Source: Clostridia bacterium (lineage in GTDB: Bacteria; Bacillota; Clostridia; Oscillospirales; Acutalibacteraceae). Taken from it: a DNA stretch of 54,690 nt. A program made the translations under genes and the position numbers. Positions 1 to 54,690 of the stretch are shown here, one piece after another. Under the pieces are notes generated by a model. That model ran no database searches, was not told where the DNA came from, and saw only the letters and a list, made by a program, of their open reading frames with translations. The stretch spans positions 1-54,690 of the forward strand of contig JAFSEF010000127.1 in NCBI GenBank assembly GCA_017435865.1. Reading direction: 5' to 3'. Every line of letters starts with the position of its first letter. The stretch's first letter is position 1.

Positions 1-27
1 CAAGGTGTTGAATAAAAAATTATTATA

Positions 28-56
28 TTGACCGCCAACAAATCTTCAGGTATAAT
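28..56 (+). promoter_or_regulatory. sigma-A promoter for the first two genes
   Basis: TTGACC at 28-33 and TATAAT at 51-56 are separated by 17 nt. The start codon of the first gene lies 18 nt after the -10 box, giving a very short leader that carries the Shine-Dalgarno AGGTG. Confidence 0.75.
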
Positions 57-74
57 AATGACAGGTGATTCTAT

Positions 75-311
75 ATGAAAAAAAAAGTATTTATTGCAAT
101 CAGTTTGCTGTTGGTAATCATTATCCTGTTCTTTTCTCTGATCATTTTTGTTTTGACAAAAGCTTTCAGCTCTTCCATTGAAGTTATTGGTCAGGAAGTT
201 ATCGGTGAAGTTGTTGAAGGTGTTGCTGAAGGATTGGTCAGCGGAGGTCATGAAATCGCAGAAGAAATTGTTTCTGAAAACATAGAAAACCTAAAGGATC
301 ATTTACAATAG
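75..311 (+). CDS. small single-pass membrane protein, unknown function
   Basis: A 78-residue protein that I cannot assign to a family. A lysine-rich start is followed by one strongly hydrophobic helix (about residues 5-28). The rest is a short Gly/Glu/Val-rich, acidic and probably helical tail (residues 35-78). No cysteine or catalytic motif is visible. It has a good sigma-A promoter and Shine-Dalgarno, and ends 8 nt before the HD-domain gene, so the two are probably co-transcribed. The reading frame is supported by context rather than homology. Confidence 0.6.
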   Translation: MKKKVFIAISLLLVIIILFFSLIIFVLTKAFSSSIEVIGQEVIGEVVEGVAEGLVSGGHEIAEEIVSENIENLKDHLQ

Positions 312-319
312 AGGTTACC

Positions 320-883
320 ATGAATCCGAAAGAGTTTATTACCTTTTTGAATCAGATCGAAAAGCTGAAATGCACCTACAGACATTCATGGACATCTGCA
401 GGTAGGCAGGAATCGGTCGCTGAGCATTCCTGGAGACTGGCATGCATGGCATTGTTGTGCCGTCATGAATTTGAAAATGTTGATATCAACAAAGTAATTG
501 CTATGTGCCTTATTCATGATTTTGGCGAAGCTGTAACCGGAGATATACCGGCATTTAACAAAACTATACAGGACGAAACAGAAGAAAGTATAGCTGTTGA
601 AAAATTATTGTCACAATTACCTATCATTGTAAAAGATGAATTTTCTGCTCTCTTTTATGAGATGAATAAAAATCAGACAAAAGAAGCAAAACTTTTTCAC
701 GCACTCGACAAAATGGAAGCCCTCATTTCACACAATGAAGCACCGCTTGAAACATGGATAGAACGAGAGTATGTTGATAATCTCGAGTACGGTCAACAAG
801 CAGTTCAGTTTTCAGATTGGACACTGGCACTGAAGGAAGAAATAAAGCAACAAAGTATAAAAAAGATCAATGATGAATCATAA
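320..883 (+). CDS. HD-domain phosphohydrolase (HDDC2/YfbR-like 5'-deoxynucleotidase family)
   Basis: A 187-residue soluble protein of the HD superfamily. Visible metal-ligand elements are His22 with the RQESVAEHSW block (His36), the HD pair His66-Asp67 followed by GEAVTGDIP, and a later Asp in HALDKMEAL. This pattern and length match the HDDC2/YfbR-like group, which removes phosphate from deoxynucleoside monophosphates. The substrate here is inferred from family only. The Shine-Dalgarno GAGGT precedes the ATG. The gene follows the small membrane protein and is closed by a strong terminator. Confidence 0.8.
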   Translation: MNPKEFITFLNQIEKLKCTYRHSWTSAGRQESVAEHSWRLACMALLCRHEFENVDINKVIAMCLIHDFGEAVTGDIPAFNKTIQDETEESIAVEKLLSQLPIIVKDEFSALFYEMNKNQTKEAKLFHALDKMEALISHNEAPLETWIEREYVDNLEYGQQAVQFSDWTLALKEEIKQQSIKKINDES

Positions 884-889
884 TAATAA

Positions 890-936
890 GAGCTGTACCC
901 GTCGTTCGGATGACGGATACAGCTCAGTTTTTTATT
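890..936. terminator. intrinsic terminator between convergent genes
   Basis: A long hairpin at 890-925 (GAGCTGTA paired with TACAGCTC, plus an inner CCGTC/GACGG) is followed on the + strand by a T-run. On the - strand it is followed by TTATTATTA, so it may also serve the cotJ genes. Confidence 0.8.
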
Positions 937-1531
937 TCTTATCAAATGAGGGATTGTACATATAATAGTTCTTTGCATCAAGTCTGTCGGTCGCCAGACG
1001 CAGACCTTCACCAAATCGCTGATAATGTACGACTTCGCGTTCTCTGAGGAATTTAATTGGATCCGCTACATCAGGATCGTCTACAAGTCTGAGAATGTTA
1101 TCATACGTTGTACGTGCCTTTTGTTCAGCTGCAAGGTTTTCATGCAAATCTGCAAGCAAGTCGCCTTTGCTTTGCATAGCTGCTGCTGTGTATGGCAGAC
1201 CGGAAGCAGCCTGCGGATATATACCTGTCGTATGATCAACAAAGTACTTGTCAAATCCGCTTGCTTTGATTTGTTCCATATTCAGATTACGGGTCAACTG
1301 ATATACAATAGCACCGATCATTTCAAGATGAGCAAGTTCTTCTGTACCTATATCAGTCAAAAGACCTTTTAACTCTGCATACGGCATGGAAAATCGTTGA
1401 GACAAATATCTTAACGATGCGCCTAATTCACCATCAGGACCGCCATACTGCGTGAGAATAATCTGTGCAAGCTTAGGATTCGGATTTTTGATATTGACCG
1501 GATACTGTAATTTCTTATTATAAGTCCACAT
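932..1531 (-). CDS. cotJC: spore coat protein CotJC, manganese catalase family
   Basis: A 199-residue protein starting MWTYNKKLQYP and carrying the ferritin-like four-helix signatures of the Mn-catalase/CotJC family, including ELAHLEMIGA and EREVVHYQRFGE, which supply Glu/His metal ligands. In Bacillus CotJC is a spore coat or inner-coat component; non-haem catalase activity is expected from the family. The start codon overlaps the cotJB stop (TAATG), so the two are translationally coupled. It is the last gene of cotJA-cotJB-cotJC. Confidence 0.93.
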   Translation of the reverse strand: MWTYNKKLQYPVNIKNPNPKLAQIILTQYGGPDGELGASLRYLSQRFSMPYAELKGLLTDIGTEELAHLEMIGAIVYQLTRNLNMEQIKASGFDKYFVDHTTGIYPQAASGLPYTAAAMQSKGDLLADLHENLAAEQKARTTYDNILRLVDDPDVADPIKFLREREVVHYQRFGEGLRLATDRLDAKNYYMYNPSFDKK

Positions 1532-1782
1532 TAATCACAGTCACCTCCGTTTTCCCAAGGCCACGGATTCTTTAACCATTCAACACCTTGTGCAAATTTC
1601 GGCAAAAGCGGACCGTATTTTTCTTCATATTCCTCTTTCAGATGCATGTATTTCTTTTCATACTGTGCCAACATGGAAGCTGCCTGCATATCAGCAGGGT
1701 GTGTATCAAGATAGAGATGCAATTCCCATGCAGCAAATTGTGCTGTTGAAATCTGTCTCAACAGCTTTTCTCTTGCACTCAT
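1531..1782 (-). CDS. cotJB: spore coat protein CotJB
   Basis: An 83-residue CotJB-family protein: SAREKLLRQI at the N-terminus, an AAWELHLYLDTHP block, then a Tyr/Glu-rich helix and a Trp/Pro-rich end (NPWPWENGG). The ATG at 1782 overlaps the cotJA stop (ATGA). It is preferred over the in-frame TTG at 1788 because GGTGG lies 6 nt upstream of the ATG. The family is a small coat-associated protein of unknown biochemical role, always found with cotJA and cotJC. Confidence 0.9.
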   Translation of the reverse strand: MSAREKLLRQISTAQFAAWELHLYLDTHPADMQAASMLAQYEKKYMHLKEEYEEKYGPLLPKFAQGVEWLKNPWPWENGGDCD

Positions 1783-1985
1783 TTGCAACCACCACGCAGA
1801 AAAGGTTTATCAAGAACAGGAAACAAGGTCCCCCGCATCAAAGCCGTGTCTGCCTCATACGTCTTATTATCTATCTGAAATGGCACATAGGCCATTGTGA
1901 CGGAGGCATCGGTCGGTAATGCAGAAATCATTGAAAATGAATCCGTGAAATTCTTACTATTCTGAACTGAATTCATATCTTTCAT
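1779..1985 (-). CDS. cotJA: spore coat-associated protein CotJA
   Basis: A 68-residue protein with the CotJA signature MAYVPFQ followed by GTLFPVLDKPF near the C-terminus. The frame is open further upstream, but the ATG at 1985 has a clear AAGGAGT Shine-Dalgarno 7 nt before it. It is the first gene of the cotJ group. The 86-nt gap to yunB shows no convincing terminator, so yunB-cotJA-cotJB-cotJC may form one sporulation transcript. Confidence 0.88.
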   Translation of the reverse strand: MKDMNSVQNSKNFTDSFSMISALPTDASVTMAYVPFQIDNKTYEADTALMRGTLFPVLDKPFLRGGCK

Positions 1986-2071
1986 TTCTCTACTCCTTAG
2001 CAGATTTTGAGAAACAAGCTTTTGCTTCTCACTACATACTATGATGCAGAGTAAAAAATGAGACAAGTTTT

Positions 2072-2749
2072 TCAGTTAATCAGGTTTGGCCATAATTCAT
2101 CATCAGCACCTGCATAAATTTCAGGAATGCGGCCAACAATTATTGTTTCAGCAATTGTGATTATTGTTTCAATGGGGATTATTTCTGATTTACCAAAGAA
2201 AAACACCTCAGCAGTTGCATTCATTTTCAGCACAATGCTGTGCTGCGTCTGATTGATTCCTCTTGATATAAACTGATTAACTGTGTCACCGTTCGCAATC
2301 AACGTGTAAGTAATCAAAAACGGTATTGTGTGTTCAGATAACACTGAAGGTGTGCTGCCGAACAAAGCTGTAAGAGGAATCTCGGCTGACAATGAATGAA
2401 TGTTCAAGAATTCATTTCCGATACGTGCCATAATATCAGCTTTTATCTGATTGAGCAATTCGGTATCAATTTCTATTGCAGTGATCTGCTTATCTTCATC
2501 GGTAACTATATTCACAATATCGTCATATACAACGGATTGTTCTTTCAAATAAGTTAATACTGTATTGTTTATAAGTCTTGTTGCGTCATTTGCAGCACCG
2601 CTTGTAACTGCTGAATGTAGTACCGGCAAAGAAAAGAAATTAAAAGAAAAGCACAAAAATCCCGTCAACAAAATCAACAGGATCAAAATAATTACCAAAG
2701 ATGAAAAAGAATGCTTTTTATGATAACGATTCTTGATTTTATTACCCAC
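2072..2749 (-). CDS. yunB: sporulation protein YunB
   Basis: About 225 residues with one N-terminal membrane helix (SSLVIILILLILLTGFLC) and the YunB-type extracytoplasmic region: repeated amphipathic strands, ITAIEIDTELLNQI, and a C-terminal YAGADDELW-like end. YunB is a sigma-E-controlled protein needed for normal spore formation in Bacillus; its biochemical function is unknown. The upstream open frame has no good ATG. GTG at 2749, in an AAGGGTGG context, is the most likely start, but the exact start is uncertain. Divergent from the GH27 gene. Confidence 0.8.
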   Translation of the reverse strand: MGNKIKNRYHKKHSFSSLVIILILLILLTGFLCFSFNFFSLPVLHSAVTSGAANDATRLINNTVLTYLKEQSVVYDDIVNIVTDEDKQITAIEIDTELLNQIKADIMARIGNEFLNIHSLSAEIPLTALFGSTPSVLSEHTIPFLITYTLIANGDTVNQFISRGINQTQHSIVLKMNATAEVFFFGKSEIIPIETIITIAETIIVGRIPEIYAGADDELWPNLIN

Positions 2750-2762
2750 CCTTAAAAATATC

Positions 2763-2791
2763 TTGTATATATAATTGCATAGTGTTATAAT
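2763..2791 (+). promoter_or_regulatory. sigma-A promoter for the GH27-GH95 operon
   Basis: TTGTAT at 2763-2768 and TATAAT at 2786-2791 have a 17-nt spacer. The -10 box ends 43 nt before the GH27 start codon. Confidence 0.75.
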
Positions 2792-2834
2792 GTATACTGT
2801 AAATATATGCAATAAAGGATCGGAGGTTACTAAG

Positions 2835-4559
2835 ATGAAAATAAAAAATGCCGCAATTCTTGCAGGCGGTGCGGTAGCAACAGCTGCTGCTTTAAAAAAG
2901 GCCAACATTTGTCCGAAATGCATAGCAAAGAATTTATTATCAGCAATGAAAGTGTCTGATTTCGGTGCCGACAAATACAACAACGGTGTTGCTGTTACAC
3001 CTCCTATGGGTTGGGCAAGCTGGAATAAATTCAGAAATCATATCAGTGAAGATATCATTTATGACATTGCCGTAGCCATGAAGAAAAGCGGTCTTGCCGA
3101 TGCAGGATATCAGTTTGTCAACATTGACGATTGCTGGCAATCTTCAATGCGAGACGAGGAAGGAAAAATGCAAAGTGATTTTACAACATTCCCTTCCGGT
3201 ATTCCTGCGCTGTGTAAAAAGGTGAATGACCTTGGTCTCAAACTCGGCATATATTCATCAAACGGCACTCTGACCTGTGAAGATCTTCCTGCGAGTCTCG
3301 GACATGAGCGAATTGATGCCGAAACTTTTGCACGATGGGGTGTTGAATACTTAAAGTATGATTTTTGTCACAATGTTCCGATATCAGTTATTGCACCGGA
3401 TATTGAAAACATCCGCATTGAGATGCCGGGTGAAGTTGCCGAACAAGTATATCCCGCAGCTGATGCAAAGCTTTTCGGCAATGCAAAATTAATGACTGAC
3501 AAAAAGTTACCGAGCGGACAATATGTTACAGGACTTTGTGCCGGAAACGGAAAAATGGCATTTACAAACATTCAGGCTGAAAAAGATGGTGAATATGCTT
3601 TAACAATCGGCATCCGTAAATCCAGGAACGTAAAGAAATATGCTGAAGTAGTCGTGAATGAAAAAGATGTTTATCCGGTTCATGCAGGTGAGACACGTGC
3701 ACCGTCAGCAGAAGGCAGATTACAGGTGCGCATTCATCTTAAGCAAGGCAGAAACACAATTGTTATTCACAATCCCGTCGGTTCAAAAATGGACAGTGCA
3801 GCAAAACAATATACCCTGATGGGAAAAGAACTGCAAAGAGCTTCGGCTCTCGTTGCTGCGGAAACAAATCAGCCGGAAAAACCGATTACATTTTCAATAT
3901 GCGAATGGGGCATCAACCAACCCTGGAAATGGGGTGCAGGTGCAGGTAACCTGTGGCGAACAACAATGGATATCAGACCGACATGGTTATCCATTCTCAG
4001 TATATATGAATTCAACGTGCGTCTTTGGAAATACGCATCTCCCGGAAGCTGGAATGATCCTGATATGCTCGAAGTGGGCAACGGCAATCTTACTGATGAC
4101 GAAAACAGAGCACACTTTTCTCTTTGGTGTATGATGGCTGCACCGTTGATTCTCGGCAATGACCTGCGAACATTCCTGAATAAAGACGGTACTGTGGACA
4201 CGCAGAACAAAACACTGCGTATTCTTACAAACAAAGCTGCTATTGCGATCGATCAAGATAAACGCGGATTACAGGCACGCAGAGTGGAAACCGGTTTGAT
4301 TGATGTTCTCGCAAAACCGCTTACGAACAAAGAATTGGCAGTCTGCATATTCAACAAAACAAACAAAGAGGTCAAAAAAGAAATTGATATTGAAGATCTT
4401 CGTGAATTGAACTGGATTGATCTTCCTGAAGCACTTCAATTTGAAGTGTATGACATATGGAACGATAAAACATTCAAGACAAAGGAAGATTTTGAAACCA
4501 CTGTTCCCGGACATGGAGTTTCCATGTTCAGAATCAAATCATGTGAGGTACAGGAATGA
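2835..4559 (+). CDS. GH27 alpha-galactosidase with inserted beta-sandwich module
   Basis: A 574-residue GH27 hydrolase that releases terminal alpha-galactose (some family members act on N-acetylgalactosamine). Motifs: PPMGWASWNKF (56-66), NIDDCW (96-101), YLKYDFC with nucleophile Asp176, CEWG, and WNDPDML with the acid/base Asp at 408-410. Between the nucleophile strand and CEWG lies an insert of roughly 150 residues resembling a CBM35-like beta-sandwich. The N-terminus (5-20, Ala/Gly-rich) is only weakly hydrophobic, so export is uncertain. The ATG at 2835 follows CGGAGG; the upstream in-frame ATGs lack this. The stop overlaps the GH95 start (ATGA). Confidence 0.9.
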   Translation: MKIKNAAILAGGAVATAAALKKANICPKCIAKNLLSAMKVSDFGADKYNNGVAVTPPMGWASWNKFRNHISEDIIYDIAVAMKKSGLADAGYQFVNIDDCWQSSMRDEEGKMQSDFTTFPSGIPALCKKVNDLGLKLGIYSSNGTLTCEDLPASLGHERIDAETFARWGVEYLKYDFCHNVPISVIAPDIENIRIEMPGEVAEQVYPAADAKLFGNAKLMTDKKLPSGQYVTGLCAGNGKMAFTNIQAEKDGEYALTIGIRKSRNVKKYAEVVVNEKDVYPVHAGETRAPSAEGRLQVRIHLKQGRNTIVIHNPVGSKMDSAAKQYTLMGKELQRASALVAAETNQPEKPITFSICEWGINQPWKWGAGAGNLWRTTMDIRPTWLSILSIYEFNVRLWKYASPGSWNDPDMLEVGNGNLTDDENRAHFSLWCMMAAPLILGNDLRTFLNKDGTVDTQNKTLRILTNKAAIAIDQDKRGLQARRVETGLIDVLAKPLTNKELAVCIFNKTNKEVKKEIDIEDLRELNWIDLPEALQFEVYDIWNDKTFKTKEDFETTVPGHGVSMFRIKSCEVQE

Positions 4560-6796
4560 AAAATTTATTATTGAAGAATTCAGCAGATAAGTGGGACAAC
4601 GGTACACCTGTCGGCAACGGCAGTCTCGGTTGCATGTTATACGGCGATCCGATCCACGAAAAGCTTTATCTTTGCGAGGAAAGCATCTGGTCTGACAAAG
4701 GTGAAGACGGACTTGATCCTGCGTTTGCAGATAAAATTGCTCACATCCGTGAAATGTATGCGCAGGAAAAACCTGTTGAGGCAGAAAAATGGGCTATTGA
4801 AAATCTGAAAGATGACTTTCATACGATCGCTTCCTACGAATATGCCGGTGTTCTGCAGCTTGATTTTGAAGGAAGCCGCAAAATCACCAATTATCAACGA
4901 AATCTGAAACTTGATGATGCAATTGCAAAAATCAGCTACAACAGAAAAGGAAACCCCTTTGAGCACACTGCATTTTCATCCTATCCTGATAAAATAATGG
5001 CATATCGTGTTCAGTCTTCGGATGAACATACCTTCTCAATACAATATACCCGTGAGTGCATCGTGAATCGTTCTTTTGATAATGATACATTGCTGATCAA
5101 TTGCAACACGGCAATCGGTGATCATCCTTTCTGTGTTGGTATTTGCATTGAATCTGACGGAACTGTTAGCGGCTCAGACACAAAAATCAATATCGAAAAC
5201 GCAAAAGACACCATCTTATGGATCAGCATTGTTACTTCTTACAGATCAGAAAATTTCAACGAAGAGTGCAAACAAAGGCTGAACGCAGCAAAGGGTTCTT
5301 ATGATGCCGTTCTGAATAAACATATTCAGGATTTCAACAACGTCTTCAACAAATCCGACATTTCTTTTGATGACAGCAACAACAAATCGACATTGTCCGC
5401 AGATAAGAGAATCAAAAGAATGAAATTGCATCCGCGAGCAAATGATCATTCGTTGGCTGCACTGTATTTTAATTTCGGCAAATACCTTTTGATTTCATCC
5501 AGCCGTCCCGGAAGTCTTCCTGCTAATTTGCAGGGTATATGGGTCGAAAAAATGCAGAACCCGTGGAATGCTGATTATCATACTAATATCAATCTTCAAA
5601 TGAATTACTGGCCTGCTCAGATTGCGAATCTGCAGGAATGTGCAATGCCTTTATTCGATTATATGAATAACATTTTGTTGCCTTGCGGACAAAAAACAGC
5701 CAAGGTCAATTATAACGCAAGAGGGTTGGTTGTGCATCATCTGAGTGATTTGTATGGTTTCACAGCTGCCGCTGACGGTATCTGGGGACTCTGGCCAATG
5801 GGTGGTGCATGGCTTGCATATCATATGTGGGAACATTATCTTTTTACGAAAGATCTCGATTTCCTTCGTAATACAGCATATGACTACATAAAAAATGCAG
5901 CACTCTTCTTTATCGATACCATGTTCGAAGGAAAAGACGGATACATGCATTCCGGTCCGTCTACATCCCCCGAAAACAGTTACTATATCGGAAAAGAAAA
6001 ATGCAACATGTGCATCTCCCCCACAATGGATGTGGAGATTATCGGCGGCTTGTTTGACTTTTATATCAAGACAGAAGAACTGCTGCAAATTGATCCGCAA
6101 ACTGCAGACCTGGCAAAAGCCAAAAGAGAAAAGATGCCTCCGCTGCAGGTCGGCAAGCATGGCCAGTTAATGGAATGGCTCGAAGACTATGACGAACCTG
6201 AACCCGGCCATCGGCACATCTCGCACGCATTTGCACTCTATCCCGACAGTGCAATCAACAGAGACACGCCTGTATATTTTGAAGCAATCCGCAAGACTTT
6301 TGAACGCAGACTATCACATGGCGGAGGACATACGGGTTGGAGTCGTGCATGGTTATTATGCTTATTTGCACGCCTGCATGACAGCAAAGAGTTTGAAAAG
6401 AATCTGAAAGCACTTTTTGCAAAGTCAACACTTTATAATTTGCTTGACACGCATCCGCCGTTCCAGATTGACGGTAATTTCGGTGCAACAGCAGCTATTT
6501 GTGAAGCACTTGTACAGGGACACGAAGGCAGAATTTGCCTGCTTCCCGCAATTGGTGCTGACAGAAGCGGTAATTTCAGAGGTCTGCTTGCACAGGGCGG
6601 TTACGAAGTTTCCTGTTCATTCACAGAAGGAAAAGTAACATCGCTTGAGATTAAGCCGAAATTTGACGGTGAGATTCGCATTGAACTTCCCGCATCGCAG
6701 AAAAATGCCCTACTGAACAATAAAAAATCCGATACAAACGGAATATACACATTCCCCTGCATCGGTGGTCAGAATTACACATTTAAAGTGAACTGA
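4556..6796 (+). CDS. GH95 family alpha-L-fucosidase-type glycoside hydrolase
   Basis: A 746-residue GH95 enzyme. Visible signatures are the N-terminal PVGNGSLGCMLYG, the TNINLQMNYWP block with the paired catalytic asparagines (Asn344 and Asn346), a DVE block with the probable acid Glu494, GHRHISHAFALYP, and the C-terminal QIDGNFGATAAI with Asp639. GH95 members are inverting alpha-1,2-fucosidases or alpha-L-galactosidases; which applies here cannot be read from sequence. No signal peptide, so probably cytoplasmic. It is translationally coupled to the GH27 gene, implying joint breakdown of a galactose- and fucose-containing oligosaccharide. The last 14 bp overlap the convergent sialidase-like gene. 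Confidence 0.9.
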   Translation: MKNLLLKNSADKWDNGTPVGNGSLGCMLYGDPIHEKLYLCEESIWSDKGEDGLDPAFADKIAHIREMYAQEKPVEAEKWAIENLKDDFHTIASYEYAGVLQLDFEGSRKITNYQRNLKLDDAIAKISYNRKGNPFEHTAFSSYPDKIMAYRVQSSDEHTFSIQYTRECIVNRSFDNDTLLINCNTAIGDHPFCVGICIESDGTVSGSDTKINIENAKDTILWISIVTSYRSENFNEECKQRLNAAKGSYDAVLNKHIQDFNNVFNKSDISFDDSNNKSTLSADKRIKRMKLHPRANDHSLAALYFNFGKYLLISSSRPGSLPANLQGIWVEKMQNPWNADYHTNINLQMNYWPAQIANLQECAMPLFDYMNNILLPCGQKTAKVNYNARGLVVHHLSDLYGFTAAADGIWGLWPMGGAWLAYHMWEHYLFTKDLDFLRNTAYDYIKNAALFFIDTMFEGKDGYMHSGPSTSPENSYYIGKEKCNMCISPTMDVEIIGGLFDFYIKTEELLQIDPQTADLAKAKREKMPPLQVGKHGQLMEWLEDYDEPEPGHRHISHAFALYPDSAINRDTPVYFEAIRKTFERRLSHGGGHTGWSRAWLLCLFARLHDSKEFEKNLKALFAKSTLYNLLDTHPPFQIDGNFGATAAICEALVQGHEGRICLLPAIGADRSGNFRGLLAQGGYEVSCSFTEGKVTSLEIKPKFDGEIRIELPASQKNALLNNKKSDTNGIYTFPCIGGQNYTFKVN

Positions 6797-7772
6797 TATC
6801 CAGTTCAGCAACTTTCATATACCGGCAATCATTTGATTCGTACAGAACAAATGCTGTGCCGGTTTTTTTATTATAACAAATATCACTGTAACCACCCGAT
6901 TCATCTATCGGATAATGACTCCAGCTCTGTCCGTGATCTTTCGACACATGTAAGCATAGATGCTCACGATTTTCTGCAGAGAAACAATTAACAAACATCA
7001 GCTTATCTTCAGCATTGCACATTCCCGCACAACATACAGGATCTGTCAGATTCAACTGCAAAGTCGGAGAAGACCATTGTACCCCATCGCAACTGAAAGA
7101 GAAAGCTCTGCAGTGTTCACTGTTTTCATTTCTGATATTCAGCAACACTGTGTCCTCAGACAGCATACCGATGCATGATTCACTCGGATCAGTCAATGTA
7201 TCTTCCAACAAAGAAGAACAAGTCCATGCTTGGCCATTGTCTTCACTGGAAATGACTGCAATACGCGACGGATGGTGTGAAAACATTTCTTTCTGATTGA
7301 ATGCCAACCAGACAGGTGCAATCAGCTTTCCTTTGAACACTATACCATGCCCCGGGCCCACAGCGATACAACTCCAATGAAAAGAATCAAAAATATCTGT
7401 TATTTCCGTCGGAGAAGTCCAAGTATCACCGCCATCAGTGCTTGTCTTGTAAAACATTCTTTTATAATTCTCGCAGTACAATAAATACAAGACATTATCA
7501 TCACAAATCAGCGTAGGATTGTTACAGGCATTTCTTCCCATTCCGTCTGCAACAACAAAACGATCTGTCCATGACTTTCCACCGTCGCAACTCCTTCTCA
7601 TGCATATATCGATAACAGACCAGTCACTTCCCTGTCTACATTCATAACAAACATACATAACACCATTTTTGTCAGACACAATACAAGGAATTCTGTAAAA
7701 CGGATACGCATTGCTTTCAGTCTGTGAATACTCTTTTGAGGTTTCGATTATTATTTTATTTATAACATTCAT
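6783..7772 (-). CDS. sialidase-like BNR/Asp-box protein (GH33-type)
   Basis: A 329-residue six-bladed propeller protein. It has the YRIP motif near the N-terminus (Arg27, the first of the carboxylate-binding arginines in sialidases) and several Asp boxes (SCDGGKSWT, STDGGDTWT, SSEDNGQAWT, SKDHGQSWS). Exo-alpha-sialidase activity is the best guess, but non-sialidase BNR proteins share the boxes. No signal peptide or anchor is present, which is unusual for a secreted sialidase. It starts just after the ispH-rpsA terminator; I see no promoter of its own, so read-through is likely. Its 3' end overlaps the GH95 gene tail to tail. Confidence 0.72.
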   Translation of the reverse strand: MNVINKIIIETSKEYSQTESNAYPFYRIPCIVSDKNGVMYVCYECRQGSDWSVIDICMRRSCDGGKSWTDRFVVADGMGRNACNNPTLICDDNVLYLLYCENYKRMFYKTSTDGGDTWTSPTEITDIFDSFHWSCIAVGPGHGIVFKGKLIAPVWLAFNQKEMFSHHPSRIAVISSEDNGQAWTCSSLLEDTLTDPSESCIGMLSEDTVLLNIRNENSEHCRAFSFSCDGVQWSSPTLQLNLTDPVCCAGMCNAEDKLMFVNCFSAENREHLCLHVSKDHGQSWSHYPIDESGGYSDICYNKKTGTAFVLYESNDCRYMKVAELDISSL

Positions 7773-7787
7773 AATAACCCTCTGTTC

Positions 7788-7817
7788 ACAAAAAGGCTGC
7801 CGGAAACCGACAGCCTT
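7788..7817 (-). terminator. intrinsic terminator of the cmk/ispH-rpsA operon
   Basis: The stem AAGGCTGTCGG/CCGGCAGCCTT (7793-7817, - strand) is followed by TTTTT-type residues. It lies 9 nt after the ispH-rpsA stop. Confidence 0.8.
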
Positions 7818-7825
7818 ATGTAAAA

Positions 7826-9940
7826 TTATTCAGTTACTTCTTCTGCCTCTTCAGCAGCTGCAGCAGCTTCATTTTCCTTTGCCTTGGCGATCATTTCGTC
7901 AATGGACATGCTAACGGGAGCATCGTCAACTTCTTCTTCAACTTCTTCAACAACTTCCTTTACGGGAGCTTCGAGGAGAGCCTTGATGGAAAGGCTGATG
8001 TGCTTCTTTTCGAAGTCAACATCAAGAAGCTTAACTTTAACAACATCACCGATGGAAAGAACATCCTGCGGCTTTGCGATGCGTTCATAAGAGATCTGAG
8101 AAATATGAATCAGACCTTCCATACCGGGGAACAGTTCAGCAAAAGCGCCGAATGTGGTAAGAGAAACGATCTTGACTTCATATTCGCCGCCGATCGGATA
8201 ATCTCTCTTGAGGATTTCCCACGGATTGTCTTCAGTTCTCTTATAACCGAGAGAAATCTTTTTCTTTTCGGTATCAAGAGCCTTGATATATACATCAACA
8301 ACATCACCGACACTGACAACATCAGAGGGATGCTTGATGCGTTTCCAGGAAAGTTCGCTTCTGTGGATCATACCGACTACGTCGCCGCCAAGATCAACAA
8401 ATGCACCAAAGTCAGTAAGAGAAACAACTGTACCGGTGAAACGATCTTCAACAGCAGCAGTTTCCCAGAACTTAGCCTGGCTTGCCTTACGGAGTTCTTT
8501 TGCAGCTTCACGGATGGAACCGACTGCACCGCGTCTTCTTCTGTCAAATTCGATGACTTTGAAGCTGACGGTCTTATTAAGCATATCTTCAAGTCTGCCG
8601 TTTCTCGGAACAGTAGAAAGAGAAGCGGGAACAAATACACGGATGCCGTTGGAGAATACGATAAGGCCCTTGCTGATCACTTCAACAACTGTACCTTCGA
8701 GGATTGCTCCGTCTTTAGCAGCCTGTTCAATCTCCTCTCTGTGCTTCTTTTCGTCGAAGCGCTTCTTTGAAAGAAGAATTGTGCCTTCCACGTCGTTTGT
8801 TTTCATGATGAAGAGATTCAGTTCATCACCGACTTTGAGTTCTTTCATGTGGTTAGCAGTGGGATCTGCACTATACTCATCGAGAGGGATAATACCGGTC
8901 TGCTTGCGGCCGATGTCAACCTGAATTTCATTGGGAGCGATGTGCATAACCACACCGACAACAGTCTGATTGTTGTTCAGGTTCTTGTAGGATTCTTCCA
9001 GTCCCTGCTCGAAGGACCAATCTTCTGTGGTATCTGCAGCTGTTACGGGAGCATGTCCTTCGCTCTCGACTGCTGATACGTTGTTTTCATTGATGATGTC
9101 GGACATTGTTTTTTGTACCTCCTTTATTATACGAACAGGTGTTGAAGCACCTGCAGTAAGCCCGATGTCTCTCTTACCGGAGAAATCGATAGCATACAAT
9201 TCCTCCGCAGTCTCGATCTGGTGTGTTTCACAAATTTCGGAACAAAGGCTTGTGAGCTTTGCCGTGTTAGAAGAATTTCTGCCTCCGACAACAATCATCA
9301 TGTCATTCCGCTTTGCTAATTCAACAGCCTCTTCTTGCCTGCGAGAAGTCGCAGAACATATTGTATCAAATATTTTTGGATTTGTACATAGTAATTTTTG
9401 ATTTTTTAAACTTTTTTTTAGCTCTTGTGAATTAAATGTTGTTTGCGATACCAATATTGGTGATATATCATATTTTGATGCATACATATCCATTGTTGCG
9501 GTTAAATCAGCATCTGAAGAAAACACAAACGATTCGCCATGGCAACAACTACGGATGCCGATGACCTCAGGGTGCTGCGGATCTCCGGCAATCAGGACCG
9601 GAATATTCCCGGCACTTTCAGCATCAACAATTTTTCTGATTTTTTCAACAAAGGGGCAAGTCGCATCGTGATAAGGTATTCCTTTTTCTTCTAATTGTGT
9701 AATAATATGTTTTTCAACACCATGCGTTCTGAGCACCAATATATAACCCTCCGGTACATCATCCGGACTGTCAACAACAAGAACACCGTTTGATCGAAGT
9801 TCATCGATAAAAGAAGGATTATGAATCAAAGGTCCGAGAGTGCAGACCTTTCGTCCTTTTGCAAGAAAATCATCAACCGTCTGCACCGCACGTGCTACAC
9901 CAAAACAAAAACCTGCAGTTTTCGCTAAAGTAATACTCAT
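7826..9940 (-). CDS. ispH-rpsA: IspH (HMBPP reductase) fused to ribosomal protein S1-like domains
   Basis: A 704-residue bifunctional protein. Residues 1-285 are IspH, the [4Fe-4S] enzyme that makes IPP and DMAPP in the last step of the MEP isoprenoid pathway; the three cluster cysteines are Cys12, Cys95 and Cys195. A linker leads to four S1 RNA-binding repeats (about 320-650; the third and fourth have the classic TDFGAFVDL and TTFGAFAEL cores), then an acidic Glu/Ala-rich tail. The S1 part probably serves as ribosomal protein S1. This fusion is known from Clostridia. The start overlaps the cmk stop by 4 nt. Confidence 0.95.
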   Translation of the reverse strand: MSITLAKTAGFCFGVARAVQTVDDFLAKGRKVCTLGPLIHNPSFIDELRSNGVLVVDSPDDVPEGYILVLRTHGVEKHIITQLEEKGIPYHDATCPFVEKIRKIVDAESAGNIPVLIAGDPQHPEVIGIRSCCHGESFVFSSDADLTATMDMYASKYDISPILVSQTTFNSQELKKSLKNQKLLCTNPKIFDTICSATSRRQEEAVELAKRNDMMIVVGGRNSSNTAKLTSLCSEICETHQIETAEELYAIDFSGKRDIGLTAGASTPVRIIKEVQKTMSDIINENNVSAVESEGHAPVTAADTTEDWSFEQGLEESYKNLNNNQTVVGVVMHIAPNEIQVDIGRKQTGIIPLDEYSADPTANHMKELKVGDELNLFIMKTNDVEGTILLSKKRFDEKKHREEIEQAAKDGAILEGTVVEVISKGLIVFSNGIRVFVPASLSTVPRNGRLEDMLNKTVSFKVIEFDRRRRGAVGSIREAAKELRKASQAKFWETAAVEDRFTGTVVSLTDFGAFVDLGGDVVGMIHRSELSWKRIKHPSDVVSVGDVVDVYIKALDTEKKKISLGYKRTEDNPWEILKRDYPIGGEYEVKIVSLTTFGAFAELFPGMEGLIHISQISYERIAKPQDVLSIGDVVKVKLLDVDFEKKHISLSIKALLEAPVKEVVEEVEEEVDDAPVSMSIDEMIAKAKENEAAAAAEEAEEVTE

Positions 9941-10605
9941 ATTTTCTCACCAATAATTCTCAGAATTGCGGCAGAAGTCTGCTCAATGTCCATCTCAGAA
10001 CAATCCAACAGAATTGCATCCTCTGCTTGCTTCAAAGGTGCTACATCCCGGTGTGAATCGTTGTAATCGCGTTGCTGAATTTCTGCAAGAAGAACATCAA
10101 AATCGACAGGTGTACCCTTTGCTTTCAATTCGTCATATCTTCTTTTTGTCCTGACTTCAGCAGAAGCTGTAAGAAAAATCTTGACCTGTGCATTCGGTAA
10201 CACAACAGTACCTATATCTCTGCCATCCATAATGCAGTTGTTATTCTTTGCAATATCCTGCTGTAAATTGAAAAGGTGCTGTCTGACTTCAGGAATTGCA
10301 GACACATTGGAAGCTGCCATTGAAGCAGCAGGAAGACGAATATCTGTTGATACATCATCATCGTTCAGAAAGACGTGCTGTTCACCGTCAACATAACCGA
10401 TTGTGATAATCGCATTATCAAGCACAGAACACACTTCCTCACGGTTGTCGGTATGTAAGCCGTTTCGCATTACATGCACCCCAATAGCTCTGTACATGGC
10501 TCCTGTATCAACATATACATAACCGAGTGCAGCAGCAATTTTTCTGGCAATTGTGCTTTTACCTGCACCGGAAGGACCATCAATTGCAACATTAATCATA
10601 ATCAT
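9937..10605 (-). CDS. cmk: cytidylate kinase
   Basis: A 222-residue (d)CMP kinase that phosphorylates CMP/dCMP with ATP. Near the N-terminus is the P-loop GPSGAGKST, followed by YVDTGAMYRA, the MDGRDIGTVV block and the RDYNDSHRDVAPL lid region, all diagnostic of Cmk. It sits between the flavoprotein gene (6 nt upstream) and ispH-rpsA (ATGA overlap), in the conserved clostridial order cmk-ispH-rpsA. Confidence 0.97.
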   Translation of the reverse strand: MIMINVAIDGPSGAGKSTIARKIAAALGYVYVDTGAMYRAIGVHVMRNGLHTDNREEVCSVLDNAIITIGYVDGEQHVFLNDDDVSTDIRLPAASMAASNVSAIPEVRQHLFNLQQDIAKNNNCIMDGRDIGTVVLPNAQVKIFLTASAEVRTKRRYDELKAKGTPVDFDVLLAEIQQRDYNDSHRDVAPLKQAEDAILLDCSEMDIEQTSAAILRIIGEKI

Positions 10606-10611
10606 TCTCCT

Positions 10612-11853
10612 TTATTCTTCGGATGCACTGATTCCCGCGAGATTGCCGGTTGAAAAAGCAATCTGCAAATTAAAACCACCGGTATATGCATCCACATCAA
10701 TCACTTCGCCCGCGAAATATAAACCCTTGACCAGCTTTGATTCCATTGTTTTCGGATTCAGTTGCGTTACCTGCACACCACCTGCGGTTACAATGGCTTC
10801 TTCAACAGGTCTTTTTTTGGTTATCGTAAGAGGCAACTCCTTAATAAGACTTCCGAGATACTGTCTGTCATCTCTTGTGATCTGATTGACACGCAGATCA
10901 CTCGGTATTCCGGACAGTCGCACAATAACAGGAATCAGACTCTTCGGTAAAAGTTTGGACAATGCATTCGCAAGTGCTTTGTTGGACATTTCGGCGAAAT
11001 CTCTGAGAATACGAGCATCAAGCTGTTCATGCGAAAGAGCAGGTTTTAAATCTATGAGCAATTCGTACTTTCCGGATTTCATATCTGCAAGATGTGAAGA
11101 AGCACTCAGAATAATCGGACCGGATACGCCGAAATGTGTAAACAACATTTCACCAAAATCAGTATAAACATCAGTATAGTTCTCGGTATCTCGTACAGTA
11201 ATGCGTACATTCTTCAATGCCAAGCCTTGTGCGTCTTTAACCCAACTCTCTTTTGTTTCAAGCGGTACAAGAGACGGTGACGTCGGAACAATTGAATGAC
11301 CTGTTTGCTTTGCAAGAACATATCCGTCGCCTGTTGAACCGGTCAACGGATACGACAATCCTCCTGTAGCAACAACAACAGCATCACCATTATAGACATT
11401 ACCGCTTTCGCACTTGACTCCGGTTATTGACGAATTCTCTGTAAAAAGTGCAACAACACGTTCTTCTTTTCGTTTTACACCGTTTTGCTTGCAAAAAGAA
11501 TCAAGTGCATCAACAATATCCATTGCTTTATCAGATTCGGGAAACACGCGGTTACCGCGTTCAATCTTCATCGGAACGCCACGTGTTTCAAAGAAGTCAA
11601 TCACATCATACGGCATCATCCGAGAAAATGCGGAATAAAGAAATCTGCCATTAGACGGAATATGATCGGTCAACTCATTCAAAAGTGTGCAGGCATTGGT
11701 TACATTGCACCTGCCTTTTCCTGTAATCATCAATTTTCTGCCGGGGCGTGCATTGCGTTCAAGCAATAATACCTGCGCACCGTTTGCAGCGGCCTGTCCT
11801 GCTGCCATCATGCCTGCAGGACCCGCACCAACAACAATCACTGTACGACTCAT
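10612..11853 (-). CDS. BaiN/HI0933-family NAD(P)/FAD-dependent oxidoreductase
   Basis: A 413-residue flavoprotein. It begins with the dinucleotide-binding motif GAGPAGMMAAGQAA, has the MITGKGRCNVTN block characteristic of the HI0933/YtfP/BaiN family, and a C-terminal GLYFAGEVIDVDAYTGGFNLQ FAD-binding segment. Family members are poorly characterised; one (BaiN) is reported to act on bile-acid intermediates, but that role should not be assumed. It starts the operon with cmk and ispH-rpsA and has its own sigma-A promoter and AGGAG Shine-Dalgarno. Confidence 0.9.
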   Translation of the reverse strand: MSRTVIVVGAGPAGMMAAGQAAANGAQVLLLERNARPGRKLMITGKGRCNVTNACTLLNELTDHIPSNGRFLYSAFSRMMPYDVIDFFETRGVPMKIERGNRVFPESDKAMDIVDALDSFCKQNGVKRKEERVVALFTENSSITGVKCESGNVYNGDAVVVATGGLSYPLTGSTGDGYVLAKQTGHSIVPTSPSLVPLETKESWVKDAQGLALKNVRITVRDTENYTDVYTDFGEMLFTHFGVSGPIILSASSHLADMKSGKYELLIDLKPALSHEQLDARILRDFAEMSNKALANALSKLLPKSLIPVIVRLSGIPSDLRVNQITRDDRQYLGSLIKELPLTITKKRPVEEAIVTAGGVQVTQLNPKTMESKLVKGLYFAGEVIDVDAYTGGFNLQIAFSTGNLAGISASEE

Positions 11854-11881
11854 AATAATTCTCCTATTTATAATCCATTAA

Positions 11882-11910
11882 ATTATACAGTCATTTGAAC
11901 AAAAAAGCAA
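11882..11910 (-). promoter_or_regulatory. sigma-A promoter for the flavoprotein-cmk-ispH-rpsA operon
   Basis: On the - strand TTGCTT (11905-11910) and TATAAT (11882-11887) are 17 nt apart. It starts at the end of the mazF terminator and lies 29 nt before the flavoprotein start. Confidence 0.7.
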
Positions 11911-11936
11911 GAAAAAAAACTGCCCGTTAAGGCAGT
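11911..11936 (-). terminator. intrinsic terminator downstream of mazF
   Basis: The stem ACTGCC/GGCAGT (11919-11936, - strand) is followed by a run of eight T residues. It closes the spoIIIA/DUF1292/mazF group. Confidence 0.85.
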
Positions 11937-11945
11937 CACAAATAA

Positions 11946-12296
11946 TTAAGTAGAACTTAAGCCGAAACTGACAGACAATGCTTCATTTACGCGAGTCATA
12001 TCATATTGATCAAGCGAACCCATGTGCTCACGTAATCTGCGTTTGTCAATCGTCCGCACTTGCTCAAGAAGTACAATGGAATCTTTCTGCAAACCGCAAC
12101 CGCATGCATCCACCTGAATATGAGTCGGTAATTTCGTCTTATCTTTTTGACTGGTTATGGCCGCTGCAATTACCGTGGGACTGAATTTATTACCGACATC
12201 ATTCTGCACAATGAGTACAGGTCGGATGCCGCCTTGTTCCGATCCTACAACAGGACTCAGATCAGCATAAAATATATCGCCGCGTTTAACATTCAT
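11946..12296 (-). CDS. mazF: MazF/NdoA-family endoribonuclease toxin
   Basis: A 116-residue PemK/MazF-family protein with the canonical MNVKRGDIFYADLSPVVGSE start, GGIRPVLIVQND and the SPTVIAAAITSQ core containing the conserved Arg and Thr/Ser of the active site. The family cleaves mRNA at short sequences. No mazE/ndoAI-like antitoxin gene lies next to it; the gene upstream is DUF1292. A CTGCAAA/TTTGCAG stem-loop abuts its GGAGG Shine-Dalgarno. It ends in a strong terminator. Confidence 0.92.
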   Translation of the reverse strand: MNVKRGDIFYADLSPVVGSEQGGIRPVLIVQNDVGNKFSPTVIAAAITSQKDKTKLPTHIQVDACGCGLQKDSIVLLEQVRTIDKRRLREHMGSLDQYDMTRVNEALSVSFGLSST

Positions 12297-12373
12297 TTAC
12301 AATGCCTCCTGCAAATCTTTACATTTCTATTGTTTGCAGTAAGGTCGGCTGTTAAACATGATTTTTCAGAAAA

Positions 12374-12637
12374 TCAATCCTCGTCAAAAATTTCCTCAAA
12401 ACACTGAACAACTTTTTTAAAAAGAGCATCATCGTCTATGGTTTCATAAGACTCGTGACCGTCGTTCATTTCGTGAAGACGCAAAATAACAACTGATTCA
12501 GTATCCGTCTCAAGCAAAGCAGCGAATTCATCACCATCCACAACTGCCATTTCAAGAAACTCAAAAACAGCTTTATTTCCGTCCGCATCTGCAAGGATTA
12601 TATTTCCGTCTTTATCACTGATTTTTGTAAAAAGCAT
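12374..12637 (-). CDS. DUF1292 family protein
   Basis: An 87-residue acidic protein of the DUF1292 (YrzB-like) type, with the usual pattern of an FELGEVE-like strand: KAVFEFLEMAVVDGDEFAALLE followed by VVILRL. Function unknown. The upstream open frame overlaps spoIIIAH, but the ATG at 12637 has a perfect GGAGGTG Shine-Dalgarno. That Shine-Dalgarno lies in the 3' arm of a 14-bp hairpin which also contains a promoter (12642-12685), so expression is probably separated from the upstream sporulation operon. Confidence 0.8.
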   Translation of the reverse strand: MLFTKISDKDGNIILADADGNKAVFEFLEMAVVDGDEFAALLETDTESVVILRLHEMNDGHESYETIDDDALFKKVVQCFEEIFDED

Positions 12638-12641
12638 AACA

Positions 12642-12685
12642 AACACCTCCGTATGTATTTTAATATCATACGAAGGTGTTGTCAA
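12642..12685 (-). promoter_or_regulatory. sigma-A promoter embedded in a Shine-Dalgarno-sequestering hairpin
   Basis: On the - strand TTGACA (12680-12685) and TAAAAT (12657-12662) have a 17-nt spacer. The arms at 12667-12680 and 12642-12655 are fully complementary over 14 bp as RNA, with one G-U pair. The 3' arm contains the GGAGGTG Shine-Dalgarno of the DUF1292 gene. The expected transcription start (about 12650) is downstream of the 5' arm, so only read-through RNA can form the hairpin. Confidence 0.75.
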
Positions 12686-12692
12686 TAGTTTC

Positions 12693-13232
12693 TCAGGCAC
12701 CTGTAATTCTGATATTCTCAACTGTACCGCAGTTTGAAGAAATTATATCACTGATTGCCAGTACAGCATCGTCATCAAGCAGAGCTTCTTCTATAACCAC
12801 TTCGATGCCGTTGGTTTCAATTGTGCAAATGCAATCACTGCCGATTTTAGCTGTGATAAGATTTTCAATGTCAGTTTCAAGCATCATACCCGTATTGATG
12901 TTGCTTAATTCTTTAGCTGCATTGATTGCTGCTTCTGATTCACTGTCGCAGGTATCAAGAATATTCTGCAAAGTTTCTACTGCTTCATCGCGTGCATTCA
13001 GACGATTGAGTCTGGCAGTCTCAAAATACTCATTCTGTGCATCATCATCAATTTCTTCAACTGCATTCGCGGATGAAATTACATCTTTTGAAAGTTTCTC
13101 ATTCACCGCCACAGTCAAATCTTTACCATTTTCATTTGCACCGACATAGTACCAGTTAGCAAATACTGCCAGTCCCAATGCAGCAACAAGTGCAGCCATA
13201 ACAATTTGTTTCTTACCGATAATCATATTCAT
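12693..13232 (-). CDS. spoIIIAH: stage III sporulation protein AH
   Basis: A 179-residue mother-cell membrane protein with a single N-terminal helix (about residues 8-26) and an extracellular region that, in characterised homologues, forms a YscJ/FliF-like ring and binds SpoIIQ across the intermembrane space. Visible here are the helical EYFETARLNRLNARDEAVETLQNIL segment and the C-terminal ring-building fold (ENLITAKIGSDCICTIE, DAVLAISDIIS). It is the last gene of the operon, 15 nt after spoIIIAG. Confidence 0.92.
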   Translation of the reverse strand: MNMIIGKKQIVMAALVAALGLAVFANWYYVGANENGKDLTVAVNEKLSKDVISSANAVEEIDDDAQNEYFETARLNRLNARDEAVETLQNILDTCDSESEAAINAAKELSNINTGMMLETDIENLITAKIGSDCICTIETNGIEVVIEEALLDDDAVLAISDIISSNCGTVENIRITGA

Positions 13233-13247
13233 TTGTATTACCCCTTA

Positions 13248-13775
13248 TTAATTTGATTGTTTATAAGCAGAGATGTGAATTCTGTTTGTTGGAATGTTCA
13301 GTGAAGCAGATAATAACAAAGTAATTTCAGTTTGTACTTTTACACTGTTTCCACCGTCACAACAAACAGCGACGCCTCTGATTTTAGGTGCAGTTGACAT
13401 GATACAAAGACCGCTGTCATAACCTTGTTGATTTTTAATAATCACATATTCATAATCAAGGTCTGTTTTATCGCCGTTTTGTTCTTTTCTTAAATCTTTT
13501 GCATAATCACTTTGCGTAAGTGAATCAAATGTCAGATATACTTTAACACGACCTACTCCATCAACATTTTGAAGAAAACTTTCAAGTTTCTTTTCTGTTT
13601 CATTTTCCAACAATCGTAGTAAATCACTTTCAGATAACGTATTTTCTTCTGTTTTTTGCGTATCGGTAACAAACAGCAACAACAAAAAGAACAAAGCTCC
13701 GCACAGCACAATTACACTTTTTTTGTTTTTCTTAACGATTTCAGTCAGCCGTGTTTTCAGATGAACAATATCCAT
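13248..13775 (-). CDS. spoIIIAG: stage III sporulation protein AG
   Basis: A 175-residue protein with one transmembrane helix (about residues 20-37) and the SpoIIIAG C-terminal region: LESFLQNVDGVGRVKVYLTF followed by IRGVAVCCDGGNSVKVQTEITLLLSASLNIPTNRIHI, the ring-forming secretin/FliF-like fold. SpoIIIAG forms a large oligomeric ring in the outer forespore membrane channel. Four nucleotides separate it from spoIIIAF. Confidence 0.95.
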   Translation of the reverse strand: MDIVHLKTRLTEIVKKNKKSVIVLCGALFFLLLLFVTDTQKTEENTLSESDLLRLLENETEKKLESFLQNVDGVGRVKVYLTFDSLTQSDYAKDLRKEQNGDKTDLDYEYVIIKNQQGYDSGLCIMSTAPKIRGVAVCCDGGNSVKVQTEITLLLSASLNIPTNRIHISAYKQSN

Positions 13776-13779
13776 ATAT

Positions 13780-14268
13780 TCAATCCACCACCGTTCCGTA
13801 TGAAATCACACAGTTCTGACAATATTCCCGTATGGCTTCTTCGAGTTGCTGAAAGTTTTCCGGTTTTTCTGACAGATCAATTATTATACATTTAATATGT
13901 ATGCAATTTCCGCTCTGAATATCCAAATCTGTTTCAATTGTGTATTCATCAATATCATACTGCATCAGTATCGAAGCAAGATCCTGCCTGATTCTGTTTT
14001 CAGTTTCCTGTTTTAAATATGCTGAAATCATTTCTTCATTTTCATAAAAAATATGCTCTCCGGAAAATTCCGGTACAGGAATAACAACTTCATCAAGTGT
14101 TTTCAAGTTGCTCAGCGGAGCAATAAACACAAGGATTACAAAAACATGATAAATTTTAATCACCATTGACGAAACAGAATCATCAGCAAGAACGAACTGC
14201 AGAATAACACCGACAACACTGACAAATAAAATACTAAAAACCCATGATTTCAGCTCGATATCAGTCAC
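13780..14268 (-). CDS. spoIIIAF: stage III sporulation protein AF
   Basis: A 162-residue protein with two N-terminal membrane helices (about residues 8-25 and 36-55) and a soluble C-terminal domain (LASILMQYDIDEYTIETDLDI and an alpha/beta end), as in SpoIIIAF. It is part of the mother cell-forespore feeding-tube/secretion complex. The start overlaps the spoIIIAE stop by 4 nt. Confidence 0.92.
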   Translation of the reverse strand: MTDIELKSWVFSILFVSVVGVILQFVLADDSVSSMVIKIYHVFVILVFIAPLSNLKTLDEVVIPVPEFSGEHIFYENEEMISAYLKQETENRIRQDLASILMQYDIDEYTIETDLDIQSGNCIHIKCIIIDLSEKPENFQQLEEAIREYCQNCVISYGTVVD

Positions 14269-15362
14269 CTACCGTTCATCATCATGATAAGAATAATTCC
14301 CAATATACTGAGAAAGAACTGATAAATCAAAATAACACTTTGCAACACAAACAGTCCGTCAAGTGAGCTGAAATATGAACTACAGACATCTTGTGCAAAA
14401 ACGGAAGATACCAAAGACAGAGCTTTCATCATAAAAGACCATATCATCAATTCTGTTAACATCGGTGCAACAGTAAAAAACAAAATCACTACAGACAATA
14501 TACAACCGGTGTGCTTTAATAACGCCACCGATGATACGACAGAACTCATTGCTTCTGACAACGCACTGCCCACAACCGGTATCATATTTCCGACTATAAA
14601 CTTCATCCCTCTTATTCCGACTCGATCAGCTGACACAGCAAGTACTGATTTCAAAGATAAGAATGCAGAAAACAAGCCTGAAAGAAGTGTCAATATGAAA
14701 GAAACAGATTTTTTAAAAAATGCAGCCGTTTTCTCTGCAAAAGGCATATTCTGGATCGAATTGGATGTTACAAGACATATAAACACAGCACTGAAGGGAG
14801 CAGATATTTCGGTAATCAGTTGCGTAAAAAGTTGCAAAATACCAAAACTGAATCCTTGAATACAAGCAGCAGCGGCAGGATTTCCGCTGATTGTCAGTAA
14901 TGCAGCCAAAACAGGAATCTGTGTTTTTATCATCACGGACAAAGAATTGCCCGTTCCGAGGACTGCACGTATCAGCTCCGAGATCGGTGATAACAAAGTA
15001 AAAATAATCATCACAATACCGATGCAATCGGTAATCCTTTTCATTTCATCATTGCCGTGTGCAAACGATTGCGAAAAAGTGAGAATAAGAATAATGACAA
15101 CGCATATAACAAACACACGAAAAGGTCTGCTCGCTTTGTCAATAATCATTTCTTTTATGAGCAGCAAAAGATCATTCAGATCTACACCTGACAATTCCTG
15201 CAAACTGCCGTTATGAATCCCTAAATCATCAAGATACGACTGCACATCACTGCTTGCGGTATCAAAAACAGAATCGATGATTTCATTTTCTGTAGCACAG
15301 ACGGGCAGAAACAGTAAAAACAATATCAGAACACACAGAACTCCTGTCAGAACCCTTTTCAT
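14265..15362 (-). CDS. spoIIIAE: stage III sporulation protein AE
   Basis: A 365-residue polytopic membrane protein with a signal-like N-terminus, DLNDLLLLIKEMI, and six to eight hydrophobic segments including the conserved VGIRGMKFIVGNMIPVVGSALSEA block. SpoIIIAE is a predicted membrane channel component of the SpoIIIA-SpoIIQ complex. Overlaps of 4 nt on both sides (AD and AF) show tight translational coupling. Confidence 0.95.
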   Translation of the reverse strand: MKRVLTGVLCVLILFLLFLPVCATENEIIDSVFDTASSDVQSYLDDLGIHNGSLQELSGVDLNDLLLLIKEMIIDKASRPFRVFVICVVIILILTFSQSFAHGNDEMKRITDCIGIVMIIFTLLSPISELIRAVLGTGNSLSVMIKTQIPVLAALLTISGNPAAAACIQGFSFGILQLFTQLITEISAPFSAVFICLVTSNSIQNMPFAEKTAAFFKKSVSFILTLLSGLFSAFLSLKSVLAVSADRVGIRGMKFIVGNMIPVVGSALSEAMSSVVSSVALLKHTGCILSVVILFFTVAPMLTELMIWSFMMKALSLVSSVFAQDVCSSYFSSLDGLFVLQSVILIYQFFLSILGIILIMMMNGR

Positions 15363-15751
15363 AAGTACGTCTCCAGTAATCCTTTTATCAATTCAAATAA
15401 GCTTTCAAATACAGGAAATGCAGTAAACAATATAAGAGCCTTTGCTGCATAATCAATTTTAACCGCCAATGCATTCTCACCTGCATCCTGACAAAGAGCA
15501 TGAAGCAAGCGAGCAATCACCGTATATCCGCAACATTTTGTCAGCACTGCAATGTAATTGACTGAAAATTGAAGATCACTCATATATTCTTCTATCTTTT
15601 CAAACAATCTCTGATAATAAGGAAAAACCGCAAGAAGAATAAAAAGTACAACACACAGTTCCAGAATAAATGCATACTCTGCATGTTCACGTTTAAGTAT
15701 CATATAAACAACAGACAGTACAATTATAATCCCTGTAAATTTCAGAATCAT
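15359..15751 (-). CDS. spoIIIAD: stage III sporulation protein AD
   Basis: A 130-residue membrane protein with three to four hydrophobic segments, matching SpoIIIAD in length and in the conserved KCCGYTVIARLLHALCQDAGENALAVKIDYAAKALIL stretch. It is a probable membrane subunit of the SpoIIIA channel. It overlaps spoIIIAC and spoIIIAE by 4 nt each. Confidence 0.94.
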   Translation of the reverse strand: MILKFTGIIIVLSVVYMILKREHAEYAFILELCVVLFILLAVFPYYQRLFEKIEEYMSDLQFSVNYIAVLTKCCGYTVIARLLHALCQDAGENALAVKIDYAAKALILFTAFPVFESLFELIKGLLETYL

Positions 15752-15942
15752 ATATCAAACACGGATCTTATGTAAGAAAACAAAGATGATACATACGGAA
15801 TAATCATCATCAACGCAATGATCAGACCTGCAATCGTGGTAATCATTGTATATTCATCTCTCCCCGACCGTGTCAGAATCTGATTGATGACAGCAACAAT
15901 GATGCCTATTGCTGCGATTTTAAAAATGATATCTATTTCCAT
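15748..15942 (-). CDS. spoIIIAC: stage III sporulation protein AC
   Basis: A 64-residue protein with two membrane helices. The pattern IDIIFKIAAIGIIVAVINQIL, then SGRDEYTM, then a second helix is the conserved SpoIIIAC form. It lies 10 nt after spoIIIAB. Confidence 0.95.
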   Translation of the reverse strand: MEIDIIFKIAAIGIIVAVINQILTRSGRDEYTMITTIAGLIIALMMIIPYVSSLFSYIRSVFDI

Positions 15943-15952
15943 GTATCCTCCG

Positions 15953-16456
15953 TCAACACAAAAGAATGAAAATCAGCACTCCGCTCAATGTTCCGAGGGT
16001 AATGTACATTCTTCTGTTTTTTTCTAAACATTGTTTTCTTTTTTCAACTGCTTCTTTGCAAAATAGACTGTAAAAATGGCACAATTTTTTTTGATCTTCA
16101 AGATCCCCCTTACCGAATTCCTGTGAAAAATATCGCAATAATACCAACTCGTCTTTTGCAATTCTCATATCAACAACAAACGCAGCAATAGCTTTGTTCC
16201 ATACTTGATCAAAAGTGAATTCATCCGACAATCCCTGTACTATATCTCTGCAAAAGGAAGTACATATTCCCTGTTTCTCAGCACTTTCAAATAAGTATGC
16301 CAATTCCATCGGCGTTGCATTCAGAATATTCTCAAAACGATGAAACAATAAAGATAATTCATTCAGAAAGCAAATGCTTTTGTTTCTGTTGCGCAAATCA
16401 AAATAAACCATAATGACAGGTGCTGTACTGATGATGATCAGAATTATGTAACGCAT
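15953..16456 (-). CDS. spoIIIAB: stage III sporulation protein AB
   Basis: A 167-residue protein with hydrophobic helices at both ends (residues 1-18 and 150-167) and a helical cytoplasmic middle that resembles the GspF-like fold described for SpoIIIAB; FGKGDLEDQKKLCHFY is a conserved block. It probably interacts with the SpoIIIAA ATPase, 9 nt upstream. Confidence 0.92.
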   Translation of the reverse strand: MRYIILIIISTAPVIMVYFDLRNRNKSICFLNELSLLFHRFENILNATPMELAYLFESAEKQGICTSFCRDIVQGLSDEFTFDQVWNKAIAAFVVDMRIAKDELVLLRYFSQEFGKGDLEDQKKLCHFYSLFCKEAVEKRKQCLEKNRRMYITLGTLSGVLIFILLC

Positions 16457-16465
16457 ATTGATAAT

Positions 16466-17371
16466 TCATTTCATCTGACATATCTGACCGGGATTGTATC
16501 TGCCTTTAAGCAAAATTTCCCGATCAAATATTTGATGTTGTTTCAACGAATAATACAAATCCTTCGTTTTTACATCTTCAAAGCTATTCGCATGCATTGA
16601 ACAAATAAATTTTACCCCACAGGAAAGAGATTCTTTCATGCTGTTGAGTTCATCCATGGTTCCGATTTCATCACAAATAATGACTTCAGGTGCACACAAT
16701 CTGACAGCACGTGCAATGCCTGCAGACTTTGGGATTCCGTTGAGAACATGAACAGTAGGCGTTCGCATAATTCCTGTCGGAAGTATCTCATTTCTTTCAT
16801 CAATTACGCTGACTTTAAAAAATCTTCCGAGAGTTCCGTCTGTCAGTGAATATGCGATATTTCTAAGCATTGTTGTCTTGCCTGAACACGGCTCTCCGAT
16901 AATCAAAAGCGAACCAACATCGTCGGCAGAAGCAAAAACGTTTTCTGATTGCTTATGTACACGTGCAATTCGTAATGTAATCGATTCAACAGCTTTCCAA
17001 TCAAAAACAGCACCACCGTGATTACAAACGGTGCCCGTAATAGCCAATCTGCATCCTGAAGCATACGCAACAAAACCGTTCTCTATCTCTTTTTGATGTG
17101 CATATACCGAATAACCGCAAGCACGCATAATAGCATTTTCAATTTCGCGATGAGTCGGAACAAGAACATCATCGTTCGGAACATCAAACACACTTCCGAC
17201 ATGATCAGGGAATAAAATGCCTTTTGTTGTAACCATATACACCACACGGTTATTATGAAGACAAATTTCTGTCGTTTGAGATTGAATGAATGAGCTGACA
17301 GACAAAAGAGAATTCTTCAGCCTTTCATCCAGAATTGAACAGGCATTCGCAAAAGCAGCATCCAGAGTCAT
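16466..17371 (-). CDS. spoIIIAA: stage III sporulation protein AA, secretion-type ATPase
   Basis: About 301 residues, related to type II/IV secretion ATPases. Walker A is GEPCSGKTTM, Walker B lies in APEVIICDEIGT, and FICSMHANSFEDV follows. SpoIIIAA powers the SpoIIIA channel needed for forespore sigma-G activity. The start is uncertain: ATG at 17371 is chosen, but an in-frame TTG at 17377 and GTG at 17374 are also possible and the Shine-Dalgarno is weak. It is first gene of the eight-gene spoIIIA operon. Confidence 0.95.
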   Translation of the reverse strand: MTLDAAFANACSILDERLKNSLLSVSSFIQSQTTEICLHNNRVVYMVTTKGILFPDHVGSVFDVPNDDVLVPTHREIENAIMRACGYSVYAHQKEIENGFVAYASGCRLAITGTVCNHGGAVFDWKAVESITLRIARVHKQSENVFASADDVGSLLIIGEPCSGKTTMLRNIAYSLTDGTLGRFFKVSVIDERNEILPTGIMRTPTVHVLNGIPKSAGIARAVRLCAPEVIICDEIGTMDELNSMKESLSCGVKFICSMHANSFEDVKTKDLYYSLKQHQIFDREILLKGRYNPGQICQMK

Positions 17372-17394
17372 CACCAACTTAAATCAGATTAGTA

Positions 17395-17423
17395 ATATAT
17401 ATGTTGCCTGTCCTGCATTATGC
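17395..17423 (-). promoter_or_regulatory. candidate sigma-E promoter of the spoIIIA operon
   Basis: On the - strand GCATAAT (17417-17423) and CATATATAT (17395-17403) are spaced 13 nt apart. This resembles the sigma-E consensus (GTCATATT, about 14 nt, CATACAAT). spoIIIA is sigma-E-dependent in Bacillus. The match is partial. Confidence 0.5.
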
Positions 17424-17433
17424 AAAAAACTTA

Positions 17434-17462
17434 TTGAAAACAGTTTCTGAATATGGTATATT
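17434..17462 (+). promoter_or_regulatory. sigma-A promoter for the YfhO fusion gene
   Basis: TTGAAA (17434-17439) and TATATT (17457-17462) have a 17-nt spacer. The AAAGGAG Shine-Dalgarno and ATG follow within 30 nt. Confidence 0.75.
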
Positions 17463-17491
17463 ATTTTTTATAAATTAAAGGAGTGCATAAA

Positions 17492-20400
17492 ATGGAAGAA
17501 ACAAATGTTATTACCACGGAACCAATTCCGGCTTCTCCGTTGTTGAAGAAAAAGAAGTTTACCATGTCTGATGCAGCCTATTTTTCGGCTGTTTCGGGTA
17601 TGCTTGCAATTGTAGTTCTGTACACTGCATATCTTTTGCAGGGACAAACCATTGCAGGTGGCGACAGCACTGTCTTACGCATGGACCTTTATCATCAATA
17701 CGGTCCGTTATATGCAGAACTGTATGACAGATTAAAATCAGGCGAAAGCCTCATATATTCATGGAATGCAGGTCTTGGAAGCAGTTTCCTCGGAAACTTG
17801 TTCAATTATTGCTGCAGTCCGTTTACTCTGTTGATCTTGCTTTTTAAGCATATCGACATCCCGGAAGCAATTGCTATCATTATATTGCTCAAAGGTACTG
17901 CCGCATCTGCTGCATTCACGTATTTTGTCAACAAAACATACGGAACACGAAAAGCAAGCATAGCTTTCGGCTTGCTGTATGCTTTCAGCGGGTACTTTGT
18001 AGCTTATTCATGGAATGTGATGTGGATCGATGCATTCCTTATGTTCCCGCTTGTAATGCTTGGAATCGTTTATATCATTCACAGAGGCAAACCGGGACTT
18101 TACCTCTTTGCGATGACTTATACAATGATAACAAACTATTATATGGCTTATATGGTTTGTATTCTGAGTGTTATTTATTTCCTGTATTATTTCTTCAGCA
18201 ACTACAGTTTTTCTGATAAACTTACAAAAACAAAAGTTGTTGCTGAGGGACAGCGTGAAGATGATATCGGTTTTCTTGCTGATCTCAGAAACTCCCGTTT
18301 CTTTATGACGGGTATTAAATTCGCTCTGACGTCTTTTCTTGCATTTATGCTTGCAGCATTTGCATTGCTTCCCGTTTTCTTCATTCTCAAAGGCAGCTCT
18401 GCAACAAACTCATCCGGTGCACCTTCGCTTGATGAATGGAAAGAATATTTCAACATTTTTGATTTCCTTGCAAATCATCTTGCCAACATGACCCCCACAA
18501 TCAGAAGCAGCGGTGAAGATGTTTTACCGAATATCTATTGCGGCGTCATGACCATTCTGATGATTCCGGCATTTCTGTTTAACAAGCATATCAATGCAAA
18601 GAAAAAAGTTCTCTCCTGCTGTCTTCTTGCTTTCTTCTATGCAGGTTTTGTTCTCAATTACCTGAACTACTACTGGCACGGAATGCACTTCCCGAACGAT
18701 CTTCCCTATCGTTACTCTTTTGCATATTCGTTCCTCCTGTTGTCTATTGCTTACGAAGTATTTTTGCATATCAAAGATTATTCCTATAAGTTTTTTGTCG
18801 GAACAGGCGTCGGTCTGCTTGCTTTCATTGTACTCATACAGGAACTCGGTTCAAAAAATGTCGGCAAGTTCACACTGATGATCAACATTTTCTTTGTAGC
18901 AGTATATGTGATTCTTCTCAGCCTGTATGCATCAGGAAAAAAGAGCAAAGAAACACTTTCTATGACATTGGTATGTGTAGTCGTTGCCGAATTAATCATT
19001 TCAAATTCTTTCAGCTATGTCATGTCGCAGAAAAAGGAACATTATGTCTCCGACTATGACGAATTCCAGGAAATCAGTGCAATGGTCGATGACTACGAAG
19101 CACGATATGAAGACGGAGAACTTTTCTTCCGTGAAGAAAGATCCAAACTGCTGACAAGAATGGATGCAAGCTGGATGGATTATAACGGTATTTCTATTTT
19201 CTCTTCCATGGCTTATGAAACCACATCCAAGCTGCACAGACACTTCGGATTGTTCTCCAACGGCATCAACAGCTATACCTACAATCCGCAGACCGCTGTT
19301 TACAACTCCATGTTCGGTATCAAGTATCTTTACGATAAAGACAATCTGATTGATACCGGGGAAATGTATACATTTATCGGATCAGACAGCAGCAATACGT
19401 TTGATGCCTACTTGTATAATTACTACCTGCCTTTGGCATTTTCAGTTGATAATCAAATGACATTGTGGGCAGACTCCGGTTCAGTCAATCCCTTTGTGAA
19501 TCAGAACAACTACTTTGAACTCGCTACCGGCATTGCTGATGTACTTGAAAACATTCCTCCGCAGGAAAGCGTATCTGCGACCGGCGGACTTTATGTAAAT
19601 GATTCAAGCCTGTCGTCAGGCAGCTATTCATTCACCTGTTCTTCGACATCTGAAAGTACAGCAACAACGACATTTACAACAGACTCTGCAGGTGAAGTAT
19701 GCATTTACTTCAAGTCGCCTTCTTGCCTTGGCTACAACATTTCTGCAGATAACGGATTCAACACTTCGTCACGTTATTCTACCGGCTCCACTACGTACTA
19801 TTCTGTCAATGTCGGTCATCTTGATGCGGGACAGTCTGTCCGCATTATCATTACCTATCCTACAGATACCGCTACCGGTACAGCCAATGTTTTTGCTGTT
19901 CGACTGAATGAAGAGAAATTCACAGAAGGCTATAATAAGATATTGTCAAACGGCACACTTCAGATTACCGAATTTGAAGAAACGTATATTAAAGGTAATA
20001 TAAACATTACGAATGACAACGCACTTCTTTACACCTCCATTCCGTATGACAAGAGCTGGAAAGTAACTGTTGACGGCAGAGTGCTTGCAGAAGATGAAAT
20101 CAAATCCATTGCAGATGCATTGTTGGTATTCAGCATTGATAAGGGCGAGCACACAATTGAGCTCAAATATGAACCAAAAGGTCTTAACATTGGTATCATA
20201 CTTTCTGTTATCGGTCTTATCATTGTCTTAATTTGGTTCATTCTTCATCTGATCATCAAAAAGTCGAATAAGTCTGTATCCTTCTTCCTGCCTGCTGATG
20301 ATTGTGAAATTCCTACTTTTGAAGAGGTAAACGAAGTAGTCAGCGAAGTAAAAACCAAGAAAAAGCCCAAAAACGTTTTTAACAGTATTGTGGCTTGTTA

Positions 20401-21424
20401 TTGTACTTTTGGTATTTACTACTTTGTATGGAAATCACAGCTTTATACACAGGTTGCGTCTTTCACCAAAAAATATGGTGATAATAAAAAGACAGGTTCA
20501 TCCATTTCTTTCCTCTTTGTCCCGGTTTATGCACCGTATTGGATTGCAAAGCAATCAAAAGCAATCGCAGCAATCGGCAAAAAATATGGCATTGAAATCA
20601 ATGTTTCATTCTTCTGGAGATTTGCACTTGCTTTCTTTGGTGGCGGCTATTTTGCAGTCGGTGAACTCCAGAATGACCTGAATTACTTGAGAAAGCACAT
20701 TCGTGAATGCAAGGCAAAAACTGAGGAAGCAGCTGCAGCTGACTCAATCAACACCCCGACTGATACGGAAGATGCAAGAATTGAAAATGAATCTGCCGCT
20801 GCCGAAACAGATATCACTGCTGACGAAACAACAGAAAACGTCCCCCATGAACCTGTTGTATATTACAGCAAACACTCCCCTGTTTATATGAAAGCTCTGA
20901 CTTTTGCTATTGTTGCGGTCATGTTTATTCTTCATTTTGTCGGCATCAATGTTCTGACAGAATTGTTGGCTCCGTATGCGGAAGAAGACACAAGTGCATA
21001 TTCACAGACAACAACACAGGCAACAACAGGACTCATAAAGACAACCACGGAAAGTTCTTCCGATACCACCGAAACAACTACTGAAACCACAACAGAAACA
21101 ACCACTGAAGAAGAAACTACAACAGTGCTCAGCAATGACCAGATGGCAAGTGCTGCACGCACACTTCTGAAGTTCACAGGCATTGAATTGACACAGGACA
21201 ATGCTCTTGTCATGTTTGTTGGCGCAACCGCACGTGACGGTGATACGGTAGAAACGCTGTGTAAGAGACATGGTGTGGACTATGAATCATTCTCCTCTCT
21301 GATTGCACTTCTTAATGATTTTGAAAATGATAATGAAAGTCTTTATGAAGGGCAGATGATCATTCTTCCGATGCTTGCAGAAGAAGAAATCATCGAGGAT
21401 AGCGGTGAAACTGCTGTGGGTTAA
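17492..21424 (+). CDS. YfhO-family membrane protein fused to DUF4234 and LysM domains
   Basis: A 1310-residue protein. Residues 25-930 are a YfhO-type polytopic protein: GGDSTVLRMDLYHQYGPLY and SWNAGLGSSFLGNLFNY blocks, about a dozen helices, a long extracytoplasmic region, and a last helix near 905-925. YfhO in Bacillus/Listeria is a GT-C-like enzyme that glycosylates teichoic acid. Then follow a DUF4234 module (about 960-1070, CYCTFGIYYFVWK), an acidic linker, another helix (1133-1156), a Thr/Glu repeat stalk (1170-1210) and a LysM-like peptidoglycan-binding domain (1238-1303). The ATG at 17492 has an AAAGGAG Shine-Dalgarno; the frame opens at GTG 17483. Cell-wall glycosylation is inference. 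Confidence 0.85.
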   Translation: MEETNVITTEPIPASPLLKKKKFTMSDAAYFSAVSGMLAIVVLYTAYLLQGQTIAGGDSTVLRMDLYHQYGPLYAELYDRLKSGESLIYSWNAGLGSSFLGNLFNYCCSPFTLLILLFKHIDIPEAIAIIILLKGTAASAAFTYFVNKTYGTRKASIAFGLLYAFSGYFVAYSWNVMWIDAFLMFPLVMLGIVYIIHRGKPGLYLFAMTYTMITNYYMAYMVCILSVIYFLYYFFSNYSFSDKLTKTKVVAEGQREDDIGFLADLRNSRFFMTGIKFALTSFLAFMLAAFALLPVFFILKGSSATNSSGAPSLDEWKEYFNIFDFLANHLANMTPTIRSSGEDVLPNIYCGVMTILMIPAFLFNKHINAKKKVLSCCLLAFFYAGFVLNYLNYYWHGMHFPNDLPYRYSFAYSFLLLSIAYEVFLHIKDYSYKFFVGTGVGLLAFIVLIQELGSKNVGKFTLMINIFFVAVYVILLSLYASGKKSKETLSMTLVCVVVAELIISNSFSYVMSQKKEHYVSDYDEFQEISAMVDDYEARYEDGELFFREERSKLLTRMDASWMDYNGISIFSSMAYETTSKLHRHFGLFSNGINSYTYNPQTAVYNSMFGIKYLYDKDNLIDTGEMYTFIGSDSSNTFDAYLYNYYLPLAFSVDNQMTLWADSGSVNPFVNQNNYFELATGIADVLENIPPQESVSATGGLYVNDSSLSSGSYSFTCSSTSESTATTTFTTDSAGEVCIYFKSPSCLGYNISADNGFNTSSRYSTGSTTYYSVNVGHLDAGQSVRIIITYPTDTATGTANVFAVRLNEEKFTEGYNKILSNGTLQITEFEETYIKGNINITNDNALLYTSIPYDKSWKVTVDGRVLAEDEIKSIADALLVFSIDKGEHTIELKYEPKGLNIGIILSVIGLIIVLIWFILHLIIKKSNKSVSFFLPADDCEIPTFEEVNEVVSEVKTKKKPKNVFNSIVACYCTFGIYYFVWKSQLYTQVASFTKKYGDNKKTGSSISFLFVPVYAPYWIAKQSKAIAAIGKKYGIEINVSFFWRFALAFFGGGYFAVGELQNDLNYLRKHIRECKAKTEEAAAADSINTPTDTEDARIENESAAAETDITADETTENVPHEPVVYYSKHSPVYMKALTFAIVAVMFILHFVGINVLTELLAPYAEEDTSAYSQTTTQATTGLIKTTTESSSDTTETTTETTTETTTEEETTTVLSNDQMASAARTLLKFTGIELTQDNALVMFVGATARDGDTVETLCKRHGVDYESFSSLIALLNDFENDNESLYEGQMIILPMLAEEEIIEDSGETAVG

Positions 21425-21510
21425 TCAGAATATTTAACAAAAACACATACTGATTAATACTTGCGATCACTTACAAAGAGTATCGAATTTTTACAAATGC
21501 ATCACGACTA

Positions 21511-21550
21511 CAGGCGGCCACTACCGGTGGCTGCCTGTTCTTTTATTTTA
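21511..21550 (+). terminator. intrinsic terminator of the YfhO fusion gene
   Basis: The stem CAGGC-GCCAC/GTGGC-GCCTG (21511-21537) is followed by TTCTTTTATTTT. Confidence 0.82.
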
Positions 21551-21581
21551 CTTTGCTTTTTCCGATTACTATAAAACACAT

Positions 21582-21610
21582 AAAAAAATCTCCCGTTAAA
21601 AAAACGGGAG
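21582..21610 (-). terminator. intrinsic terminator of the GH30-esterase-GH2 operon
   Basis: The stem CTCCCGTT/AACGGGAG (21590-21610, - strand) is followed by a T-run, 8 nt after the GH2 stop. Confidence 0.88.
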
Positions 21611-21618
21611 GTTCTACA

Positions 21619-24576
21619 TTATTCAATTTCAAGAATAACTTCAAATGTAAATTCCTTCTCATCAAACGGAACCGATGGATAGTCAATTCGATAAAGCGTA
21701 GAAATGATCGTTTCGTCTCTCGGAATCAATTCATCATCATGTTTCGTTGAGCGAAGATCTTCATTTGTAAAGTGCAATGCTTTAAATGAGAAGCCGTTTT
21801 GCGGAGTCATACCATAGAAATGAAGCTTACTACCGTCATCAGTTGTAAGACAAGCATACTTCGTGCCGTAATGTGCCGAACTCTCTTGTGGAGCAATATA
21901 ATGTTCGTACATATCCGTGACTGTTGTATCAAACATCTGTAAACTTGTACTTTGCCAACGTTCGGCATAAGACTCATGCGGACCGTATCCGAAATAAGTG
22001 ACCTTTTCAAAATCAGAAGATACATTCCATTCAAAACCAAACTGCGGCAATGCGGGAGCATTATGGGTCACTTTCACATAAGAACTGATTCTCAAAGCAC
22101 CATCTGCAGCAATTTTGTATTGCAGACGAACTTTTATTGCCGGAGGCATTGCAGCAGCAGCAAGTGACAAATCTGCACTGATTACAATGCTGCCGTCATC
22201 TTGTAATTCAGCTGCGGTATTATAACACTTATGACGCAAACGATCATAACGTGCACGTTCCCACGTTGCATCATTTCCTCGCGTATTATATGTCCAGCAG
22301 CGATAGACAGACAATTTGAGTGCATCGTTGAGAATTTCATTTCCGCATTTTGTTACAGACACCAACAAGCCGTTCAAGCGATCAACCGAATAGACAATAT
22401 CACCTGCTGTGACTTTATAGATGTACGGTAATGTTTCCAAAACAGGAACACAATTTTTCTCCGCAGGCATAACATAATCTGATTCTGAAAGAATAATCTG
22501 TGTCATGCACACTTCATAATCAGCTTCTGCCCATTCGGTAGCACTCTTCTGCCGGAACGAAACATTCAGTGTTATCGTACCGCAATGTTCAATTTCATCA
22601 AAAAGTCTGTAACTGCGTTCTTCTCGCGGAGTACAAGCGAGATCCTGTATTGTGCCATCCATAATTACAATGCCGTCTTTTTGAACATTCCAAACAGCAT
22701 AACAATCGTCTGAATCAACATAGAATCGCTTGTTGCGAATATACAAGCAGCCGTTTTCGAATCGTACTGAAAATGGCTCATAAACTTTTTTCATATCGTA
22801 ATAACCGGGACGAAGTGAACGATCGGGATAGACCAGTCCGTCAATGCAGCAGATGAAGTCGTTAGGTTCTTCACCCCAGTCGCCGCCGTAACGGTATTTC
22901 GGCTCTTCCTTGGTACCGATATTGACGGCATGGTCGGAAAATTCCCAGATGCAGGCACCGAAATAAAGATCATTATCTTCAACGCCATCCCAATGTTTAT
23001 ACACATCACCTGTACTCATCGAATCGACATATTCACAATAGAAAAATGGCTTTTTACTTTCGGGATCATTCAGGTAATTATGAAGATAGTCAATACTTGC
23101 ATACATACGGCTTTCAACATCGGAAATGTCAGTAAAGTCCTTATTGAGTCTTGCCTGGTACTCAAGATGTGCGTTTTCATAATGAATCAGTGCACGGTCA
23201 TCACGAGAGCGGATATAAGAAGCCATGTGACGGTGATTTTCACCACAGCCCGATTCATTACCAAGCGACCACAGAACCACGCAGCCGCGGTTTTTGTCCC
23301 TCTCAAACAGACGAGCAGCACGATCGACACAAATATCCTTCCATGCGGGATCATCACACAGAAATGCCCAGTAATCCCAATACCAGTCGCCGTAATTGTA
23401 TCCCATGCCGTGGGTTTCAAGGTCGGCTTCATCCACCACCATAAAGCCCAGACGATCGCACATTTCCATAAAACGCGGATCATTGGGATAATGCGAGGTG
23501 CGGATCATATTAACATTGGCACGCTTCATCAGATACAAGTCACGAAGCATTTCATCAACCGTAACAGCAAATCCGGTTTCGGGGTGATTATCGTGGCGGT
23601 TAACGCCCTTTGCTTTGACTTTGACACCGTTGAGAAGCACAGTTTTGTTTTTGATTTCAAAACGTCGGATTGCAATGGGAATGGAAATGCACTCATTTCC
23701 GCAAGTGATGAAGAATTCATACATTTCAGGCTGTTCGGGATTCCACAAAACGGGATTTTCAATCACAACCATGAAGCTGCCCGTTTCAACACCGCGCTGA
23801 CCGACAGGTGCACCGTCGGGATCGCGAAGGCTCCACGCGAGCTCTGTCGGCTGTGTAAAATCAACATCCACAAATATTTCAGCCGTTTGCAGATCTTCAC
23901 TGACAACGGGTCTTACAAAAATATCGCGAATACATTTTTCGTCACGTTCAAGAACATAAACGTCTCTGAAAATGCCTGCAAGACGGAAAAAGTCCTGGTC
24001 TTCAAGGTATGTACCAACACAATACTTGACAACAAGAAGTTCGATCTTATTATCACCATCTGCAAGATAATCGGTTACATCGAACTCGCTTGTGGAGTGG
24101 CTGACACTGCTGAAACCTACAAACTTGTCATTGATCCACAGATAAAAACATGGTGCTACACCTTCAAAATTGAGCCAATACAGCTTGCCTTCTTTTTTAG
24201 TGAAGTTGAATTTTCGTCTGTAAAAGCCGCCGGGAATGGCATCGGGAAGATGCGGAGGATCCACGGGGAACGGATAGTCCTGGTTAATATACTGCGGAGG
24301 ATCATAATTGCGATCGGTATACATCTGCCAGCACTTCGGTACGGTTATAGTATCCGGGCAAACGACATGATCAGCAAAGCCTTCTTTTTCAACTCCCACA
24401 CGTTCTATATCGGGGAAGAAGCAAAAATCCCATTCGCCGTTGAGCAGATAAAAGAATTCCGATTTTTCACGATCGGCATTCTTGCATTCGTGCGATTCAA
24501 AAGGGATGAAATAAGCACGCGGTGCTAAGGTGTTTACATGAATATTTTCCAATTGACGGTGAAATTGCAATGCCAT
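21619..24576 (-). CDS. GH2 beta-galactosidase (LacZ-type)
   Basis: A 985-residue LacZ-like enzyme with the jelly-roll N-terminal domain, immunoglobulin-like domains, a TIM barrel and a C-terminal beta-galactosidase small-chain domain. Acid/base Glu441 lies in WSLGNESG and nucleophile Glu515 in FFYCEYVDSM; the GVNRHDNHPETG and MIRTSHYPNDP blocks are clear. It hydrolyses terminal beta-galactosides. No signal peptide, so probably cytoplasmic. It is the last gene of a three-gene operon, 2 nt after the esterase stop. Confidence 0.95.
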   Translation of the reverse strand: MALQFHRQLENIHVNTLAPRAYFIPFESHECKNADREKSEFFYLLNGEWDFCFFPDIERVGVEKEGFADHVVCPDTITVPKCWQMYTDRNYDPPQYINQDYPFPVDPPHLPDAIPGGFYRRKFNFTKKEGKLYWLNFEGVAPCFYLWINDKFVGFSSVSHSTSEFDVTDYLADGDNKIELLVVKYCVGTYLEDQDFFRLAGIFRDVYVLERDEKCIRDIFVRPVVSEDLQTAEIFVDVDFTQPTELAWSLRDPDGAPVGQRGVETGSFMVVIENPVLWNPEQPEMYEFFITCGNECISIPIAIRRFEIKNKTVLLNGVKVKAKGVNRHDNHPETGFAVTVDEMLRDLYLMKRANVNMIRTSHYPNDPRFMEMCDRLGFMVVDEADLETHGMGYNYGDWYWDYWAFLCDDPAWKDICVDRAARLFERDKNRGCVVLWSLGNESGCGENHRHMASYIRSRDDRALIHYENAHLEYQARLNKDFTDISDVESRMYASIDYLHNYLNDPESKKPFFYCEYVDSMSTGDVYKHWDGVEDNDLYFGACIWEFSDHAVNIGTKEEPKYRYGGDWGEEPNDFICCIDGLVYPDRSLRPGYYDMKKVYEPFSVRFENGCLYIRNKRFYVDSDDCYAVWNVQKDGIVIMDGTIQDLACTPREERSYRLFDEIEHCGTITLNVSFRQKSATEWAEADYEVCMTQIILSESDYVMPAEKNCVPVLETLPYIYKVTAGDIVYSVDRLNGLLVSVTKCGNEILNDALKLSVYRCWTYNTRGNDATWERARYDRLRHKCYNTAAELQDDGSIVISADLSLAAAAMPPAIKVRLQYKIAADGALRISSYVKVTHNAPALPQFGFEWNVSSDFEKVTYFGYGPHESYAERWQSTSLQMFDTTVTDMYEHYIAPQESSAHYGTKYACLTTDDGSKLHFYGMTPQNGFSFKALHFTNEDLRSTKHDDELIPRDETIISTLYRIDYPSVPFDEKEFTFEVILEIE

Positions 24577-24578
24577 TT

Positions 24579-25487
24579 TTAAATCCTTCCTGTATTGATA
24601 AGATTCACAATCTGTTTTTTTGCCTTTTTGGCTTCGGGTGTCGGATAAAACGGAAAACAGTGATTGCCACCCTCCTCTTCAATATAAGTCAACTGAACAC
24701 CGTCAGCCAACGCTTTTTCGCGGTAAATTCTGCAATCAGGCAGAAGCATTTCACGCATACCGACAAACAAGGCCGTTTTGGGCAGTCCTTTGTTTGAACC
24801 GAACAAGGGACTGAGCTTCGGATGCTGCAAATCGGTATTACCTGCCCAGGCTTTTGCAACCGAAGCCAGACCATGCCTGGATATATTCGGATCGATTCTA
24901 TCCAACTTGTCCATTTCGTCATTGGACATGGAAATATCCATCCATGGCGACAGCAGAATCAGCTGCTGCGGCTGCGGCAAGTCCGAGCCGAGCATGTCCT
25001 TCGCAAACGCAAGGGCAAGACCGCCACCTGAGGAGTCACCGAGAAAAATGATATTCTCAGGGTCGGTGCGTTTCAGCAGTTCTGCATACAATGCATAAAG
25101 CATTGTATAGGTCTGTTCATGCGTGTTGCGAGGTGCTTTTTTATAGACCGGCACAATAACGGCAGCGTCGGTGTTGTGAAGAATATGTTTTATAAAACTC
25201 CACTGAAACACCACGGGCTGCTCCATATATGCACCGCCGTGCAGATACAGAATGAACTGTTTCGGCTTGTGGTTTTCCGCCTGCAGATATATGATGTCCG
25301 TATCACAAAAGCGGTAATACTCTGTCTGTGCATTCATACGCACGGCAGAAGGTATCTTGTAGGGTTTTGCCGACACACGTGCACAGTGTTCCATATACAA
25401 TGCACAGGTCTTCTCATTGCTGTAAATCCTTTTCATGCTGCCAATGCGAATAACAGCACTGGAAAATGCAGACATAAAGCTTCTCAT
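24579..25487 (-). CDS. alpha/beta hydrolase, hormone-sensitive lipase/acetyl esterase family
   Basis: A 302-residue esterase with the oxyanion-hole motif HGGA (83-86), nucleophile elbow GDSSGG (Ser152), and the other triad members Asp251 and His276 (GGNHCFPF). The family deacetylates small esters; with GH30 and GH2 neighbours, removal of acetyl groups from imported sugars is plausible but not shown. The ATG at 25487 has a GGGGAAG Shine-Dalgarno and is preferred over the longer frame that overlaps the GH30 end. No signal peptide. Confidence 0.88.
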   Translation of the reverse strand: MRSFMSAFSSAVIRIGSMKRIYSNEKTCALYMEHCARVSAKPYKIPSAVRMNAQTEYYRFCDTDIIYLQAENHKPKQFILYLHGGAYMEQPVVFQWSFIKHILHNTDAAVIVPVYKKAPRNTHEQTYTMLYALYAELLKRTDPENIIFLGDSSGGGLALAFAKDMLGSDLPQPQQLILLSPWMDISMSNDEMDKLDRIDPNISRHGLASVAKAWAGNTDLQHPKLSPLFGSNKGLPKTALFVGMREMLLPDCRIYREKALADGVQLTYIEEEGGNHCFPFYPTPEAKKAKKQIVNLINTGRI

Positions 25488-25516
25488 GTTCTCTTCCCCA
25501 CTGTTTGAGTAACAAT

Positions 25517-27133
25517 TCAGCAAACGGTATCAAAAATGTTGCCGCTTTCTGAGTCAACAACAACCGTAACAACAGACTTTGCAGGAATTTCGATCTGCTT
25601 GCCTGTCATTTCAATCTGTTCGAGATCGCGGGTTGCATCAGTAACATGTACCGTATAGCCGTTTTCAGTAATATCGGGCAATACGGTGGTCAGTGCAGAA
25701 TCAGTACCATTGAGATACACAATAATCGTTTCGCCGTCCGGATTGACAAATGCAGCACTGCGAAGTGCATCTACACCCGAAGAGCACGCAATACGCACAG
25801 CACCTTCATCGATGAATTTGGAGAAATTACCGAGACACCACAGACGCTTGGAGGTGGTCAGATTGGTATGATCATTGCGATCAAGATAAACAAGTCCGTC
25901 AGTATAAACACCGTAAGAACAACCCGTCCACCAGTTCCATTCAACGGCGTTGAGAATGGTCAGATCATCCATAATAACATTTGCCATAGCAAGACCAAAA
26001 TCAATACCAAGACCATTTGTTGCACCATGTTGTTCAAAATAATCATGCACACCTGTGTTCCAATCATTGAGCATCTGGCAATACTCTGTACAAGCAATAT
26101 CATAATTGGAATAATTTGCATTCAAATAGTCAGCAGCCTGCTGTTTTGTTTCAGCAGATGACCAATATGAATGAGTGGAGATTGTGTCAAAATAATTACG
26201 GATATTTCGGTTATAGAAGAAATCATCCTTATTGACACCAAGTAAAAAGTCGATATAATTTGCCGGAACGCTCCACTGTCCCTGGATTTCCCCGGATTCA
26301 AACATTGATACTTTGCATCCCAGCTTATCAACCTTACTGCGATCAAACTTATCAATTAACACCTGCAGCAATTCAAGTGCATCCTGCGGTTCATAATGAC
26401 AGCCTTCTTGATTGCAAGAAAAACTTCCGTCTGCATTATACCAAGCTCTCCAAGCATACTGAGGTTCGTTCATGGCAGAAATATCAACAACGCGATATCC
26501 TTTTTCAAGAAAATACTCTGCACATGCATAGAGATAATCAGCATATGCCTCAAAATTTTCCGGGGCAATATTGCATTCATAAGGAGCAGAATCATTTTTT
26601 ACAGGTGCAGAATAGGCTTTGCCGTTTTTTGTAAGACTTACAGGCGGGCTGTTTGCAAAAAGACAAACTCGCAAATCATCGCCTGCAATTTCTTTTGCAA
26701 TAGCAAGCGTGTTCTGTGCAGCAGCATCCGCTGTAAAATCGAGAGTGCCGTCCTCTTTCAAAAAGCTCTCGGTTCTGTTGTATTCAACATACATATTCTC
26801 ATCACCCACCGAGCCGGCACCAAGATTATATCTGAAAATATTGAGTCCGATACCTTTCTGATCATCATACAACAAGGCAAGTACGTCTTCTGCATTGTCC
26901 CATGTGCCGACATCCTTTCCCCACCAACAAGCAGAAGCACCAAATCCGCGAAGTGTCTGATACTGTGCATCCGTATCAATGACAGTATTGCCTGTGTTGA
27001 CGTTGGATTCGACCGTTTCACTGACGGGCCATTCTCTGTTCAGATTCACGCCAATCACTCCCAAGCAGGAAATAATGAAAGAAAGAATTGCGGTAATGAT
27101 ACGTGAAGAAGCCTTGATAATACTGTTTTTCAT
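25517..27133 (-). CDS. GH30 family glycoside hydrolase, membrane-anchored
   Basis: A 538-residue GH30 enzyme. An N-terminal hydrophobic helix (about 12-30) acts as signal or anchor. The catalytic barrel has the GFGASACWWG start (63-72), acid/base Glu223 in SAMNEPQ and nucleophile Glu350 in IACTEYCQM, followed by the GH30 beta-sandwich. The substrate (beta-1,6-galactan, xylan or glucosylceramide-type) cannot be decided. The co-transcribed beta-galactosidase favours a galactose-containing polymer. First gene of the operon, with a good sigma-A promoter. Confidence 0.88.
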   Translation of the reverse strand: MKNSIIKASSRIITAILSFIISCLGVIGVNLNREWPVSETVESNVNTGNTVIDTDAQYQTLRGFGASACWWGKDVGTWDNAEDVLALLYDDQKGIGLNIFRYNLGAGSVGDENMYVEYNRTESFLKEDGTLDFTADAAAQNTLAIAKEIAGDDLRVCLFANSPPVSLTKNGKAYSAPVKNDSAPYECNIAPENFEAYADYLYACAEYFLEKGYRVVDISAMNEPQYAWRAWYNADGSFSCNQEGCHYEPQDALELLQVLIDKFDRSKVDKLGCKVSMFESGEIQGQWSVPANYIDFLLGVNKDDFFYNRNIRNYFDTISTHSYWSSAETKQQAADYLNANYSNYDIACTEYCQMLNDWNTGVHDYFEQHGATNGLGIDFGLAMANVIMDDLTILNAVEWNWWTGCSYGVYTDGLVYLDRNDHTNLTTSKRLWCLGNFSKFIDEGAVRIACSSGVDALRSAAFVNPDGETIIVYLNGTDSALTTVLPDITENGYTVHVTDATRDLEQIEMTGKQIEIPAKSVVTVVVDSESGNIFDTVC

Positions 27134-27160
27134 TACATCACCTCATTGAAATTTTATTAT

Positions 27161-27189
27161 ATTATAAAATGTTTTTAAGCATATTGCAA
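27161..27189 (-). promoter_or_regulatory. sigma-A promoter for the GH30-esterase-GH2 operon
   Basis: On the - strand TTGCAA (27184-27189) and TATAAT (27161-27166) are 17 nt apart, with the -10 box 27 nt upstream of the GH30 start. Confidence 0.78.
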
Positions 27190-27220
27190 GTATAGTTTCA
27201 TTCTAAATTAATTTTTCCTA

Positions 27221-27249
27221 TTTACAATTTTTCTTTCGTTTGCTAAAAT
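27221..27249 (+). promoter_or_regulatory. sigma-A promoter for the sialate O-acetylesterase-like gene
   Basis: TTTACA (27221-27226) and TAAAAT (27244-27249) are 17 nt apart. AAGGAGG and the ATG follow. It is divergent from the GH30 promoter. Confidence 0.7.
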
Positions 27250-27274
27250 GTAGATATTACAAGGAGGTATTTCT

Positions 27275-29527
27275 ATGAAGCGGATTTTATCAATCATCAT
27301 CAGCATTTCCATGATGTTTACGATCTGCATCACCTGTGCGGGTGCAGAAACAACGAATGCAACATTGTACAGTTATTATGGCAACAATATGTTATTCAAA
27401 CAAAATGACGAAGCTGTTCTTGCAGGATCCGGCACCCCCGGTGCAGAGATTTCCTGCATTCTGACGAATTCAAGTCAAGATGCAGTTGCCCGATCAAATT
27501 CAACTGTTAATCAGAACGGGACATTCAACATTTCCTTTCATACTCCTGCAGGCGGTTACGATGAATATACAATATCGCTCTATGTCAACAATAAGATGTT
27601 TGCTGAACTTAAAAACGTTGTTTTTGGTGAACTTTGGCTTGCAGGCGGACAATCCAATATGCAAATGCCGTTATCACAATCGGAAACAGGAATGCAAATG
27701 TTCTCAAACGGAATAACAGGGTCTGATTCATTAAGGTTCCTTGCAGTGCCGGCACAAGGCGGATATAACGGTGATATCAATTGTTATCCGGCCGAACCGA
27801 TCGCAGACTTTGCCACCGGTGCCCAATGGTACAAAGGCAGCGATGCTGCTGTTTTCAACATGAGTGCTGTCGGCTATTATTTTGCACAGAAACTGATTGA
27901 CGAACTCGATATGCCTGTCGGCATTCTCAACGCAAACCTTGGCGGCACATCCATTCTGACATGGCTTTCACGAGAATCCATTGAAAATGATCCCTTTGTT
28001 TTTGCAAATTGCAAAAGCGACAACAGGTACATTGCACTTTCCGATTGGAAAGAAAACGAAGTAAATTTCGGAACAGATATGACCTGCAATTTCAACGATA
28101 AGATAGCACCATTAAAGAATTTCCGTTTGTCAGGCATGATCTGGTACCAAGGAGAAACGGATTTGTTCTGGGATTACGGCAAGTACACCTGTGCCTTTGA
28201 TTTACTCCAAAAATCATATACCTCGCATTTCGGATACAGCGACGGGCTGCTGCCGATCGTATACACACAGCTTGCATCCTATTCTTACGGAAATCTTGAC
28301 ACATTGCAGAATAAGAATGATGAATTTGCTAAAATGCAACTGAAAGAGCCCGAAAGCAGAGCCGTGGTTCCGATTTACGACATTCCGTTGACATATAGAG
28401 AAATAACACATGCGATTCATCCGATCTGCAAAAAAGAAGTCGGCGAAAGAATGGCATTCAGTGCACTGGGCATGGTTTATAATACGCATGACACATACAC
28501 GGCTGCATTTCCGCAAAAAACTGAAAACATAAACGGTAATATTTTCATCACATTCAGAAATACGGGCGACGGACTTGTTTGCGAGGATCAGAGCATTTAT
28601 GGTTTTTCAGTTTGCGGAGAAGATGGTGTCTATCTTGCCGCCGACGCTCAAATCATTTCGGAAGATGTCGTCTGCGTAAGCAATCCTGACGTTGAAAAAC
28701 CTGTCAGTGTTGCATATGCGTACTCACAGACTAACAATAACGCAAACCTTTATGCATCAGAAGACGGAGTCAGAACACTGGCTGTTTCGCCATTTGTTAC
28801 AAACAGATTTGTCGTCACACATTACTGGCACAATGATGCATGGGCAGATTGTGAATATGATACATTCTGGCATTGCCATTCCAATGAATTTTCCGGCAAT
28901 TACAATACCTGGAACTCAGATTCAGCAACCATCCGATTTGCAGAAAATGTAGCATATCACGGAAACAAGAGTCTGCAAGTGTCATCCGACGGCAATTCGG
29001 CAACATTTTCAATCAGTCCGAATTTCAAGTACAATAATAATGATACAACAAAGCTGTTTGAAGACATTGACAACAACTGGACAGATTACGGTACACTGTC
29101 ATTCTATGCGAAAGTCAAGTCTACAAGAGATATAGAATTCAAAGAATTAAAAATCACCATTGATAACAATCGTTGGTACACCGCAAAAATTATTGAAAGC
29201 GATGCATCTTCCCGCGTTATTAAAGCTGATGACAACTGGCATTGTGTGAGTGTCGATCTGAATAAGCTGTATCTGTACGGCAACATGGCAGCGGCAAGTT
29301 ATTCAGGCAATATTCTGAATAACATAACGGATGTAGATTTTGTTTTCAGCGACACTTACGAACATGGTGCTGATATCTATTTTGACAATGTAACATTTAC
29401 AGCCGATACTACTGAACGCGATCTGATCAGTGGCGAAGCAGAGTATGACAAAGCAGCTTCTTTCTGGCAGAAAATTGTGGCATTTTTCCTCACAATTTTT
29501 GCAAAGCTGACAGCAATATTCAATTAA
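27275..29527 (+). CDS. secreted sialate O-acetylesterase-like SGNH hydrolase
   Basis: A 750-residue protein with a signal peptide (hydrophobic to about residue 20, then CAGA). An N-terminal beta-sandwich leads to an SGNH esterase with nucleophile Ser127 in AGGQSNMQM and the conserved IWYQGETD block, followed by a THAIHP His region. The C-terminal part (about 510-715) looks like a carbohydrate-binding beta-sandwich. The last about 22 residues (FWQKIVAFFLTIFAKLTAIF) form a hydrophobic or amphipathic helix, possibly a membrane tail. The family removes acetyl groups from sialic acid or other sugars. It is monocistronic with a terminator behind it. Confidence 0.82.
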   Translation: MKRILSIIISISMMFTICITCAGAETTNATLYSYYGNNMLFKQNDEAVLAGSGTPGAEISCILTNSSQDAVARSNSTVNQNGTFNISFHTPAGGYDEYTISLYVNNKMFAELKNVVFGELWLAGGQSNMQMPLSQSETGMQMFSNGITGSDSLRFLAVPAQGGYNGDINCYPAEPIADFATGAQWYKGSDAAVFNMSAVGYYFAQKLIDELDMPVGILNANLGGTSILTWLSRESIENDPFVFANCKSDNRYIALSDWKENEVNFGTDMTCNFNDKIAPLKNFRLSGMIWYQGETDLFWDYGKYTCAFDLLQKSYTSHFGYSDGLLPIVYTQLASYSYGNLDTLQNKNDEFAKMQLKEPESRAVVPIYDIPLTYREITHAIHPICKKEVGERMAFSALGMVYNTHDTYTAAFPQKTENINGNIFITFRNTGDGLVCEDQSIYGFSVCGEDGVYLAADAQIISEDVVCVSNPDVEKPVSVAYAYSQTNNNANLYASEDGVRTLAVSPFVTNRFVVTHYWHNDAWADCEYDTFWHCHSNEFSGNYNTWNSDSATIRFAENVAYHGNKSLQVSSDGNSATFSISPNFKYNNNDTTKLFEDIDNNWTDYGTLSFYAKVKSTRDIEFKELKITIDNNRWYTAKIIESDASSRVIKADDNWHCVSVDLNKLYLYGNMAAASYSGNILNNITDVDFVFSDTYEHGADIYFDNVTFTADTTERDLISGEAEYDKAASFWQKIVAFFLTIFAKLTAIFN

Positions 29528-29530
29528 AAA

Positions 29531-29572
29531 AGCTAAGAACCGCAACCAAAACCAAGGTTGCGGTTCTCGGCT
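29531..29572. terminator. bidirectional intrinsic terminator
   Basis: The perfect 11-bp stem GAACCGCAACC/GGTTGCGGTTC (29537-29566) lies between convergent genes. The - strand side is followed by TTAGCTTTTTTAATT; the + strand side has a weaker T-run. Confidence 0.85.
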
Positions 29573-32154
29573 TATTGTACAACAGGATTGATTGTTATAT
29601 CTGAAATATACGGTGCAAAAGATTGCTTACCGTCAAAACGAATTTCACCGCTATTGGTCAATTCAATTGTATTCTTGCCTTCTTTCAGTTTCAAATTGAA
29701 TGTTACGGTTTTAAAGCAATCCCATGCATACGTATTTCTGCAGAAAACATTTTGCACCTGCCCATTACAATTGACAGTCACATATCGTTCAATCAAATCA
29801 ACATTGTAATCGTGAACACCTCCTTCATCATTGTTGGCATACAAAAGCGTCACACGATAATCACCTGCAGATTCAACCTCAAACTCATACAGTGCACTGC
29901 CGCCGACAGAACTGATTCCGTCGATATAATGCAATCCATCTTCATTGCTGCTCATTTGTGCATCCGTCAGTACAGCATCTTCGGGATTGAGTTCAATTCT
30001 TTCAGTTGCACCTGAATACTGTTCAAGTGACAATATCTTACTATCAGCACTCTCAAAATCGATATAGTTCAGTCCTCTGCGAAGATACAGATCAGCATTT
30101 CCTTGTGAATCAACAATTCCGTTTGCACCGTCAAGAGAAAAAGCAGTATCTGATGTAGAAATTGTCAAAGAATATCTGCCATCAGCAGGTGCTATCAGTA
30201 AGTAAGAATTCATTTCAGAATGACTGCGATCTTCATCAAACAGATATGATAAAGAAGTATTATCCGTTTTTTCTGTCACAACAAGTGAATCAAGCACATA
30301 CGTGCCGCCGTTATTCATAACAGCAACCGTATGTTCTCCGGCAGTCAGAAATTTTTCAACAGTATGACAAGAAGTGTATTCACTCTTGATGGTGTTATAA
30401 AAATGAATTTCTTCTTCAACACCATCAACTAACAACTTTGCAGAGGTAATCTTTCTGTCGTCAGGATTCTGTTTTCCGTTCTCATTGAACGGTCCGTCAT
30501 TTGAATTACCATATACAAAGTCGAGATAATAAAGTCCGTCTTCGGGCACTGTGATCTGCAGAGAGATCCCGTCACCCTCATTTTCCATTCCGCCGACCAT
30601 ACCGAGCAAATCACCGCTTGTCGGGCAATAGCTGTCATACAAATATGCATTTCCGAGTAACTGTCCATGTTCAAATTCAAAACGAAGTGGTCTGAAATCC
30701 GGATCAGCAACTTCAACATTTTCATCAACAACCTCAACAGTTACATGATATGCATTCGCTTCGTCAAGATCATTAAACGGGATCTTCAGTTTATTACCAT
30801 TCTGTTCAATCACATATTCACGCAACAAAACAGGAGAAGAAACAATACCATATAGTCCTTTATATACGGTTTCTTCAATTCTGATTTTCAACAGCTGACC
30901 GTCGAACACAGAATTTTTCAGATTATCAAAAACAATATTTGCTTCTCCGTCTCTGCCACCGCAAACAACAGATATCTTTCCGTTCGTTTCTTCAAGAGAA
31001 GCGATACCCATAAAGCCCTGATGATCAAGACTTTTCTTTTTTCTGACGGAACGTTCAAAGTCTGATTTGAACAGATCATGACTTTTACTTGCAAGTGTCT
31101 GACCGCTCATATCGGCATACCAACGCATAAGCCACCAGTTCGCATTCGGACTGTTATCATCTGCACAAACATCATTAAGATTATTGGAAAGCCTCCAATA
31201 AGCATTGTTTGCATACACTTTGGAGTCTTCAATTTTAGTGATGTACTGCACCATTTTACCGGGATAGCCATTGTCCTGCATTCTGCCATATTCGGTCACA
31301 ATAATAGGAAGTTCTTCCAAACCGAGTTCAGTCTCAATACGTCTGTAATCATCTACATGATCCTGCCAATAATAAACGGAATCATCATGCAGTTCATGAT
31401 AGATCATAACTTCAGGCACACAATTATTTTCAACACAGAATTTCAGAAAATATTGAAGCTCATCGCTGTTATAATCACAAAAACCGGGTCCGCCAATCAT
31501 TGCATCAGGATTTATTGATTTTACAAAATCATATGTCTGTTTCCATGCTTCATTAAAGGCATCTCTTCCTGCGGTGTTGTATTCAGCCCATACACCGAAT
31601 CGGTTATACGGATCATCAGTTTGTCTCGTTTCACCGAACCAAATACCATTGTCGCATTCATTGTACAAACAATAAACAACTTTATCAGCATAAGAAGATG
31701 CAGATAACTTTTGTACACTTGCTTTTACACGCGGAAAGAAATCTTCTGTCATAAAAGTCTGCCAATCATAAGTTCCGTCTGCCCGCATCTGCATAATTTC
31801 ATCATGTGCGTAATACCATGTGTCATAAGAATCCTGCAAATAAACAACATTATAATCAGTAGAATCAAGCATAGGATATACATGATCAATATCACCGATC
31901 GGATGCTGCAGTCCGTCAACCACCTTCTGCGAAACTGAAGAAATATCGACACTTTCACACATAGCCATACTCGGTACACCATTTTCGGCAAGCCCATAGA
32001 GATATCCCGAAGCACCGGATGTAACATCCCCTGTTGTTTGTGATAAGTCAAATGTTACAGTCGGTGTATAAGACAGAAAGAATATGCCTGCAGACAGCAG
32101 AATCAATGCTACAAAAACGGAGATGACTATAAGTGCTTTTTTGAGCTTATTCAT
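29572..32154 (-). CDS. membrane-anchored clan GH-A (GH39-like) glycoside hydrolase with carbohydrate-binding modules
   Basis: An 860-residue protein with an N-terminal membrane helix (9-28), then a TIM-barrel-like domain with a probable acid/base Glu166 in YCLYNECDNG and nucleophile Glu288 in IIVTEYG, the clan GH-A arrangement on strands 4 and 7. The C-terminal half contains two or three CBM6/CBM35-like beta-sandwich modules (for example EFEHGQLLGNAYLYD and YEFEVESAGDYRVTLLY). I cannot assign a precise CAZy family; GH39-like is my best guess. No clear promoter lies in the 63-nt gap after metI, so it may depend on read-through. Shine-Dalgarno AAAGGATGA. Confidence 0.7.
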   Translation of the reverse strand: MNKLKKALIVISVFVALILLSAGIFFLSYTPTVTFDLSQTTGDVTSGASGYLYGLAENGVPSMAMCESVDISSVSQKVVDGLQHPIGDIDHVYPMLDSTDYNVVYLQDSYDTWYYAHDEIMQMRADGTYDWQTFMTEDFFPRVKASVQKLSASSYADKVVYCLYNECDNGIWFGETRQTDDPYNRFGVWAEYNTAGRDAFNEAWKQTYDFVKSINPDAMIGGPGFCDYNSDELQYFLKFCVENNCVPEVMIYHELHDDSVYYWQDHVDDYRRIETELGLEELPIIVTEYGRMQDNGYPGKMVQYITKIEDSKVYANNAYWRLSNNLNDVCADDNSPNANWWLMRWYADMSGQTLASKSHDLFKSDFERSVRKKKSLDHQGFMGIASLEETNGKISVVCGGRDGEANIVFDNLKNSVFDGQLLKIRIEETVYKGLYGIVSSPVLLREYVIEQNGNKLKIPFNDLDEANAYHVTVEVVDENVEVADPDFRPLRFEFEHGQLLGNAYLYDSYCPTSGDLLGMVGGMENEGDGISLQITVPEDGLYYLDFVYGNSNDGPFNENGKQNPDDRKITSAKLLVDGVEEEIHFYNTIKSEYTSCHTVEKFLTAGEHTVAVMNNGGTYVLDSLVVTEKTDNTSLSYLFDEDRSHSEMNSYLLIAPADGRYSLTISTSDTAFSLDGANGIVDSQGNADLYLRRGLNYIDFESADSKILSLEQYSGATERIELNPEDAVLTDAQMSSNEDGLHYIDGISSVGGSALYEFEVESAGDYRVTLLYANNDEGGVHDYNVDLIERYVTVNCNGQVQNVFCRNTYAWDCFKTVTFNLKLKEGKNTIELTNSGEIRFDGKQSFAPYISDITINPVVQ

Positions 32155-32185
32155 ATAAAAATCATCCTTTCATTATTGCGAAAAT

Positions 32186-32212
32186 AGCGGAGAAGTATAA
32201 TTCTTCTCCGCT
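32186..32212 (-). terminator. intrinsic terminator after metI
   Basis: The 10-bp stem AGCGGAGAAG/CTTCTCCGCT is followed on the - strand by ATTTTCGC. The T-run is short, so partial read-through into the glycoside hydrolase gene is possible. Confidence 0.7.
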
Positions 32213-32217
32213 AATTG

Positions 32218-32925
32218 TTATCTGTTCTTCAAACGTTTATCAAGCTTGGTTGCAAGACGAGTACCGATCGACTGGAAAATTTGCACCAATATAACAAGCA
32301 AAACAACGGCAAGCAGCATGATCAGATATTTATAACGATAGTAACCGTAATTAATAGCAATTTTGCCAAGACCGCCACCACCGATAATACCGCTCATTGC
32401 AGAATATCCAAGCACCGTAGTCAATGCAATTGTGATATTGGAAATCAAAGACGGAACACTTTCAGGCAACATAACCTTCATGATTATCTGAAACGGACTG
32501 GCTCCCATGCTCTGTGCTGCCTCAATGATATTCGGGTTCACTTCACGAAGACTGCTTTCAACAAGTCTTGCAACAAACGGAAATGCAGCGATCACCAACG
32601 GCACAATTGATGCAACCGTACCGATGGTTGTTCCGACAATGAGTCTTGCCAAAGGAAAAGCCATGATCATAAGAATCAAAAAAGGAACAGAACGCAACAA
32701 GTTAATGATTACATTCAATGCACTCAAAACCGGTTTCGGTAAAGGAAATACGCCATCTTTATCACCGCAGACGAGCAGAATTCCCAACGGTAAACCGAGT
32801 AACACCGCAAAAAACGTTGCTACTACAGTAACATAAAATGTTTCCCAGAGTCCCATCAGAAACTCAGACTGCACAACATCCCAAGCCTGTTGCCATGCTT
32901 CTGCTGTAAAAACCTTATCATACAT
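32218..32925 (-). CDS. metI: methionine ABC transporter permease MetI
   Basis: A 235-residue permease with five to six membrane helices and the MetI/EAA block EVNPNIIEAAQSMGASPFQIIMKVMLPES, plus the SGIIGGGGLGKIAINYGYYRY C-terminal motif typical of MetI. It overlaps the metN stop (ATGA). It imports methionine with MetN and MetQ. Confidence 0.95.
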   Translation of the reverse strand: MYDKVFTAEAWQQAWDVVQSEFLMGLWETFYVTVVATFFAVLLGLPLGILLVCGDKDGVFPLPKPVLSALNVIINLLRSVPFLILMIMAFPLARLIVGTTIGTVASIVPLVIAAFPFVARLVESSLREVNPNIIEAAQSMGASPFQIIMKVMLPESVPSLISNITIALTTVLGYSAMSGIIGGGGLGKIAINYGYYRYKYLIMLLAVVLLVILVQIFQSIGTRLATKLDKRLKNR

Positions 32926-33932
32926 CAGTCATTTACCTCCTCTGCCACAACGTCTTCTACTGCGGTCAGGTACCGCATAGCCTGATCGAGAACCTCTCTG
33001 TCCCCCGGAATACCGAGCAGCATATTGCCATATGCCTTACCGCCAATTGTTTTGGTAGATGCGGCCTTGATATTCGCACAGATCCCTTTTTCAACAGCCA
33101 TACGTGCAATCAAAGGAGTGCCTGCAGCATCAGCTCCGTTAAAGACAACACGGATTCTGCGTTCATTGTCAAAACTTTCAACAACAGGTGCATCAAACCC
33201 TTCAGGGAATACCAATCTTTTGGCAGCATCTGATTTGGGAGCTGCAAAAATGTCAGTCACATTTCCTTTTTCAACCACAACACCACCATCAAGAATCGCA
33301 ACCTGATTGCAGATTTCTTCAACTACACTCATCTGATGGGTGATTACAATCACGGTAATTCCCATCTTGCGATTGATATCTTTGATGAGGTCAAGAATAG
33401 AATGCGTGGTCTTAGGGTCAAGAGCACTGGTAGCTTCATCACACAAAAGAACTTTCGGTTCGGTAGCGAGAGCTCTTGCAATGGCAATTCTTTGCTGCTG
33501 CCCACCTGAAAGTTGAGCAGGATATGCATTCGCCTTATCAGGCAAACCGACAATTTCAAGCAGTTCCATTGCACGTTTTTTAGCATCTGCTTTTTTCATA
33601 CCTGCAAGTTCGAGCGGAAAACATACATTTTTCAGGCACGTTCTTTGCATAAGCAAGTTGAAGCCCTGAAAGATCATGGTGATATCGCGACGCATTTTTC
33701 TGAGATCTTTCTGAGAAAGTGCTCCCATATCAGTTCCGTCGATAAATACCTGTCCTTCAGTCGGACGTTCGAGCATATTTATACAACGAACGAGCGTACT
33801 TTTACCTGCACCCGACATACCGATAATGCCGTAAATATCACCATCGTGAATTGTCAGCGAAACATTTTTCAATGCTTCAACAGCACCATCAGACGTATTG
33901 AATGTCTTTGTTAAATTTCTGATTTCAATCAT
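32925..33932 (-). CDS. metN: methionine ABC transporter ATPase MetN
   Basis: A 335-residue ATPase with Walker A GMSGAGKST, signature LSGGQQQRIAIARAL, Walker B VLLCDEATSALD and the H-loop ITHQM. The C-terminal NIL (ACT-like) domain, about residues 255-330, is the methionine-sensing regulatory domain that in MetN shuts transport when cytoplasmic methionine is high. The ATG at 33932 is chosen because AGGAG lies 8 nt before it; the other in-frame starts (33938 and TTG 33950) are poorly spaced. Confidence 0.95.
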   Translation of the reverse strand: MIEIRNLTKTFNTSDGAVEALKNVSLTIHDGDIYGIIGMSGAGKSTLVRCINMLERPTEGQVFIDGTDMGALSQKDLRKMRRDITMIFQGFNLLMQRTCLKNVCFPLELAGMKKADAKKRAMELLEIVGLPDKANAYPAQLSGGQQQRIAIARALATEPKVLLCDEATSALDPKTTHSILDLIKDINRKMGITVIVITHQMSVVEEICNQVAILDGGVVVEKGNVTDIFAAPKSDAAKRLVFPEGFDAPVVESFDNERRIRVVFNGADAAGTPLIARMAVEKGICANIKAASTKTIGGKAYGNMLLGIPGDREVLDQAMRYLTAVEDVVAEEVND

Positions 33933-33958
33933 GTCCATTTCTCCTATCAATGACAGCA

Positions 33959-34007
33959 GATAAGATACGGTACAACCATTATACCGTATCTTATCCGTTC
34001 TCGTTAA
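33959..34007 (-). promoter_or_regulatory. perfect 14-bp palindrome enclosing a candidate internal promoter of metNI
   Basis: The arms at 33959-33972 and 33982-33995 are perfectly complementary over 14 bp with a 9-nt loop. On the - strand a TATAAT box (33978-33983) spans the loop edge, and TTAACG (34002-34007) is 18 nt upstream. The palindrome could be an operator or a structured leader; the promoter call is moderate because the -35 matches only 4 of 6 positions. Confidence 0.5.
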
Positions 34008-34037
34008 AAATCAGCCCGATGCCGGAGCACCGGGCTG
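34006..34037 (-). terminator. intergenic terminator between metQ and metN
   Basis: The stem CAGCCCG/CGGGCTG (34012-34037) is followed on the - strand by ATTTTT. It probably lets metQ be made in excess over metN and metI, as is usual for binding proteins. Confidence 0.78.
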
Positions 34038-34052
34038 TGCGTGAGTTAAGAA

Positions 34053-34919
34053 TTATTCACCCTTGATAGCATCAAGAGAAGTCTGTTTGCCACCATAAAT
34101 GCCCATAGGTTCAACATGGATAGCGGCAGCAGATACGATTGCAGTTCCGTTTTCAGCATTGAAATCATCCAGATAAGGAAGATGCTGGAAATAGTTGGCA
34201 TCAATTTCACCATTGTCAACTACAGTATTGGGCTGCACGTAATCAGTGAATTCACGGATATCAAGAACGATTTCCTTCTCTGCAAGAATCTCTTTTGCAA
34301 TTGCAAGAATTTCACTGTGAGGAGCCGGAGAAGCAGCAACAGTAATTGTCTGACCTGCAAGAGCAGCATAATCGACATCAGCATCAAAACCGTCACCGGG
34401 ATTCTCAACAACGCTTACAACAGAACCGCCGTAAGTTTCAGTGATAAAATCAGCTACTTTCTGACTTTCAAGAGCAGCAACAAGAGCCTTTGTCTTATCA
34501 GTCTCTTCGTTACCCTGCTTAACAGCAACAATGTTTGCATAAGCAGATGCTGCACCTTCCTGAGCAAGAGACTGTGTCACAGGATCCATCTCAGCAGCAA
34601 TTGCATAGTTGGAATTGATAACAGCAAAATCAACATCCTGCAGGATATTGGGAATCTGAGCTGCTTCAACTTCACGGAATGTGATGTTGTAAGGATTGGA
34701 TTCAATATCAAGAATTGTAGCAGTGATACCTGCACCTTCCTTGAGAGTCAGCAATCCGAGTGTTTCAAGCAACATCAGGGCACGAGCTTCATTGGTTGTA
34801 TCGTTGGGTACAGCAATTTCAAATCCTGCAGCGGGATCCTCTGTGTTGTCACCTGCACAACCTGCAAAACAGCAAAGAACGCAAGACAAGGCAAGAAGCA
34901 AAGCAATAATCTTTTTCAT
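34053..34919 (-). CDS. metQ: methionine-binding lipoprotein MetQ (NlpA family)
   Basis: A 288-residue lipoprotein. The signal peptide ends in lipobox FAGC (Cys20). The NlpA/MetQ core is visible: VAASPAPHSEILAIAKEIL, FTDYVQPNTVVDNGEIDANYFQHLPYLDDF and HVEPMGIYGGK. It appears permuted relative to standard MetQ, because a second NlpA-like half (FEIAVPNDTTNEARALMLLETLGLL, VINSNYAIAAEMDP) precedes that core. Standard MetQ also contains this block, but usually after the HLPYLD region. It binds methionine outside the membrane for MetN-MetI. First gene of metQ-metN-metI. Confidence 0.9.
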   Translation of the reverse strand: MKKIIALLLALSCVLCCFAGCAGDNTEDPAAGFEIAVPNDTTNEARALMLLETLGLLTLKEGAGITATILDIESNPYNITFREVEAAQIPNILQDVDFAVINSNYAIAAEMDPVTQSLAQEGAASAYANIVAVKQGNEETDKTKALVAALESQKVADFITETYGGSVVSVVENPGDGFDADVDYAALAGQTITVAASPAPHSEILAIAKEILAEKEIVLDIREFTDYVQPNTVVDNGEIDANYFQHLPYLDDFNAENGTAIVSAAAIHVEPMGIYGGKQTSLDAIKGE

Positions 34920-34966
34920 TTTTTATACTCCTTTAGTAATTTACCTCAAAGCTGAGGATTACCTGA

Positions 34967-34995
34967 ATTATAACACATTCGTTTTTCTTTTACAA
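34967..34995 (-). promoter_or_regulatory. sigma-A promoter for metQNI
   Basis: On the - strand TTGTAA (34990-34995) and TATAAT (34967-34972) are 17 nt apart. The leader (about 40 nt) holds only a short CCTCA/TGAGG stem-loop; no SAM riboswitch or T-box could fit. Confidence 0.75.
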
Positions 34996-35031
34996 TAGTT
35001 TATTTTGAATAAAACAAAAACACTTTATAAC

Positions 35032-35060
35032 TTGCACTGCTGATCATAATATGATATACT
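35032..35060 (+). promoter_or_regulatory. sigma-A promoter for the LOR/SDH and YfcC genes
   Basis: TTGCAC (35032-35037) and TATACT (35055-35060) are 17 nt apart, 28 nt before the start codon. It is divergent from metQ. Confidence 0.75.
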
Positions 35061-35088
35061 CCATAAAAAGACAAAAAAGGTGATCTGA

Positions 35089-36183
35089 ATGTTCAACTTA
35101 CCAGTATACCATTCACCGGATTTCAACAAAGCTCTGTTCACAAATGCTCCTGATGTAACCTTAAAAGCAGCAAACAATGCTTATGTACCCGAAGATTTTT
35201 ATGCTACCACCATATTTCCAGAATACTTTAAAATCAATGGTCAATGGATACTGCTCAAAGAAAGCCGAATGGATGCTTGTGTTATTGTTCGGGACGGCAA
35301 ACCATATGCTGTAGAACTAAGAAACATACAACAAGGTGATCTTGTAGTGTGCGGAAGAACTGATGACGGCAGCAACGGTGTGTTTGTGCATACAGACGGA
35401 TTTGTCTCGTCTGATGAAACTGATAATGAACCTGCTACCTTTGCTTTCAGAACAGGAAGAAGTCGCGAAACTTCCGCATCCCGTGATTATGATAAGCTTT
35501 GTGAGCTGTTGCGTTATGAGAAGGATCACGGAAACATTCTATGGGTCATGGGACCTGCCTGTGTATTCGATTATGACAGCAGAAATGCAATGCGAGCATT
35601 GATTGAAAACGGTTATTGCAATTGTTTGTTTGCAGGTAATGCACTTGCTACACATGACCTGGAAGCCGCTTATTTCAACACAGCATTGGGGCAGGACATT
35701 TATACAAAACAAAATATGTACAACGGTCATTATAATCATCTGCACACAATCAATCTTGTTCGCAAAAGCGGATCAGTACATAATTTTGTAAAAGAATATA
35801 ACATCAAATCAGGTGTAATGAGTGCATTGGTTGACAATAATGTGCCTTTTGTTCTCGCAGGCTCAATTCGTGATGACGGTCCTTTGCCCGATGTCATACA
35901 TAGTGTCTATGATTCACAGGATGCAATGCGTTCGCACATACGCAAAGCGACAACTGTGATTTGTCTTGCAACGCAACTGCATTCAATTGCAACCGGCAAT
36001 TTGACTCCTGCATATCATGTCAACAATGACAACGATGTAAGACCTGTTTACTTTTATTCCGTTGATGTATCAGAGTTTGCAGTCAACAAGCTTATCGACA
36101 GAGGTTCATTAAGCGTTTGCGGTTTTGTAACAAATATACAGGATTTTCTTGTCACAGTGGCAAGAAACCTCGAATTAAGGTGA
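35089..36183 (+). CDS. LOR/SDH-domain protein (TIGR00300-like), probable ornithine cyclodeaminase
   Basis: A 364-residue protein. Its C-terminal two thirds carry the blocks of the archaeal TIGR00300 and cyanobacterial AgrE C-terminal family: MGPACVFD (154-161), AGNALATHDLEAA (182-194), NGHYNHLHTIN (212-222), LAGSIRDDGPLPD (256-268), LHSIATGN (297-304) and DRGS (337-340). Characterised relatives bind NAD and convert ornithine to proline and ammonia. The N-terminal about 130 residues are the short LOR-type domain, not the arginine dihydrolase domain of AgrE. It lies 6 nt upstream of a YfcC-type transporter, which supports a role in basic amino-acid use. The substrate is inference. Confidence 0.8.
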   Translation: MFNLPVYHSPDFNKALFTNAPDVTLKAANNAYVPEDFYATTIFPEYFKINGQWILLKESRMDACVIVRDGKPYAVELRNIQQGDLVVCGRTDDGSNGVFVHTDGFVSSDETDNEPATFAFRTGRSRETSASRDYDKLCELLRYEKDHGNILWVMGPACVFDYDSRNAMRALIENGYCNCLFAGNALATHDLEAAYFNTALGQDIYTKQNMYNGHYNHLHTINLVRKSGSVHNFVKEYNIKSGVMSALVDNNVPFVLAGSIRDDGPLPDVIHSVYDSQDAMRSHIRKATTVICLATQLHSIATGNLTPAYHVNNDNDVRPVYFYSVDVSEFAVNKLIDRGSLSVCGFVTNIQDFLVTVARNLELR

Positions 36184-36189
36184 TTGAAT

Positions 36190-37668
36190 ATGAAAAACAA
36201 ACACAAAGAAAAACAATCTGTTGCAGCAGGTATTCAGCTGAATAAGAAAACAATTATAATGATAAGCCTGCTTGCTGTTCTGCTTGTCATTGCAGCCGGT
36301 GTCCTTTCGCACGTCATTCCGCAAGGTATGTACACAGAATCGACACTTGTGGATGAAGTTGAGATATACAATCCCGATTCTTATGTACAACTTGAAACGC
36401 AGAATCCGCTTGCGTGGTGGAAGATACTCCTGTCCCCTGTCCTTGCACTGAATCCCGCAAATGATTATTTTCTGACAGGTATCATAATTGTAGTTTTTGT
36501 TGTTATCATAGGCGGAACATTCTTGGTTGTCGATGAATGCGGTGTGCTCAAATACATAATGGGAATCGTTGTTAAGAATTTCTCTTCAAAGAAGTATTTA
36601 TTGCTCGCTTTAATCGTATTTATTTGTATGCTGCTCAGCTCTACGGCCGGCATTCTTGAAGAATCTATCACGCTTGTGCCGATTGCAGTTGCAATTTCAC
36701 TGGCACTGGGATGGGACTCGCTTGTCGGTCTGGGAATGAGCCTGATTGCAATTGCATTTGGTTTCACAGCAGCCACATTCAACCCTTTTAATGTTGTAAC
36801 AATTCAGAAAATGGCAGGCCTTGAAATCTATTCGGGACTTGGTCTGCGTGTTATCGTTTTTGCAGTTGTTTATGCCATTCTGACTGCATTTCTTGTTTTG
36901 TATGCAAAGAGGATTGAAAAAGATCCTACAAAGTCATTCTGCTATGAAAGCGACAAGTCAATGCATGAAAAATACTCTGTCGAACTTTGCAAGGATGCAC
37001 TGAATAATAAAAAGATTGCGAAAGCAACAAAAGCCTTCGGCATATGCCTCAGCTCGGTATTTATTCTTATTGCCCTTGATTTCATGCTTGATATGGGCGG
37101 TACAATTTCTTCGGCAGCAATGCCCGTTATGTTTGCTCTCGGTGCGATTCTGGCAGCCGTTTTTTCAGGAATGAGCAAAAAAGAGTTTTTCACAAATTTC
37201 GGCAAAGGTATCAAGACAATTCTTCCGATCCTTCCTTTCTTTGTGTTGATTCTCGCCATTATCTATGTTCTGAGTGAAGGACAGATTCTCCCCACAATTC
37301 TTTACAACATCTACGGTGCAATTGAATCTCTGAATCCGTATGTCTGCATAATTATTGTGTTCCTGATCATTATGGCACTTGAGTTTTTCATCGGAAGCGG
37401 ATCCATTAAAGCACTGCTGACCATGCCCATCATCCTTCCCCTTGCAAATATGCTCGGACTTACAAGTCAGAGTGTAATTCTTGCTTTCTGCATGGGTGAC
37501 GGTTTTACAAACCTGCTTTATCCGACAAGCGGCATCATGATCATTGCCATCGGGATGGTGGGAGTCAGCTATAAAAAATGGCTGAAATTCACTGCACCTC
37601 TCTTTATAGCGGAATTTGCTGCCTCTGTTATTCTTATGATTCTTGCTGTTGCAATAAATTATAGTTGA
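36190..37668 (+). CDS. YfcC-family membrane transporter (putative basic amino-acid transporter)
   Basis: A 492-residue polytopic protein with about 11-12 helices: LSHVIPQGMYT after the first helix, LALGWDSLVGLGMSL, FTAATFNPFNVVTIQKMAGL, and FFIGSGSIKALLTMPIILPLANMLGLTSQ near the end. These are hallmarks of the YfcC/C4-dicarboxylate-like anaerobic carrier family, often annotated as arginine/ornithine antiporter-like. The ATG at 36190 has AAGGTG 7 nt upstream. It is co-transcribed with the LOR/SDH gene, so ornithine or arginine is the favoured substrate; this is not proven. Confidence 0.85.
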   Translation: MKNKHKEKQSVAAGIQLNKKTIIMISLLAVLLVIAAGVLSHVIPQGMYTESTLVDEVEIYNPDSYVQLETQNPLAWWKILLSPVLALNPANDYFLTGIIIVVFVVIIGGTFLVVDECGVLKYIMGIVVKNFSSKKYLLLALIVFICMLLSSTAGILEESITLVPIAVAISLALGWDSLVGLGMSLIAIAFGFTAATFNPFNVVTIQKMAGLEIYSGLGLRVIVFAVVYAILTAFLVLYAKRIEKDPTKSFCYESDKSMHEKYSVELCKDALNNKKIAKATKAFGICLSSVFILIALDFMLDMGGTISSAAMPVMFALGAILAAVFSGMSKKEFFTNFGKGIKTILPILPFFVLILAIIYVLSEGQILPTILYNIYGAIESLNPYVCIIIVFLIIMALEFFIGSGSIKALLTMPIILPLANMLGLTSQSVILAFCMGDGFTNLLYPTSGIMIIAIGMVGVSYKKWLKFTAPLFIAEFAASVILMILAVAINYS

Positions 37669-37674
37669 TTATTA

Positions 37675-37703
37675 TTGAAAAATGTAAAAGATTGTATTAT
37701 AAT
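37675..37703 (+). promoter_or_regulatory. sigma-A promoter for the DUF2974 gene
   Basis: TTGAAA (37675-37680) and TATAAT (37698-37703) are 17 nt apart. AAGGAG and the ATG follow. Confidence 0.8.
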
Positions 37704-37736
37704 AATTGTATTATGTTTCACAAGGAGTGACAACTA

Positions 37737-38875
37737 TGCCTAATATTGACACCTATATTGAACAATTCGGTAACATTCCGTTTTCAGAACTTCCGTTCAA
37801 TGATGCAGACAATCTTGCACTGAATAATATCTTTTACATGCCCATCGAAAAGGTGGCACCTGCTGAATTTGAAAGCACCCCAAAAACATTAGGTCATTAT
37901 GCGCAGGCTTTTTATGCACTTCACGATTACAAATATGTCCCTGCAGGGCTTGTATTGCCGAAAATCATTTGCAGAAGATTGGTAAAAATGTCATCTTGCA
38001 GACGTTTTGCAGCTATTAAAATTACAGGTGTTCAGAACTTCATTGATGAAGAAAACACCGTTCAGTTTGCTGCTGCAACTTTTATTCTGCCCAACAAAAC
38101 GAATGTCGTTCTTTACAGAGGTACTGATGATACAGTATGCGGTTGGCTTGAAGACTTTGACATTTTAATCAAAGGTAAAACCGGATCACACGATCTTGCC
38201 GTTCAATATATTGAAAAAGCAACAGCCGCTCTAAATGGTGATTTCATGATCGGCGGTCACTCAAAAGGCGGACATATGGCTCTTTATGCAGCACTTAGTT
38301 GTAGTGATGAAACCCGTCAGAGAATCAAAAGAATATACAATAATGACGGTCCCGGATTTGCAGACGGCAGCATACTCGAATCTGATACTTACGATAAGAT
38401 TCTTCCGTATTACAGACATTTTGTACCTGATGCATCAGCATTTGGTCTTATGATGAATCATGATAATGATTTCAAAGTTGTCAAAAGTTCAGTTCCGTTC
38501 TTAGGTCTTGTGCAACACGATATCGGCACATGGCAGATTGATGGAGCTATGCCTGTAATTAAAGATGAACTGTCAACTGTCGGAAAAGTGCAGGATGTTG
38601 CTTTTGCGAATGTAATTGAAGAAACCGGCATCGACAAATTCAAAGGCTTCCGTGATGTACTCGGCAACACTTTTGCGGCAGCTGATTGCGATTGCCTTCT
38701 CAAATTCGGCAAAACAATCGTGACATCTGTTCCGAAAATGGTCTGCGGATTCCGTCGACAGGATTCTGCTGACAAAAAGAAATTCTGGTCAACAACATTT
38801 TCTATCGTCAAGAACGTTGCAAAAACCGGTTTTGAAGCAGCGAAAGGCGATCTCGTCTATCCGATTGCAAAATAA
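37737..38875 (+). CDS. DUF2974 (Mbeg1-like) alpha/beta hydrolase-fold protein
   Basis: A 379-residue cytoplasmic protein of the DUF2974 family. VVLYRGTDDTVCGWLEDFDI is followed by the nucleophile elbow GGHSKGGHMALYAA (lipase-like GxSxG variant HSKGG) and NDGPGF, matching Mbeg1-like proteins. The fold suggests an esterase or lipase, but the substrate is unknown. The ATG at 37737 has AAGGAGTG upstream; the longer frame starts inside the promoter. Single gene with its own promoter and terminator. Confidence 0.85.
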
Positions 38876-38894
38876 ACTTACATACAACAACTAT

Positions 38895-38930
38895 AAAAGT
38901 CCGGTCTCACAATAACGAGACCGGACTTTT
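38895..38930. terminator. bidirectional intrinsic terminator
   Basis: The perfect 14-bp stem AAAAGTCCGGTCTC/GAGACCGGACTTTT supplies T residues on both strands. It lies between the DUF2974 gene and the convergent acyl-CoA ligase gene. Confidence 0.9.
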
Positions 38931-38957
38931 AACTATTCATTACTATAATTCAAAGAA

Positions 38958-40871
38958 TCAGTTTTCTGAATCTGCTTGCGTAGCGTTTTCTGTTTCACTA
39001 ACCAAAACCTCATCTTTTACATCGGTTGCAAGTTCATCACTCTGTACATCAACGGTATTTATATCGACACTCTCCGATTCCGCTGTTATGCTTTCATCAT
39101 CAAAGCCTTCACCTGCTTCAAGGACATCACGAGACTTTTTTAATCTGCTGTCACGAGACTTTTTGGTTTCAGTTGTGTCCTTGAGTTCTTTTGTATCTCT
39201 TTGCGGACGCATACTCTGCGGCACAGGATCAGTAAGTTTCAGGAAATCAATCTTTGCCATTTTGGTTCTCGGGAATGCATCAAGAATAACGATCTTACGA
39301 GGAACTGAGAATCGATCAAGCGTCTTTTCGCAATACTCACGGATTTCTTCTTCAATCTTTTTAGTATTCGTTGTCGGTTCACGCAGAGTGACATAAAGCT
39401 TTACAATTGTCTTCTCATTGACATACCCTTGAACTGCACAGGCTTCAGATATGTAGTTGAGTTTTAATACTTCAGACTCAATATTATAAGGATAAACATT
39501 ATAACCGGAGATAACAATCATTCTCTTTTTGCGGCCGGTAAAGAAAAGGAATCCGTCTTTGTCTTTGTATCCGAGGTCACCTGTCAGAATCCATTTTTTA
39601 CCGTTTTCATCCGTATAAATGCCATCATCATGAACAGCATCATCCTGAAAATAACCGTTCATAAGCGTGTCACCGCTGACAACGATTTCACCGATGGTAT
39701 TTCTTGAAAGATTGTTCTGGTTTTCATCCCAGATTTCAACATCAAGCCCTTTCAAAGGCATACCAATGGAGTTTTCACGATACGCAGTGTAATTGTTTAC
39801 GCAACAAACGGAACACACTTCTGTCAAGCCGTAACCGCGCATCAGTCTACCCATGCCTCCGCACTCAGCAATGGTGGCATTAAACTGTTCAACAAAACCT
39901 TCAGAAACAGTATCACCGCCACTGAACAGCAAGCGTAATCTGCGAAGATGCGGACCTTTGAAGTTGGATTCCTGATGCATCTTCTTGAACATATTCGGCA
40001 CGCCGACAATAAATGCGATCGGATATTTCTTGATCAGGTCATTGGCTTTTTTTGCATTGAATTCATGCATTGTAATGCAGCCGTAACCTGCACAAAGGCT
40101 GAAGTGAACAGCAACTGCAAGTCCGAATGCGTGGAAAATCGGCAAGACTACAAGCGAAAGTTCCCTGCCGACTTCATGCGGAACATCAAGGTCATTGATT
40201 TTGAACGCAACAGAATTGATGGCGTAAGCTGACAACATAATTGTTTTACTCTTCCCTGTCGTACCGCCACCATGTAAATAGACAGAAACGTCTTGTGCAT
40301 CACAAGGGCAAACAGGAACATCCTCAATTTTGTAAAGCTCATTTACAATATCAATGTATTTGATAACCGTATTTTTCTTCAATGTTTTACCCGGATGTTT
40401 GCTCAAAGCAGCAAGCTTATAAACAGGACGTTCATGCATCTTTGCATAATCACCGAGCGAACAAAGAATGACATGACATTTGTGTTTCTTAATGACTTCT
40501 TCATAAGGAGAAATCAGCATATCAAGAGCAAAAATAAATTTTGAGCCGACATTGGATAAAATTCTGTCAATCGCCTCAGGAGGCAACAGAGGGTGCACAA
40601 TATTAGCTATTGCACCAATTTTGCTCAGTGCATAAAAGGCAATAAAAGCCTGTCCGCAGGTAGGCAAAAAGATCGTACAAACATCACCTTTTTTGACTCC
40701 TGCAGCAGAAAGGTAGGCTGCTATCAGATCAACATCTTTGAGAAAATGCTTGAAACTGACATTATTACAAGTACCTGTCAAAGCCACAAAATCACCGATT
40801 TTTGCAGCATTCTCTACAAGATACTCGTAACAAGATTGGTTTTCAGGTTTAATCATTCGTAAAATCGGCAC
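38958..40871 (-). CDS. AMP-forming acyl-CoA synthetase-like ligase
   Basis: A 637-residue member of the ANL superfamily. Motifs: YLHGGGTTGKSKTIMLS (phosphate-binding loop), RGYGLTEVC, WILTGDLGYKDKDGFLFFTGRKKRMIVISGYNVYP (adenylation and hinge) and a C-terminal PRTKMAKIDF with the catalytic Lys. It should activate a carboxylic (fatty) acid to its CoA thioester, perhaps reversibly. The last about 90 residues are a Lys/Arg then Glu/Asp-rich low-complexity tail. GTG at 40871 (after GGAAAGG, 7-nt spacing) is preferred to ATG at 40856. Last gene of the radical SAM-lipoprotein-ligase group. Confidence 0.88.
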   Translation of the reverse strand: MPILRMIKPENQSCYEYLVENAAKIGDFVALTGTCNNVSFKHFLKDVDLIAAYLSAAGVKKGDVCTIFLPTCGQAFIAFYALSKIGAIANIVHPLLPPEAIDRILSNVGSKFIFALDMLISPYEEVIKKHKCHVILCSLGDYAKMHERPVYKLAALSKHPGKTLKKNTVIKYIDIVNELYKIEDVPVCPCDAQDVSVYLHGGGTTGKSKTIMLSAYAINSVAFKINDLDVPHEVGRELSLVVLPIFHAFGLAVAVHFSLCAGYGCITMHEFNAKKANDLIKKYPIAFIVGVPNMFKKMHQESNFKGPHLRRLRLLFSGGDTVSEGFVEQFNATIAECGGMGRLMRGYGLTEVCSVCCVNNYTAYRENSIGMPLKGLDVEIWDENQNNLSRNTIGEIVVSGDTLMNGYFQDDAVHDDGIYTDENGKKWILTGDLGYKDKDGFLFFTGRKKRMIVISGYNVYPYNIESEVLKLNYISEACAVQGYVNEKTIVKLYVTLREPTTNTKKIEEEIREYCEKTLDRFSVPRKIVILDAFPRTKMAKIDFLKLTDPVPQSMRPQRDTKELKDTTETKKSRDSRLKKSRDVLEAGEGFDDESITAESESVDINTVDVQSDELATDVKDEVLVSETENATQADSEN

Positions 40872-40898
40872 CCTTGTGCCTTTCCTTTCTCAATTAAA

Positions 40899-41735
40899 TT
40901 ACCAGACAAAATCCGTAAAATGGAAAGCATTGCAGATTGTTGCAGACAGATTAACATCTTGAGCACTTGTAATAATACAATCAATATCTGTAATCAGGCT
41001 GACATCAGAAACAAGATTCATCTTTAAATCAAGAATACGACCTGAAGCAGAATCTGTAAGACAGCGTATTTCGCAATTATAATATCTTATATCAGCTGAT
41101 GCAGTTTTTTCATTCAACAGAGGAATGTGATGCTTCAGTAACCGCAGCAGAGTATCTGCAGAGTATGCAGGCATAATCTGTGCAAAAGAGTCAGCTTTCA
41201 AATCCTTTGCAATAATATCATGAAACAATATTACAAGTTCTTCACATTCGCCCTGTTTAAAACAAAAAGCAGCAGTGACATCATCTTCATCAGGTATCTG
41301 ACAACCATAATCGGTGTTAAAAACAGGAAATCTGACACGACACGAAAGATCGTCACCTTTTTCAACGGTATGAACCTCACAGAATGGATCTTTCTCAGCA
41401 TTCATTAAAGCGATTGCCGTATCCCATACAGGCGACAGAACAAAATCATTCAAATGAACTTCCGGAACAACAGCACTCTGCGTGCGTTTAAACCCGGGAC
41501 TGCACTGCTTTACATAATCAGTTGCTTTTTTGTATTTTTTCAGCACATCAGCTTTACTCATATAAATCTGCTGTTTTTCGACACCTGCATTGACATCATC
41601 AGCAGGCAAATCGGAATCATACTGTGTTGTTGCTACAGAATTCCGGGTATTATGCGACGGAAATTCTTCAAAACTACAGGAAGTAAAGTTGATGATTGCA
41701 ATAATCAATATGCAAGCAAAAAGTGATTTATTCAG
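40899..41735 (-). CDS. lipoprotein of unknown function with a likely CTG start
   Basis: The frame extends upstream of the first standard start (TTG at 41708). From CTG at 41735 it reads NKSLFACILIIAIINFTSC, a complete lipoprotein signal peptide with the acceptor Cys. A GGAGG lies 10 nt before the CTG, whereas the TTG start would cut the signal peptide and has no Shine-Dalgarno. The mature part (about 255 residues) has a Cys-bearing beta-rich fold (VRFPVFNTDYGCQIP, YYNCEIRCLTDSASGRILDLKMNLV) that I do not recognise. It lies between the radical SAM gene (25 nt) and the ligase gene (27 nt), so it is in the same operon. Confidence 0.65.
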   Translation of the reverse strand: MNKSLFACILIIAIINFTSCSFEEFPSHNTRNSVATTQYDSDLPADDVNAGVEKQQIYMSKADVLKKYKKATDYVKQCSPGFKRTQSAVVPEVHLNDFVLSPVWDTAIALMNAEKDPFCEVHTVEKGDDLSCRVRFPVFNTDYGCQIPDEDDVTAAFCFKQGECEELVILFHDIIAKDLKADSFAQIMPAYSADTLLRLLKHHIPLLNEKTASADIRYYNCEIRCLTDSASGRILDLKMNLVSDVSLITDIDCIITSAQDVNLSATICNAFHFTDFVW

Positions 41736-41760
41736 ACAAAAACGCCTCCACCGAACGGCG

Positions 41761-43176
41761 TTATTGCATTTTTGCTTTACCGCCGTCCCTGTAATATTGG
41801 GTATGTGTCAGCGGATGCTTCGTAGAGGCCCAGAGTTCATCAGCAACAGGCTGCCATGCCAAAGCAAATTCATCACAACGGCCACACAGGGTGTCAACAT
41901 CTTCTTTGATAAGCAAATCAGTTGATTGAGCACCCGTTTCTTTGATCATCTGTCTGAGCTTGTCGGGATTCTCAAGCATGGGACAAGGACGAAGATGATT
42001 GTCATTGAAAGGCTGACCGTGATAATAAGCTGTAAACAGCGGATTTTTAAGACCTTCAAGAAGTGTATGTGTACGGATATTGGAATCCGAATAATGAACA
42101 AACACACAGGGTTCCATATCCCCTGCAGAGTTGATGTGAAAATAGTTTCTTCCACCGGCTATGCAACCGCCGACATATTCACCGTCATTCTGGAAATCAA
42201 ATACAAACATAGGTTTGCCGGTTGTGCCGTTTCTTGTTTTCTTGATCCATGCATACATATATTTACGATCTGCAGGTGTGGGAATCAAAGCTTTATCAGC
42301 ACCATGTCCGACAGGCATATAATTGAAATAGAACGCAAATTTTGCACCTTTTGCAATCATCTGATCCATAAATTCGTCACTCGTAACGTACGGAACATTG
42401 TCATGTGTGTAGCAAACGGAAATACCGAAGAAACAACCGTTCTCCTTGAGAATATCCATTGCTTTCATAACTTTATCATAACAACCTTCACCGCGGCGTG
42501 CATCTGTTGATTCGCAGGAACCCTCTACACTAAGAGCAAATGTCAGATTGCCGACTTCAAGAACCTGCTTGCAAAAATCCTCATCAATGAGGGTTGCATT
42601 TGTGTATGCAAGAAAAACACAATCAGGATTATTGCGACAGAGAGTAATGATCTCATTCTTCCTGATAAGCGGTTCGCCACCGGTCAACATATAAATATGA
42701 GTTCCGAGGGCTTTTCCCTGGTCCACAATTGATTGCATTTCAGCTGGAGACAAGTTAAGACTATTGCCGTATTCTGCTGCCCAGCAACCTTTGCAATGCA
42801 TATTACAAGCACTGGTGGGATCAAAAAGCAGCAGCCAAGGAATATTACAGCCATATTTTTCACGATTGGCACGAACTGTGCGTGTTCCGTAAAGACCGGC
42901 ATCAATGCCTGCAGTCAAAAGCAAATGCTTAAGTTGGCTGCGATTGATTTCCTTGAGAATATTCTTGCCGAATTTTACATAAGCATTCTCGGGATTTCCT
43001 GCCGCTTCTTTCATTTTCTTCAAATTCTCTGCCGGGAACAATTTGTCAGCAAAGTATTTTTCAGCAAATTCGAGAACATTCTGAAAAGCTTTTTCAGGAT
43101 CCTTATCTGCATATGACATTACTCGGTCAAACATGATACCGGCAGCAACACGGGTCAATTCGTTTTTAATAGCCAT
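41761..43176 (-). CDS. radical SAM protein with SPASM-like C-terminal cysteines
   Basis: A 471-residue protein. A helical N-terminal region (1-110) precedes the radical SAM core, with the cluster motif Cys124-x3-Cys128-x2-Cys131 (SACNMHCKGCW) and TGGEPL. C-terminal cysteines (GGCIAGG, DMEPCVF, PCPMLEN and TLCGRCDE) fit auxiliary iron-sulphur clusters of the SPASM/twitch type. Substrate unknown. The ATG at 43176 follows AGGAG by 7 nt. First gene of an operon with a lipoprotein and an acyl-CoA ligase, and divergent from a lysoplasmalogenase gene, so a lipid substrate is possible. Confidence 0.88.
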   Translation of the reverse strand: MAIKNELTRVAAGIMFDRVMSYADKDPEKAFQNVLEFAEKYFADKLFPAENLKKMKEAAGNPENAYVKFGKNILKEINRSQLKHLLLTAGIDAGLYGTRTVRANREKYGCNIPWLLLFDPTSACNMHCKGCWAAEYGNSLNLSPAEMQSIVDQGKALGTHIYMLTGGEPLIRKNEIITLCRNNPDCVFLAYTNATLIDEDFCKQVLEVGNLTFALSVEGSCESTDARRGEGCYDKVMKAMDILKENGCFFGISVCYTHDNVPYVTSDEFMDQMIAKGAKFAFYFNYMPVGHGADKALIPTPADRKYMYAWIKKTRNGTTGKPMFVFDFQNDGEYVGGCIAGGRNYFHINSAGDMEPCVFVHYSDSNIRTHTLLEGLKNPLFTAYYHGQPFNDNHLRPCPMLENPDKLRQMIKETGAQSTDLLIKEDVDTLCGRCDEFALAWQPVADELWASTKHPLTHTQYYRDGGKAKMQ

Positions 43177-43210
43177 TTTAACTCTCCTAAACAGCAATAT
43201 ACATTATTAC

Positions 43211-43239
43211 ATTATAACAGATTAATATTTGGAAGTAAA
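43211..43239 (-). promoter_or_regulatory. sigma-A promoter for the radical SAM operon
   Basis: On the - strand TTTACT (43234-43239) and TATAAT (43211-43216) are 17 nt apart, 34 nt before the radical SAM start. Confidence 0.68.
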
Positions 43240-43302
43240 TAGAAATTTACAATAATAATACCTGAACAATTATGAAATTATTATTTATTTTTTTCATTTT
43301 TC

Positions 43303-43331
43303 TTGCGTTGCATACAATTATATGTTAATAT
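43303..43331 (+). promoter_or_regulatory. sigma-A promoter for the lysoplasmalogenase-patB pair
   Basis: TTGCGT (43303-43308) and TAATAT (43326-43331) are 17 nt apart. GAGGAGG and the ATG follow at 43370. Confidence 0.55.
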
Positions 43332-43369
43332 TTTAACTAAAGATTAACAGTATGTGAGGAGGAATAATC

Positions 43370-44095
43370 ATGTTATTCGCTAAGGTTCTTTTCGGTATCT
43401 GCATTGTTGCAAGTATCATACTTACTCCGTTTTATCTTGAAGCTCAAAAAAACAAAGGCATTAAATCTCTGACACTGAAAATGCTTGACTCAACCTGTTT
43501 CATGGGTGTCGGACTACTTTCAACTTACATTGCAGATAATCACTCCGAATTTGCAAAATACATGCTGATCGGTCTTGCTATGTCATGGGTGGGCGATTTC
43601 TTCCTGCACGTAATCAAACCGAAATTCCTCAATGCTGTCGGCTTTGTTTCTTTTATGGTAGCTCATGTATTTTATATTATCGCCTACCACAAAGCATCAC
43701 AAGCACTTGACCCGGGACGAAGCTTTTTGCAACCGTGGGAAATTGCAATTCCCGTTGTTTGCATGATCGGTTATATCATCTTCACAAGTTTGAAGATGAA
43801 TTTTGAAAAATGGGCTTTTGCAGCAAGCGTTGCTTACGGTTGTGTAATCCTTGTCATGTTCACCAAAGCATTTGACCTTGCAGTGGTTTCTTTGCAGACA
43901 GGTGCAGATTATGCAGCAATCGCAGCCGTTCTTCTTATTCTCGGTGCTGCACTGTTTGTTGCTTCAGACCTTACAATTTCCTTCCTTATTTTTGACGAAA
44001 GATACAAGAAGAATTATCCGCTTAAAATATTTAATATTGCAACATATTTTGCCGGTCAGATCTTATTGGCATCGTTGATTCTTGTCGTACGCTAA
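43370..44095 (+). CDS. lysoplasmalogenase-like YhhN/TMEM86 family membrane protein
   Basis: A 241-residue protein with about eight membrane helices and the YhhN-family core: GLAMSWVGDFFLHV, then FMVAHVFYIIAYH, and late in the chain ASDLTISFLIFD. Characterised members hydrolyse the vinyl-ether bond of lysoplasmalogens; conserved Asp and His residues in these blocks form the active site. This would suit an anaerobe that makes plasmalogens. It ends 15 nt before patB. Confidence 0.82.
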   Translation: MLFAKVLFGICIVASIILTPFYLEAQKNKGIKSLTLKMLDSTCFMGVGLLSTYIADNHSEFAKYMLIGLAMSWVGDFFLHVIKPKFLNAVGFVSFMVAHVFYIIAYHKASQALDPGRSFLQPWEIAIPVVCMIGYIIFTSLKMNFEKWAFAASVAYGCVILVMFTKAFDLAVVSLQTGADYAAIAAVLLILGAALFVASDLTISFLIFDERYKKNYPLKIFNIATYFAGQILLASLILVVR

Positions 44096-44110
44096 CAGGA
44101 GAAAATTACT

Positions 44111-45274
44111 ATGAAATACGATTTTAATACAATCCCGAATCGCCAAAACAGCGGTTCATTAAAGTGGGATTTTCAATCTGAACACAAAAATGCATTTCCG
44201 TTTTCGGTTGCCGACATGGAATGGAAAACCGCACCGCAGATCATTGAAGCAATGAAAGATTTTGCATCATCCGGATACTTCTGCTACACCGTTGCAGACG
44301 ATGCGTACAAAACAGTAATAAAAGAATTCATGCTTCGCAGACACAACTGGCAAATCGAGAATGAATGGATTGTTTGCACCGGTGGTGTAGTCGCGGCTAT
44401 CAATACCGCTGTAAGAGCATTTACCAAGATCGGTGAAGGTGTTATTATACAACCGCCTGTTTACTATCCTTTCTCAAATGCCATCAATAACAACGGCAGA
44501 AAAATCGCAGCAAACCCGCTGATAAAAAAAGATAATACATATGTTATGGATTTTGACGGTCTTGAAAGATTGGCTGCAAAAGAAGAAAACAAGCTGATGT
44601 TGCTGTGTTCACCGCACAATCCTGTCGGCAGAGTCTGGACAAAAGATGAACTTGAAAGAGTGGCCGATATTTGTCTTCAGAACAATGTTGTGCTTGTATC
44701 GGATGAAATTCATTTTGACATAACAAGAACACCCCACACCTGCTTACCTGCCATCAGTAAAGAATATGCTGACAATTGTGTGGTTTGCACAGCTGTGTCA
44801 AAGACTTTCAACATTGCAGGTCTCGGCACATCGAACATCATTATTCCGAATCATTCTGTACGAAACGTATTCGAGAAACAACTTGCCGCTGACGGATACA
44901 CATGCATCAACTGTTGTTCAAGACCTGCAACCATCGCCGCATATACGCAATGTGACGACTGGATCGACGAAATGAACGAGTGTGTCAACAAAAACTTTGA
45001 ATTGCTCGGTCATTTCTGCAAAGAGAATCTTCCGCAAATCAGATTATACAACCGTGAAGGAACATATCTTGCATGGCTCGATATGTCCGCACTCGGGATG
45101 AATGACGAAGAACTCGAACAGTTCCTTATCAACAAATGCGGTATTATTCCCGATCCCGGTTATTGGTTCGGGGATGAAGGTAAGGGTTTTATGCGCCTTG
45201 ATATCGCAGTACCCGAAAACGCATTAATGCAGGCACTGCAAACATTACATACAGAACTTTCAAAAATTCAATAA
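44111..45274 (+). CDS. patB: PatB/MalY-family C-S lyase (PLP aminotransferase fold)
   Basis: A 387-residue fold-type I PLP enzyme. It begins with the MalY/PatB pattern RQNSGSLKWD and FSVADMEWKTAP, has SPHNPVGRVWTKDEL and DEIHFDI, and Lys231 in AVSKTFNIAGLGTSN as the Schiff-base lysine. Family members are cystathionine beta-lyase-type C-S lyases that release pyruvate, ammonia and a thiol. It may connect to methionine metabolism, although the metQNI genes are about 10 kb away. A terminator follows. Confidence 0.9.
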   Translation: MKYDFNTIPNRQNSGSLKWDFQSEHKNAFPFSVADMEWKTAPQIIEAMKDFASSGYFCYTVADDAYKTVIKEFMLRRHNWQIENEWIVCTGGVVAAINTAVRAFTKIGEGVIIQPPVYYPFSNAINNNGRKIAANPLIKKDNTYVMDFDGLERLAAKEENKLMLLCSPHNPVGRVWTKDELERVADICLQNNVVLVSDEIHFDITRTPHTCLPAISKEYADNCVVCTAVSKTFNIAGLGTSNIIIPNHSVRNVFEKQLAADGYTCINCCSRPATIAAYTQCDDWIDEMNECVNKNFELLGHFCKENLPQIRLYNREGTYLAWLDMSALGMNDEELEQFLINKCGIIPDPGYWFGDEGKGFMRLDIAVPENALMQALQTLHTELSKIQ

Positions 45275-45280
45275 TCAGAA

Positions 45281-45327
45281 AAAGACTGCAACAAAAATTG
45301 ATGAAGATCAACTTTGTTGCAGTCTTT
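45281..45327. terminator. bidirectional intrinsic terminator
   Basis: The perfect 15-bp stem AAAGACTGCAACAAA/TTTGTTGCAGTCTTT lies between patB and the convergent GH78-like gene. Confidence 0.88.
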
Positions 45328-45365
45328 ATTATTGCGATGCGGTATCAAAGTTAACAGAGAATGTG

Positions 45366-47690
45366 TTACTTTTCTGCTATTTCCACATTGCCTGCAGTAT
45401 TGTCAACATAAGTACCGTTCTGATAATAAATCTCTGAATTAACACTGACAACAGCATTGTCGGGTATATACAAAACTGTGCTCATATCATCAGGAAGCAT
45501 CAGATCAATAACATATTCATCTGAAGTCTTTTCACAATCAATTCTGATCAGCCCTTTTACGCTCGGCACCACACAAGAAATATTATCAAACATTGCATAC
45601 TGAGGATTGATTTCCACTTTTTCATAACCAGATTCAACAGGAGTGATTCCTGCAAAATGCTTGCTCATAATCACAAGAGGACCCCCACTCCAGGCATGGT
45701 TCTTCGTTCCGCGCCATGAATCCCAGAACTCCCAAAGAGTGGAATAATCTTCACTCATCATGCCGTCATATCTGTCTTTGATTCTGTCTTTTGCTGCCTC
45801 ATATTTTCCCATTTCACAAAGAGCTTCAAGAACATAATATTCCATATAAGGACTTGCGTTTTGCGTATTTATGAGAACATTTGCAATTATCTCATATTGA
45901 TCTTCACTTGCAAGACCGGTCAATACTGCAAGAGCATTGGCTCTGTCATCACAATTTTTCACATCGTTGCTTTTAAAACCATGTTCTGTCCATAATGCGG
46001 CGTAACCATTTTTAATTATTTCTTTTCTTTCAGCAATAAATGCAACATCATCTTCCTTGTCAAGAAGCTGAGCCATTTTTTCCGTTGCGGAAAGAGCATA
46101 ATAAAACCATGCATTTTCGATTGCAGTCATATCAGCCTTTGAACCCCAGTCAGGCCAGTCCCATGATCCGCTGCGATGGACAACAAGACCATTGTCACCG
46201 ATTTCCCATAGTTTCAGATAATCAAGCGATGCATCATAAACCTTTTCGACAAATGTTTTGTCTCCGGTATATTCATAGTATGTATAAAAACCGACAATAC
46301 CTGCAAGTTGCTGTACAGGAAGTTCAAAATAATCTCCATTGATAGGCACAACAGTCTGCAACAACTTCGTATCATCGATATGAGACAGCATGACTTCAAC
46401 TCCCTTCTGATACAGCAGATAAGAATTGCTATCCATAGAGTACATTGTCATGATCATCTCACTTGTTACATCACCCCACCACTGTGCTCTTTCTCTGTCG
46501 GGACAATCCATAAAATTATCACGCATGGTAACATAGAGCGTACGAAGGGATTTTTGCCACAGTGAATTAAGGAATTCATCATCACACTTAAAATCACCAC
46601 TGAAGGCACTGTCATAACCGGTTTCGCGGTATTTAAGAGATAAGACGGTTACCCCTTTGGGTATTTTATAAGTAATGTGCTCACCATTAAACCAACCGGC
46701 TGACTCAAATTCCTGCTCACCTTCTTTGGTTATGTAAGTTGTTGAAACCGCACCGATCAAAGTGTTTTCTGTAGTTATGCGTATCTTTTTGCCTGCAGGG
46801 GCAATGATCTTAAGATAAGGTGTAATTTGTGCATTATAAGGTATATCAACAGTAAGCTTTTCGCCGAACAGACGTTTAACTGTATAGTTTTCATACTGCT
46901 CGGAATTTTCATACTTTTTGAGTCCGTAATCCTTCAGAAACGGAATGCCGCGAGGATACAACTTACCATAAGCACCTTCCCCACCGACAGCGTATTCGGT
47001 GGCATTTTCCCAATCTGAAGTATCAGCAGCAACATTCAACCAATCGCTCATATCTTCCCTTGCATCATAATAAATGCTGTACTCGGGAAGTCTGTAATTA
47101 GGCGGATACAAAGAGCTGTCCACAAAGGCATTGTTGCGTTTTACTTTCCAGCTATTGTCAGAAATAATACTGATTTCTTCATTGACAGCTTCAAAAATAA
47201 AACCACCCTGACCGCTGCCACAATAAGAATAGCTCGTCTCATTATCCCAAAACCATACCTGAGCGCAAATCACATTTTGCCCTTCTGTCAGATAAGGAGC
47301 GATATCAATGGAGTCGTAATAACCACTATTCTTTGCAGGACCGCGTTTCACACTTCCCTCAAAGACAACTGTATCACCGTTGATATAAAGCCAATACTTC
47401 GAATCGGCAGAAATGTTTGCAATGAGAGAATCCGGAATGCTTTCGATCATTATTGTTTTGCAAAAGCACATCCATACATTCTTCTTTGTCAGGTTCTCCT
47501 CATCCCATATCCATTTCGCCTGCCAATCAGTTTTAGCTTCGTTGGATATGACTTGATATTCCGGAATGTTTTCGGGAATTGTATAGTCGTTTGAAAAAGG
47601 TATCATTTCTTTGTCTCCCCAAGAAAACAAAGAAGAAATAAAAGCAGCTGCAATCGCAAGATAAGAAACAATCGTCTGTAAAATATTCAT
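45366..47690 (-). CDS. GH78-like alpha-L-rhamnosidase, membrane-anchored
   Basis: A 774-residue protein with an N-terminal hydrophobic anchor (3-22), an N-terminal carbohydrate-binding beta-sandwich (WIWDEENLTKKNVWMCF, then YINGDTVVFEGSVKRGP), and an (alpha/alpha)6 barrel. The GH78 signature FMDCPDRERAQWWGD and later SWDWPDWG and TLWEFWDSWRGTKNHAWSGGPL supply the expected catalytic carboxylates. GH78 enzymes remove alpha-L-rhamnose from plant or microbial glycans. The ATG at 47690 (GAGG 5 nt upstream) is preferred to the TTG-type starts before it. Single gene with a promoter at 47762-47790. Confidence 0.82.
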   Translation of the reverse strand: MNILQTIVSYLAIAAAFISSLFSWGDKEMIPFSNDYTIPENIPEYQVISNEAKTDWQAKWIWDEENLTKKNVWMCFCKTIMIESIPDSLIANISADSKYWLYINGDTVVFEGSVKRGPAKNSGYYDSIDIAPYLTEGQNVICAQVWFWDNETSYSYCGSGQGGFIFEAVNEEISIISDNSWKVKRNNAFVDSSLYPPNYRLPEYSIYYDAREDMSDWLNVAADTSDWENATEYAVGGEGAYGKLYPRGIPFLKDYGLKKYENSEQYENYTVKRLFGEKLTVDIPYNAQITPYLKIIAPAGKKIRITTENTLIGAVSTTYITKEGEQEFESAGWFNGEHITYKIPKGVTVLSLKYRETGYDSAFSGDFKCDDEFLNSLWQKSLRTLYVTMRDNFMDCPDRERAQWWGDVTSEMIMTMYSMDSNSYLLYQKGVEVMLSHIDDTKLLQTVVPINGDYFELPVQQLAGIVGFYTYYEYTGDKTFVEKVYDASLDYLKLWEIGDNGLVVHRSGSWDWPDWGSKADMTAIENAWFYYALSATEKMAQLLDKEDDVAFIAERKEIIKNGYAALWTEHGFKSNDVKNCDDRANALAVLTGLASEDQYEIIANVLINTQNASPYMEYYVLEALCEMGKYEAAKDRIKDRYDGMMSEDYSTLWEFWDSWRGTKNHAWSGGPLVIMSKHFAGITPVESGYEKVEINPQYAMFDNISCVVPSVKGLIRIDCEKTSDEYVIDLMLPDDMSTVLYIPDNAVVSVNSEIYYQNGTYVDNTAGNVEIAEK

Positions 47691-47761
47691 AACAACCTCA
47701 CATATCATAGAAAAGCGTACACTGTATGTCTATTATTATTCTTTTAATGAATCTGTAACTG

Positions 47762-47812
47762 ATTGTATCACAACCGCAAAACAAAATCAACATGTGTTCA
47801 TCACAGATGAAC
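47762..47812 (-). promoter_or_regulatory. sigma-A promoter of the GH78-like gene with an adjacent palindrome
   Basis: On the - strand TTGATT (47785-47790) and TACAAT (47762-47767) are 17 nt apart. Immediately upstream of the -35 box is the inverted repeat GTTCATC-aca-GATGAAC (47796-47812). Its position suits an activator-binding site. The leader is about 70 nt. Confidence 0.6.
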
Positions 47813-47845
47813 TACATATGACTGAATTAAGAGCTTACGCATACA

Positions 47846-47883
47846 AAAAGAAACGCTACCTGTCTTAAAGACAAATAGCGTTT
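47846..47883 (-). terminator. intrinsic terminator of the SHOCT gene
   Basis: AAACGCTA/TAGCGTTT with an inner GTCTT/AAGAC stem (47851-47883) is followed on the - strand by CTTTTTG. Confidence 0.8.
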
Positions 47884-47913
47884 CTTTATGGTGCGAGTGT
47901 TCATAAGGGATTA

Positions 47914-48666
47914 TTATAAATTAAGTAACTGTTTTTTCTTTTCGTCAAATTCTTCCTGTGTGATAGCTCCCATATCAAGAAGATCTTTGAATTTTTTGAG
48001 TTCATCAGCAGCCGAAGTTTGTTGAATTATTGTGGTTGATTTTTCAACGCTTAATTCTTCTTTTTTCTTTTCAATAAAATTTACAATTTCTCTTGCTTGC
48101 TCTACCATAGCAGGTTGAATAGGTATTGAATTTTCATCATTTATCATTGCTCCAACTCCGCCCTTACTCTCAACACTTCCAGGATATGCAAACTGAATAA
48201 AACCTACTGTAAATCCTGCCGGTTCTCTAAACTGAACAGAAGTTAAATTTTTAATATCAATTTTTTTGCCGCCTAATGCACCACCATTTATTGCATTTGC
48301 CATAAATCCGACTTGCATATGGTTAATAACAATATATGTCTCGTATACTTCTAAAGTTGTTCCTGTATGTGCAGTCAGCTTATATTTGTAATCTTTCTTT
48401 TTTCCTTGTGACGTTTCGATTTTCTCTTGTACAAAAGCTATTGCTTGTGTAGCAACAACTCTATCAGCAAACTTGAAAGAACACTGTATTAATTTACCGC
48501 TTTTAGTGTTTCCCTGTGCTACACCTGGAAGCATAGCAGAAGCTGATGTTATAATTTTAAATGTGGATAATTCTGAAAACGGGTATTCCGTATTTCCAAT
48601 TGTGAGTGCAGTATCTGATACGCTCCAATTTTTGTTTAAGCCCGGTGCTTTGATTGATACATTCAT
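47914..48666 (-). CDS. bacterial PH-like/SHOCT domain protein
   Basis: A 250-residue cytoplasmic protein. Residues 1-200 look like two PH-like (DUF4429-type) beta-barrel repeats, each starting with a short strand-rich segment (WSVSDTALTIGNTEYPFSELS; LEVYETYIVINHMQVGFM). The C-terminus is a SHOCT oligomerisation motif: DELKKFKDLLDMGAITQEEFDEKKKQLL. Function unknown; such proteins sense stress or bind membranes or partners. The AGGAGG Shine-Dalgarno lies directly after the terminator of a 218-nt structured RNA, so expression probably depends on read-through of that terminator. Confidence 0.78.
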   Translation of the reverse strand: MNVSIKAPGLNKNWSVSDTALTIGNTEYPFSELSTFKIITSASAMLPGVAQGNTKSGKLIQCSFKFADRVVATQAIAFVQEKIETSQGKKKDYKYKLTAHTGTTLEVYETYIVINHMQVGFMANAINGGALGGKKIDIKNLTSVQFREPAGFTVGFIQFAYPGSVESKGGVGAMINDENSIPIQPAMVEQAREIVNFIEKKKEELSVEKSTTIIQQTSAADELKKFKDLLDMGAITQEEFDEKKKQLLNL

Positions 48667-48679
48667 CTTTTTTCCTCCT

Positions 48680-48715
48680 AAAAATAAAAAAGTGCGCCAA
48701 CCGAAGTTAACGCAC
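48680..48715 (-). terminator. cUUCGg-capped intrinsic terminator just before the SHOCT gene
   Basis: Stem at 48692-48715 (10 bp, two G-U), UUCG loop at 48702-48705, then TTTTTTATTTTT on the - strand. It lies between the promoter and the Shine-Dalgarno of the downstream gene. Confidence 0.88.
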
Positions 48716-48897
48716 CGAAAAACGCAAACTCCGATTGTCGCTACACAAACTAAATTAGAATTAGGGTATTATTCCCATACTCATTTTAGTGGAGTTTACG
48801 GTTTTACCAACTCACAAAAAAGTATGAGAAAATAAGATATAATTATCCCCTAAAAAGATAAAAATACCACCAATTCTAATTATTCAGTTTGTGCAGC
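48680..48897 (-). ncRNA. candidate structured leader RNA or small RNA ahead of the SHOCT gene
   Basis: The RNA predicted from the promoter begins near 48897. Its first 12 nt (48886-48897) pair with 48740-48751 (one G-U), extended by AU-rich pairing of 48863-48885 with 48752-48770. Inside lie a TTATC/GATAA hairpin and a long hairpin at 48776-48826. It ends with the 10-bp stem GTGCGTTAAC/GTTGGCGCAC capped by a cUUCGg tetraloop, and a T-run at 48680-48691. The SHOCT Shine-Dalgarno (48674-48679) follows at once. It matches no RNA family I recognise. It could be a terminator-type riboswitch, a leader, or an independent sRNA. Confidence 0.65.
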
Positions 48898-48903
48898 ATA
48901 ATT

Positions 48904-48933
48904 AGTATATCACAATAGTTTGCTAAATTTCAA
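48904..48933 (-). promoter_or_regulatory. sigma-A promoter of the structured leader RNA
   Basis: On the - strand TTGAAA (48928-48933) and TATACT (48904-48909) are 18 nt apart. The expected start, 7 nt past the -10 box, is the first base of the closing stem. Confidence 0.72.
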
Positions 48934-48940
48934 GACTTTA

Positions 48941-48995
48941 ATAAAAAAATCCCACTTGACAACTTTGCAGTTTAAACAGAAAGTGTCATAGTGGG
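48941..48995 (-). terminator. second, tandem terminator after tRNA-Leu
   Basis: CCCACT/AGTGGG with inner TGACA- and ACTTT-type pairing (48951-48995) is followed on the - strand by ATTTTTTTATT. Together with 49018-49062 it separates the ATP synthase/tRNA transcript from the leader RNA promoter. The 48667-49064 stretch contains no protein gene that I can support. Confidence 0.72.
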
Positions 48996-49017
48996 TTATA
49001 TACTTTGGTATGAAAAT

Positions 49018-49062
49018 AAAAAAATTGAGTATTCACAGGTCAAATCCCTTATGAATACTCAA
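49018..49062 (-). terminator. intrinsic terminator after tRNA-Leu
   Basis: The 11-bp stem TTGAGTATTCA/TGAATACTCAA (49025-49062) is followed on the - strand by seven T residues. It begins 2-3 nt after the tRNA CCA end. Confidence 0.88.
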
Positions 49063-49064
49063 TA

Positions 49065-49151
49065 TGGTGCCGGTGACCGGGCTCGAACCGGTACGATGTT
49101 GCCACCGAGGGATTTTAAGTCCCTTGCGTCTGCCAATTCCGCCACACCGGC
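49065..49151 (-). tRNA. tRNA-Leu, anticodon UAA
   Basis: An 87-nt tRNA. Acceptor GCCGGTG pairs with CACCGGC, the discriminator is A, and CCA is encoded (49065-49067). The anticodon arm GGGAC-TTAAAAT-CCC-type loop reads UAA. It has the long class II variable arm (CGGTGGCAACATCG region) and a GGTTCGAGC T-loop. It decodes UUA/UUG leucine codons. It lies 27 nt after the atpC stop, with no promoter visible between, so it is probably processed from the ATP synthase transcript. Confidence 0.96.
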
Positions 49152-49178
49152 ACGGTGTATGCATTTCAATTTACGAAA

Positions 49179-49439
49179 TCATTCCGTAAATGTGAAATCA
49201 GGCGATAAAAGACGGACCTTTTCTTTATTCACTTCAAGAAGACCGCCGCCACAGTTTGCATGACGGATTGCACCCGACACATACACTCTGCAACTGCCTT
49301 GCTTCAATGCTGTAACATAAGGAATATGCCCTGCCATAACAGCAACTTCACCGTCGATCGACCTGACGGAGAGTTGTTCGGCTGCGCCGTCAAAAAGAAT
49401 GCCGTCAGGGGTAACAATTTGCAACTGAAATCCTTTCAT
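49179..49439 (-). CDS. atpC: F1 ATP synthase epsilon subunit, short form without the C-terminal helices
   Basis: An 86-residue epsilon subunit. It contains only the N-terminal beta-sandwich: LQIVTPDGILFDGAAEQLSVRSIDGEVAVMAGHIPYVTAL and the YVSGAIRHANCGGGLLEVNKEKVRLL strands, then stops. The usual subunit is about 130-140 residues, with two C-terminal helices that inhibit ATP hydrolysis. The frame stops inside an ATTTACG/CGTAAAT hairpin, with no continuation visible in other frames. Last gene of the ATP synthase operon. Confidence 0.9.
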   Translation of the reverse strand: MKGFQLQIVTPDGILFDGAAEQLSVRSIDGEVAVMAGHIPYVTALKQGSCRVYVSGAIRHANCGGGLLEVNKEKVRLLSPDFTFTE

Positions 49440-49473
49440 ACGGCGCCTCCTTATCTTTTATATGAAGATACGA

Positions 49474-51733
<2,260 letters not shown>

Positions 51734-51754
51734 AACTGTTCCTTTCTGTAATCA

Positions 51755-53260
51755 TTATTTAAAATCAGCAGTAAACGCAAGGAGAGATGCTTTCAGCATA
51801 TCTTCATATTCTGAAGAAAGTTCACCGCTGTTACGGATGCTCTCAAGCAATTCCGGACGTTTCTTTGTCAGCATATCATAAAGCAATACTTCAAATTCAC
51901 TGATCTTATCAACGTCTATATCGTTCAGATATCCGTTTACAGCTGCATATATAATACAAACCTGCAGAGCAACGTCAACAGGACTGTTTTTACCCTGTTT
52001 CAGAATTGCAACAATACGTTCACCGAGTGCAAGACGCTGCTTTGTATCTTCATCAAGGTCGGAACCAAACTGAGCAAAACTCTGCAATTCACGGAATTGT
52101 GAATAGAGAAGCTTCAGGTTGCCCGATACCTTTTTCATTGCTTTGATCTGCGCACTGCCACCCACTCGGCTGACGGAGATACCGGGGTTTACAGCAGGCA
52201 TAATACCTGCATGGAAAAGTTCACTTTCAAGGAATATCTGACCATCGGTAATTGAAATAACATTTGTCGGGATATACGCAGAAACATCACCTGCCTGCGT
52301 TTCAATAATGGGAAGTGCGGTAAGACTGCCGCCGCCGTATTCGGGAGCAAGTCTTGCTGCACGTTCAAGCAAACGGCTGTGCAGATAAAAAACATCACCG
52401 GGATATGCTTCACGTCCGGGCGGTCTTCGGATCAGCAAAGAAAGAGCACGGTAAGCCACTGCGTGCTTGGAAAGATCATCATAGACAATCAAAACATCTT
52501 TGCCCTGCGACATGAAGTGCTCGCCGATAGCACAACCTGCATACGGAGCAATATACTGCAAAGGTGCAGGTTCAGATGCGGATGCAGACACAATGACCGT
52601 GTACTCCATAGCACCGCCTTTTTCAAGTGTTTCCGCAACCTGTGCAACGGTAGAATTTTTCTGTCCGATGGCAACGTAAATACAAAGAACATCTTTGCCT
52701 TTTTGGTTCAGAATAGTATCAACAGCAATCGTTGTTTTACCGGTCTGTCTGTCGCCGATAATCAACTCACGCTGTCCTCTGCCGATGGGAATCATGCTGT
52801 CAATCGCTTTGATACCGGTCTGCAGCGGGACACTGACACTTTTTCTTGTAATAATGCCCGGTGCCACTGTATCTACCGCACGTTGTGTTTCATAATCAAC
52901 AGGACCTTTTCCGTCAACCGGCTGTCCGAGTGCATCGACAACACGACCAAGCATTCCCTTGCCGACGGGTACACTGACAACCTGTCCCGTACGTTTAACA
53001 AGAGAACCTTCACGAATAGAATTTTGTTTGCTCAACAAAACAACGGCAACAACCTTTTCCTCAAGGTTCAATGCCATACCATAGCTGCCATCCTCAAAAA
53101 CAAGCAATTCGTTAGCCATGCAGTTTTCAAGTCCGTGGGCTTTTGCAATGCCGTCACCAACAAGAATAACCGTACCGGTTTCAGCCTGTTCTATTTTCTG
53201 AGCATAATTCTTGATTTGATTTTTTATAATACTGCTGATTTCTTCGGGGCGAAGCGCCAT
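51755..53260 (-). CDS. atpA: F1 ATP synthase alpha subunit
   Basis: A 501-residue subunit with [13 protein letters not shown] (Walker A), [22 protein letters not shown] and the N-terminal crown [24 protein letters not shown]. It is the non-catalytic nucleotide-binding partner of beta in F1. It lies 21 nt from atpG and 19 nt from atpH. Confidence 0.97.
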
Positions 53261-53279
53261 AATAATACCCCTCGCTTTC

Positions 53280-53819
53280 TCAGATAACCGTCTTTTTCAG
53301 GTTATCACGTATAGAATCAATTTTGTTTTTAACTGTACCGTCAATAAGGCGACCGTCAATTTCAACACGGAGTCCACCAAGCAGAGTCGGATCCGTTTCA
53401 CATTGCAAAATCACAGTCTTGCCGACTTTAGCTTGTAATTTGTCACAAAGTCGTTTCTGTTGCTCTGCTGTCAATGCCACAGCAGAAGTCACTTTTGCAA
53501 TACTGATGTTGCGATCCGCATTGTAGCGTTGCACAAATTCATCACAACAAGCACCAAAAGCAGAAATATAGTTATTCTCAGTGAGAATTTTCAGAAAGTT
53601 CAGAACATATTCATGAACATTCTGAGAAAAAGCTTCATCAAGAATACCTGCTTTTTCTGCAAATGTGACAGTCGGAGCTTCAAGCAAACGGATATAGTCC
53701 GTGTTTTCATCAAAGAGTTTTCTGACAGACACAAGCCCAAGCAGGCAAATATCACTGAGATGTTCTTCTTCACAAAGCAGATACAACGCTCCGCCGTATT
53801 CCTGTTTTACATCTGTCAT
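53280..53819 (-). CDS. atpH: F-type ATP synthase delta subunit
   Basis: A 179-residue OSCP/delta subunit: [22 protein letters not shown] at the N-terminus and the conserved [32 protein letters not shown] end. It links F1 to the peripheral stalk. It begins 3 nt after the atpF stop. Confidence 0.95.
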
Positions 53820-53822
53820 GAC

Positions 53823-54323
53823 TTACTCACCTATCGTATCAATAAAGCTGTCTACAAGGTTTTTATGATCAGCCTCACTGATTTCACGACCAAGCACCTG
53901 TTCTGCAATATCAACAGATATTTCAGAAATCTCATTCTTGATTTCATTGACAGCTTTTTTGCGTTCACGTGCAATTTCATTCTCTGCTTTGCGTTTGATG
54001 GATGCAGATTTATCCATTGCTTCACGCACAAGAATATCGCCTGCCGTGGTGGCTCGTGAATGAGCTACACGCAGGATTTCTTCTGCCTCAGCATCTGCAT
54101 TTTTACGTTTTTCGGCATATTCTGCCTTATCTTTTTCGGCCGCTGCCTTTGCGGATTCGGCTTCAGCATACAAGCTGTCAACCTGTGCCTGACGTTGCGC
54201 AAGAATTTTCTGCACAGGCTTGAAAAGAAATTTTTTTACCAAAAATGCAAGAATCAACAGATTGCAGATAGTAACAACAATTTCCGGCCATTGAATTGAA
54301 ATCAATTCCAGGTATTCAGGCAT
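53823..54323 (-). CDS. atpF: F0 ATP synthase b subunit
   Basis: A 166-residue peripheral-stalk subunit with one N-terminal membrane helix (WPEIVVTICNLLILAFLVKKFLFKPV) and a long charged coiled-coil. The ATG at 54323 is preceded by GAAAGGAGG and begins MPEYLELISIQWP; the longer frame, which reads into atpE, is not used. Confidence 0.95.
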   Translation of the reverse strand: MPEYLELISIQWPEIVVTICNLLILAFLVKKFLFKPVQKILAQRQAQVDSLYAEAESAKAAAEKDKAEYAEKRKNADAEAEEILRVAHSRATTAGDILVREAMDKSASIKRKAENEIARERKKAVNEIKNEISEISVDIAEQVLGREISEADHKNLVDSFIDTIGE

Positions 54324-54370
54324 AACTGCGGCCTCCTTTCTTTTACTTTGTTCGTAAATCTTTAAAGAAA

Positions 54371-54690
<320 letters not shown>

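What the first reader, a model, noticed from the sequence alone, without database searches (positions are those of the whole stretch)
48680..48897. A structured RNA whose 5' end is base-paired to an internal segment and which ends in a UUCG-capped terminator before a SHOCT gene
The sigma-A start is predicted at the first base of a 12-bp closing stem (48886-48897 with 48740-48751). An AU-rich extension, a small hairpin and a long hairpin (48776-48826) lie inside. A 10-bp terminator with a cUUCGg loop and T-run then sits 1 nt from the Shine-Dalgarno. A promoter, structured domain, terminator and gene in that order is the layout of a terminator-controlled riboswitch or leader, or of an sRNA of about 218 nt. 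I recognise no known RNA class.
Basis: partly seen in the sequence, partly recalled or inferred. Interest (0 to 1): 0.8.

Follow-up and report, generated by a model that had tools for sequence, protein, structure and literature searches.

The report
Unrecognised gut-Clostridia transcription-attenuator RNA family
The window holds one copy of a so far unnamed family of folded RNA leaders that sit, often several per genome, between a promoter and a gene in uncultured gut Clostridia and look built to switch that gene on or off by choosing between two RNA folds, one of which stops transcription.

Summary
The minus-strand RNA 48897-48680 folds far better than shuffles (-77.9 versus -40.4 kcal/mol, z -10.4). 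It starts 6 nt after an extended -10 promoter and ends in a cUUCGg terminator just before the Shine-Dalgarno of a SHOCT-domain gene. No Rfam 15 family reaches its cut-off there.

It is one member of a large family. Relatives occur in 24 of 26 genomes of the genus, 85 of 245 of the order and 77 of 291 of the class, up to 16 copies per genome; in a 299-genome phylum sample only the window's own genome matched.

The terminator covaries too and competes with the antiterminator. In the window the two folds differ by 1.5 kcal/mol. The next downstream gene is on the same strand in 238 of the 273 elements that could be judged.

Best reading: a cis-acting, riboswitch-like attenuator of unknown effector; not 6S, T-box or c-di-GMP-I by the tests made. 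Effector and switching direction are inferred.

The parts
48904..48933 (-). Promoter: -35 TTGAAA (48933-48928), extended -10 TG-n-TATACT (hexamer 48909-48904), 6 nt before +1
   Evidence: in the family TGnTAnnnT precedes P1 in 184 of 215 elements, against 0-1 of 215 in four shifted control windows; in 181 the -10 ends 6 or 7 nt before P1
48884..48897 (-). P1 5' strand (RNA nt 1-14), beginning at the predicted first transcribed base
48740..48753 (-). P1 3' strand
48754..48883 (-). Enclosed body (long type): AAUA after P1, small hairpin, long hairpin; candidate sensor domain
48791..48805 (-). Interior strand of the long-range pairing (AAAACCGUAAACUCC; covarying core 48797-48805)
   Evidence: (columns 1-6 covary), swap test, (helix 97.9% and 98.1% paired). 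In the window copy this helix is imperfect: one C/U mismatch and one U-G pair in the 9-bp core
48718..48732 (-). Tail strand of the long-range pairing (GGAGUUUGCGUUUUU; covarying core 48718-48726), the core lying in the antiterminator loop
48727..48737 (-). Antiterminator 5' strand (CAAUCGGAGUU)
48698..48708 (-). Antiterminator 3' strand (AACUUCGGUUG), shared with the terminator
48692..48715 (-). Intrinsic terminator hairpin GUGCGUUAAC-UUCG-GUUGGCGCAC
48680..48691 (-). Terminator T-run (TTTTTTATTTTT)
48674..48679 (-). Shine-Dalgarno AGGAGG of the downstream gene
   Evidence: read directly
47914..48666 (-). Controlled gene: 250-aa protein with C-terminal SHOCT domain and a DUF4429 match below Pfam's cut-off

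Best explanation
A cis-acting transcription attenuator (riboswitch-like leader). SHOWN by sequence comparison: an extended -10 promoter sits 6-7 nt before P1, so the transcript is predicted to begin on P1's first base; P1 encloses a variable body; the 3' part can form either an antiterminator or an intrinsic terminator that share a strand; the body's apical loop (GGUAAAAAYGCA) is complementary to, and covaries with, the antiterminator loop (UGCGUUUUU); P1, the core of the long-range pairing and the antiterminator share no nucleotides; a gene on the same strand usually follows. INFERRED: when the body docks on the antiterminator loop the antiterminator is stabilised and RNA polymerase reads into the gene; when docking fails the terminator forms and a short RNA of roughly 210-218 nt is released. 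The effector that decides is unknown; it is probably a common cellular signal, since one genome uses the element in front of several unrelated genes, often for exported or surface proteins. The ON direction of the docked state is my commitment at about 0.45 to 0.5.
For: Fold z -10.4. Pair counts on alignments of loci that did not come from the exact-pattern scan: long type, 64 sequences, 93.7% of cells paired and 153 cells changed on both sides (shuffled mean 45.6, 0 of 500 shuffles as high; slid versions 36-51% paired); short type, 53 sequences, 92.8%, 127 cells (shuffled mean 31.9, 0 of 500; slid 39-55%); P1 plus terminator on the long type, 94.4%, 180 cells (shuffled 48.3, 0 of 500; slid 26-43%). 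Swap tests on 123 of 216 thinned elements (those not from the pattern scan): own partner better in 98.8% of swaps for P1, 78.7% for the antiterminator (74.9% over all 216), 80.7% for the long-range pairing (104 elements). Of 25 elements without CUUCGG, 23 gave a usable 3' strand, and in 22 of these the own antiterminator pairing was stronger than the mean with 40 strands from CUUCGG-type elements (L070: -13.6 versus -13.7). In the window the antiterminator fold is -77.9 and the terminator-forced fold -76.4 kcal/mol. Ribosome-site-plus-ORF start 10-60 nt after the T-run begins in 131 of 205 elements versus 74 of 1075 random positions. Next downstream gene by a crude longest-ORF rule: same strand 238, convergent 35, too short to tell 19 of 292; on the upstream side no bias (112 versus 98).
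Against: No expression data; no ligand or factor identified. Isolated thermodynamics do not show what triggers the switch: the antiterminator is the more stable by over 1 kcal/mol in 67% of 216 and the terminator in 14% (corrected rule; one search gave 67% and 13%). The shuffle and slide controls are not tree-aware. The innermost antiterminator pair is unpaired in 28 of 64 long-type sequences, and in the short type one pair fails in 38 of 53 (alignment or real). In short-type copies the interior strand also pairs within its own hairpin, so docking would need strand exchange. A few copies appear to have no co-directional gene: L291-L293 face a convergent gene, in L292 an S30AE ribosome-hibernation-type gene. 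26 of 252 elements gave no ORF by the first routine, 9 of them with under 200 nt of sequence left. In 10 of 17 tandem pairs both copies carry their own promoter and P1, which a plain cis switch does not need. 2 of 26 genomes of the genus have no hit.
Confidence: 0.76

Rival explanations
1. A trans-acting small RNA: the RNA of about 218 nt made by termination is the product, and the neighbouring gene is incidental or a read-through bonus.
For: Own promoter at a fixed distance from P1 in 181 of 215 copies and own terminator; tandem pairs, 10 of 17 with a promoter for each copy; a few apparently stand-alone copies such as L291-L293.
Against: Same-strand gene in 238 of 273 judged cases, with ribosome site and start codon right after the T-run in 131 of 205 against 74 of 1075 at random positions; a conserved antiterminator that competes with the terminator would serve no purpose in a plain sRNA.
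Confidence: 0.12
2. Attenuation by a protein or by a direct action on RNA polymerase (as LoaP/NusG-like factors, BglG-type antiterminators or put-like RNAs do; recalled) rather than by a small molecule: the body is a binding site for a factor. This shares the cis-attenuator part of the best reading and differs in the effector.
For: Body sequence is variable while loops GGUAAAA and UGCGUUUUU and the AAUA after P1 are conserved, as expected of a protein or RNA contact; downstream genes are unrelated to each other.
Against: No cognate factor is known; I did not search for one. The two conserved loops are explained at least in part by pairing with each other.
Confidence: 0.25
3. Ribosome-mediated attenuation through a leader peptide.
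For: 42 of 216 leaders contain some ribosome-site-preceded ORF of 6 codons or more.
Against: 174 of 216 do not; no start codon is conserved in the two consensus sequences.
Confidence: 0.03
4. A 6S RNA homologue (closing stem, bubble, apical hairpin).
For: Rod-like fold with paired ends.
Against: The genome has its own 6S RNA at G000:C32:8825-9017, over the Rfam cut-off; the window RNA does not match RF00013; many copies per genome and an antiterminator.
Confidence: 0.01
5. A miniature transposon whose inverted repeats merely fold as RNA.
For: Multi-copy, inverted ends, tandem copies.
Against: Promoter and terminator outside the inverted repeat are conserved with it; pairing covaries while sequence diverges; strand bias towards downstream genes. 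I did not look for target-site duplications or empty sites.
Confidence: 0.02

Closest known systems
T-box leaders (Rfam RF00230)
   Same: Gram-positive 5' leader; large 5' domain followed by mutually exclusive antiterminator and terminator; the antiterminator is stabilised by docking (recalled).
   Different: No Rfam match; no aminoacyl-tRNA or amino-acid supply family among the 25 commonest Pfam families shown for 140 downstream proteins; here the docking partner is the RNA's own body loop, not a tRNA (T-box details recalled; only a search listing with abstract starts was seen).
Terminator-type riboswitches and orphan candidate riboswitches
   Same: Conserved structured domain, expression platform with competing hairpins, directly upstream of the ribosome site, several copies per genome.
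   Different: Ligand unknown; predicted +1 at a fixed place on P1 in most copies; loop-loop pairing between body and antiterminator; downstream genes of many kinds, often exported or surface proteins and small unknown proteins, rather than one pathway.
c-di-GMP-I riboswitch (RF01051)
   Same: Leader RNAs in Clostridia often placed before surface and adhesion genes (recalled).
   Different: No Rfam match; in the window's genome neither RF01051 (E<=0.001) nor a GGDEF domain (E<=1e-10) was found, so c-di-GMP is not the likely effector there.
6S RNA (RF00013)
   Same: Structured RNA of similar length with paired ends.
   Different: Separate 6S gene exists in the same genome; the family is multi-copy and gene-linked.

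Membership tests
Transcription attenuator with intrinsic terminator (the kind it is filed under) | Terminator between promoter and start codon of the controlled gene | tested here: met
   131 of 205; 238 same strand, 35 convergent
Transcription attenuator with intrinsic terminator (the kind it is filed under) | Mutually exclusive antiterminator, evolutionarily conserved | tested here: met
Transcription attenuator with intrinsic terminator (the kind it is filed under) | Regulated termination in vivo or in vitro | not testable with these tools
   needs transcription assays or RNA-seq
Riboswitch | Direct binding of a specific ligand by the RNA | not testable with these tools
   no ligand known
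Riboswitch | Member of a described riboswitch class held in Rfam 15 | tested here: not met
   no match at the window element at gathering score or with E below 1, nor at the elements in 20 loci at gathering threshold or in 16 loci at E<=0.1
T-box | Match to the RF00230 model | tested here: not met
T-box | Genes of tRNA charging or amino-acid supply downstream | tested here: inconclusive
   none among the 25 commonest Pfam families of 140 downstream proteins, but 48 further families are not shown
6S RNA | Match to RF00013 / being the genome's 6S gene | tested here: not met
   genome's 6S at C32:8825-9017
c-di-GMP-I riboswitch | Match to RF01051 | tested here: not met
c-di-GMP-I riboswitch | c-di-GMP made in the cell | tested here: not met
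   no GGDEF domain at E<=1e-10 in G000 (assembly 85% complete); GGDEF is however present in 4 of the 12 RNA-rich genomes that I chose

The most novel reading that the evidence does not exclude
A new riboswitch class of gut Clostridia, with its own fixed-start promoter cassette and a loop-loop lock between sensor and antiterminator, that senses a signal other than c-di-GMP and co-ordinates a sizeable set of envelope and surface genes, with up to 16 copies per genome.
Probability: 0.42. Interest if true: 0.9.

Novelty: new variant of a known kind. Interest (0 to 1): 0.76.

Why it matters
Leader families with ten or more copies in one cell usually report on a central signal (general knowledge). 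This one is common in herbivore-gut Clostridia, has no Rfam entry that matches, and often precedes surface proteins, lipoproteins and small unknown proteins by which such bacteria may meet fibre, host and rivals. Finding its effector would give these largely uncultured bacteria a new regulatory circuit, and the covariation model makes the switch directly testable with synthetic RNA.

Tried and rejected
Rejected with evidence: 6S RNA, known Rfam class, c-di-GMP as effector in the window's own genome, leader peptide. Viral contigs gave 0 hits, but only to one exact pattern, so divergent phage copies are not excluded.

Led nowhere or is weak: literature searches gave no title or abstract start that describes this element; I read no full text beyond passages of PMC8040213. 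That paper (Fremin and Bhatt 2021) predicted 3161 human-microbiome candidates whose tables I could not read, so an overlap is not excluded. A possible extra hairpin between the P1 3' strand and the antiterminator 5' strand (columns 1-12, z 13.7) could be an anti-antiterminator, but its variation is mostly one group of sequences, so I do not rely on it. The long-range pairing beyond its core (tail GGAG) does not covary (columns 7-10, z 0.4-1.6). c-di-GMP-I riboswitches occur in 4 of 19 relatives (G006, G038, G039, G040), which carry at most one copy of this RNA; GGDEF occurs in 4 of 12 RNA-rich and 6 of 12 RNA-poor genomes that I chose; too few to claim exclusion. In one search two of the 25 elements without CUUCGG had an empty or wrongly cut antiterminator strand because of a bad T-run rule, which spoiled that call's antiterminator mean; one search repeats the swap test with a corrected rule and no element dropped, and repeats the energies with it. 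The same simple T-run rule was used, so a few distances there may be off. lets frames that are open at the T-run count as genes, so its strands are usable but its distances are not.

Alignments A3 and A4 hold 64 and 53 of the 123 thinned elements not from the pattern scan, by length class. 37 of 177 downstream proteins were left out of the family scan (one search holds 140).

Full report
CHECK OF THE OBSERVATION. The minus strand from 48897 to 48680 folds at -77.9 kcal/mol, z -10.4 against 200 shuffles. A promoter TTGAAA-18-TATACT with an extended -10 ends 6 nt before the first stem base. Rfam 15 reports only the neighbouring tRNA in the window at gathering scores, and only matches with E>1, far below their families' cut-offs, in 48600-49060.

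The minimum-energy fold does not contain the terminator: 48737-48727 (CAAUCGGAGUU) pairs with 48708-48698 (AACUUCGGUUG), an antiterminator that takes up the terminator's upper stem and loop. Forcing the terminator costs only 1.5 kcal/mol (-76.4 versus -77.9), so the tail is close to bistable in this calculation.

A FAMILY. A DNA search found a second nearly full-length copy in the same genome, 73% identical from the -10 region to the ribosome site, and further partial matches; relatives carry more. A covariance model of the conserved tail (R1, 31 sequences) finds copies in 24 of 26 genomes of the genus at E<=0.001 (7 in the window's genome, 11 in G014; none in G002 and G025), 85 of 245 of the order at E<=0.001, 77 of 291 of the class at E<=0.0001, and in a 299-genome sample of the phylum only in the window's own genome (E<=0.0001). 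In a second look at ten genomes chosen for many hits, five hold 13-16 copies at E<=0.00001. The same exact pattern gives nothing in viral contigs.

ANATOMY. From the 296 loci held at that point I extracted 275 distinct elements; 252 have a good P1 and 216 remain after thinning. P1 was located by complementarity alone, yet its first base lies 6 or 7 nt after an extended -10 in 181 of 215 elements; TGnTAnnnT is present in 184 of 215 and in 0-1 of 215 in windows shifted upstream. Measured from P1 start to P1 end the body comes in two length classes: 158 elements of 140 nt or more and 92 under 135 nt. Consensus sequences of both have AAUA after P1, an apical GGUAAAA(A)YGCA and the same tail.

PAIRING EVIDENCE. 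In some searches I counted named pairs on two alignments built only from loci that did not come from the exact-pattern scan. P1 plus long-range pairing plus antiterminator: long type 93.7% of cells paired, 153 both-side changes (shuffled 45.6); short type 92.8%, 127 (shuffled 31.9); slid controls pair 36-55%. The long-range helix alone is 97.9% and 98.1% paired; its variable positions change together (for example U-A 23, C-G 16, U-G 14 at columns 92-181 of the short type), while its A-U run never or hardly varies and therefore says nothing. P1 plus terminator gives 94.4% and 180 both-side changes. These controls do not account for relatedness by a tree. Swap tests that need no alignment agree. 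The strongest single cases are elements that lost CUUCGG: of the 25, 23 gave a usable strand, and in 22 the own antiterminator strand pairs better than the average CUUCGG-type strand (for example L015, L005, L272; L070 does not).

GENE CONTEXT. A ribosome site and start codon follow within 10-60 nt of the start of the T-run in 131 of 205 elements against 74 of 1075 random positions. By a crude longest-ORF rule the first downstream gene is on the same strand in 238 and convergent in 35 of 292 elements (19 too short); the upstream side shows no preference (112 divergent, 98 towards). Among 140 downstream proteins, Pfam finds BspA-type leucine-rich repeats in 14, zinc ribbons in 7, AMP-binding in 5, S-layer homology in 4, M23 peptidases in 3, SHOCT in 3, and lectin, LiaF-like and other domains in 2 each (25 of 73 families shown); of 177 proteins 36 have a lipobox-like and 68 another hydrophobic N-terminus by a simple rule without a background control, so enrichment for exported proteins is an impression, not a tested result. 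The window's gene is a SHOCT protein with a weak DUF4429 match. A minority of copies look stand-alone, such as L291-L293, where the next gene is convergent, in L292 an S30AE-family ribosome-hibernation-type gene. There are 17 head-to-tail neighbours under 700 nt apart, and in 10 both copies have P1 and an extended -10.

MECHANISM. P1, the core of the long-range pairing and the antiterminator use disjoint columns (the single structure strings hold all three), so they can form together as far as nucleotides go, whereas antiterminator and terminator share a strand. The simplest model is that the body, closed at the very 5' end, docks its apical loop on the antiterminator loop and holds the tail in the read-through state; loss of docking lets the terminator form. 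The antiterminator's 3' strand also emerges before the terminator's 3' arm is complete, which favours it kinetically (inference). Direction and effector are not shown. In the window's own genome c-di-GMP is unlikely as effector, because no RF01051 riboswitch and no GGDEF domain at E<=1e-10 were found (assembly 85% complete).

AGAINST THE READING. No transcript data; the downstream gene families say little about a ligand; some antiterminator pairs fail; 42 of 216 leaders contain some short ORF; in short-type elements the docking strand is also engaged in its own hairpin; stand-alone and tandem copies are not explained by a plain cis switch.

NOVELTY. No match in Rfam 15, and no title or abstract start describing it in my searches of the open-access library. 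Papers were seen only as listings with abstract starts, except passages of PMC8040213, whose supplementary candidates I could not compare. I call it a new variant of a known kind: a new family of transcription-attenuating leaders with an unusual loop-loop lock and fixed-start promoter cassette, possibly a new riboswitch class.

Noticed in passing
L213, L132, L205, L198, L123, L209, L149, L171, L034 (downstream ORFs): A recurrent uncharacterised protein of about 52-83 residues with a cysteine-rich core like CLGNGEQGFECCCDECDYFLLCFPEFD follows the RNA in these 9 loci by a motif count; looser relatives are seen at L232, L253 and L221.
   Followed up: partly
window 48980-48995 (-); L021:1309-1324, L143:554-569, L245:1246-1261, L234:722-737: The 16-mer CCCACTATGACACTTT ends 80-86 nt upstream of P1 in the window, L021, L245 and L143; the last three precede genes that begin like the AMP-binding ones. 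L234 has it far from its element. Possibly an operator or a mobile-element end.
   Followed up: partly
L014, L123, L133, L158, L178, L189, L197, L227, L248, L258; also G172:C48:10340-10816, G544:C2:15467-15755: Head-to-tail tandem copies about 200-350 nt apart; in the ten named loci both copies have P1 and an extended -10; the two G-handle arrays were seen only as model hits.
   Followed up: partly
L034:849-923 and L295:100-171: Gut-1 RNA (RF01706) occurs within about 1 kb of two of the elements; no overlap.
   Followed up: no
L291-L293: In three related loci a conserved copy is followed by a convergent 179-aa gene; in L292 this is an S30AE ribosome-hibernation-family protein and no co-directional gene is near: a candidate true sRNA member.
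   Followed up: partly
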